Positions 1 through 64,000 of a stretch of 64,000 nt of DNA are shown piece after piece. Position numbers and translations under genes: made by a program. Where the stretch lies: the NCBI GenBank assembly GCA_900471815.1, contig UICE01000007.1, positions 1-64,000 of the forward strand, read 5' to 3'. Numbering within the stretch: the first letter of the stretch is position 1; the number at the start of each line of letters is the position of its first letter. Source of the stretch: Hyphomicrobiales bacterium. Lineage in GTDB: Bacteria; Pseudomonadota; Alphaproteobacteria; Rhizobiales; Rhizobiaceae. The notes under the pieces are model-generated. The model searched no databases, was not told the origin of the DNA, and saw nothing but the letters and a program-made list of their open reading frames with translations.

Positions 1-58
1 AAAAGCGGGCGTGGCAAGGGGAAGGCATAACAAAAACAACCAGCTAGGCGATGGGCGC

Positions 59-87
59 TTGCGTTGGCAGGACACAGTCACTAATCT
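59..87 (+). promoter_or_regulatory. possible promoter of the thiamine transport operon
   Basis: TTGCGT (59-64) and TAATCT (82-87) are separated by 17 bases. They would start transcription near position 94, just at the 5' edge of the TPP riboswitch. Each hexamer matches the sigma-70 consensus only partly, so position is the main argument. Confidence 0.3.
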
Positions 88-94
88 GGCCTTG

Positions 95-190
95 CTCTAA
101 CGGGGTGCCTGCATCAACAGGCTGAGAGACTGGAACCAATCCAGTCAACCCGCGGAACCTGATCCGGTTTGTACCGGCGGAGGGATTAGA
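95..190 (+). promoter_or_regulatory. TPP (THI-box) riboswitch
   Basis: The conserved THI-box blocks appear in order: CTAACGGGGTGCC (97-109), GGCTGAGA (120-127), ACCC (149-152 region), GAACCTGATCCGG (155-167) and ACCGGCGGAGGGATTAGA (173-190). This aptamer class binds thiamine pyrophosphate and switches off thiamine genes. It lies 58 bases before thiB. No run of U follows, so control is probably at translation. GGCGC at 208-212 can pair with GCGCC at 242-246, which adjoins the AGGAGG ribosome site (237-242). Confidence 0.94.
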
Positions 191-247
191 TGCGGCTTCA
201 CAAGCCGGCGCACCTATCCTTTTGAAATTCAACTTTAGGAGGCGCCT

Positions 248-1261
248 ATGCAGCCACTCGAATTTATGAAATTTGCCCTTGTTTCCAGCGCATTGGCATT
301 TGGCCTTTCCAGCCCAGCAAATGCGGATGGCAAGCTGACAGTCTACACCTATGAAAGCTTTACCTCTGAATGGGGGCCAGGGCCAAAAGTCAAAGAAGCC
401 TTTGAGAAGCAATGCACCTGTACTGTTGACTTTGTAGCAGTCGCCGATGGCGTTGCGCTGCTTAACCGTCTGAAGCTTGAAGGCGCATCGACAAAGGCGG
501 ATATTGTTCTCGGTCTGGATACGAACCTGACTTTTGAAGCTCAGCAAACCGGACTTTTTGCGCCGCATGGCATAGATACAACTGCTATCGACATTCCTGG
601 CGGCTTCAAGGACAGCATTTTCGTTCCCTATGATTATGGCTACTTCGCTGTCATTTATGACACAGAGAAAGTCAAAGACGCACCGGTTAGTCTGAAGGAT
701 TTGGTTGATGGCGATCCGAAGCAGAAGATCGTTATTGAAGATCCTCGCACGTCTACACCGGGCCTTGGTCTCGTATTGTGGATGAAGTCAGTTTACGGCG
801 ACAAGGCCGGTGAAGCCTGGGCCAAACTCAAGGATCGCGTTTTAACCGTCACGCCCGGCTGGTCAGAAGCCTATGGGCTTTTTACCAAAGGTGAAGCGCC
901 CATGGTGCTTTCCTATACTACGTCGCCCGCTTATCATCTGATCGCGGACAAAACCGATCGGTACAAGGCAGCATCCTTCGATGAAGGACATTACCTGCAG
1001 GTCGAGGTTGCAGCGCAAACTGTAAACGGAGCCAAGAACCCGCTTGCTGCGCAGTTTTTGACATTTGTTACCGGCACGGCATTTCAGGATACTATTCCCG
1101 AAAACAATTGGATGTATCCTGCAGCTAAAACCTCAAATCCGCTCAATCCAGCCTTTGACACATTGGTAAAGCCAGCAAAGACACTGACTTTCACATCTGA
1201 AGAAGTGGCGAAAAATCGCAAAGCCTGGATCGACGAGTGGCTTGAAGCCATGAGCAAGTAG
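248..1261 (+). CDS. thiB: thiamine-binding periplasmic protein ThiB
   Basis: This is the solute-binding component of the thiamine/TPP ABC importer. The 337-residue protein begins with a Sec signal peptide that probably ends at ANA (residues 24-26), followed by the family-typical mature start [11 protein letters not shown]. The start at 248 is supported by AGGAGG five bases upstream; a second Met at residue 7 also leaves a usable signal peptide. The gene follows a TPP riboswitch and is followed after 5 bases by thiP, so the three genes form one operon repressed by TPP. Conserved segments such as [13 protein letters not shown] and the aromatic-rich C-terminal half match the ThiB family. Confidence 0.95.
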
Positions 1262-1266
1262 CATAG

Positions 1267-2898
1267 ATGGCCGCCTCTTCGATGAAACCCTTGGCGGGAG
1301 GTCTCGCTCTCGCCTTTCTGGGCGTATTGGCGGGCGGCTCTCTCCTCAGTCTCGCCATTGAAGCTTTCCGTGGAAGCACGGAGGGCTTTGCTACTTTTGA
1401 CAGCTACATTTGGCGGATTGCACGCTTCACAATCCTTCAAGCGCTCCTTTCCATGGTGCTTTCTGTCGGCTTTGCCATCCCGCTTGCCCGTGCATTGCAT
1501 GCGCAGCAGAGCTTTCCGGGACGCGCAATGCTCCTGCGTCTGTTTGCCTTGCCTCTGGCGCTGCCAGCGCTCGTTGCCGTGCTCGGTGTCACCAGCATTT
1601 ACGGACGAAACGGTTTGCTGGCTGCTATCCTCGGATGGCTGGGGCTTGATTTGGTTCCCGATATTTACGGGCTGACGGGCATTCTTCTCGCCCATGTATT
1701 TTTCAATTTGCCATTGGCGACACGGCTCATTCTCTCAGGTCTGGATTCCATTCCCGAAGATTATTGGAAACTCTCCTCACAACTGGGGATGAGCAACTGG
1801 ACACAGTTCAAATTAATCGAATGGCCGGTCATTTTACGCAGTATATCGGGTGTGGCTGGCTTGATCTTCATGCTGTGCATTACTTCATTCACCGTGGTGC
1901 TGACACTCGGCGGAGGGCCTCGCGCCACGACACTCGAAGTTGCAATATACCAGTTGCTTCACTTCGATTTTGATATAGCCAGAGCGGTGTCCCTGACGCT
2001 TCTTCAGCTTTGCCTGACAATTATCGTGCTCGGCCTTCTATCGCTCGCTGGGCGTCCGACAGAAGAAGGCTTCAGCTTGCGTACCACGACCCGCCGCTTC
2101 GACATGCCTTCATTGCCGCAAAGACTATGGAACATTACTCTGATTATATCCGGTTTTCTGTTCGTAACCTTGCCCATGGCAGGCACTGTCGTTTCCGGCT
2201 TGTCGGCAGATATTACCCGTCTCCTGTCCGAAACAACCGTCTGGCGCGCAATTGTCACCAGTCTTGTTCTTGGCGCAATCGCGGCCGCACTTTCACTGAT
2301 AATTTCGCTTAGTCTTGTGATTACGCGGGAGTTTTTGGCAACCCGGCGGCGCTACGCCAGAGCTGGAGTATTTGAGCGCTCGCTTGATCTTGGCGCGAGC
2401 TTGATCATAGTGGTGCCGCCTATCATCATTGGTGCGGGATGGTTCATTCTTTCCCGCCACTTTGTCGATCCATTCAGCCTCGCACCCTTCATGGTAATAT
2501 GCGTCAATGCCGCTATGGCCATCCCTTTTGCGTTCCGGATTCTTCGACCGTCATGGGATACAGCGGCAAGCCGCCACAACAGACTGTGCGAGCAATTGGG
2601 CATTGCGGGTTGGAGCCGGCTCCGAATTATCGATTGGCCAATTTTAAAACATCCGCTCGGCATTGCCTTTGCGTTTGCCATGGCTTTGTCCCTCGGTGAT
2701 CTCGGAACAATTGCCCTGTTTGGCAACGACACCGTTCTGACCCTGCCCTATTTGCTGTTGCAACGCATGGGAAGCTATCGTACCGCCGACGCCGCCGGAT
2801 TGGCACTAATTCTTGCTGCGCTGTGCCTCATTCTCATGATCATCGCCGATAGAGGCGCAATTCGACTGGCCAAAAGGGACAGCAGTGCAAATGGCTAA
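1267..2898 (+). CDS. thiP: thiamine ABC transporter permease ThiP
   Basis: Inner-membrane permease of the thiamine importer. It is 543 residues, the usual length for a ThiP, in which two binding-protein-dependent permease domains are fused in one chain. Each half carries an EAA-type coupling loop: around residues 163-185 ([15 protein letters not shown]) and 440-460 ([15 protein letters not shown]). Roughly a dozen hydrophobic segments are visible. It starts 5 bases after thiB and overlaps the start of thiQ by 14 bases, which implies translational coupling. Confidence 0.94.
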
Positions 2899-3634
2899 GC
2901 CCGCAAAAACAAATGGCGTCTCTGTTCGTCTCAACGCCGTGCGTTTCGACTATGGGGACATGGCAATGCACTTTGATGTGTCCATTCAAGCCTCCACAAT
3001 AACCGCCGTCATCGGCCCGAGCGGATCGGGAAAATCGACGCTGCTTAATCTCATCGCCGGGTTCGAGAAGCCCGTTGGTGGCTCGGTACTAATCAATGAG
3101 GTTGACGTGACCAGTCTTCCGCCATCGCTCCGGCCAGTCTCCATGGTGTTTCAGGACAATAATCTTTTTTCCCATCTGGATGTGATGTCCAATGTCGGAT
3201 TGGGCCGCCGTTCGGATTTGAGGCTTGATGAAGTCGACAAAGTGGAAATTCAGGCAGCGATTCGGAAAGTCGGGCTTGCCGGAAAAGAGGGAAGGAAGCC
3301 CGAGGCTCTTTCCGGGGGAGAACGTCAGCGCGTGGCAATCGCCCGCGCATTGGTGCGCAACCGTCCCGTATTGCTTCTGGATGAAGCTTTCGCTTCCCTT
3401 GGCCCTGCTTTGCGTCACGAAATGCTGGAACTTATTGAGAATCTTCAAAAAGAAACCGGAATGACAATTATCATGGTCACGCATCATCCCGACGACGCTT
3501 TGCGGCTGGCATCGACGCTGCTCTTCGTTGATAATGGGCACATTGCTGCTTCCGGCCCGGCCAAGGATCTGCTGTCAGACGATGGCCCTGCCCTGTTGCG
3601 AAATTACCTCGGTAGCAAAGAGTCTGGTCTTTGA
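2885..3634 (+). CDS. thiQ: thiamine ABC transporter ATP-binding protein ThiQ
   Basis: ATPase of the thiamine importer. Walker A is GPSGSGKST (about residues 44-52), the signature is [15 protein letters not shown] (about 141-155) and Walker B is VLLLDEA (about 161-167). The GTG at 2885 has AGGGA five bases upstream; the ATG two codons later (2891) is the alternative. The D-loop reads SLGP where most ABC ATPases have ALDP or SALD, and the residue after the catalytic Glu is Ala instead of Pro. It is the last gene of thiBPQ; I see no convincing terminator before the next gene. Confidence 0.94.
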
Positions 3635-3751
3635 CATATTTTCGACGCCTTGCCCCGGTCAGGAAAACAATGAAATTCTTGCTCCGGGCCGCACATCGGG
3701 CTAGCAAGAACAAAGACATACGAGTCTCCTGGCACTTAATACAAAAAGGAT

Positions 3752-5266
3752 ATGATTCTGGGTTCGCACACGTCTCCCTTGAATACAGGATGGTTTCAAG
3801 CAGCTAAGCAGGGCAGAAAGCCGGCGCAGCTCATGCTGATGCTTGCCTTTCTCTCAGGTTGCCAAGTGCTGAATATTAGCAAGGAAGATGCGGCGCTTGG
3901 CCCGTCATCGAACCCGGTCACGGTAGACAATGTTAATAAGAACGACCGGCTCGCCAAACTTAGCGCTGAGCAGCATCCCCGTATTCTCGCGACCTATGGC
4001 GGCGAGTATAAGGATGCAAAACTGGAGCGCATGGTCGCCAAAGTCGTTGGCAATCTGACAACGGTTTCGGACAACCCGACCCACACCTATCGCATAACGA
4101 TTCTCAACTCGCCCAACATCAATGCCTTTGCCTTGCCGGGCGGGTATCTTTATGTCACCCGCGGCCTCCTCGCCCTCGCTAATGACAGCGCGGAACTGTC
4201 CGCCGTGATTGCTCACGAAATGGGCCACGTAATCGCCAATCACGGTATAGAGCGCCAGCAGCGCGAACAGGAAGCCGTTATTGCCGGACGCGTCGTATCG
4301 GAAGTTCTGCAGGGCGACACCGCCGGACAGGAAGCCTTGATTCGCGGCAAGCTGCGGATGGCGCAGTTTTCACGCAATCAGGAACTTCAGGCCGACGCGA
4401 TCGGCATCAAGATGATTGGCGAGGCGGGTTATGATCCATTTGCTGCGCCACGTTTCCTGCAATCCATGGCTTCCTATGCTGATTTCCGTAACGTGTCCGG
4501 CGCTACCGATGCCAGCCTCGATTTCCTTGCCAGCCACCCCTCGGCACCGCAGCGAATTGAACTTGCGCGTGGGCATGCCCGCCGTATCGGTGCCCCCGGC
4601 GTTGGCACGACCGACCGCGAATCGTTCCTGCAGGGTATAGACGGCATCCTATATGGCGATACGCCGGAAGAAGGCTATGTGCGGGGCCGCAATTTCGTCC
4701 ATCCACTTCTGGGCGTGAGCTTCACTGTTCCTGAAGGCTTCACCATCGACAACAGCGCCGATGCCGTTATGGCGACGGGCCCGGGAGAAGTAGCCGTCCG
4801 GTTTGATGGGACACAAATATCCGGCAATCCGTCAATGACCGACTACATGCGCAGCGGCTGGGTGACCGGGCTTGTCGACGCCAGCGTTACCGCTACGACC
4901 TTTAACGGCATGCCTGCGGCCAGCGCCAAGGCAAAGGCCGATCGCTGGGAGTTTGATATTTTCGTGGTCAATGCCGGTAATCGCATTTATCGCTTCCTGA
5001 CTGCGGCTCCAGCAGGAAGCTCAGCGCTAATACCCGCCTCGCAAACGGTTGTTCAGAGCTTCAAGCTCCTGACGCCTGAAGAGAAAGCCGCCATAAAGCC
5101 TTTGCGCATCCGCGTTGTGACAGTAAAGCCCGGCGATACTCTTTCATCACTTTCAAGCAAAATCTTGGGTACAGACCGCAAGCTTGACCTCTTTCGCCTG
5201 ATCAACGCCATGCCGCCCGGCGGAACCGTATCCGTCGGCGACAAGGTGAAGCTTATCAGCGAATAA
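3752..5266 (+). CDS. M48 family metalloprotease, lipoprotein, with C-terminal LysM-like segment
   Basis: A 504-residue zinc metalloprotease of the BepA/Oma1-like M48 family, probably acting in envelope quality control. The zinc site is HEMGH (H155, E156, H159) with the third ligand E211 in ELQAD. The N-terminus has a basic stretch, a hydrophobic core and a lipobox LSGC with the modified Cys at residue 37, so it should be a lipoprotein facing the periplasm. Residues 200-280 continue the M48 fold (ASHPSAPQRIELA). The last 50 residues (VTVKPGDTLSSLS...VGDKVKLI) resemble a LysM or LysM-like peptidoglycan-binding unit. The AAGGA at 3746-3750 is only one base from this ATG, so the exact start is uncertain. 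Confidence 0.9.
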   Translation: MILGSHTSPLNTGWFQAAKQGRKPAQLMLMLAFLSGCQVLNISKEDAALGPSSNPVTVDNVNKNDRLAKLSAEQHPRILATYGGEYKDAKLERMVAKVVGNLTTVSDNPTHTYRITILNSPNINAFALPGGYLYVTRGLLALANDSAELSAVIAHEMGHVIANHGIERQQREQEAVIAGRVVSEVLQGDTAGQEALIRGKLRMAQFSRNQELQADAIGIKMIGEAGYDPFAAPRFLQSMASYADFRNVSGATDASLDFLASHPSAPQRIELARGHARRIGAPGVGTTDRESFLQGIDGILYGDTPEEGYVRGRNFVHPLLGVSFTVPEGFTIDNSADAVMATGPGEVAVRFDGTQISGNPSMTDYMRSGWVTGLVDASVTATTFNGMPAASAKAKADRWEFDIFVVNAGNRIYRFLTAAPAGSSALIPASQTVVQSFKLLTPEEKAAIKPLRIRVVTVKPGDTLSSLSSKILGTDRKLDLFRLINAMPPGGTVSVGDKVKLISE

Positions 5267-5271
5267 TAAAA

Positions 5272-5293
5272 AGCCCGGCATCGCTGCCGGGCT
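5272..5293 (-). terminator. Rho-independent terminator for carD, also convergent with the protease gene
   Basis: Perfect 9-bp stem AGCCCGGCA (5272-5280) / TGCCGGGCT (5285-5293) with loop TCGC. On the minus strand it is followed by TTTTTATTATT, a good U-tract for carD. On the plus strand only a short TATTTT follows. It lies between two convergent genes. Confidence 0.85.
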
Positions 5294-5317
5294 GTATTTT
5301 GGCGAGAAAGACAGCTC

Positions 5318-5932
5318 TTATGCTGCCTCTTCCTGCTCGTCTTCAGCAACTACATCTGCTTCAACTTCTGCCTCAGCATCATCGGCCTTAGCACCGCGCT
5401 TAGGACCCTTAGCGAGATTTACCTCGATAAGACGGACAGCTTCGGTTTCTGACATCTTGTTGACGGCAGAAATTTCACGAGCCATGCGATCAAGTGCTGC
5501 CTCGTAAAGCTGGCGTTCTGAATAAGACTGTTCCGGCTGATTGTCGGCACGGAATAGATCACGCACAACTTCCGAAATCGAAATCAAATCGCCTGAATTG
5601 ATTTTCGCATCATATTCCTGCGCGCGGCGAGACCACATGGTGCGCTTGATACGGGCCCGTCCCTGGACGACCTTCAATGCGCGCTCTACATAATCTGTTT
5701 CAGAAAGTTTCCGCATGCCGATGGCTGTTGCTTTGGCAACTGGCACTTTCAGACGCATCTTGTCTTTCTGGAAATCAATAACAAACAGTTCAAGCTTGTG
5801 GCCCGCAACTTCCTGTTCTTCAATATTGACAATTTGACCAACGCCATGTGCCGGATATACAATAAATTCGCCCGTTTTAAATCCAATACGCTGGGCGGCT
5901 TTTTTCTGCGGAACTACTGTCATGCGCTTCAT
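5318..5932 (-). CDS. carD: CarD family transcriptional regulator
   Basis: RNA polymerase-interacting regulator of the CarD/CdnL family, which stabilises open complexes at stable-RNA and stress promoters. The Tudor-like RNA polymerase-binding module is FKTGEFIVYPAHGVGQIV and following residues, and the helical DNA-binding domain covers the middle (YVERALKVVQGRARIKRTMWSRRAQEYD). The C-terminus is an acidic Glu/Ala tail. The reading frame extends upstream to 6058, but that part has no CarD character. ATG at 5932 has AGGGAG just upstream; ATG at 5923 is equally possible. Length from 5932 is 204 residues. Confidence 0.9.
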   Translation of the reverse strand: MKRMTVVPQKKAAQRIGFKTGEFIVYPAHGVGQIVNIEEQEVAGHKLELFVIDFQKDKMRLKVPVAKATAIGMRKLSETDYVERALKVVQGRARIKRTMWSRRAQEYDAKINSGDLISISEVVRDLFRADNQPEQSYSERQLYEAALDRMAREISAVNKMSETEAVRLIEVNLAKGPKRGAKADDAEAEVEADVVAEDEQEEAA

Positions 5933-6276
5933 TACTCCCTGCTGCGCCCGGCAAAACGCACCGGTTAAACCAACCACTGGAAACCGGAACCCGGTTTGTC
6001 GGTCGTCAATAGTGTCGCGCAAAAGCAATCCGGACGGATCAGTTGGGCTGAATGACAAACAAGCATACCCTGAACTGTTGCGTCCGAAAAAAATCTAGCC
6101 AAGTGGTGATTTATACTTTAGCGCCACGAAATTGACGTCCAATGATCAACATATTTCAGAACCATAACATGAAAACCGCGTAGAATCAAATTTTTGCTGC
6201 AATTGCTCAAAAAATGGGGCTCAAAGCCTTGCTTATTGCACCAACTCCAGTTTAGCCAAGTCTGATTCCTGGGCTA
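5933..6276. other. intergenic region between carD and fdxA
   Basis: About 340 bases, AT-rich, with no supportable gene. It should hold the carD promoter (minus strand) and the end of fdxA. A TTGCTGCAATTGC stretch near 6194-6206 resembles the PhaR-type motif seen elsewhere in the window but has an extra base, so I do not call it. Confidence 0.5.
6209..6228 (-). terminator. weak terminator candidate for fdxA
   Basis: On the minus strand GGCT-TTG-AGCC forms a 4-bp stem (plus positions 6218-6228) followed by CCATTTTTT. The stem is short, so this is tentative. Confidence 0.35.
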
Positions 6277-6615
6277 TTAATCGCCTTCGCCGGGCTCCGG
6301 AGAAAAGAATTTCTCGAATTTGCCCGCCACACCGTCCATTTCCTTGGCATCCGACGGGGCGTCACCCTTTGTGGAGATATTCGGCCACTTCTCGGAATAC
6401 TCGGCATTCAGCTGCAACCAGCTGTCCAAACCTGGCTCAGTGTCCGGCTTGATAGCTTCCGCTGGACATTCAGGTTCACAAACACCGCAGTCGATACATT
6501 CGTCCGGGTGAATGACGAGCATGTTTTCACCTTCATAAAAACAGTCGACCGGACAGACCTCAACGCAATCCATATATTTGCAGCGGATGCAATTGTCGGT
6601 CACAACATAAGTCAT
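6277..6615 (-). CDS. fdxA: seven-iron [3Fe-4S][4Fe-4S] ferredoxin FdxA
   Basis: Cytoplasmic electron carrier of 112 residues. The cysteine pattern matches Azotobacter ferredoxin I shifted by one: C9, C17 and C50 for the 3Fe cluster, and C21, C40, C43 and C46 for the 4Fe cluster, with extra C12 and C25. The C-terminal extension ([14 protein letters not shown]...) is typical of FdxA. It is monocistronic. The neighbours do not reveal its partner. Confidence 0.95.
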
Positions 6616-6875
6616 TTACTGGCTCCAGAAGACACCACGATCAGCGGGGTACAATCGTGAGGTAACGATTTGCTGCCAAACTGACAAGAGGTAAGAACAA
6701 GACTGCGGCACCAGAACGCGGGCGTTGGTTTACCGGCGAGCCTTTGATCGCATTGTTCGCACCTTCAACAAGCGCAAACAAGCAATTCATTCACGGCGAA
6801 TGGTGTATTATCGGTATAGTGTACTCTACTTAGGTCAAAACCGAGAAAATTTATTTCGATTAAACGTTGGCCACA

Positions 6876-7295
6876 TTATGAGTTGGAATCATCGTTTTTG
6901 CCCTGCATCAAACGATCAACTTGCCGGCGCTCCCTTTTTGTTGGTCGGCCGCTACCGGCATCACGCTTTGGCAAAGCGTCCAGACGGCTAATTTCTTTCG
7001 GCATGGGCGGCGGAGACAGATCCCTGTAGAGTTTCTTCGCCTCTTCAGCTGGCCCGCGCCTTTCTCCACCCGCAACAACTTCATAAACCAGGACACGACG
7101 GTCCAAGGAAATTGTCAGCACATCGCTTACTTTGACATTCTGCGATGGCTGATCAATTTTCACTTTGTTTAGACGGACATTCCCGCTGGATACCAGTTTG
7201 GCCGCAAGGGAGCGGGATTTTACCACCCGCGCAAAGAACAGCCATTTATCGATGCGCCGTCCTTTCTTTCCTTCGTTATCGGCCTCTGCCATCAT
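6876..7295 (-). CDS. S4 domain RNA-binding protein (Hsp15-like)
   Basis: A 139-residue protein with an S4 RNA-binding fold in the first half: RRIDKWLFFARVVKSRSLAAKLVSSGNVRLNKVKI. Its relatives include Hsp15, which rescues stalled 50S subunits with attached nascent chains. The C-terminus is basic (RPTKRERRQVDRLMQG). It begins one base after the helicase stop codon, so the two are cotranscribed and probably coupled. That pairing suggests a shared role in RNA or ribosome handling. Confidence 0.88.
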   Translation of the reverse strand: MMAEADNEGKKGRRIDKWLFFARVVKSRSLAAKLVSSGNVRLNKVKIDQPSQNVKVSDVLTISLDRRVLVYEVVAGGERRGPAEEAKKLYRDLSPPPMPKEISRLDALPKRDAGSGRPTKRERRQVDRLMQGKNDDSNS

Positions 7296-7296
7296 T

Positions 7297-10200
7297 TTAT
7301 TTTTTCATTTGTTCCTTCAAAGCGAGCAGCTTGGCAAAAGGCGAGTCCATGTCGATTTTAACTGGACGTTCCTCACGCTCGGGACGCTTGGTTGGAGCCT
7401 TATGTTGTCCCTGTGGTTTTCCGCCATGTTTCGCGCCATCCTGTTTAAAGCGCTCATTGCCTGCGGGCTTGCCTTTGCCCCGGAAATGTTCCTTGCGTTC
7501 ACCACGTTCATTCTGCGGCGCAGCCGGGCGGTTGGGCTGGGCAGCTCTCTGCTCAGATTGGCCGTTTCGTGCTTGCCCACCGCGCTGATGATCGCGTTTC
7601 TCGTGATTTCCACGATTATTGCGATTATCGAAACGTGCCTGACGCCACAAGAGAATTGGCTTTGGTGCTTCTTCCGGCACCGCTGGCGTTGCTGTTTCAG
7701 CAGTCGGCTGGGATGGTTTGGCTACAGCTTGCACCACTGGTGCATTTGCAAACCCTGGACCAACCGGTTCTGCAGCAGGCACTGCAGTGTCTTTCGTTGG
7801 TGCAGCACTTGCGACCGCTTCTAGCTCCGCCAATTTGGCAGCAACAATCGCAGGTTCAACGGCCTCCTGACGATAGCCAAGATTTTTGAGGATCTCCTCC
7901 ATATCATCGGCAGTTGCACCGAGGATCGACATCATGGCTGGGATTACCAGAAAGCGTGATCCGTCATAGGCGCCATCGGGACGAGTGCCCGTGCCGGGCT
8001 TCCAGGCCAGCGCAGGACGGATGAGATCCGCCAGACGTTCAAGGATGTCGATGCGGACAGCTCTGCGACCAAGCAATCTATATCCTGCCAGACGATAGAA
8101 TGCGGGATCAAAGCTTGCATCGGTCACCACAGAGGTTCTGCCTGCGGACAATACCTGAACGACGTCGCCATACCCGGGACGGTCCTTGGCATCTTCTTTG
8201 AGCGCCCAGAGCAGCGTCAAGAGACCGGCGGGGGCCGGTTTCAGCAGAGCCGGCAAGAATACGTGATACGCGCCGAAGCGCACGCCGAGACGGCGCAGGG
8301 CTGCTCGGGAGTCCTGATCCAACCCGCGAACTTCTTCTGCAACATCCCGGCGCTGCAAAACACCGAAGTTTTCGACCAGCCGGAAGGCAAGACCTTTCGT
8401 GATTCCAACCAGCGCATCCGCATTGGCAAGATCAACAAGCGGCTTTAACACCGTGTCTATATGGTGGTTGAGAAAGCGATCAACCCGCGCGGCAACCTTG
8501 TCGCGAGCCGGGCCAGTGAGCTGCTCATCAGCCAGCAATACGGCGCGCGGCTTGAGCGCTTGCTCTCCGGATACAACGGAAGCAATAGTCGCACCGATCC
8601 AGCGCAGCGTCCCATCTGACGCCAAAGCAAAATCGCCATTGGCGGATGCCGAAAACCGCTCAGCGCGATTTTCGAACTCTGCCGCCAGCGCTTTTTGCGC
8701 TGCAGCTTTGATCGCCTTGGCGTCCGCTCCATCATCTTGAGCATCCGCAGTGAAACGGAACCCGTCTAATCGTCCAACATGGTGCCCCTCGACAACAACG
8801 TCCCCGGCAGGGCTAATTTCGGCTTCTAGCATTGTATTCTCTCTCAGGCGCCTCATAAGCACGCTTGTCCTGCGGTCTACGAAGCGTTTCGTCAACCGTT
8901 CATGCAGTGCATCGGATAATCTGTCCTCAATTTCACGCGTCTTTTCTTGCCAATGTGCCTGATCTGCCAGCCAACCGGGTCGATGAGACACAAATGTCCA
9001 CGTTCTGATCTGGGCTATACGCCGCGAAAGAGCGTCGATATCGCCATCAATGGAATCAGCCCGCCGAACCTCTTCTGCCATATAATTTTCGTTCACATGA
9101 CCTTTTTCAACAAGATCAGTATATACGGACGCAATGATGTCAGCGTGTTGCGCCGGTGCAATCTTGCGATAATCCGGCAAGGCGCAGGCGTCCCATAAAA
9201 GTGCTACACGTTCGGGCGTATTTGCGAGTGGAGCAATATCGGGATCACGCGAAAGAAACTCCAAAGCTTGCTGGTCAACCGCCGGAAGAGCTCTGGTCAG
9301 ACCATCAATCGGTGCCGGAGTGTCAATGGAGCGCTTCAGCGCATCGAGGCTGGAATAGTCAAAACGAGCACTCCGCCACTGCAAAATCTTCACTGCATCG
9401 AAAGCATGGGATTCAACACGTTGAACAAGCGCTTCGGAGAAACCTGACACATGGCCCGTCACGCCAAATGTTCCGTCACGCAAATGGCGCCCGGCTCGCC
9501 CGGCTATCTGACCGATTTCTGCCGGTGAAAGATCGCGGAACTGATATCCATCAAATTTCCGGTCCTGTGCAAACGCAACGTGGTCCACGTCGAGATTGAG
9601 CCCCATGCCAATGGCATCGGTTGCCACCAGATAGTCCACATCCCCGGACTGATAAAGCTCCACCTGCTTGTTTCTCGTTCGTGGGCTTAGCGTTCCCATG
9701 ACCACCGCAGCGCCACCATTCTGCCGCCTGATCAATTCCGCGATTGAATAGACTTCTTCCGCCGCGAAAGCCACAATCGCCGTGCGCGGTGGCAGGCGGG
9801 TAATCTTTTTAGAACCGGAATAGGCGAGATTGGACAATCTTGGCCGTGTAACCACGGATATGCCCGGCAAAAGCTTCTCTAGAATGCCACGCATCGTTGC
9901 AGCGCCCAGGAGGATTGTTTCCTGACGCCCGCGGAGATGCAGAATGCGATCCGTGAAAATGTGGCCACGCTCAAGATCGTTGGCAAGCTGAACTTCGTCA
10001 ATGGCAACAAAATCCATATCCGTATGGCGCGGCATGGCCTCTACGGTGCAAACTGAATAACGGGCGCCAGGCGGACTGATTTTTTCTTCGCCGGTAATCA
10101 GCGCGACATTGGCAATGCCTGCTCGCTCCACGACACGATTATAAACCTCGCGCGCCAAAAGCCGCAGCGGCAAACCGATCATACCGGATCGGTGCGCGAG

Positions 10201-10311
10201 CAGGCGCTCAATCGCAAGATGAGTCTTGCCAGTGTTTGTGGGCCCCAAAACTGCCGTAACATCGCGGCCAGTCAGTGTGAGAGGCAGTTCGGTCTTGGGC
10301 ATAAGGTTCAT
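7297..10311 (-). CDS. Suv3-like ATP-dependent RNA helicase with a basic low-complexity tail
   Basis: A large superfamily 2 helicase of 1004 residues. Motif I is GPTNTGKT (residues 23-30), motif II is DEVQ in AIDEVQLAND, and motif VI is QIAGRAGRH. The sequence around motif I (LPLRLLAREVYNRV) closely resembles mitochondrial Suv3, the partner of an exoribonuclease. A helical C-terminal domain follows. The last 130 or so residues are rich in Arg, Gly, Gln and Asn (for example NRNNRGNHEKRDHQRGG), likely RNA-binding and disordered. ATG at 10311 is preferred over a TTG one codon upstream. Relatives in Brucella are annotated as MgpS-type helicases; I did not verify that name. Confidence 0.88.
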   Translation of the reverse strand: MNLMPKTELPLTLTGRDVTAVLGPTNTGKTHLAIERLLAHRSGMIGLPLRLLAREVYNRVVERAGIANVALITGEEKISPPGARYSVCTVEAMPRHTDMDFVAIDEVQLANDLERGHIFTDRILHLRGRQETILLGAATMRGILEKLLPGISVVTRPRLSNLAYSGSKKITRLPPRTAIVAFAAEEVYSIAELIRRQNGGAAVVMGTLSPRTRNKQVELYQSGDVDYLVATDAIGMGLNLDVDHVAFAQDRKFDGYQFRDLSPAEIGQIAGRAGRHLRDGTFGVTGHVSGFSEALVQRVESHAFDAVKILQWRSARFDYSSLDALKRSIDTPAPIDGLTRALPAVDQQALEFLSRDPDIAPLANTPERVALLWDACALPDYRKIAPAQHADIIASVYTDLVEKGHVNENYMAEEVRRADSIDGDIDALSRRIAQIRTWTFVSHRPGWLADQAHWQEKTREIEDRLSDALHERLTKRFVDRRTSVLMRRLRENTMLEAEISPAGDVVVEGHHVGRLDGFRFTADAQDDGADAKAIKAAAQKALAAEFENRAERFSASANGDFALASDGTLRWIGATIASVVSGEQALKPRAVLLADEQLTGPARDKVAARVDRFLNHHIDTVLKPLVDLANADALVGITKGLAFRLVENFGVLQRRDVAEEVRGLDQDSRAALRRLGVRFGAYHVFLPALLKPAPAGLLTLLWALKEDAKDRPGYGDVVQVLSAGRTSVVTDASFDPAFYRLAGYRLLGRRAVRIDILERLADLIRPALAWKPGTGTRPDGAYDGSRFLVIPAMMSILGATADDMEEILKNLGYRQEAVEPAIVAAKLAELEAVASAAPTKDTAVPAAEPVGPGFANAPVVQAVAKPSQPTAETATPAVPEEAPKPILLWRQARFDNRNNRGNHEKRDHQRGGQARNGQSEQRAAQPNRPAAPQNERGERKEHFRGKGKPAGNERFKQDGAKHGGKPQGQHKAPTKRPEREERPVKIDMDSPFAKLLALKEQMKK

Positions 10312-10700
10312 CAACTACAATCCAGTACCGCCCAAATGAGCAAACCAAAGTTTGGCGTTCATCCAAACAGCATTCTCAGCATCTACAGAACGTAAGTGGC
10401 TCAATCCAGATAAACAATCATTAATCGATTCACGGAATATACCGTTAAGAAATAGAACGCGAGCAGAACGAATCGGCTACGAATCAGCTTTAGGCTCATA
10501 TTCCCGATTTGTTCACGGCGATATATAGATTTTTTCCAAGCATAATCACTACATGCTGAATCACTCAACTTGTTGGAGGCCCCCATCGCGCAAAAAAATT
10601 AACTTTTGCGCATCGCCGCGAATTATCAGTTTTTACCAAGAGTCAAGCACCTCTGCCGACTGGATTCTCAGCCGGCAGCGCGCCTGCAGTAAAAACGGTC
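10312..10700. other. intergenic region between the helicase gene and phaB
   Basis: About 390 bases without a supportable gene. Short reading frames exist but lack ribosome sites and similarity. The region contains an inverted repeat GCGCAAAA (10588-10595) / TTTTGCGC (10604-10611) with an AT-rich 8-base centre, and the hairpin at 10653-10678. The helicase promoter (minus strand) must lie near 10320-10450. Confidence 0.5.
10653..10678 (-). terminator. strong hairpin downstream of phaB
   Basis: CTGCCGACTG (10653-10662) and CAGCCGGCAG (10669-10678) pair over 10 bp with one mismatch around a 6-base loop. It is 23 bases past the phaB stop. No U-run follows, so it may protect the 3' end or work with Rho. 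Confidence 0.45.
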
Positions 10701-11426
10701 TTAGCTCAGATATTGTCCGCCATTGGCTGAGAGCGTTGAGCCGGTTATGAAACCGGATTCGTCTGAGGCCAGGAAAACGACACAGCGCGCCACCTCTTCA
10801 GGCTCGCCAAGACGACCGACCGGAATCTGCGGGATGATGCGCTCGTTTAAAACCTTTTCATCAATTGCACGCACCATTTCCGTTCCGATGTAACCGGGAC
10901 AGATCGCATTGACAGTAATGCCGGCCCGTGCACCCTCTTGTGCCAGTGCCTTTGTAAATCCTATATCGCCCGCCTTGGCAGCCGAATAATTGACCTGTCC
11001 AGCCTGGCCCTTTTGCCCGTTGATCGACGATATGTTGATGATGCGTCCAAATTTGCGGTCTCTCATCCCCGTCCAGAGCGGATGAGTCATATTAAACAGG
11101 CCATTCAGATTGGTATTGATGACATCCGTCCACTGCCCTGGTGTGAGCTTGTGAAACATAGCGTCGCGCGTGATACCGGCGTTATTTACGAGCACCGAAA
11201 TGGGTCCCAGATCGGCCTCCACCTTGGCAATACCGGCTGTACATTCTTCGTAACTCGACACATCCCATTTATAGGTCGCTATACCGGTTTCATCACTGAA
11301 TTTTTTTGCCGCTTCATCATTGCCTGCATAGCTTGCTGCGACTTTGTAGCCTGCATCTTTCAAAGCGATGCTGATTGCAGCACCAATACCGCGCGTACCA
11401 CCGGTTACGATAGCTGTTTTTGTCAT
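10701..11426 (-). CDS. phaB: acetoacetyl-CoA reductase PhaB
   Basis: NADPH-dependent short-chain dehydrogenase that makes (R)-3-hydroxybutyryl-CoA for PHB synthesis. Length is 241 residues, the usual size. The cofactor motif is TGGTRGIG (residues 8-15), NNAG is at 91-94, and the catalytic residues are S134, Y147 and K151. The start has GGGAGGGG five bases upstream. It follows phaA on the same strand with a 116-base gap. The polymerase gene phaC is not in this window. Confidence 0.95.
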   Translation of the reverse strand: MTKTAIVTGGTRGIGAAISIALKDAGYKVAASYAGNDEAAKKFSDETGIATYKWDVSSYEECTAGIAKVEADLGPISVLVNNAGITRDAMFHKLTPGQWTDVINTNLNGLFNMTHPLWTGMRDRKFGRIINISSINGQKGQAGQVNYSAAKAGDIGFTKALAQEGARAGITVNAICPGYIGTEMVRAIDEKVLNERIIPQIPVGRLGEPEEVARCVVFLASDESGFITGSTLSANGGQYLS

Positions 11427-11542
11427 GTTTCCCCTCCCTGAAATAATCTCTCGTAAATGCAGTCAATAAATCACAAGTGTGAAGTGCACGACGCACCGCA
11501 GAAACGCCGACCCCGCTAAGCGCAGAGCCGGCAAAATTTGGT

Positions 11543-12751
<1,209 letters not shown>

Positions 12752-12838
12752 TCAATTCAAAATACTTCTGCCGAACAGAATTCCCTCCCTTCGTACATTT
12801 GACAAGGCCCAATCCAGCTAGAAGTAGATTTATCCTTC

Positions 12839-12852
12839 CCGCAGTGCAGCAT
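12839..12852 (-). promoter_or_regulatory. candidate PhaR operator 1 (phaA/phaR intergenic)
   Basis: On the minus strand the sequence is ATGCTGCACTGCGG. It shares the core TGCTGCANTGC with sites in front of bdhA and pyc. PhaR proteins are known to bind TGC-rich DNA and to repress their own gene. The site lies between the divergent phaA and phaR starts. Confidence 0.5.
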
Positions 12853-12875
12853 AAGTTTGGGTGTAACCGGTTGTA

Positions 12876-12884
12876 TGCAGTGCA
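12876..12884 (+). promoter_or_regulatory. candidate PhaR operator 2 (phaA/phaR intergenic)
   Basis: TGCAGTGCA is a perfect palindrome around its central base. It repeats the GCAGTGCA seen at 12841-12848, about 36 bases away. It is flanked by TTG on the left and CAA on the right, giving a loose version of the longer motif. Confidence 0.4.
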
Positions 12885-12983
12885 CAAAACACTTTGAAAT
12901 GATGCGCTTTGCCCCTATCCTTTATTTCTACCGTCAAGCTGGCGCGTGAGTTCGGCAATGGGATATGCTTGGGGAGTTAAGTA

Positions 12984-13595
12984 ATGGCAGCGAAGACCGG
13001 CGAAATCATCATCAAGAAATACGCTAATCGACGTCTCTACAACACCGGCACAAGCACTTACGTGACGCTTGAGGACCTGGCTGGCATGGTTAAGCGTAAT
13101 GAGGATTTCACGGTGCAAGACGCCAAGACAGGTGAAGACATTACTCATTCCGTCCTGACCCAGATCATTTTTGAATTGGAAAACAAGGATGGGCAGAACA
13201 TGCTTCCCATCCCTTTTCTTCGCCAGCTGATTGCATACTATGGCGACCAGATGCAGGTCGTACTTCCAACTTTCCTCGAACAATCCATGTCTGCCTTTGC
13301 CAAGGAACAGGAGCGCATGCGGGAACAGCTGACAACCGCTTTTGGCAAGTCGCCGATTGATATGATGAATGTCAGCACGCCGATTAAACTGGTCGAGGAG
13401 CAGGTGCGCCGGAACACTGAGATGCTGCAGCACGCGATGAAGATGTTCACCCCGTTTCCGCTCAACAAGTCCACGAATGCGGCTGAGGCGGACGAAAGTT
13501 CCGCCACTGAGAAACCGGCCGATACATCCGGGTTGAATGAACTAAAAGAGCAGATCGCAGCGATGCAGCGCAAACTGGATTCTCTCGACAAATAA
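12984..13595 (+). CDS. phaR: polyhydroxyalkanoate synthesis repressor PhaR
   Basis: Transcription regulator of PHB metabolism (also called AniA in rhizobia), which senses PHB granules and controls phasin and carbon-flux genes. The N-terminal DNA-binding domain is IIKKYANRRLYNTGTSTYVTLEDL (start of the PHB_acc_N type). Two PHB_acc-type segments follow (LPIPFLRQLIAYYGDQMQ and IDMMNVSTPIKLVEEQVRRN). The 203-residue protein ends in a short coiled-coil (LKEQIAAMQRKLDSL). It sits next to its likely targets phaA and phaB. Confidence 0.95.
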   Translation: MAAKTGEIIIKKYANRRLYNTGTSTYVTLEDLAGMVKRNEDFTVQDAKTGEDITHSVLTQIIFELENKDGQNMLPIPFLRQLIAYYGDQMQVVLPTFLEQSMSAFAKEQERMREQLTTAFGKSPIDMMNVSTPIKLVEEQVRRNTEMLQHAMKMFTPFPLNKSTNAAEADESSATEKPADTSGLNELKEQIAAMQRKLDSLDK

Positions 13596-13621
13596 TTTTC
13601 AAAGCACGTGCGGGAGGAAGA

Positions 13622-13903
13622 ATGACCGGGTTAGCCAAAGCAACCGTTTTCATCGATAATGAAAAAGTCATTGTAACCGAATATCGGTTTGACGTTGGGG
13701 ATAATACCGGCTGGCACCGTCATGGCCATGACTACGTTGTCGTGCCATTGATGGACGGAAAAGTGAAACTCCTCACCAAAGACGGAGAATCAATAGCCGA
13801 GATGAAGAAGGGCGTTCCCTATTTTCGATCCGAGGGCGTGGAACACGATGTTGTAAACGCCAATGAAGGCGAATACGCCTTCATTGAAATAGAGCTGAAG
13901 TAG
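13622..13903 (+). CDS. small cupin domain protein
   Basis: A 93-residue single-domain cupin. The metal-type motif is GWHRHGHDYVVVPLMDGKVKL followed by the second strand set with EHDVVNANEGEYAFIEIE. GGAGGA precedes the start by 6 bases. It begins 26 bases after phaR on the same strand, so it may be cotranscribed. The substrate cannot be read from the sequence. Confidence 0.82.
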   Translation: MTGLAKATVFIDNEKVIVTEYRFDVGDNTGWHRHGHDYVVVPLMDGKVKLLTKDGESIAEMKKGVPYFRSEGVEHDVVNANEGEYAFIEIELK

Positions 13904-13909
13904 CCGCTT

Positions 13910-14314
13910 CTAGCGAAAATTCACGTCGCGGCCCGCTGACCGAAGAGATACGGTGAAGCCCGCAAGAATATCAAAAAACGCCATCGCCATAAGAATGAAG
14001 AAGAGTGAGTGCGAAGCGCTTGGCACGAGCAAAAACTCTACGAGAAACGCCACAAACACAAATGTAGAGAGCAGATGATCGACAACTGAGGCATTGCTCG
14101 TGCGCGTTGACTTCATGATCTCAAAGAACAGAAGCGCGAGCGACAAAACGATCATTAGGTCGCCGAGCGTCATGACCCAATTGCCACCTGACAGCATCTG
14201 CATTGAATAAAGCTGGGTAGCCCAAGGATCAGCGCCACCAATGCCAGCCAATCCGGCAATAACCAGATTGAAGACAATGAGCGGCACGATCATCAACGGT
14301 ATATTTGAAATCAC
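13910..14314 (-). CDS. small integral membrane protein of unknown function
   Basis: Four hydrophobic segments fill most of this 134-residue protein (for example IVPLIVFNLVIAGLAG, LMIVLSLALLFFEIM, FVFVAFLVEFLLVP and LFFILMAMAFFDILAGF). The second loop holds a basic KSTRTS patch. GTG at 14314 is chosen because GGGAG lies eight bases upstream; the frame could be extended to 14347. I do not recognise a named family. It faces phaR and the cupin gene convergently and follows rpmF, separated by a strong terminator. Confidence 0.7.
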   Translation of the reverse strand: MISNIPLMIVPLIVFNLVIAGLAGIGGADPWATQLYSMQMLSGGNWVMTLGDLMIVLSLALLFFEIMKSTRTSNASVVDHLLSTFVFVAFLVEFLLVPSASHSLFFILMAMAFFDILAGFTVSLRSAGRDVNFR

Positions 14315-14350
14315 GAAGCAATCTCCCACAAAAGCCGCTGGCCCCAAAAT

Positions 14351-14379
14351 AAAAGGACCGGCACATGGCCGGTCCTTTT
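14351..14379 (-). terminator. bidirectional Rho-independent terminator after rpmF
   Basis: Perfect 12-bp stem AAAAGGACCGGC (14351-14362) / GCCGGTCCTTTT (14368-14379) with loop ACATG. The U-tract is built into the stem on both strands. It ends rpmF (minus strand). Confidence 0.88.
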
Positions 14380-14400
14380 AGCATGCTTTCGAAGGAAAGA

Positions 14401-14583
14401 TCAGCCTTCTTTAGGCGTCAAAACCTGACGGCCACGATACATGCCGGTCTTTAGATCGACGTGATGCGGGCGACGCAGTTCGCCTGAATTCTTGTCTTCG
14501 ACGTAAGTCGGTGCCTTCAACGCGTCAGCGGAACGGCGCATGCCGCGCTTCGACGGAGAAGTTTTTCGTTTAGGTACAGCCAT
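14401..14583 (-). CDS. rpmF: 50S ribosomal protein L32
   Basis: 60 residues, [18 protein letters not shown] at the N-terminus, the invariant L32 start. This version lacks the zinc-binding Cys pairs found in some bacteria, as is usual in alphaproteobacteria. It is followed by a strong terminator and probably transcribed alone. Confidence 0.97.
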
Positions 14584-14760
14584 TGTTCCAGCTCCAGTAA
14601 TCAGTCAAAATCCGGCACTGGCCCAACTGAGCCTGTCACAATGGACAAAAATCCGGAAAGTTCGGCTGGGCTATACACCGCCAAAGAGCTTTTGACCAGC
14701 ATGAGTCTCATATTTTTTGTCATGAAGCTGTTAAACGAGGCATTTGACCGCTATTGGCGC

Positions 14761-15498
14761 CTAACCGATGCATCCGACATAGGCTCCTGCGGCCCGCGCG
14801 CGCCGCTCATTCACCCTTGCCAGCATTTGCAAGCCACGGCCAGGTTTAGCCGGGTTTCGCATAATAGGATTAGGAAGCGTGACCGCGAGATAGGCGGCCT
14901 GACGTGCAGATAGTTTTGCGGCGCTGGTATTGAAATGGTGCTGTGCCGCAGCCTCTATTCCGTAAATCCCCGGCCCCCACTCTGCAATATTGAGGTAAAT
15001 CTCCATCAAGCGCCGTTTAGGCAGTATCAGATCTGTCATGACTGCCAGCGGAACTTCCAGCCCTTTGCGAATAAATGAGCGGCTGTTCCACAAGAACAGG
15101 TTTTTCGCAGTTTGCATTGGAATGGTCGAAGCGCCTCGCGTTTGCTCCCCATCGATTGTATCGGACACGACCGAATTTAATGCGTCCCAATCAACACCGG
15201 CATGCGAGCAGAACTTGGCATCCTCGGACATCATGACTGAATTGACGAGGGTTGGCGATATATCGTCAATGGAAACCCACTGACGGTCATAACCGGAGAA
15301 CGTCACGAGGTCTTTGACCATCAAGGTGGAAATCGGATGAACAAAGGGCAATCTGTACAAACACAGCAGAATTAAAGGCAGCATCACCAATACAATGCCG
15401 ATCAGAATCACATAGCGCATGATGCGCCCTAAAGGCGAGCGTCCCGGATCGACAAGATATCCCCTGCCCCGCTTGTTTCTGACCAAAACCCTTGCCAC
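14761..15498 (-). CDS. mtgA: monofunctional biosynthetic peptidoglycan transglycosylase MtgA
   Basis: Membrane-anchored GT51 glycosyltransferase that polymerises lipid II into glycan strands. One transmembrane helix lies at about residues 28-50. The GT51 motifs are [14 protein letters not shown] (with the catalytic Glu), [26 protein letters not shown] and [10 protein letters not shown]. The motif usually written GGSTITQQ reads GASTIPMQ here. The GTG start at 15498 has GGAAGG five bases upstream. The 245-residue length fits the family. It is divergent from the prenyl synthase gene. Confidence 0.93.
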
Positions 15499-15615
15499 GT
15501 AGACCTTCCGCTTGAATTGCCACCACGGACATAGAGCATCAGGAAGAAGAAGGGAATTCTTTCTGCAAGAATCTGCATAGCATTTGCCAATTGAGCAGAA
15601 AATTTATCTCATGCT

Positions 15616-15640
15616 TGACCAAAAGACCATTTATTGGTCA
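15616..15640 (+). promoter_or_regulatory. inverted repeat upstream of the prenyl diphosphate synthase
   Basis: TGACCAA (15616-15622) and TTGGTCA (15634-15640) form a perfect 7-bp inverted repeat with an 11-base spacer. It ends ten bases before the ATG at 15651. It could be an operator, or a hairpin that masks the ribosome site, for which I see no clear Shine-Dalgarno. Confidence 0.35.
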
Positions 15641-15650
15641 TTGGGCAACC

Positions 15651-16568
15651 ATGCACGATAATGATTTCTCACTTTTTCAGCTAAGTTTGCAGCAACGGGC
15701 AGCATCTGTGGAGATGTTGCTGTCAGAGCTCTTATCCGACCGTCCGCGGAGCGGTGAGATTACGCGGCCACCAAGATTGCTCGCGGCAATGAGACATGGG
15801 GTTCTCAACGGCGGAAAACGGCTTCGGCCCTTTCTGGTCATGGAAAGCGCAGCATTGTTTGGCGCCGACAATTCGGCGGCTTTGCGGGTTGCAGCAGCGC
15901 TGGAATGCATCCACAGCTATTCGCTCGTTCACGACGATCTGCCTGCTATGGACAATGATGATTTGCGCCGGGGACAGCCCACTGTTCATCGTAAATTTGA
16001 TGAAGCCGCAGCGATACTTGCCGGTGACAGCCTTCTGACTTATGCCTTCGAACTCGTCGCAAGCGAGGCAACCGAAATCAGCGCTCAGGCGCGCCTCTCG
16101 CTCATAACAGAGCTGGCGCGTTCCGCAGGAATTGGCGGCATGACAGGCGGTCAGACGCTTGATTTGGAAGCTGAAAAAGTGAAGCCTGATGAGCAGGGTA
16201 TCATTCGGCTTCAAGCAATGAAAACGGGAGCCCTTATCAGGTTTGCGTGTGAAGCGGGTGCCATTATTGGCAATGCTGACCAGCGCGAGCGCGAACGCCT
16301 TGCCGAATATGGCTCTGCTATCGGCCTGGCATTCCAACTTGCCGACGACCTGCTGGACGTGACTTCTGATGCTGGCAATATGGGTAAGGCGACAGGGAAG
16401 GATGTGGCAGCCGGCAAAGCCACACTTGTTTCCATTCATGGGATCGAATGGACGAAGCGCCAGCTATCAGGTCTTGTCGAGCAAGCGCAGCTTTTGCTTG
16501 AACCTTTCGGCGAGAAGGCCGGGCTTTTAAAGGAAGCGGCGCGCTTTATTGCCGAGCGGAAGAACTAG
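15651..16568 (+). CDS. ispA: short-chain polyprenyl diphosphate synthase (farnesyl diphosphate synthase type)
   Basis: Condenses DMAPP/GPP with IPP to give farnesyl diphosphate, precursor of undecaprenyl phosphate, quinones and hopanoids. It is 305 residues. The first Asp-rich motif is DDLPAMDNDD (starting D95), typical of bacterial FPP synthases. The second is DDLLDV (starting D232), followed by GKATGKDVAAGKAT. The frame opens at a TTG at 15591, but the family start fits ATG 15651. Geranylgeranyl product length cannot be excluded. It is convergent with ispG, another isoprenoid gene, with only 8 bases between. Confidence 0.88.
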   Translation: MHDNDFSLFQLSLQQRAASVEMLLSELLSDRPRSGEITRPPRLLAAMRHGVLNGGKRLRPFLVMESAALFGADNSAALRVAAALECIHSYSLVHDDLPAMDNDDLRRGQPTVHRKFDEAAAILAGDSLLTYAFELVASEATEISAQARLSLITELARSAGIGGMTGGQTLDLEAEKVKPDEQGIIRLQAMKTGALIRFACEAGAIIGNADQRERERLAEYGSAIGLAFQLADDLLDVTSDAGNMGKATGKDVAAGKATLVSIHGIEWTKRQLSGLVEQAQLLLEPFGEKAGLLKEAARFIAERKN

Positions 16569-16576
16569 CCGCCTTT

Positions 16577-17830
16577 CTATTCGGCGGTCTGGCTGCCCTG
16601 TCCAAATCGATTTTCGATATAATCTGCAACCATTTTCTGGAATTCTTGAGCGATGCCTGCACCACGTAGTGTTGCAACTTTCTTGCCATCGACAAACACT
16701 GGTGCGGATGGTGTTTCACCGGTTCCGGGCAATGATATTCCAATATCAGCCATTTTGGATTCGCCAGGACCATTGACGATGCAACCCATGACGGCCACGT
16801 TCAAAGCTTCAACGCCGGGATATTTCTCGCGCCAGATCGGCATGTTTGTCCGGATATCGCTTTGAATAGACTGCGCCAGCTCCTGAAATACTGTTGACGT
16901 TGTGCGGCCGCAGCCGGGACAGGCAGCAACGATGGGAATAAACTGACGAAAGCCCATGGTTTGCAGCAGTTCCTGCGCCACCTGTACTTCCCGCGTACGG
17001 TCTCCGCCAGGCTCGGGTGTCAATGAAATGCGTATCGTATCGCCAATACCCTGCTGCAAGAGAATGCCCATGGCGGCTGATGAAGCCACTATGCCCTTTG
17101 TTCCCATGCCAGCTTCAGTTAGTCCCAAATGCAATGCATGGTCGCATCGGCGTGCCAGCTCAGCGTAGACAGCAATCAAATCCTGGACCTGGCTCACCTT
17201 CGCCGAAAGAATGATCTTTGAGCGCGGCAAACCAATTTCTTCCGCCAATTGCGATGAGATCAAGGCAGACTGGACAATCGCCTCGCGCACAACCGCTTCG
17301 GCTGTCAGCGGCGAACCTGCCTCACTGTTTTTATCCATCAGGACTGTGAGCAGTTCCTGATCGAGCGATCCCCAATTAACGCCAATACGCACAGGCTTGT
17401 CATAGCGGACTGCCATTTCGATAATGGCACCGAATTGCGCATCTTTCTTATCTTTAAAGCCTACATTTCCGGGATTGATCCGGTATTTTGCCAATGCTTC
17501 GGCGCACGCCGGATGATCGGCCAGTAATTTATGCCCGATATAATGAAAATCCCCGACAAGTGGCACATTCAAGCCAAGCCGATCGAGTCTCTCCCGAATA
17601 CGTGGAACAGCCGCAGCGGATTCATCGCGATCTACCGTAATGCGCACAATCTGCGAACCCGCACGTGATAGCGCGGCAACCTGTGCAACAGTTCCATCCA
17701 CATCCGCTGTATCGGTGTTTGTCATGGACTGAACGACAACCGGGGCACCACCACCAACCATAACGCCGCCCACATCGACACCAATCGACGAGCGCCGGGC
17801 AAAAGGTTGCGAAATATAGTCGGACATCAT
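16577..17830 (-). CDS. ispG: 4-hydroxy-3-methylbut-2-en-1-yl diphosphate synthase IspG (GcpE)
   Basis: Iron-sulfur enzyme of the MEP pathway that makes HMBPP from MEcPP. The [4Fe-4S] ligands are in CPGCGRT and GCIVNGPGE near the C-terminus. The N-terminal TIM barrel begins [22 protein letters not shown]. Start chosen at 17830 with GGAG four bases upstream; the ATG at 17827 is equally possible, and the frame runs further up to 17872 without family character. Length is 417 residues. Confidence 0.95.
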
Positions 17831-17961
17831 CAAGCTCCAAAGATGCTGTTCAGGTGGCGCAGACACGGCCATTTGTCAACACCAAGCAACATTAGCCTAT
17901 TGCCCCAATGGCTGGCAAAAAAACCGCATGACAAAGTGTTCATGATCGCAATCTAGTAATT

Positions 17962-17975
17962 TTGCTGCAATGCAA
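17962..17975 (+). promoter_or_regulatory. candidate PhaR operator upstream of bdhA
   Basis: TTGCTGCAATGCAA, 54 bases before the bdhA start. It has the same architecture as the site before pyc (TTGCTGCAGTGCAA), differing at one base. The ends TTGC and GCAA are inverted repeats. Confidence 0.5.
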
Positions 17976-18028
17976 TATATTCCCCGCACGGGTCGCAGAA
18001 ACCTATTGCAGTTCAGGAAGCTTAAATC

Positions 18029-18808
18029 ATGGCCAAAAAGACAGCTATTATTACCGGTTCGAATTCAGGCATTGGCCTTGGGGCAGCACATGCGCTTGCG
18101 GCGGCGGGTTATAATGTCGTGATAAATTCGTTTACCGACCGGCCAGAAGACCATGCACTCGCCCAGGAACTTGCCAAAAGATACTCAACTGGTGTTGTTT
18201 ATATCAAGGCCGACATGTCCAATGGCGCCGACTGCCGCACGCTGGTCGAAAAATCAGCCGAGAAATTTGGCACTGTCGATGTGCTGGTAAATAATGCTGG
18301 TATTCAGTTTGTTGCCCCGGTCGATGAATTCCCCGTTGAAAAATGGGATGCCATCATTGCGATCAATCTGACATCTGCCTTCCACACCACTGCCGCCGCC
18401 TTACCCCATATGAAGAAGGCTGGCTGGGGCCGGATCATCAATATCGCATCCGCTCACGGGCTGCGTGCCTCGCCTTTCAAATCCGCCTATGTTGCTGCCA
18501 AACATGGTGTCATCGGCTTTACCAAGACTGTGGCGCTCGAAGTTGCTGAACAGCACATCACCAGCAATGCGATTTGCCCCGGTTATGTACTTACTCCTTT
18601 AGTCGAAGCGCAGATTCCAGACCAAATGAAAGCGCATAACATGGATCGTGAAACCGTTATTCGCGACGTTATGCTTGAGAAACAGGCAACCAAGGAGTTT
18701 GCGACGGTAGACCAGATCGGTGCTACAGTCGTATTTCTGGCCAGTGATGCCGCCGCACAGATTACAGGAACATCTATATCTGTCGATGGCGGTTGGACTG
18801 CTGCATAA
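18029..18808 (+). CDS. bdhA: 3-hydroxybutyrate dehydrogenase BdhA
   Basis: NAD-dependent short-chain dehydrogenase that oxidises (R)-3-hydroxybutyrate to acetoacetate, the entry to PHB breakdown. It is 259 residues. The cofactor motif is TGSNSGIGLG, then NNAGIQFVAP, with catalytic S141, Y154 and K158. The C-terminal TGTSISVDGGWTAA is typical for the enzyme. AGGAAG lies 8 bases upstream of the start. It overlaps the following patatin gene by one base (TAATG). Confidence 0.93.
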   Translation: MAKKTAIITGSNSGIGLGAAHALAAAGYNVVINSFTDRPEDHALAQELAKRYSTGVVYIKADMSNGADCRTLVEKSAEKFGTVDVLVNNAGIQFVAPVDEFPVEKWDAIIAINLTSAFHTTAAALPHMKKAGWGRIINIASAHGLRASPFKSAYVAAKHGVIGFTKTVALEVAEQHITSNAICPGYVLTPLVEAQIPDQMKAHNMDRETVIRDVMLEKQATKEFATVDQIGATVVFLASDAAAQITGTSISVDGGWTAA

Positions 18809-19908
18809 TGGCCAAGCCCAAAACCATCAATGTTGCCTTACAGGGTGGCGGTTCTCACGGGGCCTTCACCTGGGGCGTTCTTGATCGCATTCTTGAAGAC
18901 GGCCGGCTGACTATTGAAGGCATCTCCGGCACCAGCGCCGGTGCCATGAATGCCGTAGCACTTGCCGACGGATGGTCACAAAATGGTCCCGAAGGCGCGC
19001 GGGCCAAGCTTCACGAGTTCTGGCGGGCGGTTGGTCGTAGCGGGCGCTTCAGCCCTGTGCAACGCACGCCATGGGATGTCTTCTTCGGCAATTGGTCTGT
19101 CGAAAACGGCATTGGTTACAATATTTTCGAGAATATCACCCGGATGTTCTCGCCTTATGAATACAATCCGCTCAATCTGAACCCGCTTCGTGATCTGGTG
19201 GAGAAAGAAATAGACTTCGAACGGGTGAAAGCCTGTTCGGCGCTTAAGCTTTTCATTTCTGCGACGAATGTCGAAAGCGGACGATTGCGGGTTTTCTCAC
19301 AGAGTGAGCTCAATGCCGATGTCATCATGGCATCCGCATGTCTTCCCTATATTTTCCAGGCTGTGGAAATTGACGGCCAACCCTATTGGGATGGTGGTTA
19401 TGGTGGCAACCCGGCCTTGTTTCCGTTTTTCTATTCCGGCGCCAGTGAAGATGTACTCCTGATCCAGATCAATCCTATCGAGCGCAGAGGAACACCGCAG
19501 ACGGCCCGCGATATTACCGATCGCATTGACGAGATTACCTTCAATGCCGCGCTTTTACGGGAGTTCCGCTCAATTGCCTTTGTCAACTCGCTGATCAAAG
19601 CGGGCAGAATCGAGCATGGGGAATACCGCAACATTCGCATGCACAGGATTGATGCGGACGAAGCATTGGCAGGCCTTTCGGCCTCATCCAAAATCAATGC
19701 GGAATGGGCATTTCTCGAATATCTCCGCGATCTTGGCCGGGCAGCGGCCGAAGACTGGCTTGAAGAACATTTCGACACAATCGGCGAACACGAAACACTC
19801 GACCTTTCAGATGAGCTTGCGCCGGAAATGAATATTGGCTTGAAGAAGAAGAAGCCTGGCAGACGGGTTACTGACTTCCTCATTCAGCGCAAAAAGCCAG
19901 CCGCCTAG
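18808..19908 (+). CDS. patatin-like phospholipase
   Basis: Serine acyl hydrolase of the patatin family. The oxyanion motif is GGGSHG (residues 13-18), the nucleophile is S43 in GTSAG and the dyad Asp is D195 in DGGYGGNP. It has 366 residues and no signal peptide or membrane helix; the C-terminus is basic (KKKKPGRRVTD). Its start codon overlaps the bdhA stop, so the two are translationally coupled. In Legionella a bdhA-patD operon of the same composition has been described. It may act on membrane lipids or on the PHB granule; the sequence cannot decide. Confidence 0.9.
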   Translation: MAKPKTINVALQGGGSHGAFTWGVLDRILEDGRLTIEGISGTSAGAMNAVALADGWSQNGPEGARAKLHEFWRAVGRSGRFSPVQRTPWDVFFGNWSVENGIGYNIFENITRMFSPYEYNPLNLNPLRDLVEKEIDFERVKACSALKLFISATNVESGRLRVFSQSELNADVIMASACLPYIFQAVEIDGQPYWDGGYGGNPALFPFFYSGASEDVLLIQINPIERRGTPQTARDITDRIDEITFNAALLREFRSIAFVNSLIKAGRIEHGEYRNIRMHRIDADEALAGLSASSKINAEWAFLEYLRDLGRAAAEDWLEEHFDTIGEHETLDLSDELAPEMNIGLKKKKPGRRVTDFLIQRKKPAA

Positions 19909-19944
19909 AGCAGTTTTTGACGAGGTTTCATAAACAAACTTGCC

Positions 19945-21126
19945 CTAATTCTTTGCCCGATCGGCGGTAGCGGCAAGGTTAGCCATCAGAAAAACGACGA
20001 TGAGTAGCGCGGCAAGCACCATATAGATAGGGCCGAAACCTGTGCGTCCACCGACGAATCCGATCGCTGAAGGCGCAACCAATATTCCCGAATAGCCCAT
20101 CAGCGTTACCATGCTAAGCGCTATGCCGGATGATGTGCCCGGTTGATTGCCTGCGGCGGAAAAGGCAATCGGTACCATATTTGCAATGCCGAGGCCCGAA
20201 AATGCAAAGGCGAGAATTGCTATCCACGGCGTCGGTGCAATGCTGGCGACCAAAAGTCCGGAAGCGCCAATGAGAGCGGAGATGCGCAAGGTTCTCACAG
20301 CGCCAAAACGGTTACGCACGCCATCGCCAAGGAACCTCATAATTGACATTGTGCCCGAGAATGCAGCGAATGCGAGTCCGGCGGTTGCTATATCCGCCCC
20401 TTTTTCCTGCTGCAGATAGAGGGCGGCCCAGTCGAGAACCGATCCCTCAGGGACCATGGAGAACAAGGCCATCAGTCCAATAAGATAAATCAGCGGATTG
20501 GTGGGGAAGGAGAGCTTCTGCTTTTCATGAACGACCGGTTTATCTTCAGTGATCATATGCCGGAACGCCACCAGTCCCAGAACAATTGCAATCGCCGTCA
20601 CCACAATTGCGTGGATCAAATGTCCCTGCGCTTCGATGAGGAAGCCGCCGAGAGCACCTCCCGCAAAACCGCCAAGACTCCAAAAGCCATGCGAGGATGA
20701 CATGACGGCACGCGATAGTTGTTTTTCGACCTCAACTGCATTGGCATTCATCGCAACATCCATGGCGCCAATGACGGCACCAAAAAGGAAGAGCGCCGGT
20801 GCTGCGGTGATGAGATTCGGCGCCAGGGCAACCAGAAGAAGCGAAAACGAACAAAAGAAGGCAAAGCCTTTAACCACGGCACGCGAACCAAACCTGCCTA
20901 TCAGATAGCCGCACCAAGGCATGGCAACGAGCGCGCCAACTCCGAAAATCAATATCATCAGACCGAGCGTAAATTCACTAATATTCAAACGCGTCATGAA
21001 TACTGGTATTTGTGGTGCCCAACTGCCGACGAGGAAACCATTGAAGAAAAACGCGCAGGCAACAGCCCAACGGCCATATACGGCACGTTTGCGATAAACA
21101 GAAGCATCCATTGATTTCACTGCCAT
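19945..21126 (-). CDS. MFS transporter, 12 transmembrane segments
   Basis: Major facilitator of about 393 residues with twelve hydrophobic segments. The loop between segments 2 and 3 reads GYLIGRFGSRAVVK, the MFS signature. The overall look (FNGFLVGSWAPQIPVFMTRLNIS at the start) resembles the YbjJ/fucose-permease-like group, so a sugar or small organic molecule is likely but unproven. ATG 21126 is preferred to a TTG at 21147. A LacI-type palindrome lies in its promoter region. It is convergent with the patatin gene. Confidence 0.83.
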   Translation of the reverse strand: MAVKSMDASVYRKRAVYGRWAVACAFFFNGFLVGSWAPQIPVFMTRLNISEFTLGLMILIFGVGALVAMPWCGYLIGRFGSRAVVKGFAFFCSFSLLLVALAPNLITAAPALFLFGAVIGAMDVAMNANAVEVEKQLSRAVMSSSHGFWSLGGFAGGALGGFLIEAQGHLIHAIVVTAIAIVLGLVAFRHMITEDKPVVHEKQKLSFPTNPLIYLIGLMALFSMVPEGSVLDWAALYLQQEKGADIATAGLAFAAFSGTMSIMRFLGDGVRNRFGAVRTLRISALIGASGLLVASIAPTPWIAILAFAFSGLGIANMVPIAFSAAGNQPGTSSGIALSMVTLMGYSGILVAPSAIGFVGGRTGFGPIYMVLAALLIVVFLMANLAATADRAKN

Positions 21127-21148
21127 ACGAAAATTGCGGTCGCCCAAA

Positions 21149-21176
21149 CTTTTAAATCGATTTAATTTCCTGTCAA
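21149..21176 (-). promoter_or_regulatory. promoter and LacI-type operator of the MFS gene
   Basis: On the minus strand TTGACA (plus 21171-21176) and TAAAAG (plus 21149-21154) are 16 bases apart. The spacer and -10 overlap a perfect 14-bp palindrome TTAAATCGATTTAA (21152-21165). Its central CG and AAATCGATTT core are typical of LacI-family operators. No LacI gene is in the window. Confidence 0.45.
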
Positions 21177-21232
21177 ATCACTCTTTTTGATCATATATGA
21201 ACAGAATTGAGATGAATTCTGCGCAAACCGAC

Positions 21233-24200
21233 TCATTCATAGAGGATCATTAGGTCCTTTGCATCGATTTGATCGCCTGAACGAACAAGCACTTCTGCGA
21301 CCACCCCGTCACGCTCCGCACGCAGTGCAGTTTCCATCTTCATCGCTTCAATCGATAGAAGAACGTCACCCGCATTAACTTTCTGGCCTGCCGAGACGCC
21401 AACCGTCGATACAATGCCCGGCATTGGCGCGCCAACATGCTTTTCATTGGTAAGTTCTGCCTTACGTCTTACGCCGGCACCGCTTGCCCCGTGGGTTCTG
21501 TCAGGAACTTTGACGCGCCGCGGTTGGCCATTCATCTCAAAGAAGACCGTGCGCATGCCCTTTTCATCCGTCTCGCCCACGGCTTGATTGCGCACAACCA
21601 GGGTCTTCCCACGTTCAATGGTAAGAAAGACTTCCTCTTCCTGTCCCAGACCATAAAAATAGACAGGCGTTGGCAAGACGCTGGTTGGACCATATGTATT
21701 GTGCGTCACAGCAAAATCAGTGAACACTTTGGGATACATCAGATAGGACGCAAATTCCTGATCGCTGATTTTGCGCTCCAGCTTCTCTTCGATTTCCTTG
21801 CGTTCCGCAGCAAGATCCGCAGCCGCCAGCAACGCGCCGGGACGCTCGGTAAAAGGCTTCTCGTCCTTCAATATCTTTTTCTGGATTTCCTTTGGCCAGC
21901 CTTGTGGCGGTTGGCCCAGATCACCGCGCATCATCGAAACAACGGAGTCGGGAAAAGAAATATCCTTCTCCGGATTCTTCACGTCTTCGACCGAAAGATC
22001 CTGGCTCACCATCATCAGAGCCATATCACCAACAACCTTCGATGACGGCGTTACTTTGACGATATCGCCAAACATCTGGTTGACATCCGCATAGGCTTGC
22101 GCGACTTCGTGCCAGCGCGTTTCCAAGCCAAGCGAGCGGGCCTGTTCTTTGAGATTGGTGAACTGGCCACCCGGCATTTCGTGCAGATAGACTTCCGAGG
22201 CAGGCCCCTTCAAGTCACTCTCAAATGCGGCATATTGCGTGCGCACAGCTTCCCAATAGAACGAAATCCGGCGAATCCATTCTGGATCAAGACCCGGATC
22301 ACGTTCCGTTCCTTTCAGCGCTTCCACAATGGAGCCAAGGCAAGGCTGTGAAGTATTACCTGAAAGCGCATCCATAGCGGCATCGACCACATCGACGCCA
22401 GCATCCACCGCCGCCAGAACAGTGGCCGCGGCAATGCCGGACGTGTCATGGGTATGGAAGTGTAATGGCAAATCCGTAGCTTCTCGCAAAGCCTTGAAAA
22501 GCACCTTGGCGGCGCCTGGCTTCAATAGACCAGCCATGTCCTTGACCGCTATGATATGCGCTCCGGCCTTCTCCACCTGCTGTGCCAGATCAACATAATA
22601 TTTGAGATCATATTTCGGTCGGGCGGAGTTTAGAATATCGCCCGTGTAGCAGATCGCGGCCTCACAAAGCTTGTTCTCCTCCAGCACTGCATCCATGCTC
22701 ACGCGCATGTTTTCGACCCAGTTCAAACTGTCGAAAACGCGGAATACATCAATTCCACCGCGTGCGGCCTGTTGGACAAAATATTTTACAACATTATCCG
22801 GGTAACTTTTATAGCCAACCCCATTGGCTCCCCGCAGCAACATCTGGAGCAGGATGTTTGGCGCCTGCTCACGGATTTCCGCCAGCCGCTCCCAAGGATC
22901 TTCCGTCAAAAACCGCATGGACACATCAAACGTCGCGCCGCCCCAACATTCCAGTGAGAAAAGTTGTGGCAGAGCGCGCGCATAAGTGCCTGCAACACGC
23001 GCAATATCATAGGTGCGCATACGTGTAGCAAGCAACGACTGATGGCCGTCGCGCATGGTGGTATCGGTGAACAAGACGCGTTTTTCGTTGCGCATCCATT
23101 CCGCGAATTTTTTCGGCCCTAACTGATCAAGAAGCTGTTTTGTCCCATCCGGAATAGGCGTTTCGATAAATGGAACGCGCGGCAATGCTGCCTCGGCAGG
23201 CGGGACTGCCCGTCCTTTGGTTTCTGGATGGCCGTTCACAGTCACATCAGCAAGGTAGGTCAGAAGCTTGGTCGCACGGTCCTGACGTTTAACTTGCTCA
23301 AACAGTTCTGGCGTCGTGTCGATAAACTTCGTTGTGTAAGTATTATCCGTGAACTTGGGGTGGGTAATGATTGCTTCTAGAAATGTCAGGTTCGTTGCAA
23401 CACCGCGAATGCGGAACTCCCGCAAGGCACGATGCATGCGGTGGATGGTTTCCTCAGCGGTTGGAGACCAGGCGGTTATCTTCTCGAGCAGCGGGTCATA
23501 GAAGCGTGTGATGACCGCGCCGGAATAGGCAGTTCCACCATCAAGACGTATGCCGAAGCCCGTTGCCCCGCGATAGGCAGTGATACGGCCATAGTCGGGG
23601 ATGAAATTCTGCTCCGGATCTTCCGTTGTGATGCGGCATTGCAAGGCATGACCATTTAGCCGGATATCTTTTTGGGCAGGAACCCCGGATTCCGGCGTAC
23701 CAATCGTTGCGCCCTCAAGAATACGGATCTGCGCTTTGACAATATCAATACCGGTTACTTCTTCAGTAACCGTGTGTTCGACCTGAATACGCGGATTCAC
23801 TTCGATGAAATAGAATTCATTGGTATCTGCATCCATCAGAAATTCGATGGTTCCAGCACCGATATAGGCCGTCTCCTTGGCGATCTTCAGGCCGTAATCG
23901 GCGATCTCCTTGCGCTGTTCCTCACTGAGATAAGGCGCTGGGGCACGTTCAACCACTTTCTGGTTACGTCTCTGAATCGAGCAGTCGCGTTCGAACAGAT
24001 GAACCGCATTTCCATGCGTGTCGCCCAATATCTGTACTTCAACGTGTCTGGCGCGCTGGACCAGTTTTTCCAGATAAACTTCGTCTTTGCCAAAGGCTGC
24101 TTTGGCCTCGCGTTTGCCTTCGGTGACTTCACGGGCAATATCCTCCGGCTTGAAGATGGCCCGCATGCCGCGACCACCGCCGCCCCAAGAGGCTTTGAGC

Positions 24201-24691
24201 ATCACCGGATAGCCGATCTTCTCCGCCATCTCCTTGATGGTATCCATGTCATCCGGCAAAGGTTCCGTTGCAGGCACAACCGGGACACCAATTTCAATTG
24301 CCAGATTGCGGGCAGCAACCTTATTGCCAAGGCGGCGCATGGTTTCAGGCTTTGGGCCGATAAATGTTATGCCGGCTTCTGCGCACGCATCAGCAAATTC
24401 CGGGCTTTCTGACAAAAGTCCGTAGCCAGGGTGGATTGCATCAGCACCCGACAGCCGCGCTACGCGAATTATTTCTTCAATCGACAGATAACTCTCGATC
24501 GGCCCCATATCCTTTGCCAGATGCGGACCACGACCAACTTGATAGGATTCATCGGCCTTGAACCGGTGCAAGGCAAGCTTGTCCTCTTCCGCCCATATCG
24601 CCACGGTTTTCATGCCAAGCTCATTGGCCGCACGGAATACGCGGATGGCAATTTCTGATCGATTGGCGACGAGGATTTTCTTGATGGGCAA
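21233..24691 (-). CDS. pyc: pyruvate carboxylase
   Basis: Biotin enzyme converting pyruvate to oxaloacetate (anaplerosis). The 1152-residue single chain has the full domain set: biotin carboxylase with ATP-grasp (residues 1 to about 460, start PIKKILVANRSEIAIRVFRA), HMGL-like carboxyltransferase (about 540-810, TDTTMRDGHQSLLATRMRT), the allosteric/PYC linker region, and the biotinyl domain with the modified Lys K1118 in EAMKMET. The start is a TTG (24691-24689) with GGAG eight bases upstream; the open frame continues to 24835, but that extension is not pyc-like. A PhaR-type motif lies upstream. Confidence 0.95.
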   Translation of the reverse strand: MPIKKILVANRSEIAIRVFRAANELGMKTVAIWAEEDKLALHRFKADESYQVGRGPHLAKDMGPIESYLSIEEIIRVARLSGADAIHPGYGLLSESPEFADACAEAGITFIGPKPETMRRLGNKVAARNLAIEIGVPVVPATEPLPDDMDTIKEMAEKIGYPVMLKASWGGGGRGMRAIFKPEDIAREVTEGKREAKAAFGKDEVYLEKLVQRARHVEVQILGDTHGNAVHLFERDCSIQRRNQKVVERAPAPYLSEEQRKEIADYGLKIAKETAYIGAGTIEFLMDADTNEFYFIEVNPRIQVEHTVTEEVTGIDIVKAQIRILEGATIGTPESGVPAQKDIRLNGHALQCRITTEDPEQNFIPDYGRITAYRGATGFGIRLDGGTAYSGAVITRFYDPLLEKITAWSPTAEETIHRMHRALREFRIRGVATNLTFLEAIITHPKFTDNTYTTKFIDTTPELFEQVKRQDRATKLLTYLADVTVNGHPETKGRAVPPAEAALPRVPFIETPIPDGTKQLLDQLGPKKFAEWMRNEKRVLFTDTTMRDGHQSLLATRMRTYDIARVAGTYARALPQLFSLECWGGATFDVSMRFLTEDPWERLAEIREQAPNILLQMLLRGANGVGYKSYPDNVVKYFVQQAARGGIDVFRVFDSLNWVENMRVSMDAVLEENKLCEAAICYTGDILNSARPKYDLKYYVDLAQQVEKAGAHIIAVKDMAGLLKPGAAKVLFKALREATDLPLHFHTHDTSGIAAATVLAAVDAGVDVVDAAMDALSGNTSQPCLGSIVEALKGTERDPGLDPEWIRRISFYWEAVRTQYAAFESDLKGPASEVYLHEMPGGQFTNLKEQARSLGLETRWHEVAQAYADVNQMFGDIVKVTPSSKVVGDMALMMVSQDLSVEDVKNPEKDISFPDSVVSMMRGDLGQPPQGWPKEIQKKILKDEKPFTERPGALLAAADLAAERKEIEEKLERKISDQEFASYLMYPKVFTDFAVTHNTYGPTSVLPTPVYFYGLGQEEEVFLTIERGKTLVVRNQAVGETDEKGMRTVFFEMNGQPRRVKVPDRTHGASGAGVRRKAELTNEKHVGAPMPGIVSTVGVSAGQKVNAGDVLLSIEAMKMETALRAERDGVVAEVLVRSGDQIDAKDLMILYE

Positions 24692-24754
24692 AATGAAAAC
24701 TCCGGGCGAGAAGCAAATCAAAATTGATTTGAGGTTTTTAAGACGGCTGAAAGA

Positions 24755-24768
24755 TTGCTGCAGTGCAA
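24755..24768 (+). promoter_or_regulatory. candidate PhaR operator upstream of pyc
   Basis: TTGCTGCAGTGCAA lies 64 bases upstream of the pyc TTG start. It is identical to the bdhA site except at position 9. In Rhizobium PhaR/AniA is known as a regulator of carbon flux, which makes pyc a sensible target. Confidence 0.5.
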
Positions 24769-24811
24769 ACAATACATATTGATCACAGGAACAGGAAATT
24801 TCCAATAGCAA

Positions 24812-24836
24812 AATGCCCGGTACAAGACCGGGCATT
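24812..24836 (-). terminator. Rho-independent terminator after livK
   Basis: Perfect 9-bp stem AATGCCCGG (24812-24820) / CCGGGCATT (24828-24836) with a 7-base loop. On the minus strand it continues TTGCTATTGG, with the U-rich part mostly inside the stem end. It lies 24 bases past the livK stop. Confidence 0.75.
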
Positions 24837-24859
24837 CGCTAATGTCAAAGGCAGGAAAA

Positions 24860-25975
24860 TTACTGCTGTGTATAGGTATACTTGCCGTCCTCGCCCTTCT
24901 TCCATTCGTACATGACGTAGCCTGGAAGCTTTGGATCGCCCTTTTCGTCGAAAGCAATATCACCGAGCACAGTCTTGAATGGTCCTTTTTCCTTCATCGT
25001 CTTGGCGACGGTTTCAGGATCATTGGACTTGGCAAGTGTTGCTGCTGCGGCAATAACCTGCGTCGCTGCGTAGGAATACAGCGTGTAAGCTTCTGGTTCG
25101 AAGCCCTGTGCGCGGAATTTCTCAACGAGTTCCTTGTTTGCAGGATCCTTGCTTGGATCTGGACCGAACGTATTCAACGTGCCTGCAACTGCATCACCAG
25201 CAATTGAAGCCAATTCGTTCGATACGATGCCGTCACCGGAAATGAATGTAACTTTCAGGCCCTGATCGGCGAGCTGGCGAATGATCAGACCAGCTTCCGT
25301 GTGCAGACCGCCCCAATAAAGAACAGTTACACCAGCTTGTTTCGCCTTGGCGATAAGCGCGGAGAAATCCTTGTCGCCAACATTGACACCTTCATAAAGG
25401 GCTTCGGTTACACCCTTTGCATTCAGTGTCTTCTTGGTTTCGTCAGCAAGACCCTGGCCATATGGTGTCTTGTCATGAACGACAGCGATTTTGGCATCCT
25501 TGAACTTTTCGGCAATGTAACCGCCGGCAACGACGCCCTGCTGGTCATCACGGCCGCATGTACGGAATGTGTTCCACAGACCGCGTTCAGTGAATACCGG
25601 GTTGGTCGCAGCTGGTGTGATTTCCAGAATGCCGTTTTCCGCGTAAACTTCAGAAGCCGGGATTGAAACGCCGGAGTTGAAGTGACCGACAACAAACTTC
25701 ACGCCGTCTGCAACAAATTTATTGGCAACCGAAATACCCTGCTTTGGATCGGAAACGTCATCGCCGAGCGAAAGCTTGATCTGCTCGCCATTTACGCCGC
25801 CAGCGGCATTGATTGCCGCAACGGCTGCCTCTGCGCCCTTCTGTAGCTGCGCACCAAATGCAGCATTCGGGCCGGTCATTGGGCCACCAACACCGATTAG
25901 AAGGTCAGCATAGGCGTTGCTGCTCAGAGCGAGCATCGCAGCGAATGCAACGCCTGAAAACAGTGACTTCTTCAT
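24860..25975 (-). CDS. livK: branched-chain amino acid ABC transporter substrate-binding protein
   Basis: Periplasmic Leu/Ile/Val-binding type protein (LivK/BraC family), 371 residues. The signal peptide ends at AYA (residue 23), followed by [18 protein letters not shown], the usual family start. [15 protein letters not shown] and [15 protein letters not shown] form the ligand-binding region. It lies last in the liv cluster, separated from the small membrane protein gene by 126 bases, so it may have its own promoter. Confidence 0.92.
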
Positions 25976-26101
25976 TTGAAAACTCCCATTTTTCTAGGTA
26001 CTTACCAAACCCCTCGCGACGATTTTTGGCATCGCTTAAGACTACATTTGCCGATTTTCCGGCGGTTGTCACGCTGATTCATTTCGCATCAGCGGGATAG
26101 A

Positions 26102-26455
26102 TCAGGCTCCTGTTCTTTCCTTCCAATTGAAAGGAGAAACTTTTTCGTAGAGCCAGTGATATTGCCTCACCATCTGGTTTGTTCTTGTGTACTTATACCC
26201 CAGTGTTCCGATGATGATGAGAACGATAGTGTCGATGATGTAATAGTGCAGCGTGACCATTGTGCCGCCGAAAAGGGCAAAATGGATGAAGCGTACGCCG
26301 ACGCCCAGCAGCAGCATGTAGAAGACAAGGATAGCGATTGGCCGCCACGTCTTGGCGCAAGCCCGTCCCGCCATCCATGCGGCCCAGCCACCCATGACGC
26401 AGGTGACCAGAATGAACAGCCAGATGGAAGGTTCTTCGTATAATATGCCCTGCAT
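26102..26455 (-). CDS. small membrane protein within the liv operon (resembles DUF6867)
   Basis: 117 residues with three hydrophobic segments (WLFILVTCVMGGWAAWMAG, IAILVFYMLLLGVGVRFI, YIIDTIVLIIIGTLGY) and a basic C-terminal tail containing MVRQYHWLYEKVSPFNW. AGGAGA is seven bases upstream of the start. It sits 43 bases after livF in the same direction, so it is probably an accessory or assembly factor for the importer. The family name is from memory. Confidence 0.8.
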   Translation of the reverse strand: MQGILYEEPSIWLFILVTCVMGGWAAWMAGRACAKTWRPIAILVFYMLLLGVGVRFIHFALFGGTMVTLHYYIIDTIVLIIIGTLGYKYTRTNQMVRQYHWLYEKVSPFNWKERTGA

Positions 26456-26497
26456 GGCGAAGTTCTCCTTGCGGCCCTTTTGAGCCGTCTTGTCTTG

Positions 26498-27229
26498 TCA
26501 GTGACGCCCGCCTTCGAGATAGGCCGCCCGCACTTCCGGATTGGCCAGAAGGTCCTTGCTCGCGCCGCTCATCGTCACAATGCCGTTGACCATCACATAA
26601 CCGCGGTCGGCAAGCTTCAACGCACCAAAGGCATTCTGCTCGACCAGAAACACGGTCAGGCCGGTTGTCTTGTTGAGTTCCTTGATCGCCTCGAAAATAT
26701 GCTTGATGATCAGGGGAGCCAGGCCAAGCGAAGGTTCATCCAGCAGCAGCAGCCGGGGCCGGGCCATCAGCGCGCGGCCAATGGCGAGCATCTGCTGCTC
26801 ACCACCCGAAAGCGTTCCGCCACGTTGATTGATACGTTCCTTGAGACGCGGAAACAGGTCGAAGACCTTGCGCACGTCCTCATCGAAATATTCCAGCTTG
26901 TCGAGACTGGCACCCATCTGCAGATTTTCCTGCACGGTCATGCGCGGGAAAATCCGTCTGCCTTCAGGAGATTGTGCAATGCGCAGCCTTGCGATCTCAT
27001 GCGTCGGCAACTGCGTGATATCCTTGCCATCGAACATGATGCGGCCCGAGCGAGCGCGGGGCATGCCGAAAATCGTCATCATCAGTGTTGATTTGCCTGC
27101 GCCATTGGCGCCGATCAGCGTGACGATCTCACCCGCATCCGCATGAACGGTCACACCGCTCAGCGCACGGATATTGCCATAATAGGTCTCGACATTCTCG
27201 ATGCTGAGAAGAGCTTTATTCTCCGCCAT
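26498..27229 (-). CDS. livF: branched-chain amino acid ABC transporter ATP-binding protein LivF
   Basis: ATPase of the LIV importer, 243 residues. Walker A is GANGAGKST, the signature is LSGGEQQMLAIGRAL and Walker B is LLLLDEPSLGLAP. The start codon overlaps the livG stop (TAATG), so translation is coupled. MVNGIVTMSGASKDLLANPEVRAAYLEGG at the end is typical for LivF. Confidence 0.95.
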   Translation of the reverse strand: MAENKALLSIENVETYYGNIRALSGVTVHADAGEIVTLIGANGAGKSTLMMTIFGMPRARSGRIMFDGKDITQLPTHEIARLRIAQSPEGRRIFPRMTVQENLQMGASLDKLEYFDEDVRKVFDLFPRLKERINQRGGTLSGGEQQMLAIGRALMARPRLLLLDEPSLGLAPLIIKHIFEAIKELNKTTGLTVFLVEQNAFGALKLADRGYVMVNGIVTMSGASKDLLANPEVRAAYLEGGRH

Positions 27230-28755
27230 TATTCAGCTCCTCCGCTCTTCTTGGGTGCCGGTTTCTTTTGGCTTGCCTTGGCCATGGCCTTGGCTTGGCC
27301 AATCCAGTCTTCGCGAGCAATGCGCCCGTCAAATGCCAGATAGGCCTCGGCCGCAATAACATCCGCTTTCTTCCAGGAAGCAATCTGATCGAAGTGAAAT
27401 ATGCCGTGCTCGTTGAGCTTGCGCTCATTAACCGGCCCAATGCCCTTGATATCGATCAATCTGTCGGCTTTCCCGCCACGTGGTGCCGCCAGCGCATTGG
27501 CTGTCGCGCCTGCCTTGATCTGTGAGGCCGAAGCCGCAGCTTTGGCTGGCGCCTTTGGTGCAGGCTTTTTTGCAGCCGCTGGTGCTGCCGCAGCGGGGGC
27601 GGCTTTCTTGGGTGCAGCGGGCCTTGTAGCAACTGGTTTTGCTGGTTCAGCTTTGGCTGGTGCAGCTTTCACTGGCGTTTTCTTCGCCGCTGGCTTGGCT
27701 TCTGAAGTTCCCGTCGCCGTGGACGCCGTTGTCCGTGCCAGCTTGGCTACAGACTGTTTTTTCGCTGCTGCGGGTTTTGCCGGGCGAGCCGGTCCCGTGG
27801 TAACGAGGCTGACAGCCGCCGCATCCGGATGGGTTTCTTCCAATTCATGAATAGCTTCGCTCGACATGAGATCGACGGCAGCAGTCAGGTCGTCAACACC
27901 AGCAGCTTCTGCTTGCTCTAGCATCTCGACGATTTCTTCGTCTTCAACGCCGAGATAGGCAGCGATAACCTTTGGATCGTTCTTCACGCTATCCGGCGTG
28001 CCGTCAGAAATCTTGGTGCCATATTCGAGCACGACGACATGATCGGAAATTTCCATTACAACCGACATATCGTGCTCGATCAAAAGGATGGATGTGCCTG
28101 TCTCGTCGCGAATGTCGAGCAGAAGCTTGTTAAGCTCGGCCGATTCACGTGCATTGAGGCCAGCAGCTGGTTCATCAAGGCAAAGCAATTCCGGTTCGGT
28201 GCACATGGCACGCGCAATTTCCAGACGGCGCTGCGCACCATAGGGAAGATCGCCAGCAGGATCATCGGCTCGATCCACAAGATTGATCTTTTCCAGCCAG
28301 AACCTGGCTTTCTCAATCGCGTCAGCCGCGGCCTTTTTGTAGGTCGGAAAGCCGAGCAACCCGAGTATCGTATAGCCCGATGACAGCATCAAAGGATTGT
28401 GCTGGGCAACGAGCAGATTCTCCAGAACAGTCAGGCCGGAAAACAGCCGGATATTCTGGAAAGTACGCGCCACTTTCGCCTTCTTGGTGATGACAAAATC
28501 CGCCATGCGTTCAAGCAGATATTCCTCACCATTCTGGCGGGTCATGGTCAACATGCCTTCAGTCGGCTTGTAGAAGCCGGTGATGCAGTTGAAGACCGTT
28601 GTCTTGCCTGCTCCGTTGGGGCCGATCAGTGCGGTGATGGCACCGCGCTTTGCCTCGAAGTTCAGATCGTTGATGGCGATCAGGCCACCAAACTTCATTG
28701 ACAGGCGCTCTACACGCAAAATTGCGTTGTTATTTTTTTGCACTTCCGAAACCAT
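27229..28755 (-). CDS. livG: LivG ATP-binding protein fused to a C-terminal helix-hairpin-helix-like domain
   Basis: The first 290 or so residues are a complete LivG ATPase: Walker A GPNGAGKTT, signature LPYGAQRRLEIARAM, Walker B LLCLDEPAAGLN. LivG proteins normally end there, near 255-290 residues. This one continues to 508: first an acidic stretch (EDEEIVEMLEQAEAAGVDDL), then a long Ala/Pro/Lys linker (about 310-430), then a compact domain (about 432-495) starting LIDIKGIGPVNERKLNEHGI, which reads as a helix-hairpin-helix. The reading frame is intact and the codon use does not change, so it is a true fusion. The livM stop overlaps its start. Confidence 0.93.
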   Translation of the reverse strand: MVSEVQKNNNAILRVERLSMKFGGLIAINDLNFEAKRGAITALIGPNGAGKTTVFNCITGFYKPTEGMLTMTRQNGEEYLLERMADFVITKKAKVARTFQNIRLFSGLTVLENLLVAQHNPLMLSSGYTILGLLGFPTYKKAAADAIEKARFWLEKINLVDRADDPAGDLPYGAQRRLEIARAMCTEPELLCLDEPAAGLNARESAELNKLLLDIRDETGTSILLIEHDMSVVMEISDHVVVLEYGTKISDGTPDSVKNDPKVIAAYLGVEDEEIVEMLEQAEAAGVDDLTAAVDLMSSEAIHELEETHPDAAAVSLVTTGPARPAKPAAAKKQSVAKLARTTASTATGTSEAKPAAKKTPVKAAPAKAEPAKPVATRPAAPKKAAPAAAAPAAAKKPAPKAPAKAAASASQIKAGATANALAAPRGGKADRLIDIKGIGPVNERKLNEHGIFHFDQIASWKKADVIAAEAYLAFDGRIAREDWIGQAKAMAKASQKKPAPKKSGGAE

Positions 28756-30161
28756 CAGCCGTGCCCTTCTTTGGTGAATTCGCTCGATACCAGTTTTCGT
28801 TTGTGCAGGAATGCACTTGGTTCACGGTTCCCCACAAAACCTCGCGGCTTCCACACCATGACCACAATCATGGCCAAACCGAACAACAGCATGCGGTAGA
28901 GCTCCGGCGTAAAATCATTGCCGAAAATGTGCTTGAGGAATTCAAGCTCGCGCAATAGTTCCGTACCGCCGATCATGACAGCAGCAGCAATCGCAATACC
29001 GACGAGCGAACCCATGCCGCCCAGAACCACAATCGCCAGAATAATTGCAGATTCGAGGAAGACGAAACTTTCCGGGCTGACAAAGCCCTGACGTGCGGCG
29101 AAGAACGATCCGGCAAAACCGCCGAACATTGCGCCTGTGGCAAAGGCCGTCAGCTTGGTGGTCGTGGTATTGATACCGAGCGAGCGGCAGGCGATTTCGT
29201 CCTCGCGCAAAGCTTCCCATGCGCGACCGATCGGCATGCGGCGCAGGCGTATGGTCACCCAGGCCGTCAAAAGTGCCAGAAGCAGGATCAGGTAATAGAG
29301 GAATATTTTGTAATAGACGCCGGAATTGGGCAGGCCGAGCAAATTGGCGAAGCCACCGGGTCCGGGCGTGAACGGAATGCCGAACAATGTTGCCTTGGCG
29401 ATACCGGAAATACCGAATGTGCCCTTGGTAACGACGGTCCAGTTGATCAACACAAGGCGAATGATTTCACCGAAGGCCAGGGTCACGATGGCAAGATAGT
29501 CGCCGCGCAGGCGCAGGACCGGAAAGCCCAGCACGATACCCCACAATGCAGCGAAGATACCTGCCATGGGCAAGAGAAGCCAGAATGACAGACCAAAATG
29601 CGACGACAGCAGCGCGTAGGAATACGCCCCGACTGCATAGAAGGCGACATAGCCAAGATCCAGCAACCCGGCCAGTCCGATAACAATGTTCAGACCCCAT
29701 GCCAGCATGACATAGATGAGAATCTGGATACCGAAATTGTCGACATATTTGAGCGAGCCCTGCAGTCCGCCCATCATCGAGCCATTATAAAGCGCGAGCG
29801 TTCCGATCACCAAAAATGGATAGACAAACAGCAGCGCAAGACCGATTTTGGGAAAGCTCTTGCGAAAGGCAGACTGTTCTTTTGCCTCTTTTGCCGCAAC
29901 GGTTCGCTTGCTCAGCGCGCGTGCTGCATTCCAGGGCGTGACATATGCCGTCAGCAGAAACCGGCCGATACCAGCAACCAGAACAAATATCGCAAGCAGG
30001 CCCCAACGCTGGTTTAGCACAAGCTCATTGCGAATATTCTGATCCGTGCGAAAGCCGACAATGAGAAGGAACAATCCCAAGGCAAGGGCGGCAGCGACCA
30101 GTCCTTCTTTCACCGCTTTGGCGAAATTAGATTCCGGGTTAGACGTTTGTACATCGGCCAT
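28755..30161 (-). CDS. livM: branched-chain amino acid ABC transporter permease LivM
   Basis: Inner-membrane permease of the LIV importer, 468 residues. It is slightly long because of an N-terminal region of about 100 residues with extra hydrophobic segments. The core carries [29 protein letters not shown] and the EAA loop [24 protein letters not shown]. It starts 4 bases after livH and overlaps livG by one base. Confidence 0.94.
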
Positions 30162-30165
30162 ATGC

Positions 30166-31074
30166 TTAAACCTTTTCGACTTCGGGCCGGCCGAGAATAC
30201 CCGACGGCAGGAAGATCAGAACGATCGCCAGGATCGAGAATGCCGCAACATCCTTGTAGTCGATAGAAAAATAGGCCGACCAGAGAGCTTCAATCAGGCC
30301 AATCAGCAGTCCGCCGATCACCGCGCCCGGCAAAGAGCCGATACCGCCAAGAACAGCCGCCGTGAAAGCCTTTACACCGGGCGTAAAGCCGTCCGTGAAG
30401 GAAATAACGCCATAGAACATCAGGTATAGCGTACCAGCAACGGCTGCGAGCATCGCGCCCATCACGAATGTCATGGAAATTGTTTTATCAACGTCAATGC
30501 CAAGCAAGGCGGCCATCTTGCGGTCCTGCTCACAGGAGCGCTGGGCTCTGCCAAGCGTCGTCTTGTTAACGAGGTACCAGAAGGCAACCAGAAGGATTGC
30601 GGTAACAATGATGATCACCATCTGCTTGTAAGCAATGCTGATATCGGTACCAGGAATTATAATGCCGCCATTGACCAGCGGTGGAATTGGCTTGTTGCGA
30701 GGGCCCTGTGTAACCTGCACAAAATTGGACAGCGCAATCGACATGCCGATAGCGGTGATCAATGGTGCCAGCCGGAATGAACCGCGCAAGGGCCGATAAG
30801 CTAATCGCTCGATTGTCCAGCTCCAAAGGCCGGTCAACAGCATGGCGACAAGCATCATCAATAACAGCGCCAGCACAACCGGAACGCCACCGATAAATGT
30901 TGTTAATGCAAGAAAAACAATCATCGCCATAAAGGCGCCAAGCATGAATACATCGCCATGGGCGAAATTAATCATACCGATGATCCCATAGACCATCGTG
31001 TAACCAATGGCGATCAGGCCGTAAATTGAACCAAGCGTCAACCCATTGATCGATTGCTGGATGAAATACTCCAT
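30166..31074 (-). CDS. livH: branched-chain amino acid ABC transporter permease LivH
   Basis: First gene of the liv operon, 302 residues. Start [32 protein letters not shown] is the family hallmark. The coupling loop is [19 protein letters not shown]. Eight or so hydrophobic segments follow. The 267 bases upstream hold the operon promoter. Confidence 0.95.
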
Positions 31075-31321
31075 TGCAACGATACCCCTCGTTTTATTGG
31101 GAAGTTTCTTGTCCGGTTTTTTTATCCGGTTACTGTTGCCCCAACATTATTACACCTAGCGCGTGCAATACAGAAAGCAAATGCTTTTTTGCGACCCGCC
31201 ACACACTTTATATTTGCTGGCACAGATTCTCCAGAATTTTGCACCAAATTTGTCCCAATCCTTGGCGTTTTTTACAGCGTATTCGTCCATTTTAGCAGAA
31301 ATCACCACATGAGCGATAATT

Positions 31322-31335
31322 TTGCAATGCAGCGA
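31322..31335 (-). promoter_or_regulatory. possible fourth PhaR-type site, upstream of the liv operon
   Basis: On the minus strand TCGCTGCATTGCAA matches the bdhA and pyc sites at 12 of 14 positions, with the second base and the variable centre changed. It lies about 250 bases upstream of livH and just downstream of the hydroxyproline epimerase gene, a less typical place for an operator. Confidence 0.3.
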
Positions 31336-31341
31336 AAAGCG

Positions 31342-32343
31342 TTACTTCACCACAAAACCGTGGGCAAACGGGTCCCGGTCATCTATAAAAATTGTATTGT
31401 AGCCGGTCATGCGCGCCCATCCCGCCACGGATGGAACAATCGCTGGCTTTTCTCCCACTGTCACCGCCTCTTCAACCCGCCCATGAAACAATGAGCCTAT
31501 GATCGATTCGTGCACAAAATCATCGCCCGGCTTGAGTTTTCCCTTGGCCGCAAGCTGCGCCATGCGCGCTGATGTGCCCGTGCCGCAGGGTGAGCGATCA
31601 ATCGCTTTGTCACCGTAGAAGACAGCATTTCGTGCATGAGCCTCCGGATGAATCGGGGCTCCGGTCCACAGGATGTGGCTGAGTGTATTGATCCCGGGAT
31701 TCTGCGGATGAACGAATGTGTAACGCTCATTCAAGCGCTCCCGCAACACAGGACTCCACCCGATCAGATCCAGCGCCCTGTAATCAGCCATATCCCTATA
31801 ATTGGCCTGAGGTTCTACGATGGCGTAAAAGTTTCCTCCATAAGCCACATCGACAAGGAGCGTCCCCAGATCCGGACACTCGACTTCCAAACCCTCCTCA
31901 TAAAGGAAGGCAGGTACGTTGGTGATTCGCACGCTCGTTACATATTGCCCCTCTTGTGTATATTCGGCGACAACAAGACCAGCTGGCGTGTCCAGCCGCA
32001 AAATACCCGGCACTTTTGGAGTAACCAGTCCATGCTCGATCGCCATGGTCACGGTCCCGATTGTTCCGTGACCGCACATGGGAAGGCATCCGGATGTTTC
32101 GATAAACAGGATAGCGATATCGCAATCATCCCGTGTTGGAGGATAGAGTATCGAGCCCGACATCATGTCGTGTCCGCGAGGCTCAAACATCAAACCGGTT
32201 CTGATCCAGTCAAATTCGCTGAGAAAATGCGCGCGCTTTTCCATCATTGATGCGCCCGTCAGGTTTGGGCCACCGCCAGCCACCAGCCGAACTGGATTTC
32301 CGCAAGTATGGCCATCTATACAGAAGAATGAATGACGTGCCAT
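31342..32343 (-). CDS. 4-hydroxyproline 2-epimerase (proline racemase family)
   Basis: Converts trans-4-hydroxy-L-proline to cis-4-hydroxy-D-proline. Both catalytic cysteines are present, C90 in PMCGHGTIG and C253 in SPCGTGTSAR, so it is an epimerase and not a dehydratase. The N-terminus HSFFCIDGHTCGNPVRLVAGG matches characterised Brucella and rhizobial hydroxyproline epimerases. It is 333 residues. It is the third gene of a minus-strand operon with the D-amino acid dehydrogenase and the DapA-like lyase. Confidence 0.92.
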   Translation of the reverse strand: MARHSFFCIDGHTCGNPVRLVAGGGPNLTGASMMEKRAHFLSEFDWIRTGLMFEPRGHDMMSGSILYPPTRDDCDIAILFIETSGCLPMCGHGTIGTVTMAIEHGLVTPKVPGILRLDTPAGLVVAEYTQEGQYVTSVRITNVPAFLYEEGLEVECPDLGTLLVDVAYGGNFYAIVEPQANYRDMADYRALDLIGWSPVLRERLNERYTFVHPQNPGINTLSHILWTGAPIHPEAHARNAVFYGDKAIDRSPCGTGTSARMAQLAAKGKLKPGDDFVHESIIGSLFHGRVEEAVTVGEKPAIVPSVAGWARMTGYNTIFIDDRDPFAHGFVVK

Positions 32344-32348
32344 CTGAG

Positions 32349-33608
32349 CTAACTCCTGAAGCGTTTGGGACTGTAAGGGGCAATCGATATAGAGGAAGCA
32401 TGACCACCAATCAGATCGCTGATCAGCCGGGCTGTTACCCCAGATTGGGTAAGTCCGAGATGGCCATGCCCAAAAGCGTAGAGAACATTATCCGTCAATC
32501 GGGAAGTACCTATAACAGGAAGTGAATCTGGCGTCGAAGGCCGGTATCCCATCCATTGACGCCCACCCTTTGATTGCAATCCCGGCATGAATTGCTCAGC
32601 TTTACTCAACATGATTTCAGCGCGCTTGTAATTGGGTGGCAATTTCAAGCCGCCCAGCTCCACAGCACCACCAACACGCACACCTGTTTCCAGCGGAGTA
32701 ACCACAAACCCATGCCCGGAAAAGATCAATTGCCGTTTCAGATCGAAGGCGCCAACGGGCAGCGTCGTATTGTACCCACGCTCCGTTTCCAGCGGTATCC
32801 GATCACCAAGATTTTGGGCCAGATGATGTGACCAGGCTCCTGCAGCAACCACGATCTTGGCAGCATTGATTGTGCGCCCATCGGCAAAATGCGCAATTGC
32901 GCCCTGCTCGCCTGCACTTATTGAGGCAACTTCCCCTTGGTAAAAAATCGCACCATTCCGCTGCGCATAATTCCACAGACCTTCACCGACATGTTTTGGG
33001 TCGCTGACGGTCTTCCACCCAGGCACAAACGTTCCGGCAATGAACCGGGGGGAAAGGCCCGGCTGACACTCTCGCAACTGACTGCCCCGCAAATGCTCAA
33101 AGGCAATCCCGGCAGCGCGTCTCGCATTCCATCCGGATAACGACGCATTCAGTTCATCTTCACTCTCGTAAAGCTCCAATGAACCATCTTCACGGACCAT
33201 CCGGCCGAGACCGGCGCGCTGCATCAGCCCGAGCATTTCAGGCTCAGCGAGACGCATCATCGCCCCTTGCGCCCGTACTGTATGCTCAAGCATGTCGGCG
33301 CTGCTGGCCCGCCAGAATCGATACAACCAGGGCAAAAGTTTTGGGAGGTATGACGGGCGGATAGTAAATGGACCAAGCGGGTCCATAAGCCAGCCAGGGA
33401 CTTTTGCAAGCACGCCCTTCGAGGCCATCGGCAATATATCCGAAAAAGCCAAAGCTCCGGCATTGCCGGAGCTTGTTCCTTCGCAAATACCCTGACGGTC
33501 GACGACGAGTACTTTGCGACCACTCTCTGCAAGAATAGCTGCTGTCGCTACACCGACAATACCGGCGCCGATAATCAGAATATCGATATTGTCTCTTGGC
33601 ATGATCAA
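32349..33608 (-). CDS. FAD-dependent D-amino acid (cis-4-hydroxy-D-proline) dehydrogenase
   Basis: 419-residue DadA/DAO-type flavoenzyme. The FAD dinucleotide fold is ILIIGAGIVGVATAAILAESGRKVLVVD near residues 8-36. Position between the epimerase and the DapA-like deaminase points to cis-4-hydroxy-D-proline as substrate, giving pyrroline-4-hydroxy-2-carboxylate. Gaps to both neighbours are short (5 and 16 bases), so it is one operon. Confidence 0.88.
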   Translation of the reverse strand: MIMPRDNIDILIIGAGIVGVATAAILAESGRKVLVVDRQGICEGTSSGNAGALAFSDILPMASKGVLAKVPGWLMDPLGPFTIRPSYLPKLLPWLYRFWRASSADMLEHTVRAQGAMMRLAEPEMLGLMQRAGLGRMVREDGSLELYESEDELNASLSGWNARRAAGIAFEHLRGSQLRECQPGLSPRFIAGTFVPGWKTVSDPKHVGEGLWNYAQRNGAIFYQGEVASISAGEQGAIAHFADGRTINAAKIVVAAGAWSHHLAQNLGDRIPLETERGYNTTLPVGAFDLKRQLIFSGHGFVVTPLETGVRVGGAVELGGLKLPPNYKRAEIMLSKAEQFMPGLQSKGGRQWMGYRPSTPDSLPVIGTSRLTDNVLYAFGHGHLGLTQSGVTARLISDLIGGHASSISIAPYSPKRFRS

Positions 33609-33624
33609 TAAAGTGACACGAAAC

Positions 33625-34518
33625 TCAAAGCGACGGCAACGCTGGACGTGAAGCTATTGCATCTCTCACTGTCTTTTCAACGGATGCTCGACGTTCTCCG
33701 CGCAGAGGTTGACGCGGCAAGCGTACACGATCATTCGTTCCGATCTCCAGCACTTCTGCCAGCTTGATATTCTGCACAAGATAGGTTGAAACATCGAGAT
33801 CCAGAAGCGGGCGGAACCAACGGTAGATTTCCAGCGCCTCAGCGTAACGCCCCGCGAGCACAAGCTTGTAGATGGCTACTGTTTCTTTCGGGAAGGCCGT
33901 TACGAGACCTGCAACCCAGCCAACAGCACCGGCAGTCAATGCCTCAAAAGCAAGATTATCGACACCTGTGAACAGATCGAAACGTGTGCCGAACTCATTG
34001 ATAATGTCCGTCGTGCGGCGAATGTCATCTGATGACTCTTTGATCGCAACAAAATGATCATCCGAAGCAAGCTCGGACAAGATCGCGCTGGTAACGTCGA
34101 CGCGGTAGGCGATACGATTTGAATAAATCATCACTGGAAGATCGCCCGCAGCCGCAACGGCTTTCAATGTGGTGACCGTCTCTTCCGGGTCGGTATGATA
34201 GATGGGGCTTGGAACAAGCATCAAACCGTCTGCACCTGCCTTGGCAGCGCGTTTTGCAAGAGCTGCCCCGTCGCGGGTGGCCGCCTCATTGATTGTGAGC
34301 AATACCGGCTTACCCTTGGCTACACCTTGCGCAATTTTCAGAACTTCAAGTTTTTCATCATGGCTAAGCATAGGGCCCTCGCCAAGCGAACCGGCAACAA
34401 TCAGACCATCGCAGCCAGCCTCCATCAACAGGGAGAAGCAACGTTCCATTTCGCCGTGATCAAGCCTATCATCATCGGTGAATTTGCTGGTAACTGCGGG
34501 AAGAACACCTGACCACAT
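33625..34518 (-). CDS. DapA-family lyase, probable pyrroline-4-hydroxy-2-carboxylate deaminase
   Basis: DHDPS/NAL superfamily TIM barrel of 297 residues. The Schiff-base Lys is K160 (FVAIKESSDD) and the helper Tyr is Y132 (MIYSN). AAGGAG lies seven bases before ATG 34518; the open frame continues to 34632 without family similarity. In known hydroxyproline pathways an enzyme of this family deaminates pyrroline-4-hydroxy-2-carboxylate to 2-oxoglutarate semialdehyde. The function here rests on its neighbours. It is the first gene of the operon, next to a bidirectional operator. Confidence 0.87.
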   Translation of the reverse strand: MWSGVLPAVTSKFTDDDRLDHGEMERCFSLLMEAGCDGLIVAGSLGEGPMLSHDEKLEVLKIAQGVAKGKPVLLTINEAATRDGAALAKRAAKAGADGLMLVPSPIYHTDPEETVTTLKAVAAAGDLPVMIYSNRIAYRVDVTSAILSELASDDHFVAIKESSDDIRRTTDIINEFGTRFDLFTGVDNLAFEALTAGAVGWVAGLVTAFPKETVAIYKLVLAGRYAEALEIYRWFRPLLDLDVSTYLVQNIKLAEVLEIGTNDRVRLPRQPLRGERRASVEKTVRDAIASRPALPSL

Positions 34519-34534
34519 GATCATACTCCTTGTT

Positions 34535-34553
34535 GATATATCAGAAATATATC
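34535..34553. promoter_or_regulatory. operator candidate for the GntR regulator of the hydroxyproline cluster
   Basis: GATATAT (34535-34541) and ATATATC (34547-34553) form a perfect inverted repeat around CAGAA. It lies in the 81-base divergent space between the DapA-like gene and the GntR gene. It is 17 bases upstream of the former's start, well placed to control both directions. Confidence 0.6.
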
Positions 34554-34599
34554 TGTAGGATGCATTACTGTCAATCGCTTCATTGAAAGATCCTTGCAC

Positions 34600-35253
34600 A
34601 TGTTTCAAACCACTGCACATACACCCGTCCAATCAGGTGAAAGCCTCGCAGAACTGGCGTACCGGCAGATTGAAGAAATGATCGTCACGCTCAGCCTTGA
34701 GCCCGGCGCGATCGTCAACGAACGTGCGCTAACCGATATAACGGGAATGGGGCGCACACCTGTTCGGGAAGCGGTGCAGAAGCTTGCATGGGAAGGGTTG
34801 ATGGAAATCAGACCCCGCTCAGGGATAGCAATTGCCGAACTGAATCCGCAGGATTTTTCCAAAGTTCTCGATGCCCGTGAAGGGATAGAACGCGTGTTGG
34901 CACGCGGTGCAGCGCAATTTGGTGCGCAGTTGCATCACCGCAGGTTAAGAGAAGCCTCCGATGCGATGAGCAAAGCGGTGAGTTCGGAGGATGTTGCCGG
35001 GTTTTTGACAGCCGATAAGACGTTCGACACTGTATTGGGTCAGGCCGCTGGAAATCCATTTGCAGCCCGCCTTGCCTCGCCCTTGCAAACCCATAGCCGG
35101 CGTTTCTGGTTTCGCCTGCAACGACCCGGCGGACTGCAACAGTCAGTCGCAGCGCATAAAGCGCTGATTGAAGCGATCATCAACCGCAATCCGGAAGGTG
35201 CCGAAGATGCGGCAAGCAAGCTGATCGAACATCTCAGGGTACTTGCACCATAA
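34600..35253 (+). CDS. GntR family regulator, FCD subfamily
   Basis: About 217 residues. The winged-helix DNA-binding domain is at the N-terminus (LAYRQIEEMIVTLSLEPGAIVNERAL...MGRTPVREAVQKLAWEGLMEI), followed by an all-helical FCD ligand domain. ATG 34600 is preferred over TTG 34594. It is divergent from the hydroxyproline operon and probably responds to a pathway intermediate. Confidence 0.9.
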   Translation: MFQTTAHTPVQSGESLAELAYRQIEEMIVTLSLEPGAIVNERALTDITGMGRTPVREAVQKLAWEGLMEIRPRSGIAIAELNPQDFSKVLDAREGIERVLARGAAQFGAQLHHRRLREASDAMSKAVSSEDVAGFLTADKTFDTVLGQAAGNPFAARLASPLQTHSRRFWFRLQRPGGLQQSVAAHKALIEAIINRNPEGAEDAASKLIEHLRVLAP

Positions 35254-35255
35254 AA

Positions 35256-35283
35256 AAGCCGCCGGCAAAATTGCAGGCGGCTT
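35256..35283 (-). terminator. Rho-independent terminator between the GntR gene and mmsA
   Basis: AAGCCGCC (35256-35263) pairs with GGCGGCTT (35276-35283). On the minus strand it is followed by TTTT, an excellent terminator for mmsA. It also separates the convergent GntR gene. Confidence 0.85.
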
Positions 35284-35305
35284 GATACTATTCCAGCAGA
35301 ACAGC

Positions 35306-36802
35306 TTAATTCATTGTTGGAATAACAAATTCCGCACCATCCTTGACGCCCGAAGGCCAACGAGATGTGACCGTCTTTGTCTTGGTATAAAACCGGAATG
35401 CGTCCGGACCATGCTGGTTCAAGTCACCAAAACCTGAACCTTTCCAGCCACCGAATGTATAATAGGCGATTGGAACCGGGATCGGCACATTAATACCGAC
35501 CATGCCGACTTGCACACGTGATGCAAAATCACGCGCCGCATCGCCATCGCGGGTGAAGATAGCGACGCCATTGCCATATTCATGCTCGTTAGGCAGACGA
35601 AGTGCATCTTCATAAGTGTCGGCGCGGACAATACCGAGCACCGGCCCAAAGATTTCCTCCTTGTAGATGCGCATGTCAGGCGTCACATTGTCGAAGAGGC
35701 AGCCACCCATATAGTAGCCATTTTCATAACCCTGCATCTTGAAGCCGCGCCCATCAACGACGAGGTTCGCGCCTTCTTTCACGCCAAGATCAACATAGCC
35801 CTGGATACGCTCAAGCGCCTGTTTCGTTACAACTGGACCGTAATCTGCCGTCAGGTCAGTAGACGGCCCGACCTTCAGAGCCTCAACGCGTGGAATAAGC
35901 TTTGCAACGAGACGGTCTGCTGTTTCCTTGCCCACTGGAACCGCAACCGAAATAGCCATGCAGCGCTCGCCAGCCGAGCCATAACCTGCACCGATCAGCG
36001 CATCCACTGTCTGATCCATATCAGCATCGGGCATGATGATCATATGGTTCTTGGCGCCGCCGAAGCACTGTGCACGCTTACCATTTGCCGTGGCACGGCT
36101 GTAAATATATTGAGCAATCGGCGTGGATCCGACAAAGCCAACTGCCTTGATGTCCGGGTCGTCGAGCAGCGTGTCCACGGCTTCCTTGTCGCCATTGACA
36201 ACGTTGAAAATGCCTGCGGGCAATCCAGCTTCGATAAAGAGTTCGGCAAGGCGCATCGGCACGCCGGGATCACGCTCTGAAGGCTTCAGGACGAACGCGT
36301 TACCCGAGACAATGGCGGGGCCAGCTTTCCACAGCGGGATCATCGCCGGGAAGTTGAAGGGTGTTATGCCTGCAACGACGCCAAGCGGTTGACGCATCGA
36401 ATATACATCAATGCCAGTGCCTGCACTGTCGGAAAATTCGCCCTTGAGCATGTGAGCCGCACCCAGGCAAACTTCAACAACTTCCAGACCGCGCTGGATA
36501 TCGCCTTTGGCATCAGGGATGGTCTTGCCATGTTCGCGGGCAAGGAGTTCAGCCAATGAGTCGTATTCCGCTTCAACAAGTTCAAGAAACTTGCGCATGA
36601 CACGAACGCGGCGCTGCGGATTGGTTGCTGCCCATGCAGGCTGAGCTGCTTTGGCGTTTTCCACGGCTGCGCGCACTTCGGCCGGAGTGGCCAGTGCAAC
36701 CGTTCCCTGAATTGTACCATCCATGGGCTGAAAAATTTCGGTCGTGCGACCGCTTGTGCCAGCGACATGCTTGCCACCGATAAAATGTCCAACTTCGCGC
36801 AT
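35306..36802 (-). CDS. mmsA: methylmalonate-semialdehyde dehydrogenase (CoA-acylating) MmsA
   Basis: Aldehyde dehydrogenase of 498 residues acting in valine and myo-inositol catabolism, forming propionyl-CoA or acetyl-CoA. The catalytic Cys is in SAGERCMAIS. FGGAKNHMIIMPDAD and GGWKGSGFGDLNQHGPDAFRFYTKTKT are characteristic of MmsA and not of 2-oxoglutarate semialdehyde dehydrogenase. GGGAGG precedes ATG 36802; the frame could be extended to 36844. It is divergent from a LysR gene. Confidence 0.93.
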   Translation of the reverse strand: MREVGHFIGGKHVAGTSGRTTEIFQPMDGTIQGTVALATPAEVRAAVENAKAAQPAWAATNPQRRVRVMRKFLELVEAEYDSLAELLAREHGKTIPDAKGDIQRGLEVVEVCLGAAHMLKGEFSDSAGTGIDVYSMRQPLGVVAGITPFNFPAMIPLWKAGPAIVSGNAFVLKPSERDPGVPMRLAELFIEAGLPAGIFNVVNGDKEAVDTLLDDPDIKAVGFVGSTPIAQYIYSRATANGKRAQCFGGAKNHMIIMPDADMDQTVDALIGAGYGSAGERCMAISVAVPVGKETADRLVAKLIPRVEALKVGPSTDLTADYGPVVTKQALERIQGYVDLGVKEGANLVVDGRGFKMQGYENGYYMGGCLFDNVTPDMRIYKEEIFGPVLGIVRADTYEDALRLPNEHEYGNGVAIFTRDGDAARDFASRVQVGMVGINVPIPVPIAYYTFGGWKGSGFGDLNQHGPDAFRFYTKTKTVTSRWPSGVKDGAEFVIPTMN

Positions 36803-36902
36803 TGCGAGCAACCTCCCTTTGATGATCTTCGTATGCGGCATCATAGGCGCTTCAAAATGTTAAATGCAAGACGTGCAAAAGCGCATCCGTTGTGCAAAAA
36901 AC

Positions 36903-36917
36903 AATGTAAGATACATT
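36903..36917. promoter_or_regulatory. inverted repeat in the mmsA/LysR divergent region
   Basis: AATGTA (36903-36908) and TACATT (36912-36917) flank AGA. It adjoins the AGGAGG ribosome site of the LysR gene, fitting an autoregulatory operator. Upstream, GTGCAAAA occurs twice (near 36874 and 36891). Confidence 0.35.
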
Positions 36918-36929
36918 AGGAGGTGGTTG

Positions 36930-37811
36930 ATGAACTGGGATGATGTCCGCATTTTCCTGAGCGTAGCACGTTCAGGCCAGATACTCGGCGCAGCGAAAAG
37001 GCTGGGCGTCAACCACGCGACGGTAGCAAGGCGACTAACGGCTCTGGAGACAGCGCTCAACACCAAGCTGCTGACCAGACGCACAAATGGTTGCGAACTG
37101 ACGCGCGCGGGAGAAGAGTTTCTTCTTTCAGGCGAGCGTATGGAAGCGGAAATGCTGGCTGCGCGCTCTTCCCTCGGTGATGCCGACGTAGCCATATCCG
37201 GTTCAGTTCGCATCGGCGCGCCGGACGGATTTGGCGTAACTTTCCTGGCACCGCGGCTTGCCCGGCTAACGGCGAATTATCCGGATCTCAAGATTCAGCT
37301 TGTTCCGGTTCCACGTTCTTTCTCACTGTCACGGCGGGAAGCCGATATTGCAATTACCGTGGACCGTCCCGACCAGGGTCGTCTGGTCGCAAGAAAACTC
37401 GTCGATTACAGTCTGTGCCTCTATGCCAGCCGCGCTTATCTAGCCGCTCATCCCGCACCCCAATCAATCGAAGAACTACCCCAGCACCGACTGGTCGGCT
37501 ATGTCGATGATCTGGTGATCAGCCAGTCACTGAATTATGCGCCGGAAATTACCCGCGAATGGCACCCCGGTTTTGAGATATCGAGTGCTTTGGGGCAGGT
37601 CGAAGCGGTCAAGGCTGGCGCTGGGATCGGCATTCTTCATACTTTTATCGCTCGCGAGCATGAGGAACTGGTAGCCATTATGCCAGAACGAAAAATCCGC
37701 CGCTCCTATTGGCTTTCCTATCACGAGTCAGTGCGTACGCTTCGCCGCATAACCGCAGTATCAGGTTTTATTTCCGATCTGGTTCACAGTGAAGCGAGCC
37801 GCTTTTCCTGA
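36930..37811 (+). CDS. LysR family transcriptional regulator
   Basis: 293 residues. The N-terminal winged helix is MNWDDVRIFLSVARSGQILGAAKRLGVNHATVARRLTALE, followed by a LysR substrate-binding domain (SGSVRIGAPDGFGVTFLAPRLARL). AGGAGG lies six bases before ATG 36930. It is divergent from mmsA, the likely target. The binding signal is unknown. Confidence 0.92.
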   Translation: MNWDDVRIFLSVARSGQILGAAKRLGVNHATVARRLTALETALNTKLLTRRTNGCELTRAGEEFLLSGERMEAEMLAARSSLGDADVAISGSVRIGAPDGFGVTFLAPRLARLTANYPDLKIQLVPVPRSFSLSRREADIAITVDRPDQGRLVARKLVDYSLCLYASRAYLAAHPAPQSIEELPQHRLVGYVDDLVISQSLNYAPEITREWHPGFEISSALGQVEAVKAGAGIGILHTFIAREHEELVAIMPERKIRRSYWLSYHESVRTLRRITAVSGFISDLVHSEASRFS

Positions 37812-37812
37812 T

Positions 37813-39756
37813 CTATTCTGAACTCAAGGCAACCGCCGGCTGTAGCTTGGAGGCGTTTCTGGCCGGCAGATAACCAAAGACCAGACCCGTGAGAAACGAA
37901 CAGGCAAAGGCCAGCGCAACTGGCCCAACGGTGAAGCTGATGGGCGCGCCCATCAGCTTTGCCAGAACTCCTGTGCCAAGGCCCGCTACAACGCCAATGG
38001 CTCCGCCTACCGCCGAAACGACCAGCGCCTCTATGATGAACTGCAGCAGAATATCGCGCTGTCGTGCGCCCGTAGCCATACGCACCCCAATCTCGCGCGT
38101 CCGCTCACTGACGCTGACGAGCATGATGTTCATCACGCCAATTCCGCCTACCAGAAGCGAAATGGCCGCCACGGCGCCAAGAAACAATTTCAGCGTATTC
38201 GAAGTCTCTGTCACAGCCTCACGAATTGAAGCCATATTGGTAATTTGCGTGTCCTGCTTTTTGTGACGCTCATCCAGCAATTGCTGGATAGTCGTTTGCG
38301 TGGCATCTATAAGCGAGCCGTCTTTAACCTGCACAGTGATAGAGCGCACATTCCGTTGGCCGAATAGCCGCGTGCTACCCGTCGTCAGCGGCACGATAAT
38401 CGTATCATCCTGATCATTTCCGCCCGGCCCTGCTCCCATTTCACTCATGACACCAATGATCTGGAAAGGGATTTTGCTGACGAGGACATATTTTCCGAGC
38501 GGGCTTTCACCGTCCGGAAAGAGCGTCTTGGCGACCGTTTGGCCAAGTACGGCCACCGGCGCATAATTGGTCATATCCTGTTGATTGATGAACTCCCCCG
38601 CTCCGACTTTCCATGATTTGGCATCGGTAAATTGCGGAACTGTCCCATTGGCTGACGTCTGATAATCAACATTCCCATAACGAACAGTCACTGTACTGGT
38701 CATTTCAGGAACGGCGAATGACACATTTGGAACGTCCAGAATTGCATCGGCATCGGCCGGAACCAGCGTTACAATGCTGCCGCCCTGCCCCCCGCGAAAA
38801 TTCGCCATGTTCGGTCGCACAACCAGCAGGTTTGAACCCATTGATGAAATGCGGTCCAGAACCGAGTTTTGGGCCCCCGTGCCAATCGCCAGCATTGCCA
38901 CCACTGAGCCGACTCCGATCACAATGCCCAGCAGGGTGAGAATTGTGCGAAACAGATTTGCGCGCAAAGCGCGAACCGCCATCTTGATTGCTTCGGATAC
39001 GTCTGCGATCGCGGCAACCCCATCAACCGCCTTCTGCTTCAAACCAAAAGCCGCTTCAGGATTGCTGCGTCCTTTTTTGGTACGATCAGAGACGACGTGT
39101 CCGTCACGCAGTTCGATTAAACGATCCGCCTGCTCGGCCACTTCTCGCGAATGGGTAATAACAATAATCGTGTGGCCGCTCTCGTTCATTTTTCGCAACA
39201 GCGCCATGACTTCTTCACCACTTTGGCTATCCAAAGCGCCGGTTGGCTCATCTGCCAGAATGATCCTCCCGCCATTCATCAAAGCCCGTGCAATCGAAAC
39301 GCGCTGCTGCTGTCCACCGGACAGTTGGTTCGGCCTGTGATCCAACCGATCACCCAGGTTGAGTGTGTTCAGCAGCGCTTCCGCCCTGTCGTGCCGGTCT
39401 TGTGCCGAAGCACCGGCATAGACTGCGGGCACCTCAACGTTTTCTTGCGCACTGGCAGTGGGAATCAAATTATAGCTTTGGAAAACGAAGCCAAAGGTTC
39501 GTCGCCGCAATCCGGCCAGTTCATCTGGCTCAAACCCCGAAACACTCTCTCCATCCAGCTGATAACTGCCACTGGTCGGCTGATCCAAACAGCCCAGAAT
39601 ATTCATCAGCGTTGATTTGCCCGACCCGGACTGCCCGATAATGGCAACGAACTCACCCGCCTCTATATCGAGTGAGATGCCATGCAGAACCTCGACTGAA
39701 AGGTCGCCATTATAGTAGGTTTTGCTGATGTCCTTGAGCGATATGAGCGCTGTCAT
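37813..39756 (-). CDS. macB: MacB-type ABC transporter, fused ATPase and permease
   Basis: 647 residues. The N-terminal ATPase has Walker [10 protein letters not shown], signature [15 protein letters not shown] and Walker [13 protein letters not shown]. The MacB core follows: one membrane helix near residues 270-290, a large periplasmic domain, and three C-terminal helices (the last ending [18 protein letters not shown]). It exports macrolides, lipopeptides or peptides, or acts as a mechanotransducer with MacA and an outer-membrane channel. It starts 2 bases after macA ends. No TolC gene is nearby. Confidence 0.93.
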
Positions 39757-39758
39757 AT

Positions 39759-41048
39759 CTAGAACATCCGTGGCATGCGTTGGCCGCGCTGCGAGCGATT
39801 GCCGGAACCATTTGCGGCATTGGTGGAATCGCTTGCCTGACCGACAACAACAAGATCGCCTTCCTTCAGGCCGCTCTTGATCTCCACATTCACGCGATTG
39901 CGAATGCCAACTTCAACATCGCGTGTGGATGTTTTTCCAGAGGCATCGACAACACTTACTTCGAACTGGCGTTTGTCATCCGCAGCCGCGCCGGAACTTT
40001 TTTTCATGCGAATTGCCGAGCTCGGAACCACCAGCACATCTTTCGCCGCTGATTGCAGGAAGAAGACCTGTGCGCTCATTGAAATCATAAGGTCGCCATC
40101 AACATTGGGCACGTCGAATAGCGCATAGTAAAGCACGACGTTGTTTTCAATGTCAGGCGTAGGCTGTATCTGGCGAAGCTTGCCGGTATATCGTTTGCCC
40201 GGTTGCCCGAGCAGCGTGAAATATGCGTCCATTCCCAGCTTGAGTTTGCTGACATCGGCTTCTGAAACCTGTGCCTTGACCGTCATCGTAGAGAGATCGG
40301 CGATTGTCACAATAGTCGGCGCTGTCTGGCTGGCGTTTAGCGTCTGTCCTTCCTTGACCGGCACGGCTGCGATGGTTCCAGCCATTGGCGCATAGATCTT
40401 GGTATAGCCAAGATCGACCTGATCACCGTCCAGGGTCGCCTGTTGCTTTCGGATTTGCGCTTCGAGCGCATTCACATCAGCCTCCGCCGTCGCCAAATCA
40501 GCAACAGCCTGATCGAGCGTCGATTGCGAGACTGAGCGGGTTGCCACCAAGTTACGCTGCCGTTCGATATTTGCCTGTTTCAGCACAAGCTGAGCCTTTT
40601 TTGACACGAGTTGCGCTTGTAGGTTGGCAAGCTCCGCCTGATCGATCTCAATCCGGTTTTGAATGGTTGCCGGATCGATCTCACCAATCAGTTCATTCTG
40701 GGTTACCTTGTCACCGATTTCGACATGCAGAGCTTTCAACTGACCAGAAACCTGCGCACCAGCATCGACTGACTTAATCGAATCCAGCGTGCCAACAGCA
40801 GTGACTGCGTTCTCGATGTCGGCTCTCACAACGGGTTGGGTGATCACAGCGGTTGTTGATGTGGAAGCACTGTAAGACGTCCATGCATAGTAACCGGCGC
40901 CTGTTGCAAGGATAGCGACGGGCAACCACAGCCAAAGACGCGAGCGCTTTTTCTTGCGTCCTGGAGGAACCGCGCCTGGGATAAACGTTACGTTCGAGTC
41001 TTCCAGCGTTGGCTTCTCATGACTGGTTACCTTGGCAATTTTAGTCAT
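39759..41048 (-). CDS. macA: MacA-type membrane fusion (periplasmic adaptor) protein
   Basis: About 429 residues. A membrane anchor lies at about residues 40-60 ([19 protein letters not shown]), then the biotinyl-lipoyl domain, a long alpha-hairpin ([22 protein letters not shown] and partner), and beta domains. ATG 41048 is preferred over the upstream frame start at 41081. It pairs with macB as a two-gene operon. Confidence 0.9.
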
Positions 41049-41139
41049 CGACCCATTCCACCTTCTTCGCAGATGAAGCACTCCACCTCGATTGATACTA
41101 TCAAGAAATGGACAGGAGTGGTTCGTTCGAAAGCTTTGA

Positions 41140-41163
41140 GATCATTATATTTTTGTAATGATC
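41140..41163. promoter_or_regulatory. long inverted repeat upstream of macAB
   Basis: GATCATTA (41140-41147) and TAATGATC (41156-41163) form a perfect 8-bp inverted repeat with a TATTTTTG spacer, 92 bases upstream of macA. No U-run follows, so an operator is as likely as a terminator for rlmH. Confidence 0.4.
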
Positions 41164-41242
41164 AAGAGCGCCTATTATGAAGTGCTCAGATGAATGATGG
41201 CTGAATTACTTATTTGTAATGTTTTTACTCAAAATCTCGCGT

Positions 41243-41725
41243 CTAAACGCGGTGATACGGGTGACCTGACAGTATTGTTGTGGCCCGATAAAGTTGTTCG
41301 GCGACAAGAATACGGACGATTTGGTGCGGCCAAGTCATGGCACCAAGCGCGAGAACGAGGTCCGCACGCTCCCTCAACGCAGCATCATGACCATCCGGCC
41401 CGCCAATCGCCAGCAGCAGCTGCCGTTTCCCCTCATCGCGAAATTTGGCGATGCTGGATGCAAATACCTCAGACGCCATGGTTTTTCCGCGTTCGTCGAG
41501 AAGCACCAACACACCACCAGCATCAAGAGCTTTCAATAACTGAGCAGACTCTTCCTGTTTTCGCAGGTCTGCCTGCTGCGCACGGCTTTCCACTATTTCC
41601 GTCACAGACGAAAATTCGAGGCCCAATGAAGCGCCTGTCTTTTTGAACCGGACGAGATAGCGGTCCGCCAGCTCACGTTCCGGACCGGACTTCATGCGGC
41701 CCACGGCAAACACACTGATACGCAT
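41243..41725 (-). CDS. rlmH: 23S rRNA (pseudouridine1915-N3)-methyltransferase RlmH
   Basis: SPOUT methyltransferase of 160 residues that modifies helix 69 of 23S rRNA. Motifs LLAIGGPDGHD and the C-terminal ILSGHPYHR, which forms the knot and binds SAM, are intact. It closes the rplU-to-rlmH block on the minus strand, 77 bases after rsfS. Confidence 0.95.
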   Translation of the reverse strand: MRISVFAVGRMKSGPERELADRYLVRFKKTGASLGLEFSSVTEIVESRAQQADLRKQEESAQLLKALDAGGVLVLLDERGKTMASEVFASSIAKFRDEGKRQLLLAIGGPDGHDAALRERADLVLALGAMTWPHQIVRILVAEQLYRATTILSGHPYHRV

Positions 41726-41802
41726 GATACTCCAGTCCGGCAGACCTAAAACTGCTCAACCGGACCTTTCGCCGGCTAAAAAAACACCAGAGCTATTCGG
41801 CG

Positions 41803-42186
41803 CTAGTGTACGGTTTCACCGTCAAGTTCCGGAGCTTGCCACATCTTTTCGATGTTGTAGAACTCCCGCACTTCGGGGCGGAAAATATGGATGATGATAT
41901 CGCCCGTGTCGATCAGCACCCAATCACCGCTGGTAAGACCTTCAACCTTGGCATTATTGCCATATCCGTTCTCTTTCAGAGTCCGAAGGAGCTGATCCGC
42001 AACCGCCGTGACATGGCGATGCGATCGTCCGGACGCGATGACCATATGGTCAGCGATGACAGATTTGCCGCGAAGGTCGATGGGGACAATTTGTTCAGCC
42101 TTGGAGTCATCAAGACTATCAAGCACTGATTTGAGGGCACGAGCGACGGTATTGATACCGCTGATCTCTGCCGTTGAAGGAGCCAA
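41803..42186 (-). CDS. rsfS: ribosomal silencing factor RsfS
   Basis: Binds L14 and blocks subunit joining when nutrients are scarce. The protein has 127 residues from a TTG at 42186, two bases after AAGGAAG. The conserved core is SVIADHMVIASGRSHRHVTAVADQL and DWVLIDTGDIIIHIFRPEVREFY. The frame also continues upstream with plausible sequence to a CTG (42216), which has AAAGGA six bases before it. That start would add ten residues, so the N-terminus is unsettled. Confidence 0.93.
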   Translation of the reverse strand: MAPSTAEISGINTVARALKSVLDSLDDSKAEQIVPIDLRGKSVIADHMVIASGRSHRHVTAVADQLLRTLKENGYGNNAKVEGLTSGDWVLIDTGDIIIHIFRPEVREFYNIEKMWQAPELDGETVH

Positions 42187-42340
42187 AGCTTCCTTCTTTT
42201 GAATTGCTGTTCTCAGTGTAATTCCTTTCCCTTTAAGAACAACGCGCCGCAGCTACTAAACTCACTGCACACGTATAAGATAGGCAGAGTCGCATGGCAG
42301 TTTCAAGACGTCATCTTGATCTAACCCGCAACAGGTTCTT

Positions 42341-42988
42341 TTAGCCGCCTGTTTTCATATTCCCGTTGCGTATTTCAGTGGATGAAAGCAATGACCTTGG
42401 CCCATGAATGAACGTCCACGCCGGCGCTTGAGCTCGCGCGAGAATGGGCGCATCATCCTCGTCGATACGGGCGTAATCAAATGTCTTGGCCATGCGCGAC
42501 GACAGAAATGCGAGCGTTGATCCGGGGCGATCAATAACGGCAATCGGAAATGTCGTGGCAATTTGCTGCCATCGCTGCCAATGATGAAAGTCCGCCAGAC
42601 TATCCGCACCCATTATCCATACGAAATGCACGCCGGGATTCCGCAGTTTTATCAAAGCCAGCGTATCCGCCGTGTAACGAATGTGGTGAGCCGCTTCAAA
42701 TGCCGTGACCTTCACCCGGGGATCATGAATCAACGCTTCACATTTTTCCAGGCGATCGGAGAGCGGCGCTAGTTCCCGCTTGTCCTTCAGGGGATTTCCC
42801 GGCGTGACAATCCACCAGAGCTGATCGAGTTTGAGCCTGCGCATCGCGATTTCTGCAACAAGCGCGTGACCCGCATGCGGGGGATTGAACGATCCACCGA
42901 ACAAGCCGACAGCCATACCCTTTTCAACAAATGGCATACGCAGATGCGCATCGCTAATGCCGGGGATACTCGCCGGTGTAAATATCAC
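42341..42988 (-). CDS. nadD: nicotinate-nucleotide adenylyltransferase NadD
   Basis: Forms NaAD in NAD synthesis. The nucleotide-binding motif is [14 protein letters not shown], and the C-terminal [12 protein letters not shown] is the SSTxIR motif of the family. The GTG start overlaps the proA stop (GTGA), so translation is coupled. Length 215 residues. An internal ATG near 42937 (MPFVEKG) could also serve. Confidence 0.94.
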
Positions 42989-44280
42989 GGACGTATCTGA
43001 CCCGTGCCGCGGACGAGATATTTGAATGAAGTCAGTTGTTCAACTCCAACTGGACCCCGCGCATGCATCTTGCCGGTGGCGATACCGATTTCTGCACCCA
43101 TGCCGAACTCACCGCCATCGGCAAATTGCGTCGATGCATTGTGCAACAGAATCGCTGAGTCGATTTCATTGAAGAACCGCTCCACGACACTTTCATCTTC
43201 GGCGATGACCGCTTCCGTGTGATGCGATGAATAGCGATTTATATGATCCAGCGCGCCCTCAATACCATCGACCAGTTTCACGGAAATGATCGCATCCAGA
43301 TATTCAGTTGACCAATCCGCTTCCGTCGCAACTTTCGCTTTGCCGTAAAGCTTGGTCACCTGCTCGTCTCCGCGAATTTCGCAGCCCGCTTCAACAAGAT
43401 CATTCAATAGCGGCGTGAGATAAGTCGGTGCAATGAGCCGGTCGACCAGAAGCGTCTCCGCGGATCCGCAAACGCCTGTCCGGCGCATTTTAGCATTCAC
43501 AACAATCTTGCGCGCCAGATTAAGGTCGGCCGATCCATCAATATAGACGTGGCAGAGCCCCTCCAGATGCGCAAAAACCGGAACACGTGCCTCTGCCTGC
43601 ACTCTTGCAACAAGGCTCTTTCCGCCACGTGGGATGATTACGTCGAGATTGCCATCAAGTCCTTTGAGCATCTCTCCAACGGCGCTACGATCGGTTGTCG
43701 ATACGAGTTGGATTGCGTCGCGTGGCAAACCCGCCAACTCCAACCCCTCTGAAAGGGCCGCATGGATCGCCCGTGAGGAATGCACTGAATCCGAGCCGCC
43801 ACGCAAAATTACGGCATTGCCGGACTTTAAACACAGCGCTCCAGCATCCGCTGTAACATTCGGTCTGCTTTCATAGATGACGCCGATAACGCCGAGCGGA
43901 GTACGGACACGCTCAATATGCAAACCATTCGGGCGGTCCCACTCTGCAATAACCTGACCGACAGGATCAGCCAAGTCGGCAATGACACGGATACTGTCGG
44001 CGATACCACTGATCCGTTTGTCATCAAGCTTGAGCCGGTCAAGCAGCGCAGGCGTCATTCCCGCAGCTGCGCCATTGGTCATATCCTGCTCGTTGGCTTG
44101 AAGAATTTCCGCTTTGCGGCGTTCGATGCAATCCGCCATTGCCAAGAGCGCAGCCGTTTTGACTTCCGGCGATGCTATAGCCAATGGACGCGCGGCCGCT
44201 CGTGCCTTGCGGCCTGTCTCTGCCATCAATTCAACTATGGCTTCAGCCTCTGGAGTGTTTGCACCTGTACGTGTCAACAT
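42985..44280 (-). CDS. proA: gamma-glutamyl phosphate reductase ProA
   Basis: Second enzyme of proline synthesis, 431 residues, NADPH-dependent reduction of glutamyl phosphate. The catalytic Cys lies in [15 protein letters not shown], and [33 protein letters not shown] is the cofactor region. Three bases separate it from proB upstream, and it overlaps nadD. Confidence 0.95.
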
Positions 44281-44283
44281 GTT

Positions 44284-45480
44284 CTACTCCTTCGCAACAG
44301 CAAGCTGTTTTGCTGCGCGCACCACCAGATCATCGCGGTGTATCATCGCTGAGCGGGCATCATAACCCAATATTTCCGCAATCTCGCTCGTCTTGCGGCC
44401 AGCAATTTTTACGGCATCTGCCGCATCATAGGCAATCAGCCCCCGTGCCGCCTCTTTGCCATCGGGCCCCACGACGGCAACAGTATCACCGCGCATGAAT
44501 TGTCCGTAAACCTCGCGAACCCCTGCCGACAACAGCGATTTGCCTGATTTCAATGCCACCAGAGCCCCATCGTCGATCACCAGTCGGCCTGATGGTTCCA
44601 GATTGCCGGAAATCCATGTTTTCCAGGCATTTACCGGTGATGTGCTTGCCCGGAATAAAGTCGAGCGTTCGCCACCGTCAATGGCCGCAAGCGGGTTCAA
44701 CCGCGTGCCCGAAGCGATGATCATCGCCGTGCCCGCAGCATTTGCAATCTTGCCCGCATCAAGCTTGGTTTTCATGCCGCCACGCGAATATTCAGAAGCT
44801 GCGGCTCCCGCCATGGCTTCGATATCGGGCGTAATCGCCTCAACCATTGGTATGAATTGCGCGTCAGGGTTCTGATGCGGCGGAGCCGTATAGAGCCCAT
44901 CAATATCCGAAAGCAGGATCAGCAAATCTGCGCTCATCATCGTTGCAACACGCGCCGCAAGCCGGTCATTATCGCCATAACGGATTTCCGTTGTGGCAAC
45001 CGTGTCATTCTCATTGATCACAGGCACGGCCTTCAATCGTAACAATGTGCTGAGAGTCGCACGTGCATTAAGATAGCGGCGCCGCTCTTCCGTATCAGCT
45101 AGCGTAAGAAGGATTTGCCCTGCCCGCAAACTGTGACCACTCAGGACCTCGGCATAGGCCTTGGCAAGTTCGATCTGTCCGGCTGCTGCGGCGGCTTGAC
45201 TTTCTTCCAGCCGCAACGCGCCTTTTGGCAAACCCAGCACATTCCGTCCAAGAGCGATGGCACCCGATGAGACGATCATCACTTCCACGCCTGAAGCGGC
45301 AAGCGCGGCAACATCCGCACCCAGGCTTTCCAGCCACTGCCTCTTCAATCCGCTGGTCCGGTCGACAAGCAATGCCGAACCGATTTTCACAACAATACGC
45401 CGATAGTTCCGCAGCGTTGGCGAAGCGCTTGCTGCGCCATGCTCATTATCACTGCGGTGTTGTGTGGATTTCACAGACAT
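44284..45480 (-). CDS. proB: glutamate 5-kinase ProB
   Basis: First enzyme of proline synthesis; feedback control by proline is expected. Amino-acid kinase domain from [13 protein letters not shown] through [11 protein letters not shown], with a C-terminal PUA domain (about residues 290-370, [18 protein letters not shown]). The N-terminus has an unusual extra 25 residues before the kinase fold. ATG 45480 is chosen; a TTG at 45492 overlaps the obgE stop. Confidence 0.94.
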
Positions 45481-45488
45481 TGCGATAC

Positions 45489-46529
<1,041 letters not shown>

Positions 46530-46643
46530 TCAGTCCTTTTGTGTCGCTTGCAGGCAATACAGCAATTCCAGCGAGAATAAAACTGGCCAGTTCCCGTCAG
46601 TTTGAGCATTCGGAAACCAGCGCGTTGAGTTTTTATTGTCAGC

Positions 46644-46668
46644 GCTGGAGGTCGAAAACACCTCCAGC
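46644..46668 (-). terminator. hairpin after the GNAT gene
   Basis: Perfect 9-bp stem GCTGGAGGT (46644-46652) / ACCTCCAGC (46660-46668), loop CGAAAAC. It lies 24 bases downstream of the GNAT stop. There is no clear U-tract, so read-through into obgE is possible. Confidence 0.45.
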
Positions 46669-46691
46669 ACCATCTTACTTCGTCCAGGACG

Positions 46692-47294
46692 TTAGGAAGT
46701 CCAACTCCGAAGACCAATCCAGGTACGTCTATCGAGCATATAGCGCTCCACTGGAACATTGCCCGCATTGATGGAATCCATCATACCCGTATTCGTATAC
46801 TGGAATCCGCTCTTATAGAGCACCCGGCGCGATGCAATGTTCGACACACGGCACGAAGCGTAAAGCTTTTCGACCTGCGTTGCGCGGAACACCAGATCCA
46901 CCAGCGCATGAGCAGCTTCGGTCGCATAACCCTTGCCCCAATGCGGCTCACCAAGCCAGTAGCCTATTTCCAGTTCATCCTTGCCGGCGCCACGTCGATA
47001 ATTGATTCCGCAACAACCAACGAAGGTTCCATTTTGAGCAAGGGTAATGGCATAGACGCATTTGCCAATCTCGCCCGCATTGGCGCGGCGCACGAAATCA
47101 ACCGCATGGGCTTTCGTGTAGGGGTGCGGCATGCGTGACAGCATTTCTGCCACGCGCAGATTATCGGCAAGATTGGCAATTGCGTCCACGTCCTCAATAT
47201 GAGGCGCCCGCAAGATAAGGCGGTCCGTAACGAGAACCGGACAGTCTATCAGATCCAGCCGTTCATCTTCTTCTTCAAGTATATCAGCAACCAT
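46692..47294 (-). CDS. GNAT family N-acetyltransferase (RimJ/RimL-like)
   Basis: 200 residues. The fold begins at LVTDRLILRAPHIEDVDAIANL and the acetyl-CoA motif is around GYWLGEPHWGKGYATEAAHALVDLVF. GGAGGA lies 8 bases before the start. It sits between rpmA and obgE, as in many Rhizobiales genomes, which hints at an RNA- or ribosome-linked substrate. That role is inferred from position only. Confidence 0.9.
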   Translation of the reverse strand: MVADILEEEDERLDLIDCPVLVTDRLILRAPHIEDVDAIANLADNLRVAEMLSRMPHPYTKAHAVDFVRRANAGEIGKCVYAITLAQNGTFVGCCGINYRRGAGKDELEIGYWLGEPHWGKGYATEAAHALVDLVFRATQVEKLYASCRVSNIASRRVLYKSGFQYTNTGMMDSINAGNVPVERYMLDRRTWIGLRSWTS

Positions 47295-47315
47295 TTTTCA
47301 TTCCTCCAGATACGA

Positions 47316-47347
47316 AAAGGGAGACGGGTAGTGCCCCATCTCCCTTT
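47316..47347 (-). terminator. Rho-independent terminator after rpmA
   Basis: AAAGGGAGA (47316-47324) pairs with TCTCCCTTT (47339-47347), with an inner GGG/CCC pairing in the loop. On the minus strand TTTTCG follows. It separates rplU-rpmA from the GNAT gene. Confidence 0.8.
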
Positions 47348-47413
47348 GATCTTTTGGCGGTTGCCATTTTTTCACCGGGTCCGATGGGACGCCGGTGCTT
47401 CAAGCATGACCGG

Positions 47414-47686
47414 CTATTCTGCTGCTTCGGCGATCGGGGTGACGATCGACACGAAACTACGGCCGTTGGCTTTGGTACGGAAAGAAACTGTGCCTGCTTC
47501 AAGCGCAAACAGAGTGTGGTCCTTACCAAGACCAACATTGACACCGGGGTGCCATTTGGTGCCGCGTTGACGAACGAGAATGTTGCCAGCAAGCACGCGC
47601 TCGCCGCCGAACTTCTTTACGCCAAGGCGCTTTGATTCTGAATCACGACCGTTGCGTGACGAACCACCAGCTTTTTTGTGTGCCAT
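47414..47686 (-). CDS. rpmA: 50S ribosomal protein L27
   Basis: 90 residues starting [22 protein letters not shown], the invariant N-terminus reaching the peptidyl transferase centre. No cleavable Firmicutes-type extension. It follows rplU by 24 bases. Confidence 0.98.
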
Positions 47687-47710
47687 GGGATTGCTCCTTT
47701 AAACCTGTTC

Positions 47711-48187
47711 TTATTCGCCCGAAGCGGGCTTCTCAGCCTTGGCAGCAGCCTTCTTGGGCGCAGCTTTGGCCTTTGGGGCGGCTTTGGTCTCTGTCGCGTC
47801 AGCAGCAGCAACTTCAGCCTTTGCAGGCTTCTTGTTGGCCGGCTTTTCAGCGGCAGTCTTCGAAGGCTTGGCACCACCGGTAAGAATCTCAGCGATACGG
47901 ATCGTTGTCAATTCCTGACGATGACCGCGTGTACGCTTCGAATTCTGGCGACGGCGCTTCTTGAAGGCAATAACCTTGCGTGCGCGGCCCTGTTCAACGA
48001 CTTCGGCTGTGACCAGCGCGCCGCTGACTACAGGAGCGCCGATTGTTGCGTCAGCACCGACGCCAACCATCAGAACTTCTGCGAACTGTACGATATCGCC
48101 GGCATTGCCGGAAACTTTTTCGACCTTGAGTAGGTCATTGGCGGCAACGCGATACTGCTTACCACCGGTCTTGATGACTGCGAACAT
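47711..48187 (-). CDS. rplU: 50S ribosomal protein L21 with a C-terminal Ala/Lys-rich extension
   Basis: The first 105 residues are a normal L21 ([24 protein letters not shown]...[24 protein letters not shown]). The remaining 50 residues are a low-complexity Ala/Lys/Pro tail (for example [19 protein letters not shown]). Such tails are common in alphaproteobacterial L21. It heads the rplU-rpmA operon. Confidence 0.97.
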
Positions 48188-48514
48188 TTTGTGCCCTTTC
48201 GGCGTTCGGTTCGGTTTTCTGCCAGTTTCCCGGCAATAACCGTCTTTTTGTCAGTCGTGACAGATTGATCGAAAGGCACTTTTATCCATAAGAACGAAGG
48301 CACCCGAATTCAAAAACAAACGGCGCGGAGAATCCCCCACGCCAGTCGTTGCGCGCTTATAAGATCAGGAGCGAGGCGGAGTCAAGAAATTTAACGCAAA
48401 ATTGCTCTTGTATCTGCGCGCTTTGCCCGCTATCTAGCGCGTCGCACGCTCAAGCCAAGCCCTTTGGGGCATCGCAGCACTAAAAATACGGGTCTTTACG
48501 TGGATCCTATATGC
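48188..48514. other. rplU leader and promoter region up to the tRNA gene
   Basis: No gene is visible. It holds the rplU promoter at 48356-48385 and an mRNA leader of about 160 bases, long enough for autoregulation by L21, though I cannot assign a known leader structure. The part near 48386-48514 should hold the start of the tRNA-Ser transcript. Confidence 0.5.
48356..48385 (-). promoter_or_regulatory. sigma-70 promoter of rplU-rpmA
   Basis: On the minus strand TTGACT (plus 48380-48385), an 18-base spacer and TATAAG (plus 48356-48361). Close to consensus for both boxes. Confidence 0.6.
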
Positions 48515-48604
48515 GGAGAGGTGGCTGAGTGGTTGAAAGCACCGCACTCGAAATGCGGCATGGGGGCAACTCCATCGGGGGTTCAAATCCCTCCCTCTCC
48601 GCCA
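48515..48604 (+). tRNA. tRNA-Ser (anticodon CGA)
   Basis: 90 bases with encoded CCA. Acceptor GGAGAGG (48515-48521) pairs with CCTCTCC (48594-48600). The anticodon stem CCGCA/TGCGG holds loop CTCGAAA, anticodon CGA. A long variable arm (ATGGGGGCAACTCCAT) and GGTTCAAATCC T-arm fit a class II serine tRNA. Confidence 0.97.
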
Positions 48605-48644
48605 TTTACATTGCGCTAGCAGGCGCGTTCAGAGAACTCGCTTA

Positions 48645-49988
48645 TCACTTGCTTGAGACGTAATCGGATCGGTCAATCCCGTGACGCTGCAGCTTGTCGT
48701 AGAAAGTTTTGCGCGGGATACCGAGCGTCTGGATCGTGGAGCGCACATCCCCGCCATTGGCTGCCAATGCTTGCTGGATAAGCCGCGCCTCATATCGTTC
48801 CATGGCTTGCGGCAAACTTGAACCGTCGCTTTCAATATCTGATTTTGTTGTTTCAATACCATCAAGACCAAGTGCAGCACGTTCGGCAAAATGCACCAGC
48901 TCGCGCACATTTCCGGGCCAGTCATGTTGCATGAGATAGGAGCGCTGCGCAGCTGTGATCTCTGGCACATCTGTTTTGAATCTTGCCGAAGCGCGATGCA
49001 GAAAATGGGTAAACAGAAGCATGATATCATCGCGCCGCTCACGCAGCGGAGGAATTGAAACAGTCACGACATTGAGCCTGTAGAACAAATCCTCGCGAAA
49101 ATTGACGCGCTGGTCGGCGCTCCCAAGGTCAACCTTGGCCGCGGCCACCACGCGCAAATCGACGGGCCGGTGTTCGTTGGTGCCAAGCGGTGTAATTTCC
49201 CGGCTTTCCAAAACGCGTAGAAGTTTTACCTGCGTTGAAAGAGGCATGCTCTCAATCTCATCGAGAAACAAGGTTCCGCCGCTAGAGTGCTCGATGCGGC
49301 CAACACGCTTCTTTTGAGCCCCCGTGAAAGCTCCGGCTTCGTGGCCAAACAATTCACTTTCTATGACTGTTTCCGGCAAAGCCCCGCAGTTCAGCGCAAC
49401 GAAGTTCCCCTGTTTGCGCCTGCTCCATTCATGCAAAAGTCCGGCAACAACCTCTTTCCCCGTCCCTGTTTCACCGGCGATCAATACGTCGACATCGGCA
49501 CCTGCCACATGGCGCAGGGTCTTTCGAAGGTTTTGCATAACGGGCGTTTGACCGATCAGCGGCAGTGATTCATTCGTGTTTTCCACCGCCAAACGCAATT
49601 CGCGGTTCTCCATGACGAGCCGGCGTTTCTCCAATGCTCGCATTATGCTTTGCACAAGGCGATCGGCTGGATAGGGCTTGGCGATAAAATCATAGGCGCC
49701 CTTATGGATCGCCTCGACAGCCATATCGATATCACCATGTCCGGTTATAAGGATGACGGGCAGATCAGAATCCATTTCACGCAAACGGCGAAACAATTCA
49801 AGCCCGTCAATGTGAGGCATCCTCACATCGGTCACGACGACACCCGGAAAGTCCGGCGTCAGGAATCGCAAAGCGAGCATTGCATTGGGAAAGGGCTGCA
49901 CGTTGAAGCCTGCCAGTTCAAGCGTCTGGCAATTTGCAGCACGCAGGTCGTCATCATCTTCAACAAAGGCAATTTGATTTGAATCCAT
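48645..49988 (-). CDS. dctD: C4-dicarboxylate transport response regulator DctD
   Basis: Sigma-54-dependent activator of dctA. Receiver domain with phosphoacceptor D54 (VVVTDVRMP), AAA+ domain with Walker A GETGTGKE and intact GAFTGA loop that contacts sigma-54, and a C-terminal Fis-type helix-turn-helix ([27 protein letters not shown]). 447 residues. It starts 2 bases after dctB ends. Confidence 0.95.
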
Positions 49989-49990
49989 GG

Positions 49991-51853
49991 TCAGACCACC
50001 TTTTTCAGATGCACGGTAAACTCGGTCCCGGCAGAGCTGCTTTCAACCTCGATGCGCCCCCCATACTCCGCAACAATGTCATGGCAGATCACCAGACCAA
50101 GCCCCAGGCCTCGATCCTTGGACGTGTTGAAGGGTGTAAAGAGCATCTGCATGATTGAATCGGGTATTCCAGGACCATTATCAGCAACAATCAATCGCAG
50201 TTCATCTTGGGCAACGGAACAGCGCACGCTGATCTTGCTGGCGGGTCCACCTTCCGTCGCTTCAAGCGCATTTTGCATGAGATTGATCAGAACTTGTTCG
50301 AGGCGGATGCGGTTGCCATAGACCTTCACTTCGGGAGCGGGCATTTCAGTCAGGATTTGTCCGGCACGCTGACGAAATCTGCTTCCGAGAAGCAGCATCG
50401 CACCTTCGATGATATCACTGACACTGACCGGCCCAGAATCCCCCGTGCCTTTGCGGGAAAAGGTCCTGAGTTCGTCGGTGATACTTCCGATGCGTTCCGT
50501 CAGCCCGGCAATAGCCTTCAAATTGTCTTTGGCGGAATCGACCTGATTGCGCCCCAAAAACGTTGCAGCATTATCAGCATAGGATCGAATGGCTGCCACA
50601 GGCTGGTTAATCTCATGCGCGACACCTGCGGTCACCTGACCTAGAATGGCCAGGCGGTTCGCCTGCACAAGCTCCAATTGGACGGACTGGAGTTTTGTTT
50701 CCGTCTTTTGACGTTCTTCCGCCTGCATGACCAGCTCGGCATGCGCCGCACTCAAATCCGCAGTGCGGGCAGCAACACGGCGCTCAAGTTCAACCCTCGC
50801 CACTTCCTGTTCCTGCGCCCGGCGCAATGCCAGCCCGCGCCGGCGAAGAATAAAAGCAGTGAGACCCAGCAAGGGAGCAAGAAAGAGCAGTGTAATCAAC
50901 TGAGCGGTACGGACAGACTCGGTCACCGTTGGTGCGGCAGGCGTCAATGATTGCAATTTCCAACTCGTGGTCGGAACCGAGGTTTGAACCCGTACGAATT
51001 CTCTTCGGGACGGGGCGCCCGGCAACCTGGCTTGAACAATATCCGGCTGCACCGTTGGCATGGGCGGAGAAATATCCAGCGGCTCCAATGGCGCGCCGCC
51101 AAATTGCAGGCTCTCGCGAAGCGGCCCCATTCGCTCGGCGGGGATGACACTTTCTGTCATAAAACGCCAGTCGGGAAAGCTTGTGACCAGCACGATACCG
51201 CGTTGATCAACCACCAAGGTCGGATCGCTGTTGCGGCGCCAGTCCGCTTCGATTTCATCAAACTCCAGTTTGACAACAATGACGCCTAGTGGTCCAGCCG
51301 GGCTATCAATGCGCTTTGAAATATAAAGTCCCGGCCGCTTGCTGACAGTGCCAAGGGCGTAATGTTCTGCGCTGCCATTTCTGATGGCGCGTGTGTAATA
51401 GGGCCGAAAACTGTAATTGGTTCCGACGAAACTGATCGGCTCGTTCCAGTTGCTCGCAGCGATTGCCAGTCCACTTGCATCAAGCAGGTAAATTACAGCA
51501 GATCCGGTGCCACCGATAAGGCTTTCAAATTTATGATTGAGACGTTGGAGCTGGCTCTCGCTGCGAGTGGAAAGCGCACTCATGACATCCCTGTCTTGGG
51601 ACAGGACAAAAGGAACCGCTCTTTGCTTTTCGAGCACGGTGCGCAGGAGAACTGCATTTAATTCAGCTGTGCTTTTCGCACGGTCCATCACGATCTGATA
51701 CCCGCGTTCGCGGCCAATATTGCCCGCCACAAAAAGCGCCGCAAAAATTATGATTACAGCAAAGGTGGCCAGAACAGCCTTGCTGGCCCAACCAGATCGC
51801 GCTGTCGGGGTGAGGATTTCAGAGGCCTTTTGTGGATGATCATCCATGAACAT
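49991..51853 (-). CDS. dctB: C4-dicarboxylate sensor histidine kinase DctB
   Basis: Membrane sensor with two transmembrane helices (about residues 25-45 and 320-340) flanking a large periplasmic PAS-like domain. A coiled-coil follows, then the HisKA H-box [17 protein letters not shown] and an ATPase domain ([29 protein letters not shown]). The frame extends to 51934, but those codons overlap two DctD binding repeats; I choose ATG 51853 (MFMDDHP), with 51847 as alternative. About 620 residues. Confidence 0.93.
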
Positions 51854-51856
51854 AGG

Positions 51857-51874
51857 TGTGCATATATCCGCACA
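51857..51874 (+). promoter_or_regulatory. DctD upstream activation site, distal
   Basis: TGTGCATATATCCGCACA, an 18-bp near-perfect inverted repeat with arms TGTGC / GCACA. It lies about 112 bases upstream of the sigma-54 promoter centre, in the range of known dctA activation sites. Confidence 0.75.
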
Positions 51875-51888
51875 AAATACAATTAATC

Positions 51889-51906
51889 TGTGCGGCATAC
51901 CACACA
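51889..51906 (+). promoter_or_regulatory. DctD upstream activation site, proximal
   Basis: TGTGCGGCATACCACACA, an 18-bp inverted repeat with arms TGTG / CACA. Its centre is 32 bases from that of the distal copy, three helical turns, so two DctD dimers would bind the same face. Confidence 0.75.
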
Positions 51907-51977
51907 ATTTGAGGCGGAGTCGACGTTTATGCATAAAAAATGCATTAATTTCAAAGAGTTATAGAATTACAAATAAC

Positions 51978-51992
51978 TGGCACGCCATTTGC
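51978..51992 (+). promoter_or_regulatory. sigma-54 (-24/-12) promoter of dctA
   Basis: TGGCACGCCATTTGC is an exact match to TGGCACG-N4-TTGC. Expected transcript start is near 52004. Confidence 0.93.
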
Positions 51993-52005
51993 ATTCCATG
52001 GCTGC

Positions 52006-52022
52006 AGACGGCCGGTCCGTCT
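52006..52022 (+). promoter_or_regulatory. hairpin at the very 5' end of the dctA transcript
   Basis: AGACGG (52006-52011) pairs with CCGTCT (52017-52022) around CCGGT. It would form within the first 20 bases of the mRNA and could protect its 5' end. Confidence 0.4.
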
Positions 52023-52087
52023 GTATTTGAGCCTGGGAGGCTAGCAGGTTGGTCCTGTCAGACGAGGCTCGCATCATGGAGGAAGTC

Positions 52088-53422
52088 ATGAGTCCGGTGA
52101 CACTAACCACGGCCAATGCTGGCCTGCAGCCATCAAAAAAGGCTCCGATCTATAGCCATTTATATTTTCAGGTACTTGTCGCAATCGCCATCGGCATCGC
52201 GCTTGGGCATTATTATCCTGACCTTGGAACCAGTATGAAACCGCTTGGCGATGCTTTCATCAAGCTGGTAAAAATGATCATCGCCCCTGTCATTTTTCTG
52301 ACCGTATCCACCGGCATTGCCGGGATGAGCGATCTTAAGAAAGTCGGCCGCGTTGCTGGCAAGGCCATGATCTACTTTCTGACGTTTTCGACGCTTGCCC
52401 TGATCGTCGGACTGGTCGTTGCCAATGTTGTTCAACCCGGTGCAGGCATGAACATTGATCCTGCCTCGCTTGATCCAAAAGCGGTTGCAACCTACACGCA
52501 GCAGGCGCATGAGCAGAGCATCATTGGATTCCTGAACAATATCATTCCGACCACTATCGTCGGCGCTTTCGCATCCGGCGATATTCTGCAGGTGCTTTTC
52601 TTCTCGGTGCTGTTTGGTCTTTCGCTCGCCATGGTCGGTGAGAAAGCCGAGCCGGTCACCAACTTTCTTTTAACGCTTTCGGCACCGATCTTCAAACTCG
52701 TTGCCATCTTGATGAAGGCAGCCCCCATTGGCGCATTCGGAGCAATGGCGTTCACCATCGGGAAATATGGCATCGGGTCTGTCGCCAATTTGATCATGTT
52801 GATCGGCACATTCTATTTGACATCACTCCTGTTCGTGCTTGTCATTCTCGGCGCGGTTGCCTGGTATAATGGTTTTTCCATTTTGGCTCTGATCCGCTAC
52901 ATCAAGGAAGAGCTCTTGCTGGTGCTTGGTACCAGCTCTTCGGAAGCAGCGCTGCCAACCCTTATGGCCAAGATGGAAAAGGCGGGTTGCAAGAAATCCG
53001 TGGTCGGCCTCGTTATCCCGACCGGCTATTCTTTCAATCTGGACGGCACAAACATTTATATGACCCTGGCGGCCCTGTTCATTGCTCAAGCAACAAACAT
53101 CCATTTGAGCATGTCGGATCAAATTCTGCTTTTGCTCGTCGCCATGCTGAGTTCCAAAGGCGCTGCCGGTATCACCGGTGCCGGCTTTATTACCCTTGCG
53201 GCGACGCTTTCTGTTGTGCCGGCGGTTCCCGTTGCGGGCATGGCGCTAATCCTGGGTATTGATCGCTTCATGTCAGAATGCCGTGCCTTGACCAACCTGG
53301 TTGGCAATGCCGTTGCAACGATTGTCGTAGCGCGTTGGGAAGGCGAGCTCGACAAAGACAAACTGGCCCAGGCGCTTAACGGCGAACTGGCCGAAGAAGA
53401 AGCACTGGTCTTGGCAAACTGA
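52088..53422 (+). CDS. dctA: C4-dicarboxylate:cation symporter DctA
   Basis: Inner-membrane symporter for succinate, fumarate and malate, 444 residues, glutamate-transporter fold. Visible motifs are [20 protein letters not shown], the serine-rich [17 protein letters not shown] of hairpin 1, and [28 protein letters not shown] lies four bases before ATG 52088; the frame opens at a TTG 52049, which lies upstream of this good ribosome site. It is driven by sigma-54 and DctD. Confidence 0.96.
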
Positions 53423-53458
53423 TTATTCAGTTTGATCGCTTGTCCATGTAATAAAAGT

Positions 53459-53494
53459 CCTGCGGTGTGCCATTTCCTTTGGTGTCGCCGCAGG
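53459..53494 (+). promoter_or_regulatory. hairpin between dctA and the lyase gene
   Basis: CCTGCGG (53459-53465) pairs with CCGCAGG (53488-53494), with further inner pairing TGCCA / TGG. It ends 5 bases before GGGAGG of the lyase gene. It could be a weak terminator with partial read-through, or an mRNA-stability element. Confidence 0.4.
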
Positions 53495-53508
53495 CGCTGG
53501 GAGGTATC

Positions 53509-55011
53509 ATGAAAACACTTCTTTATGCACTGACATTGGTTGCGAGTGTTCATAGCGGCGTTGCAATCGCTGCAGAACAACCACCGAGGGACGAATTCTT
53601 CTGGTTGGGCATGATCAACAAGGCGACGATCATTATCAATTCCGACGAAGGATTGCTCGACAAAGACCTCACGCCAAAGATCGCCGCCGGGCTGAAGAAG
53701 GTCCTTGCAGATGGGGCTCAACCTGGAGCAAAGCGGCCCTCAACCGTAATCGCATTTGAGCCTTTGCTCATTGAAGCAGCAGGCCCGGAGGTCACGTTAA
53801 TCCATGCCGGGCGTTCAAGCCAGGATATGCATTCGACCTACAGGGCCGCCATCATGCGGGATGATCTACTAAGACTTGCACACCAGCTGGATAAAACAAC
53901 AAGCGCCCTCGTTGATCTTGCAGAGCGCCATGTCGATACGATCGTACCCAACTATACCAACGGCGTCGCGGCGCAACCCAATAGTTTCGGACACTACCTG
54001 CTTGGCCATGCAGCAGGTCTGGAGCGAGATGCTCAGCGTATCAGGGAAGCCTATGCCCGTGTTGACAGAAGCCCGATGGGAACCACTGTACTGAACGGCA
54101 CAAGCTGGCCACTCAATCGAACTCGAATGGCGGATTATCTCGGCTTCAGTGGCATCGTTGACAATGCATATGACGCCTCACAAATATCCCCGGTAGATGA
54201 ACCGGTCGAAGTTGGAGCGATCGTTACGAGTATCGCACTCCATACCGGACAGTTCATTGAAGATATCATGACGCAATATGCGCAGCCCCGCCCGTGGATA
54301 TTGCTGCAAACAGGGGGAGGCAACACATATGTGTCCAGCGCGATGCCCCAGAAGCGCAATCCTGGAATTCTCAATTCCACAAGGCAAGCTGCTTCCACGG
54401 CAGTGACATTGGCTATGGGACCCATTATCCAAGCGCACAACATTACGCCCGGCATGCCGGATGCAAAAGACGAGGATGCCAACACAGAAATTGTCGAAAG
54501 CGCGATCAAAGCGCTGGAAGGCTGGGAAAAAATAATCGGCTCACTCGTGATCGACCCGAACCGTTCCCTTGAAGAGCTGAACAGCGACTGGACTGCTTCG
54601 CAAGAACTCGCGGATGTTTTGATGCGCAAATATAAACTGCCTTTCCGCGTCGGGCATCACTTTGCGTCCGAGATCGTGGATTTTGCCAAATCACAAAATA
54701 TCAAGCCACTCGACTTCCCCTATGCCGATGCGCAGCGAATCTACAAGGAAGCTGTCAAGGGATCGAGCTTTTCAGACCAGCTCCCTATGAACGAGGAAGA
54801 GTTTCGAGCAACGCTCGACCCAGTCGCAATCGTTAGGAATCGAGCCACTAGCGGCGGGCCGCAGCCCAAGGAAATGGCGCGGATGATCAAAACGGCCAAA
54901 GAAAAAATCGCCTCGCAAGAAGCTTGGGTCGCAGACAGACGGCGCGTCGTAACCACAGCGCTTAAACGGCTGGATGAGGATTTCGACAAGCTTTCCACAA
55001 GCCCAAATTAA
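53509..55011 (+). CDS. exported fumarate-lyase superfamily enzyme, argininosuccinate-lyase-like
   Basis: 500 residues in the aspartase/fumarase superfamily. The signature loop SSAMPQKRNPG (S276, S277) is intact. Segment GRSSQD (101-106) stands where ASL has GRSRND, and GTSWPLNRTRMADYLGF matches the ASL region. The usual TH of the HxxxAQP region is T150-N151 (YTNGVAAQP), so the expected His is missing. The first 21 residues form a Sec signal peptide ending AIA, unusual for this family, so the protein should act in the periplasm. GGGAGG supports ATG 53509. It lies 86 bases after dctA in the same direction. Cytosolic ASL elsewhere would be expected for arginine synthesis. A relative is EDDS lyase of Chelativorans; the substrate is unknown. 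Confidence 0.82.
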   Translation: MKTLLYALTLVASVHSGVAIAAEQPPRDEFFWLGMINKATIIINSDEGLLDKDLTPKIAAGLKKVLADGAQPGAKRPSTVIAFEPLLIEAAGPEVTLIHAGRSSQDMHSTYRAAIMRDDLLRLAHQLDKTTSALVDLAERHVDTIVPNYTNGVAAQPNSFGHYLLGHAAGLERDAQRIREAYARVDRSPMGTTVLNGTSWPLNRTRMADYLGFSGIVDNAYDASQISPVDEPVEVGAIVTSIALHTGQFIEDIMTQYAQPRPWILLQTGGGNTYVSSAMPQKRNPGILNSTRQAASTAVTLAMGPIIQAHNITPGMPDAKDEDANTEIVESAIKALEGWEKIIGSLVIDPNRSLEELNSDWTASQELADVLMRKYKLPFRVGHHFASEIVDFAKSQNIKPLDFPYADAQRIYKEAVKGSSFSDQLPMNEEEFRATLDPVAIVRNRATSGGPQPKEMARMIKTAKEKIASQEAWVADRRRVVTTALKRLDEDFDKLSTSPN

Positions 55012-55031
55012 CAGCATTGGCTGACAGATAG

Positions 55032-55062
55032 AGCCCGGCGAGTTTGGAATGCTCGCCCGGCT
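55032..55062 (+). terminator. hairpin after the lyase gene
   Basis: AGCCCGGCGAG (55032-55042) and CTCGCCCGGCT (55052-55062) pair with one mismatch around a 9-base loop, 20 bases past the stop. No U-run follows. It also ends the minus-strand small gene at 55072. Confidence 0.5.
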
Positions 55063-55071
55063 GCAAACGGG

Positions 55072-55251
55072 CTATTCATCATCATTGATACTAAGATTTT
55101 CCAGATCTTTCTGGCCAGCAGCGAGAGCTTGGTCTTCGGTATCGTGCGGCCCCATCAAGGCGCCTGTCTCACCATCGATAACGACGACATAATACCATTT
55201 GCCGTCGCTTTTCTTGTCGGTGTGCACATAGCATCTCTGTTCGCTTGTCAT
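55072..55251 (-). CDS. small protein of unknown function, 59 residues
   Basis: Complete frame from ATG 55251 to TAG 55072. The sequence is structured, with a beta-hairpin-like core KWYYVVVIDGETGALMGPHDT followed by a helix EDQALAAGQKDLENL and an acidic end NDDE. I see no named family and only a poor ribosome site. Codon use is like a real gene, and the strand order (minus, with the next small gene 66 bases upstream) suggests a shared transcript. Confidence 0.6.
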   Translation of the reverse strand: MTSEQRCYVHTDKKSDGKWYYVVVIDGETGALMGPHDTEDQALAAGQKDLENLSINDDE

Positions 55252-55317
55252 GCAGCATTTTCATGTATTGCAAGGCCAAAAGCAAATTGTATAGCGCCCT
55301 GGGACGGGCGCACCTTG

Positions 55318-55605
55318 TCAATAAACGGAGCGGTCTCCATAAATGCCGCTTGGATCGTACATCTGGAACATTTCCAGCTCCACCGCGCTGAAAAACGCCC
55401 CGACTTCTTCATCCTGCTCGTCTTCGGAAAGGCCGATCCGAGCCAGATGTTCGAACAGGCCATCAGCGACCTTGTTTCGATAGGCTTCAGCTTGGCGACC
55501 GTTTTTTTCCTTCAGCGTGGCCGCAACTTCGCGAACCGTAGCTAGTCTCTTCGTCATCGGAAAAGGGATTATCTGGCAATTCGTAGCAGGGTTAACTTTT
55601 TGCAT
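55318..55605 (-). CDS. small Rhizobiales protein (resembles DUF6074)
   Basis: 95 residues. The core reads IIPFPMTKRLATVREVAATLKEKNGRQAEAYRNK, then LFEHLARIGLSEDEQDEEVGAFFSAVELEMFQM. This pattern is widespread as a small uncharacterised protein in rhizobia, often on mobile or accessory DNA. GGGGAA precedes the ATG by about 10 bases. Function unknown; the family name is from memory. Confidence 0.7.
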   Translation of the reverse strand: MQKVNPATNCQIIPFPMTKRLATVREVAATLKEKNGRQAEAYRNKVADGLFEHLARIGLSEDEQDEEVGAFFSAVELEMFQMYDPSGIYGDRSVY

Positions 55606-55862
55606 GCTCGCTTATTCCCCAACGGCATTTGCCGCGTTTGCATTGATTCGTGAGCAAGAATACGAGCAAGGTTCCTAACAATTTGTTCAGCATAAATTTT
55701 CGGCAAAAAATTCAATGTTTTCAAACGTTACGTAACATTTAACCACACTTTATTGGGCAACAGATTTGTGCGTAACACCTCCTGAATCTTGCCCGTTACG
55801 GCATGCAGGCCTATCACAGGTGGGGTAAGTGATTCGTTTGTTAACGGCGTAGACATTCATAC
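55606..55862. other. AT-rich intergenic region with a perfect palindrome
   Basis: 257 bases without a gene, between two divergent small genes. It contains GTTACGTAAC (55727-55736), a perfect 10-bp palindrome, with GTAACA repeats nearby (near 55734 and 55772). These may be operator sites for one of the flanking genes. Confidence 0.45.
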
Positions 55863-56309
55863 ATGGCACTGAGCAACGCAGAACGACAGAGACGGCACCG
55901 CGAACGGCAGAAGCAAAAACTGGCCGCGGTAGCTCCCGATATCGCCATGCAGTATGAAAATGTGGGAGCCGATCTGCGAGAAAAACTTTATGCTCTGATC
56001 GATAAAGAGAATGCTGCACGGCAGCGCGCAGCCGCAGGAAAACCGATCGAGCTTACAGATTTCCGGCGCGTTATACTCGACATCGCCCTCAATGAAAATC
56101 AGTCGTCGATAGTCGACGAAGCGCGAATGATCCTTTTGAAAGCGCTCTCAATGGGAGAGAGTTCGGAAAGAGAAATCATTGAGGCCCGGCGTCTGAAGTC
56201 TGCAAAGGCAGTTATCAAGCCTGAGACGCGGGTGTCGCCAGAAAGCCACCTGCCCAAGGAACAAATAACCCCGCTTCCTCATTATCTGCGTGTGCCCAAT
56301 TTCGGCTGA
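55863..56309 (+). CDS. uncharacterised basic helical protein
   Basis: 148 residues. The N-terminus SNAERQRRHRERQKQK is a strongly basic helix of a kind seen in many small proteins from rhizobia and their phages. The rest is predicted helical (LREKLYALIDKENAARQRAAAG). It could bind DNA or RNA; I recognise no named family. The start lacks a clear ribosome site. Confidence 0.65.
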   Translation: MALSNAERQRRHRERQKQKLAAVAPDIAMQYENVGADLREKLYALIDKENAARQRAAAGKPIELTDFRRVILDIALNENQSSIVDEARMILLKALSMGESSEREIIEARRLKSAKAVIKPETRVSPESHLPKEQITPLPHYLRVPNFG

Positions 56310-56374
56310 TGGCCTCGTAAGTTCAACGCCTTGAAAAGCTCCTTCATTTCGCAACGCATTTGAGGACGACTGTC

Positions 56375-57226
56375 ATGAACCATCCCGCTTTATCCCCGTC
56401 CAATGTTGCCGTAATTACTGGAGGGGCCTCGGGTATCGGTCTGGCGGCGGCAAAGCGTTTTGCCGGTTTGGGAATGAAGGTTGCCATTGCCGATCTGGGC
56501 GGAGAGAGGTTGGAGCAGGCGTGTCGGGAAGTTGCAGATTTGCAGCCAGCTCATCCGGATGCCGTCATCGCAGTTGCTACAGACGTGACACGCCCCGACG
56601 ATCTGCGGAATTTGAAACAGATTGTCGATGAGAAATTCGGCCAGACCGACATTTTAATGAACAATGCCGGCATCCAACCTGGAAGCAGCGTCTTCGATGG
56701 CAGCAATTGGGATCGCATTATTGCAACCAATTTGATGGCCGTGGTTCACGGCTGTCAGATATTCGGCCCGTCAATGATCAAGCGTCAGACGCCGGGTTTG
56801 ATTATCAACACGGGATCGAAGCAAGGCATAACCACTCCACCGGGTGACCCCGCCTATAACGTTTCCAAATCAGGGGTAAAGACCTTTACGGAGGCGTTGC
56901 AACACGAGTTACGTAACACGAAAGACTGTCACGTAACCGCACATCTGTTCATTCCGGGCTTTGTTTATACGGCCCTTACAAAGGGCGACCGCGTTGAGAA
57001 ACCCGCTGGCGCGTGGACACCGGAACAGACAGTTGATTTCATGTTGGAGAGCGTGGCGGCTGGCGACTTTTACATTCTGTGCCCTGATAATGACGTTACT
57101 CGCGCTTTAGACGAGAAGCGAATTCTCTGGGCAGCAAATGATATTATCCAAAACCGTCCGCCGCTTTCGCGGTGGCATCCGGATTTTGAATCCCGGTTTG
57201 CCAATTTTCTCAAACAAAATGCTTGA
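56375..57226 (+). CDS. short-chain dehydrogenase/reductase
   Basis: 283 residues. Cofactor motif TGGASGIG, then NNAGIQPG, and the catalytic YNVSK (with Ser in INTGSKQG region). The C-terminal half (NRPPLSRWHPDFESRF) is unlike common SDRs and may define the substrate. GAGGA lies eight bases before ATG 56375; the frame could start at 56360. Substrate unknown. It is followed by an aminopeptidase gene 106 bases later. Confidence 0.88.
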   Translation: MNHPALSPSNVAVITGGASGIGLAAAKRFAGLGMKVAIADLGGERLEQACREVADLQPAHPDAVIAVATDVTRPDDLRNLKQIVDEKFGQTDILMNNAGIQPGSSVFDGSNWDRIIATNLMAVVHGCQIFGPSMIKRQTPGLIINTGSKQGITTPPGDPAYNVSKSGVKTFTEALQHELRNTKDCHVTAHLFIPGFVYTALTKGDRVEKPAGAWTPEQTVDFMLESVAAGDFYILCPDNDVTRALDEKRILWAANDIIQNRPPLSRWHPDFESRFANFLKQNA

Positions 57227-57331
57227 GAAATCAGTCCGGCGTGTGGGCTGAATAAATCCACACTACCGACTTGAAGAGGGCGGTAAACCCGCTTTATGTT
57301 GACGCAAACTTTTTAACCGCATGGGTATATT

Positions 57332-58582
57332 ATGAATTCATCTCAAAAGATCCCTTCCATCGACCCAGTCAAACTCGATCGGCTGGGCGAGGTTGCCGTG
57401 AAAATCGGTTTGCAATTGCAGCCGGGACAGGACCTTTTGATCACAGCACCGCTTGCCGCCCTTCCTCTTGTTCGCCGCATCACTGAGCATGCCTATAAGG
57501 CAGGCGCGGGATTGGTCACAACCTTTTACAATGACGAAGAAACAACGCTGATGCGTTATCGCAATGCGCCAGAGGATAGTTTCGACCGTTCCGCAGGCTG
57601 GCTTTACGAAGGGATGGCAAAAGCGTTTTCTGCCAATACGGCGCGCCTCGCCATTTCTGGCGATAATCCCATGTTGTTATCAGCAGAAGATCCCGAGAAA
57701 GTCGCGCGGGCGAACAGGGCGCAATCGAAAGCCTATCAACCAGCGCTGGAAAAAATCACTGGCTTCGACGTTAACTGGAACATCGTCTCCTATCCCAACC
57801 CCTCTTGGGCTAAGCAGGTTTTTCCCGATCAGGACCCCGATGCAGCTGTCATAATGCTTGCCGATGCCATTTTCTCTGCTTCCCGTGTGGATATTGATGA
57901 TCCGGTCAGCGCCTGGCGCGACCACAATGCCGCATTGCTCAAGCGCAGGGAGTGGCTGAACGGCCTGAACTTTGCTTCCCTGAACTTCAAAGGCCCCGGC
58001 ACAGATCTGACCGTAGGGCTGGCCGATGAACATGAATGGCAAGGTGGCGCTTCAAGGGCCAAGAATGGCATCACCTGCAATCCGAATATTCCGACCGAAG
58101 AAGTATTCACCACCCCGCATGCTCTTCGGGTTGACGGTCACGTATCCAGCACCAAACCATTGTCATATCAGGGTACTTTGATCGAAAATATTCAGGTTCG
58201 CTTTGAAGCTGGAAAGATCGTCGAAGCCAAGGCGACATGCGGCGAGGAAGTATTCAATAAAATTCTCGGTACGGATGAAGGTGCCCGCCGCCTCGGTGAA
58301 GTGGCGCTTGTCCCGCATTCTTCGCCGATTTCTGCTTCAGGGCTGCTGTTCTTCAACACGCTGTTCGATGAAAATGCTGCAAGCCATATAGCACTCGGTC
58401 AATGCTACTCGAAATGCTTCATCAATGGCGGAACGTTGAGTCCGGAGGAGATAGCATCAAAGGGCGGAAATAAGAGCCTTATTCATATCGACTGGATGAT
58501 TGGGTCTGGAGAAATCGATGTGGATGGCATCCATAAGGATGGCTCGACTGTTCCCGTTATGCGCAATGGCGAGTGGGCATAG
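57332..58582 (+). CDS. M29 family aminopeptidase
   Basis: 416 residues, the metallopeptidase family of AmpS/aminopeptidase T. Metal ligands and catalytic residues are visible in PNIPTEEVFTTP (Glu), GEVALVPHSSPI, NAASHIALGQ (His) and SLIHIDWMIGSGEIDVDG (His, Asp). Cytoplasmic, no signal peptide. It releases N-terminal residues from peptides. It may form an amino-acid use group with the SDR and the saccharopine dehydrogenase-like gene, though the latter is convergent. Confidence 0.93.
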   Translation: MNSSQKIPSIDPVKLDRLGEVAVKIGLQLQPGQDLLITAPLAALPLVRRITEHAYKAGAGLVTTFYNDEETTLMRYRNAPEDSFDRSAGWLYEGMAKAFSANTARLAISGDNPMLLSAEDPEKVARANRAQSKAYQPALEKITGFDVNWNIVSYPNPSWAKQVFPDQDPDAAVIMLADAIFSASRVDIDDPVSAWRDHNAALLKRREWLNGLNFASLNFKGPGTDLTVGLADEHEWQGGASRAKNGITCNPNIPTEEVFTTPHALRVDGHVSSTKPLSYQGTLIENIQVRFEAGKIVEAKATCGEEVFNKILGTDEGARRLGEVALVPHSSPISASGLLFFNTLFDENAASHIALGQCYSKCFINGGTLSPEEIASKGGNKSLIHIDWMIGSGEIDVDGIHKDGSTVPVMRNGEWA

Positions 58583-58599
58583 TTAAACCACGCAATTCA

Positions 58600-58625
58600 A
58601 TCGCCACCGCGAAGGCGGTGGCGAT
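58600..58625. terminator. bidirectional hairpin between convergent genes
   Basis: Perfect 11-bp stem ATCGCCACCGC (58600-58610) / GCGGTGGCGAT (58615-58625) with loop GAAG. It ends the aminopeptidase gene and the convergent saccharopine dehydrogenase-like gene. U-tracts are poor. Confidence 0.6.
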
Positions 58626-58645
58626 CTGTCTGATCTCAAATACTA

Positions 58646-59749
58646 TTAGGCAACGAGACGCCCGGCAGTTTCGGTCTGGGCATAGGCCTTGCCGAAACGG
58701 TTAGCCAGAAATGCATCAAGTGCGATATCTTCCTGTTTGATGAAGCCCTGCTGTGGCAGATCACCCTTCGCAAGCATGTCCACAACAGCGCAAATGGCCG
58801 ATGCTGTGGTGATCTGGATACCGCTATAAAGCTGCGATCCGATATGGCCGCTATAGACCTTGTTTGCATAGGTTTCCTGCAACAGGCGACCCTTCTTGCG
58901 GCCGCTGACCGTTACGAAGATCACAACCACGTCCTGCGTGGTTGATGGCAAGGCGTTTTCAAGAATGTCCTTGAAAACATCCCGGCGATCGCGCAGTCCG
59001 AGATCGTTCAGCAACGCCTTCATGATGGCGGCATGGCCGGGATAGCGGATCGTACGATAATTGAGCGTACGCACCTTGCCCAAGAGACTCTCGCACAATG
59101 TGCCAAGTCCGCCCGATGTGTTGAATGCCTCGTAGGTTACGCCATCGAGCGAAAATTCTTCGCGCTCTTCAAGCGGTGGAACTTCGGTCAGTTCACCGTC
59201 GACAATCGCTTCACATGGCTCGCAATATTCATTGATCACGCCATCCGTCGACCAGGTAAGATTATAGTTGAGCGCGTTGGATGGATATTGCGGCAGCGCG
59301 CCAACGCGCATGCGAACGCTTTCTAGCGTATCGAAGCGCTTGGCCAGGTCATTGGCAACGATGGAGATAAACCCGGGCGCGAGACCACATTGCGGAATGA
59401 ACGCAGTCTTTGCTGTCGTCGCCAATTGCTTGACAATGCGCGTGCTGGCAACGTCTTCCGTCAGATCGAGATAGTGGACGCCGGATTTGGCAGCGGCTTC
59501 AGCGATGCGTGTGGTCAGATGGAACGGTGCCGCGCTCAGAACAGCGAACTTGCCGTCCAGCACTTTTTCAAGCACGCCCGCTTCAGCAATTTCAATACAG
59601 CTGGTAGCCACATGCGCTGAAACTTCAAGTGCATCCAATTGCGTCTGCGCGCGATCAACGACAGTTACGTGATATTCCCCTGTCTCGCTCAGCAAATTGG
59701 CAATCGTTCCTCCGATTTTACCTGCCCCTACAACGACGATCTCTTTCAT
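58646..59749 (-). CDS. saccharopine dehydrogenase-like protein (lysine catabolism candidate)
   Basis: 367 residues. The Rossmann motif is VVGAGKIGGTIANLL, and LSAAPFHLTTRIAEAAAKSGVHYLDLTED is typical of the saccharopine dehydrogenase / lysine 6-dehydrogenase group. AGGGGAA lies four bases before ATG 59749. It is divergent from an Lrp/AsnC regulator, a common arrangement for amino-acid catabolic genes. Lysine 6-dehydrogenase is one possibility; saccharopine dehydrogenase is another. The sequence alone does not decide. Confidence 0.82.
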   Translation of the reverse strand: MKEIVVVGAGKIGGTIANLLSETGEYHVTVVDRAQTQLDALEVSAHVATSCIEIAEAGVLEKVLDGKFAVLSAAPFHLTTRIAEAAAKSGVHYLDLTEDVASTRIVKQLATTAKTAFIPQCGLAPGFISIVANDLAKRFDTLESVRMRVGALPQYPSNALNYNLTWSTDGVINEYCEPCEAIVDGELTEVPPLEEREEFSLDGVTYEAFNTSGGLGTLCESLLGKVRTLNYRTIRYPGHAAIMKALLNDLGLRDRRDVFKDILENALPSTTQDVVVIFVTVSGRKKGRLLQETYANKVYSGHIGSQLYSGIQITTASAICAVVDMLAKGDLPQQGFIKQEDIALDAFLANRFGKAYAQTETAGRLVA

Positions 59750-59808
59750 GTGATTCCCCTGAATATGCATAAACCTTTCGGAATTTTCTCATATTGCTCG
59801 GCGAAATG

Positions 59809-59822
59809 CAGTGTATATACTG
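59809..59822. promoter_or_regulatory. Lrp-type operator candidate
   Basis: CAGTGTATATACTG pairs in six of seven positions about its centre. It lies between the divergent dehydrogenase and Lrp-like genes, 60 bases from the former start and 49 from the latter. Lrp/AsnC proteins usually bind such short AT-centred palindromes and regulate the adjacent gene. Confidence 0.5.
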
Positions 59823-59870
59823 ACGATATAACTCTTAAGTTTAACTAATATGCCGAGTGGATTTGTCATT

Positions 59871-60299
59871 ATGCTGACACAAGCTGATCATGCCCTGCTT
59901 TCCCTGCTCCGGGAAAATGCCCGGGCCTCCACAGCCGACCTTGCGCGTAAGCTCGGGCTGTCACGCACCACAGTGCAGAGCCGCATCGAACGGCTCGAAA
60001 ATCGGGGAATGATCCGCGGATACAGCGTCCAGCTATCGCCGGAATATCAGCAGAATTTGGTCAAGGCGCATGTGCTGGTCACTGCCTTGCCCAAATTTGC
60101 TGTACGGGTCGAAGCTTCGTTGCGCAAAATACCATGGGTCAGAACCCTGCATTCGGTTAGCGGGCAGTTCGATATGATTGTTATTGTTGAGGCCCCATCA
60201 ATCCAGGAACTGGACAGGTTGCTCGACGAAATCGGCGCATTGGAAGGCGTCGAAAGAACGATGTCGTCAATCATCCTTTCCACACGCATAGAACGCTGA
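59871..60299 (+). CDS. Lrp/AsnC family transcriptional regulator
   Basis: 142 residues from ATG 59871, the usual AsnC start (LTQADHALLSLLRENARASTADLARKLGLSRTTVQSRIERLE), with a GAGTGGA stretch nine bases upstream. An upstream ATG at 59850 extends the frame by seven residues. The C-terminal RAM domain (HVLVTALPKFAVRVEASL) binds the amino-acid effector. It probably controls the divergent dehydrogenase gene. Confidence 0.9.
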   Translation: MLTQADHALLSLLRENARASTADLARKLGLSRTTVQSRIERLENRGMIRGYSVQLSPEYQQNLVKAHVLVTALPKFAVRVEASLRKIPWVRTLHSVSGQFDMIVIVEAPSIQELDRLLDEIGALEGVERTMSSIILSTRIER

Positions 60300-60305
60300 T
60301 CGGAC

Positions 60306-60542
60306 CTATTTCTCAGATTTAGCCAGTGCAACCCTGTCGACCGCGGCAATCATGCATACTTCGAGATCACCCAAACCATCCTTGATCTCAGCTTCGGTGA
60401 TACCCGCAGCCTCGGCATCGGCAGCACAACGTTCCGCGAGACGCTGAGGGCGACGATCGTGATGCTCCATATCAACTGGCTTGTTGGTATCGATATTAGC
60501 TTCAATCCAGTTATTAACGAAATCAATAGCTCGCTGACTCAT
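60306..60542 (-). CDS. small Rhizobiales protein (resembles DUF768)
   Basis: 78 residues, MSQRAIDFVNNWIEANID followed by an acidic, Ala-rich part. This N-terminal pattern is frequent in rhizobial uncharacterised proteins. AGGAG is six bases before the start. Function unknown. The family name is from memory. Confidence 0.72.
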   Translation of the reverse strand: MSQRAIDFVNNWIEANIDTNKPVDMEHHDRRPQRLAERCAADAEAAGITEAEIKDGLGDLEVCMIAAVDRVALAKSEK

Positions 60543-60612
60543 TTTGTGCTCCTGGAATTATTGCCCGTCGATCCAGTAAAACAATTAGATAGCGATAAGG
60601 TTGCGCATTAAA

Positions 60613-60658
60613 GCATCGGACCGAAAAGTGGGATCCCGGTTTTCGGATAATCCGATGC
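60613..60658. repeat. palindromic intergenic repeat of a Rhizobiales type
   Basis: GCATCGGA (60613-60620) pairs with TCCGATGC (60651-60658), and CCGAAAA (60621-60627) pairs with TTTTCGG (60640-60646), with a GGGATCCC centre near 60629-60636. Such elements are scattered in many copies in Brucella, Ochrobactrum and Mesorhizobium. It lies between the small protein gene and the transglutaminase gene. Confidence 0.8.
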
Positions 60659-60709
60659 TAAAATAAAAGGATAGATCGCCATGTTGAGTCCATGAGGACG
60701 TCCGGCGAT

Positions 60710-61516
60710 CTAGCGGGCTTCCTTCGCCCATACCTTGAACTTCGTCAGCAAATTCGGGCCAAAAATATTGGTCAAAGGCACGTCTGCCGCGTCTCGGCCA
60801 TGCGCTACCTTTATCCGGCCGATACGAGGCTTATTGTTGCGCGGATCAAATGCGTGCCAGGCACCGCCAAGATAAACTTCCATCCAGGCACAAAAATCCA
60901 TCTCGGCATGCGGCGGCGGCACGCCGATATCGGTGATATAGCCGGTGCAGTAGCGGGTTGGAATGTTCAGGCACCGGCAAAATGCAACGGCCAAATGGGT
61001 AAAATCACGGCAAACACCACGCCCTTCATAATAGCCAGACGAAGCTGTGCGGGTCGGATTGGAAAACTCATAGCCAAAGGTGATATGGTTGTGCACAAAG
61101 TCGCAGACAGCCTGCACCCTCTGCCATCCCTCCGGCGTATTGCCAAACAAGCGCCAGGCCTCGTCACTCAGCAGATCGGTTTCGCAGTAACGGCTACCCA
61201 TGAGATATACGAGCGTTTCATCCGGCAGGTCCTGTACGCGATGTTGGACAGCATCCAGCACAACAGGGTCCGGCAACCCGCTATCCCGCACAAGAGCATT
61301 CGTAGAACAGATAAAGGTTCCTGGCATGGCGACAATGCGGTTGCACCAATTACCGAATTGATCGTGATAGCCTGTGATCGTTGAATCAAAGTTTGTCTGA
61401 AAAGTTTCGATACCTTCCAGATCGTCAAAACGTGAATGATGGACATTCAATATCGCTACAAGGGGTGTTTCCTGCGTGAACTCAAATGTTAGCTCGCACC
61501 CTACATGTAATATCAT
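60710..61516 (-). CDS. transglutaminase-like (papain fold) protein
   Basis: 268 residues. The catalytic triad can be read: Cys in GRGVCRDFTHLAVAFCR, His in HAEMDFCAWMEVYL, Asp in AFDPRNNKPRIGR. An N-terminal beta region precedes it. No signal peptide, so it is a cytoplasmic relative of the transglutaminase-like/arylamine fold proteins. AAGGGA is about six bases before the start. Substrate unknown. It probably shares no operon with csbD (108 bases upstream) because of the terminator. Confidence 0.9.
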   Translation of the reverse strand: MILHVGCELTFEFTQETPLVAILNVHHSRFDDLEGIETFQTNFDSTITGYHDQFGNWCNRIVAMPGTFICSTNALVRDSGLPDPVVLDAVQHRVQDLPDETLVYLMGSRYCETDLLSDEAWRLFGNTPEGWQRVQAVCDFVHNHITFGYEFSNPTRTASSGYYEGRGVCRDFTHLAVAFCRCLNIPTRYCTGYITDIGVPPPHAEMDFCAWMEVYLGGAWHAFDPRNNKPRIGRIKVAHGRDAADVPLTNIFGPNLLTKFKVWAKEAR

Positions 61517-61577
61517 CCACGGTTCCCTTGATTATATTTGTGTTGAAACAGCATCGGCAGAGTCTGGCGCAAAAAGC

Positions 61578-61601
61578 AACCGGCCCAAAAGCGGACCGGT
61601 T
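61578..61601 (-). terminator. Rho-independent terminator after csbD
   Basis: AACCGG (61578-61583) and CCGGTT (61596-61601) form the stem base, with partial pairing inside. On the minus strand GCTTTTTGC follows. Confidence 0.6.
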
Positions 61602-61624
61602 AAACTTTTTACATTCTTGGATTA

Positions 61625-61816
61625 TCAAGCCTTGTCGACGACCTTCTTAACGGCGTCTTTTGCCTTACCCTTGGCTGACTGCACATCGCCTTTCAGCTCT
61701 TGCGCCTTTCCCTCAGCCTCCATCTTCTTGGAACCAGTGGCCTTGCCGGCTGCCTGTTTTACATTACCGGCCATCTTGTTGGCCGCGCCGGAAATCTTGT
61801 CGCTAGTACTACCCAT
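61625..61816 (-). CDS. CsbD family protein
   Basis: 63 residues, rich in Lys, Ala and Gly, with the CsbD pattern (KISGAANKMAGNVKQAAGKATGSKKMEAEGKAQELKG). CsbD proteins are small stress-related and intrinsically flexible; their molecular role is not known. AGGGAG lies six bases before the start. Confidence 0.88.
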   Translation of the reverse strand: MGSTSDKISGAANKMAGNVKQAAGKATGSKKMEAEGKAQELKGDVQSAKGKAKDAVKKVVDKA

Positions 61817-61934
61817 TGGATACTCCCTGAAAGCTTTTTCAACTACATCACTAAACGGGCATCACGCGGGATTGTTCCCAGAGAAAATCAATTAAGCTAT
61901 TGATATAAATAGATAAAATATTCGAATAACGAAC

Positions 61935-61968
61935 GACCCGGCGCCCACGGGGGAACAGGCACCGGGTC
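61935..61968 (-). terminator. hairpin downstream of the AI-2E family gene
   Basis: GACCCGGCGCC (61935-61945) and GGCACCGGGTC (61958-61968) pair with one mismatch around a 12-base loop. It lies about 100 bases past the gene end. No strong U-tract. Confidence 0.5.
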
Positions 61969-62071
61969 TTATGTTACCGATCAAAGGCTCGATCAGCTTG
62001 TGAGAAACGCTGCAGCTATATCTTGGTTCCGCTGAAATCCGTCCCGAAAAAGAAATACATAAAACGACGGC

Positions 62072-63994
62072 TCAGGAACATAGTTCGCCGATCGCATCCT
62101 CGATCGAAGAGGCAAAAATGCAGTTCCGTGTGGAGCCGACAATCTTTGCAGCGTCCACATTTTCGGCATCCTCGCCCCAAAAACCGATTATGATTTTTAT
62201 TCGTGCGTTCCGCCGCCTGATCCGCCGTATCAAATATCGCGCATGGGCAATGGATGAGGTGTTAAGGTAGCTGATGCAGATAGCGCTCACACCGGCAAGT
62301 TCGAGCTTGGCGATATTCGCAGCCTCGAGCTCGTCATGGGTGATGTCGTCAACCTCACAATCATTGCGCTCAAGGATGTCACCCATAATAACAGCGGCAG
62401 CGTCGTCCAGATTGCCGCGTCCGCCAGCCGATATAATGGTCTTTGGTTTGGTCGGTTCTACCTTTTTGGTCTTTGCCTTGGCGGTTTTGGCTTGCTCATC
62501 TACCTTGATCTCTTCTTCGAGAATTTCATGATAGTCAGACAGGTTTTCAACGAGAAACACCATGCTTTGCGCAACGCGATTGCGTCTGGGAGCATCCAGC
62601 ACCCCGCGCCCGCGATCATGTTCGGCTAATAGAAGTGCAGGAACGGCCACAGACGAATAATAATCGACGATGGAGTTTGACTGGAGATATTCCTCCGCTT
62701 TCTCTGTTGCCTCATCGGGGTCCCCCGACAGCAATCGTTGATACAATTGCTGTGGTGGCAGAAGCACAGGCTCGTTGCCAAGCAGCACATCTAGAAACTC
62801 AAACTTCGGCACATGCCTGCCGAGGACCACAAGACACACGGTCAACGGTGTCGAGAGAATAAGACCGATAGGTCCCCAAATCCATGTCCACACGATTGCC
62901 GCCATGAGAATGGCAACGGGCGAAAGGCCCGTCTTCGACCCATAGAGCAATGGCTCCATAATATTATTGCTGATCAGCTCAAGCACGATGAAAAGGGCTG
63001 CGGTCCAGACCAGCAGCATCCATCCCGGATCAACGGCAAGCGATAGCATCAAGGGGAAAAACGCCGCCATAATGGGACCGATATAGGGCACAAACCGCAA
63101 GACAATTGCCAGCATGCCCCACAACATCGGATTGGGAATACCTATCAGCCATAGCCCGATCCCAATCGGCACGCCAAAACTGATATTGATGATAAGCTGC
63201 ATCAGCAAATATTGCCCCACACGTTTGCCGGCATCGTGCAGTGCTGTCGTCGTTCGGTGAATATCACTTGCTCCGACCAACTTTATGAAGCGATCCCGCA
63301 AATCTTCCCGGCGCATGAGCATGAAGATAACCACGACAATGACGATACCGATGGTTGCCAATGGCTGAATCAACGGTCCGGCAAATGTCTGCAAAAGGCT
63401 CAGCGGATCAGGCGGAGGATAACGGATTTCGACGGGCACAGGCTTGTTCGGATCTTGTGCTTTCAGTGGAGTGCCGATTTCCTGATTTTGTACTTCGACA
63501 TTTTCCGGTGGTTTGCGTGCCTGATCCCGACTGTCAGGGCCATTGTCGACGGGAAAACGCTCCACTTCATCCGATCGCCCGATCTCTTCACTGAATTTTT
63601 TGAACATGCGGGCGCCGCGGTCGAAGATGCTGTTACCAGATTGAGCATCCTTGATCGTCCGGATCTTTGTTTCGATATTATACTGATAGCTTGGCAGGTT
63701 CTGCGCCAAAACCGTTAGCTGGCTCACGACAATTCCGACAAATATGGCAATCACCATAAAGGCCGTGACAACCACGCTGATGACAGCCGCGGCTTTTGGT
63801 ATGCCGTTACGATGCAACCGCGTTACCAGCGGCGAAAGAGCAAATGTCAGAAGCAATGCCAATGCCAATGGCACAAAGACATCACTGGCCAGATAAAGCG
63901 CTGCAACAATAGCTATGGCGACGATAATTGGTGGAAACTGCGCTCGGGTATCCACTCCAACAATTGCTGGTGAAGAGACAGACTTTCTCGTCAC
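62072..63994 (-). CDS. AI-2E family (YdiK/PerM-like) membrane protein with a large C-terminal domain
   Basis: 640 residues from a GTG at 63994, six bases from the window end, so the true start may lie outside. The membrane part (residues 20-365) has about eight hydrophobic segments, with an insertion of about 100 residues after segment 3 (a charged, Pro-rich stretch such as DNGPDSRDQARKPPENVEVQ). From about 518 the chain forms a separate soluble Rossmann-like domain (DDAAAVIMGDILERNDCEV...VSAICISYLN...IKIIIGFWG). It resembles a cobalamin-binding fold, but the DxHxxG motif is absent. Function unknown. Confidence 0.85.
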   Translation of the reverse strand: MTRKSVSSPAIVGVDTRAQFPPIIVAIAIVAALYLASDVFVPLALALLLTFALSPLVTRLHRNGIPKAAAVISVVVTAFMVIAIFVGIVVSQLTVLAQNLPSYQYNIETKIRTIKDAQSGNSIFDRGARMFKKFSEEIGRSDEVERFPVDNGPDSRDQARKPPENVEVQNQEIGTPLKAQDPNKPVPVEIRYPPPDPLSLLQTFAGPLIQPLATIGIVIVVVIFMLMRREDLRDRFIKLVGASDIHRTTTALHDAGKRVGQYLLMQLIINISFGVPIGIGLWLIGIPNPMLWGMLAIVLRFVPYIGPIMAAFFPLMLSLAVDPGWMLLVWTAALFIVLELISNNIMEPLLYGSKTGLSPVAILMAAIVWTWIWGPIGLILSTPLTVCLVVLGRHVPKFEFLDVLLGNEPVLLPPQQLYQRLLSGDPDEATEKAEEYLQSNSIVDYYSSVAVPALLLAEHDRGRGVLDAPRRNRVAQSMVFLVENLSDYHEILEEEIKVDEQAKTAKAKTKKVEPTKPKTIISAGGRGNLDDAAAVIMGDILERNDCEVDDITHDELEAANIAKLELAGVSAICISYLNTSSIAHARYLIRRIRRRNARIKIIIGFWGEDAENVDAAKIVGSTRNCIFASSIEDAIGELCS

Positions 63995-64000
63995 GCGCTC

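Follow-up and report, generated by a model that had tools for sequence, protein, structure and literature searches.

Enzymes of the aspartase/fumarase superfamily are normally cytosolic. In enteric bacteria, the ammonia-lyase AspA, which yields fumarate, is coupled to the C4-dicarboxylate carrier DcuB in fumarate respiration; the system considered here would resemble this pair in linking a fumarate-giving lyase to such a carrier, and differs from it in two respects: its lyase is a member of the argininosuccinate lyase (ASL) branch of the superfamily and, in most lineages, a predicted exported protein. The described enzymes with which this protein is best compared are argininosuccinate lyase itself (ArgH, TIGR00838), the EDDS lyase of Chelativorans BNC1 (PDB 6g3d-6g3i), a C-N lyase that gives fumarate, and XcbC, which acts at the 2-phosphosulfolactate step of bacterial coenzyme M synthesis. 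With regard to location, an excerpt of a study of Achromobacter xylosoxidans lists three "argininosuccinate lyases" (A0A0D6FWL1, A0A0D6I447 and A0A0D6IQY6) as periplasm-expressed predicted Tat substrates and gives no specific function for them (PMC11533796). Their likeness to the present protein is one of name and location, and the predicted export route is Tat there as against Sec here. Apart from this paper, the titles and abstract openings that our searches of open-licence PMC articles retrieved contain no description of an exported or periplasmic argininosuccinate lyase, and they describe no pairing of an argininosuccinate lyase with DctA or DcuC. An earlier note on this DNA had proposed a small periplasmic scavenging system that its author did not recognize as described; judging from the excerpt, the Achromobacter proteins precede it as periplasmic "argininosuccinate lyases", and the pairing with DctA is undescribed in the literature searched. 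An excerpt on chicken-gut Sutterella reports a life on aspartate and fumarate metabolism and the expression of an argininosuccinate lyase (PMC11204068), which may or may not be a member of the family analyzed below.

The stretch of DNA that we analyzed (hereafter, the window) comprises 64,000 nucleotides and is part of contig 8 of a 4.6-Mb genome (G000). The gene of interest and its salient elements are as follows.

53509..55011, plus strand: predicted exported lyase of the aspartase/fumarase superfamily, 500 amino acids (open reading frame; Pfam, NCBIfam and PDB matches).
53509..53571, plus strand: predicted signal peptide of Sec type, the likely cleavage site following AIA (residue 21) or residue 22 (leader rule, relatives).
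53803..53838, plus strand: loop C1, HAGRSSQDMHST, residues 99-110, with RSSQD where ArgH has RSRND (alignment).
53950..53979, plus strand: loop C2, NYTNGVAAQP, residues 148-157, with Asn151 in place of the histidine of YTHLQ (alignment).
54334..54366, plus strand: catalytic loop C3, SSAMPQKRNPG, residues 276-286, with the catalytic serine, Lys282 and Asn284 kept and the ArgH aspartate replaced by Gly286 (alignment).

The reading frame is intact and its ATG at 53509 is preceded by a GGAGG ribosome-binding site (53500-53504) and matches the start in the closest relative that carries the lyase, Phyllobacterium sp. YR531, whose protein shares 85% identity and which very probably belongs to the genus of G000; the alternative GTG start at 53467 was accordingly rejected. 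Compared with the YR531 ortholog, the mature part of the protein evolves under strong purifying selection (omega of about 0.04, with dS near saturation). A phage origin of the gene was rejected given that the protein has no PHROGs match. The protein scores above the Pfam gathering thresholds for Lyase_1 (100.5 bits, cut-off 27) and ASL_C2 (37.9 bits, cut-off 27.3) and has the catalytic serine within an SSxMPxKxN loop, all features of the ASL branch. It shares with ArgH both domains, the SSxMPQKxN loop and the catalytic Ser, Lys and Asn; unlike ArgH, it is predicted to be exported, the active-site His, Asn and Asp are replaced, and it falls below the family cut-off. Indeed, in the NCBIfam scan no equivalog cut-off was passed, the top model being argH (TIGR00838) with 193 bits against a cut-off of 279.5. 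The same genome encodes an ArgH-like protein of its own on contig C16, which is only 25.8% identical to the lyase; a second gene of this genome (C8:489283-490125, L004) encodes an ArgH-like lyase whose catalytic loop reads KKNCD. Among PDB sequences, the best two matches are 6rx8 (E = 1.7e-41) and 6g3d (E = 3e-41), both of which carry the PDB name argininosuccinate lyase; 6G3H, which has the same sequence as 6g3d, is called EDDS lyase in an excerpt of PMC12363623. The EDDS lyase is thus like the present protein in being among its two best PDB matches and in lacking the ArgH histidine (Gln159), and unlike it in that the two are 26% identical and five of the six substrate-proximal residues of the EDDS lyase are replaced. 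XcbC also lacks this histidine (Tyr in Xaut_5068, a protein labeled XcbC by virtue of its position beside phosphosulfolactate synthase), is likewise 26% identical and is separated by score: the model NF052535 gives 183 bits, far under its cut-off of 575. An XcbC-like phosphate elimination was rejected on the basis of this cut-off together with the residue misfit.

The leader of the lyase, MKTLLYALTLVASVHSGVAIA, with A following the cut, has a single Lys and a hydrophobic core whose best 12-residue stretch averages 1.97 on the Kyte-Doolittle scale, and it ends in AIA. Leaders were scored with a single, uncalibrated home-made rule that uses sequence only, was applied to those matches for which the locus sequence had been retrieved, and also flags three non-family reference rows taken stop-to-stop (ref_L002, ref_L022 and ref_L026). 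The set used for leaders and active sites consisted of 101 proteins, obtained from 118 by dropping rows with identical last 380 residues. By this rule, a leader is found in all 66 rows with at least 54% identity to the lyase, the window included; in none of the 11 rows at 47-54% identity, which are the Sutterellaceae-type copies discussed below; in 10 of the 11 rows at 38-47% identity, the eleventh (L125) having a visible leader that scores below the cut-off; and in none of the 13 rows at 34-37% identity. Among five further rows at 62-68% identity that were scored separately (L177, L178, L179, L195 and L196), two pass; L177, L179 and L196 fail from the ATG picked, and a GTG 13 codons upstream supplies a leader in each, adding a basic, hydrophobic stretch (RKTRIAGLGLCL in L177 and L179, RKTRIAGLGVCL in L196) comparable to that of the passing relative L178. 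Altogether, at 54% identity or above and with the window counted, 68 of 71 rows have a leader by the rule and the remaining three acquire one via the upstream GTG. Over 65 rows, the leaders show a median identity of only 24% to that of the window, compared with 70% for the mature part, as expected of signal peptides; because leaders are present family-wide while their sequences diverge, a chance leader was rejected. A positively charged start, a hydrophobic core, an AxA-type end and retention in orthologs, as judged by the home-made rule, are thus all observed, and they indicate that the lyase is almost certainly exported to the periplasm and that its export is conserved in the family. This agrees with the earlier note, which had described a Sec signal peptide ending in AIA and had named the absence of this peptide, together with that of dctA linkage, from all close homologs as a result that would speak against its proposal.

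Examination of the active site indicates that the protein is very probably not an argininosuccinate lyase. The changes relative to ArgH are YTHLQ to YTNGV, RND to SQD and KNPD to RNPG, and the family-wide ones include His to Asn151, Asn to Gln105 and Asp to Gly286; these three residues are present throughout the rows with at least 47% identity. Retained are Ser276/277, Met279, Pro280, Gln281, Lys282, Asn284 and Pro285. Across 26 compared positions, 64 of the 66 rows of the exported core agree completely, and the same 26-position string recurs in 7 of the 11 Sutterellaceae-type rows that lack a leader; among the more distant exported members, residue 286 varies (Gly, Ser, Thr or Tyr). The substrate-proximal residues of the EDDS lyase that were chosen for mutagenesis are, in the excerpt of PMC12363623, R112, N113, Q159, N288, D290 and Y320. 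Only N288 is kept, as N284; R112, N113, Q159 and D290 correspond to S104, Q105, N151 and G286, and Y320 to M316, the last assignment being uncertain given that the alignment near residues 316-320 is ambiguous by two columns. Since the Ser, Lys and Asn are kept and the pocket residues are changed, the chemistry of the superfamily is probably preserved, and the substrate pocket probably differs from those of both ArgH and EDDS lyase. Argininosuccinate, which the earlier note had suggested as a substrate, and EDDS, of a type that it had listed for testing, are unlikely: five of the six EDDS-lyase residues have been replaced, as have the His, Asn and Asp specific to ArgH. The Asn that gives way to Gln105 is presumably a succinyl-binding residue of ArgH, and this change implies that the product need not be fumarate. 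By sequence, the lyase and its relatives constitute an undescribed subfamily marked by the YTNGV and SSxMPQKxNPG signatures. The plasmid-borne relatives are annotated as "argininosuccinate lyase" (several) or "lyase family protein"; a bounded exported subfamily with a different active site suggests that the argininosuccinate lyase labels on genes of this family are probably wrong.

A contig search of the genome collection yielded 13 loci with relatives; the lyase was detected in 4 of 20 genomes of the same genus (E = 1e-60), 8 of 297 of the same family and 5 of 398 in a phylum sample (1e-80), as well as in 47 of 398 genomes of the family of G444 (1e-60), 32 of 300 of the order of G444 and 11 of 200 of the family of G582; these genus, family, order and phylum samples overlap. 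Plasmids contributed 17 records at 1e-40, of which 14 share 60-80% identity with the lyase. At the permissive threshold of 1e-30, 183 of 199 genomes of the same order give a match, and, besides G000 and G112 (41%), the matches listed are approximately 26-33% identical, that is, at the level of ArgH-like proteins. Reference loci L028 and L063 were dropped for want of a usable reading frame. In a quick tree of 95 proteins, from which 18 near-copies and 5 reference rows had been removed by hand, the family clusters as a single group (SH-aLRT 98), distinct from ArgH, from EDDS lyase and from the leaderless proteins at 34-37% identity. The leader trait requires three changes on this tree. The leaderless Sutterellaceae-type copies sit among exported members, which suggests, on an unrooted tree with long branches, that they have lost the leader. 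Gene calls near most loci are our own and were made with an amino-acid-composition score; some start codons and neighbors are wrong. L122 is 73% identical over residues 9-330 and 57% overall, which may reflect a frame error near its end. The separate leaderless group (L147-L159, 34-37% identity) keeps the histidine (THGV) and has Ala at position 286 and Arg at position 320; one of its members, L216, is flanked by TctC-cluster genes.

The genomic context of the gene in the window includes a C4-dicarboxylate uptake system, with the following features upstream of the lyase.

52088..53422, plus strand: dctA, C4-dicarboxylate symporter (NF002461, 713 bits, cut-off 513; PF00375).
51978..51993, plus strand: TGGCAC-N5-TTGCA upstream of dctA, a predicted sigma-54-type -24/-12 site (match to the consensus).
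49991..51847, minus strand: gene for a sensor histidine kinase, probably dctB, read divergently from dctA and with 51934 as an alternative start (general kinase models).
48645..49988, minus strand: NtrC-type sigma-54 response regulator, probably dctD (NtrC/AtoC-type models).
53459..53494, plus strand: predicted RNA hairpin without a T-run in the gap between dctA and the lyase (fold z of -2.6).

The kinase matches only general histidine kinase models and the regulator NtrC/AtoC-type models, none listed over its cut-off, and both dct names are given by position. As the earlier note had stated, the lyase follows the end of dctA at 53422 by 86 bp on the same strand. The same strand, the short gap and the hairpin without a T-run between the genes are consistent with a common operon, and we infer that the two genes are co-transcribed. 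The hairpin ends 5 nt before the ribosome-binding site of the lyase, and in its counterpart at the same place in YR531 two base pairs appear, by inspection, to have changed on both sides. The hairpin could serve in RNA processing or stability, or act as an attenuator. A search of the genus detected dctA in 19 of 20 genomes, and all 19 genes have a TGGCAC-N5-TTGC(A/T) site upstream. The order dctA-lyase, however, is confined to the window and YR531, two of the four lyase-bearing genomes among these 20. In YR531 (L007), the lyase is followed by one MFS gene and an FGGY kinase gene (Pfam). Behind the other 17 dctA genes, a GC-rich inverted repeat lies within 90 bp; its arms match exactly over 8-12 bases in 15 cases and, as judged by eye, imperfectly in L072 and L074. 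Next comes a convergent reading frame, which by eye starts sugar-kinase-like in 16 of 17 (L069-L085) and whose counterpart in YR531 is the FGGY kinase gene; these 17 include G206 and G212, where the lyase is located elsewhere in the genome. The usual repeat is absent in the window and in YR531, where the different hairpin without a T-run is found instead. It therefore looks like the lyase gene was inserted behind dctA and thereby came under the dctA promoter. Across the family, this linkage is not retained: among 84 clustered loci, DctA occurs only at the window and YR531 (the latter counted twice). The linkage with dctA put forward in the earlier note is accordingly real in two genomes and is not a feature of the family.

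Carboxylate carriers of other types accompany the lyase elsewhere. The most consistent case involves loci that we call Sutterellaceae-type (a label of convenience: the names Mesosutterella or Sutterella apply to L014 and L017-L019, L015 and L016 come from metagenome-assembled genomes named Burkholderiaceae, and the rest belong to family f145). A DcuC gene lies within the stretch examined at all 13 leaderless loci of this type, and at 11 it is the immediate same-strand neighbor of the lyase (L015, L016 in part, L018, L019, L204-L208, L217 and L218); at L014 and L017, a LysR gene or more intervenes. Leader-bearing copies of the same type (L201, L202, L203 and L219) have no DcuC nearby in any of the four cases, and both kinds of copy coexist in G1543, G1463 and G1615. 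Such a split within single genomes amounts to a natural experiment of unusual clarity. The four DcuC proteins that were scanned give 301-370 bits (cut-off 100). Each of six Sutterellaceae-type genomes has 5-11 matches to PF03606, including a few that are partial or score below the cut-off; by our estimate, adjacency to one such gene by chance would be expected at roughly 1% per locus, for loci that are related, in part near-copies, and of one lineage. L217:5744-8511 contains a 38%-identical leaderless lyase followed directly by a PF03606 transporter, and the pairing with DcuC may thus predate the group at about 50% identity or have arisen twice. In the family to which the window itself belongs, an exported copy (L191, 67% identical) has TctB-TctA (7811-9900) directly upstream on the same strand, at 89 bp (TctA 539.8 bits, cut-off 28.9). 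TctA-family proteins carry tricarboxylates as well as dicarboxylates.

A Pfam scan covered the 117 nearest neighbors of at least 100 amino acids at 69 leader-bearing loci and matched 209 families; among the best 25 of these, the most frequent were short-chain dehydrogenases (5), TctC (4), MFS (4) and porins (4). No operon partner conserved enough to point to the substrate appears among these 117. Carboxylate-carrier genes adjoin at least 7 of the 69 loci: DctA (the window and L007), TctA (L191), TctC (L200, L211 and L212) and DctP (L197, divergent from the lyase and 590 bp away). This is a lower bound, given that 21 of the 138 neighbor places, being short reading frames or stretch ends, fell outside the scan and that the best 25 of the 209 families were considered; within the part scanned, 62 loci lack a neighboring SDF, TctA, TctC or DctP gene. 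Some Burkholderiales have very large numbers of TctC receptors, whose presence here may thus be due to chance. Thus, the link to carboxylate transport drawn in the earlier note recurs with DcuC in one lineage and with TctB-TctA in one genome, whereas a dctA system dedicated to the lyase is not a family feature.

From the export signal, the distinct subfamily, the active-site changes, the local gene order and the DcuC pairing, all read from the sequences, we infer the activity, product and substrate class of the lyase as follows, with a probability that we put at about one half. The protein would be a periplasmic C-X lyase that splits a substituted succinate outside the inner membrane by serine-based beta-elimination, giving fumarate or a closely similar acid and a leaving group that needs no histidine for its protonation. 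In the window genome and in YR531, the gene would have moved in behind dctA, replacing the usual downstream hairpin, so that it is probably transcribed from the sigma-54 (DctBD-type) promoter of dctA, and DctA would import the acid released. Elsewhere, the exported lyase would mostly stand alone and depend on the uptake systems that the cell already has; in Sutterellaceae-type gut bacteria, the leaderless copies would stay inside and work with DcuC. That a nutrient is split in the periplasm by this subfamily is probable, and a C4 acid is a plausible product; a substituted succinate is the natural guess for the substrate by analogy with the superfamily and from the carrier neighbors, and a product other than a C4 acid is also possible. 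That exported and leaderless members share a near-invariant active site counts in favor of the C4-acid reading, as does a flavocytochrome-c-type reductase gene beside the exported copy of L201; against it, the dctA linkage represents a single lineage of two genomes, the DcuC linkage a second one with loci that are not independent, and TctA a single genome. The superfamily itself is well known; what appears to be new is an unstudied exported subfamily that switches compartment, and the carrier linkages provide a short list of its possible products. A broader and more tentative proposal is that the family as a whole swaps compartments, being exported where importers like DctA serve it and leaderless inside the cell with DcuC, and that it serves some natural substituted succinate common to soil, plant and gut bacteria; DcuC would then import the substrate or carry succinate out, and the released C4 acid would feed growth or fumarate respiration.

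The best surviving alternative, doubtful in our view, is that the exported enzyme makes a non-C4 product, in a detoxifying or cycloisomerase-like reaction, with the dctA site a chance landing and the DcuC pairing specific to one lineage. Most of the scanned exported members indeed have no carboxylate carrier next door, several members reside on plasmids or second replicons, where the surroundings are not conserved, five of the six positions close to the substrate in EDDS lyase are changed, and the superfamily extends to non-C4 reactions, those of XcbC and 3-carboxymuconate cycloisomerase among them. The separate placements beside three carrier families, DctA, DcuC and TctA, and the association of DcuC with the leaderless but not the leader-bearing copies of the same genomes count against it. 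Operation in the synthetic direction, whereby an amine or thiol would be added to fumarate in the periplasm, for example to make a chelator or to cap a toxic amine, appears improbable, inasmuch as fumarate is normally scarce in the periplasm and the nearest neighbors include no recurrent chelator or biosynthesis family; excerpts of two papers do describe such use of the EDDS lyase in synthesis (PMC12363623, PMC10792612). Still less credible is an ordinary argininosuccinate lyase exported to scavenge argininosuccinate: argH is the best-scoring NCBIfam model and several plasmid relatives carry that annotation, but the score lies well under the model's cut-off, the three ArgH residues are replaced in all rows with at least 47% identity, and the genome already has its own ArgH-like gene. 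Finally, a non-catalytic periplasmic partner that tunes sensing by DctB or DctA might be imagined from the position of the gene next to dctA and near the divergent kinase gene, and is highly improbable given the near-invariant catalytic Ser, Lys and Asn and the location of most relatives away from dctA.

Several further genes were noticed around exported copies. Next to the exported lyase of L201 is a gene for a flavocytochrome-c-type protein (L201:8045-9574; 440 bits, cut-off 285), and L202:5567-8652 has two tandem FAD flavocytochrome-c-type genes near its exported lyase, the L201 protein being the one scanned; the proteins of both loci have export-like leaders, and periplasmic fumarate respiration is a possible role for them. 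The same two loci contain, upstream of the exported lyase, an adenylosuccinate-lyase-type gene (Lyase_1 and ADSL_C; L201:189-1235 and L202:3155-4531), which is several genes away from the lyase in L201 and adjacent to it in L202. At two distant exported lyases (41% identity), a porin gene lies 2-9 bp upstream (L212:7644-8693 and L213:7803-8768), and in L212 a gene for a TctC-type receptor is convergent, 25 bp away.
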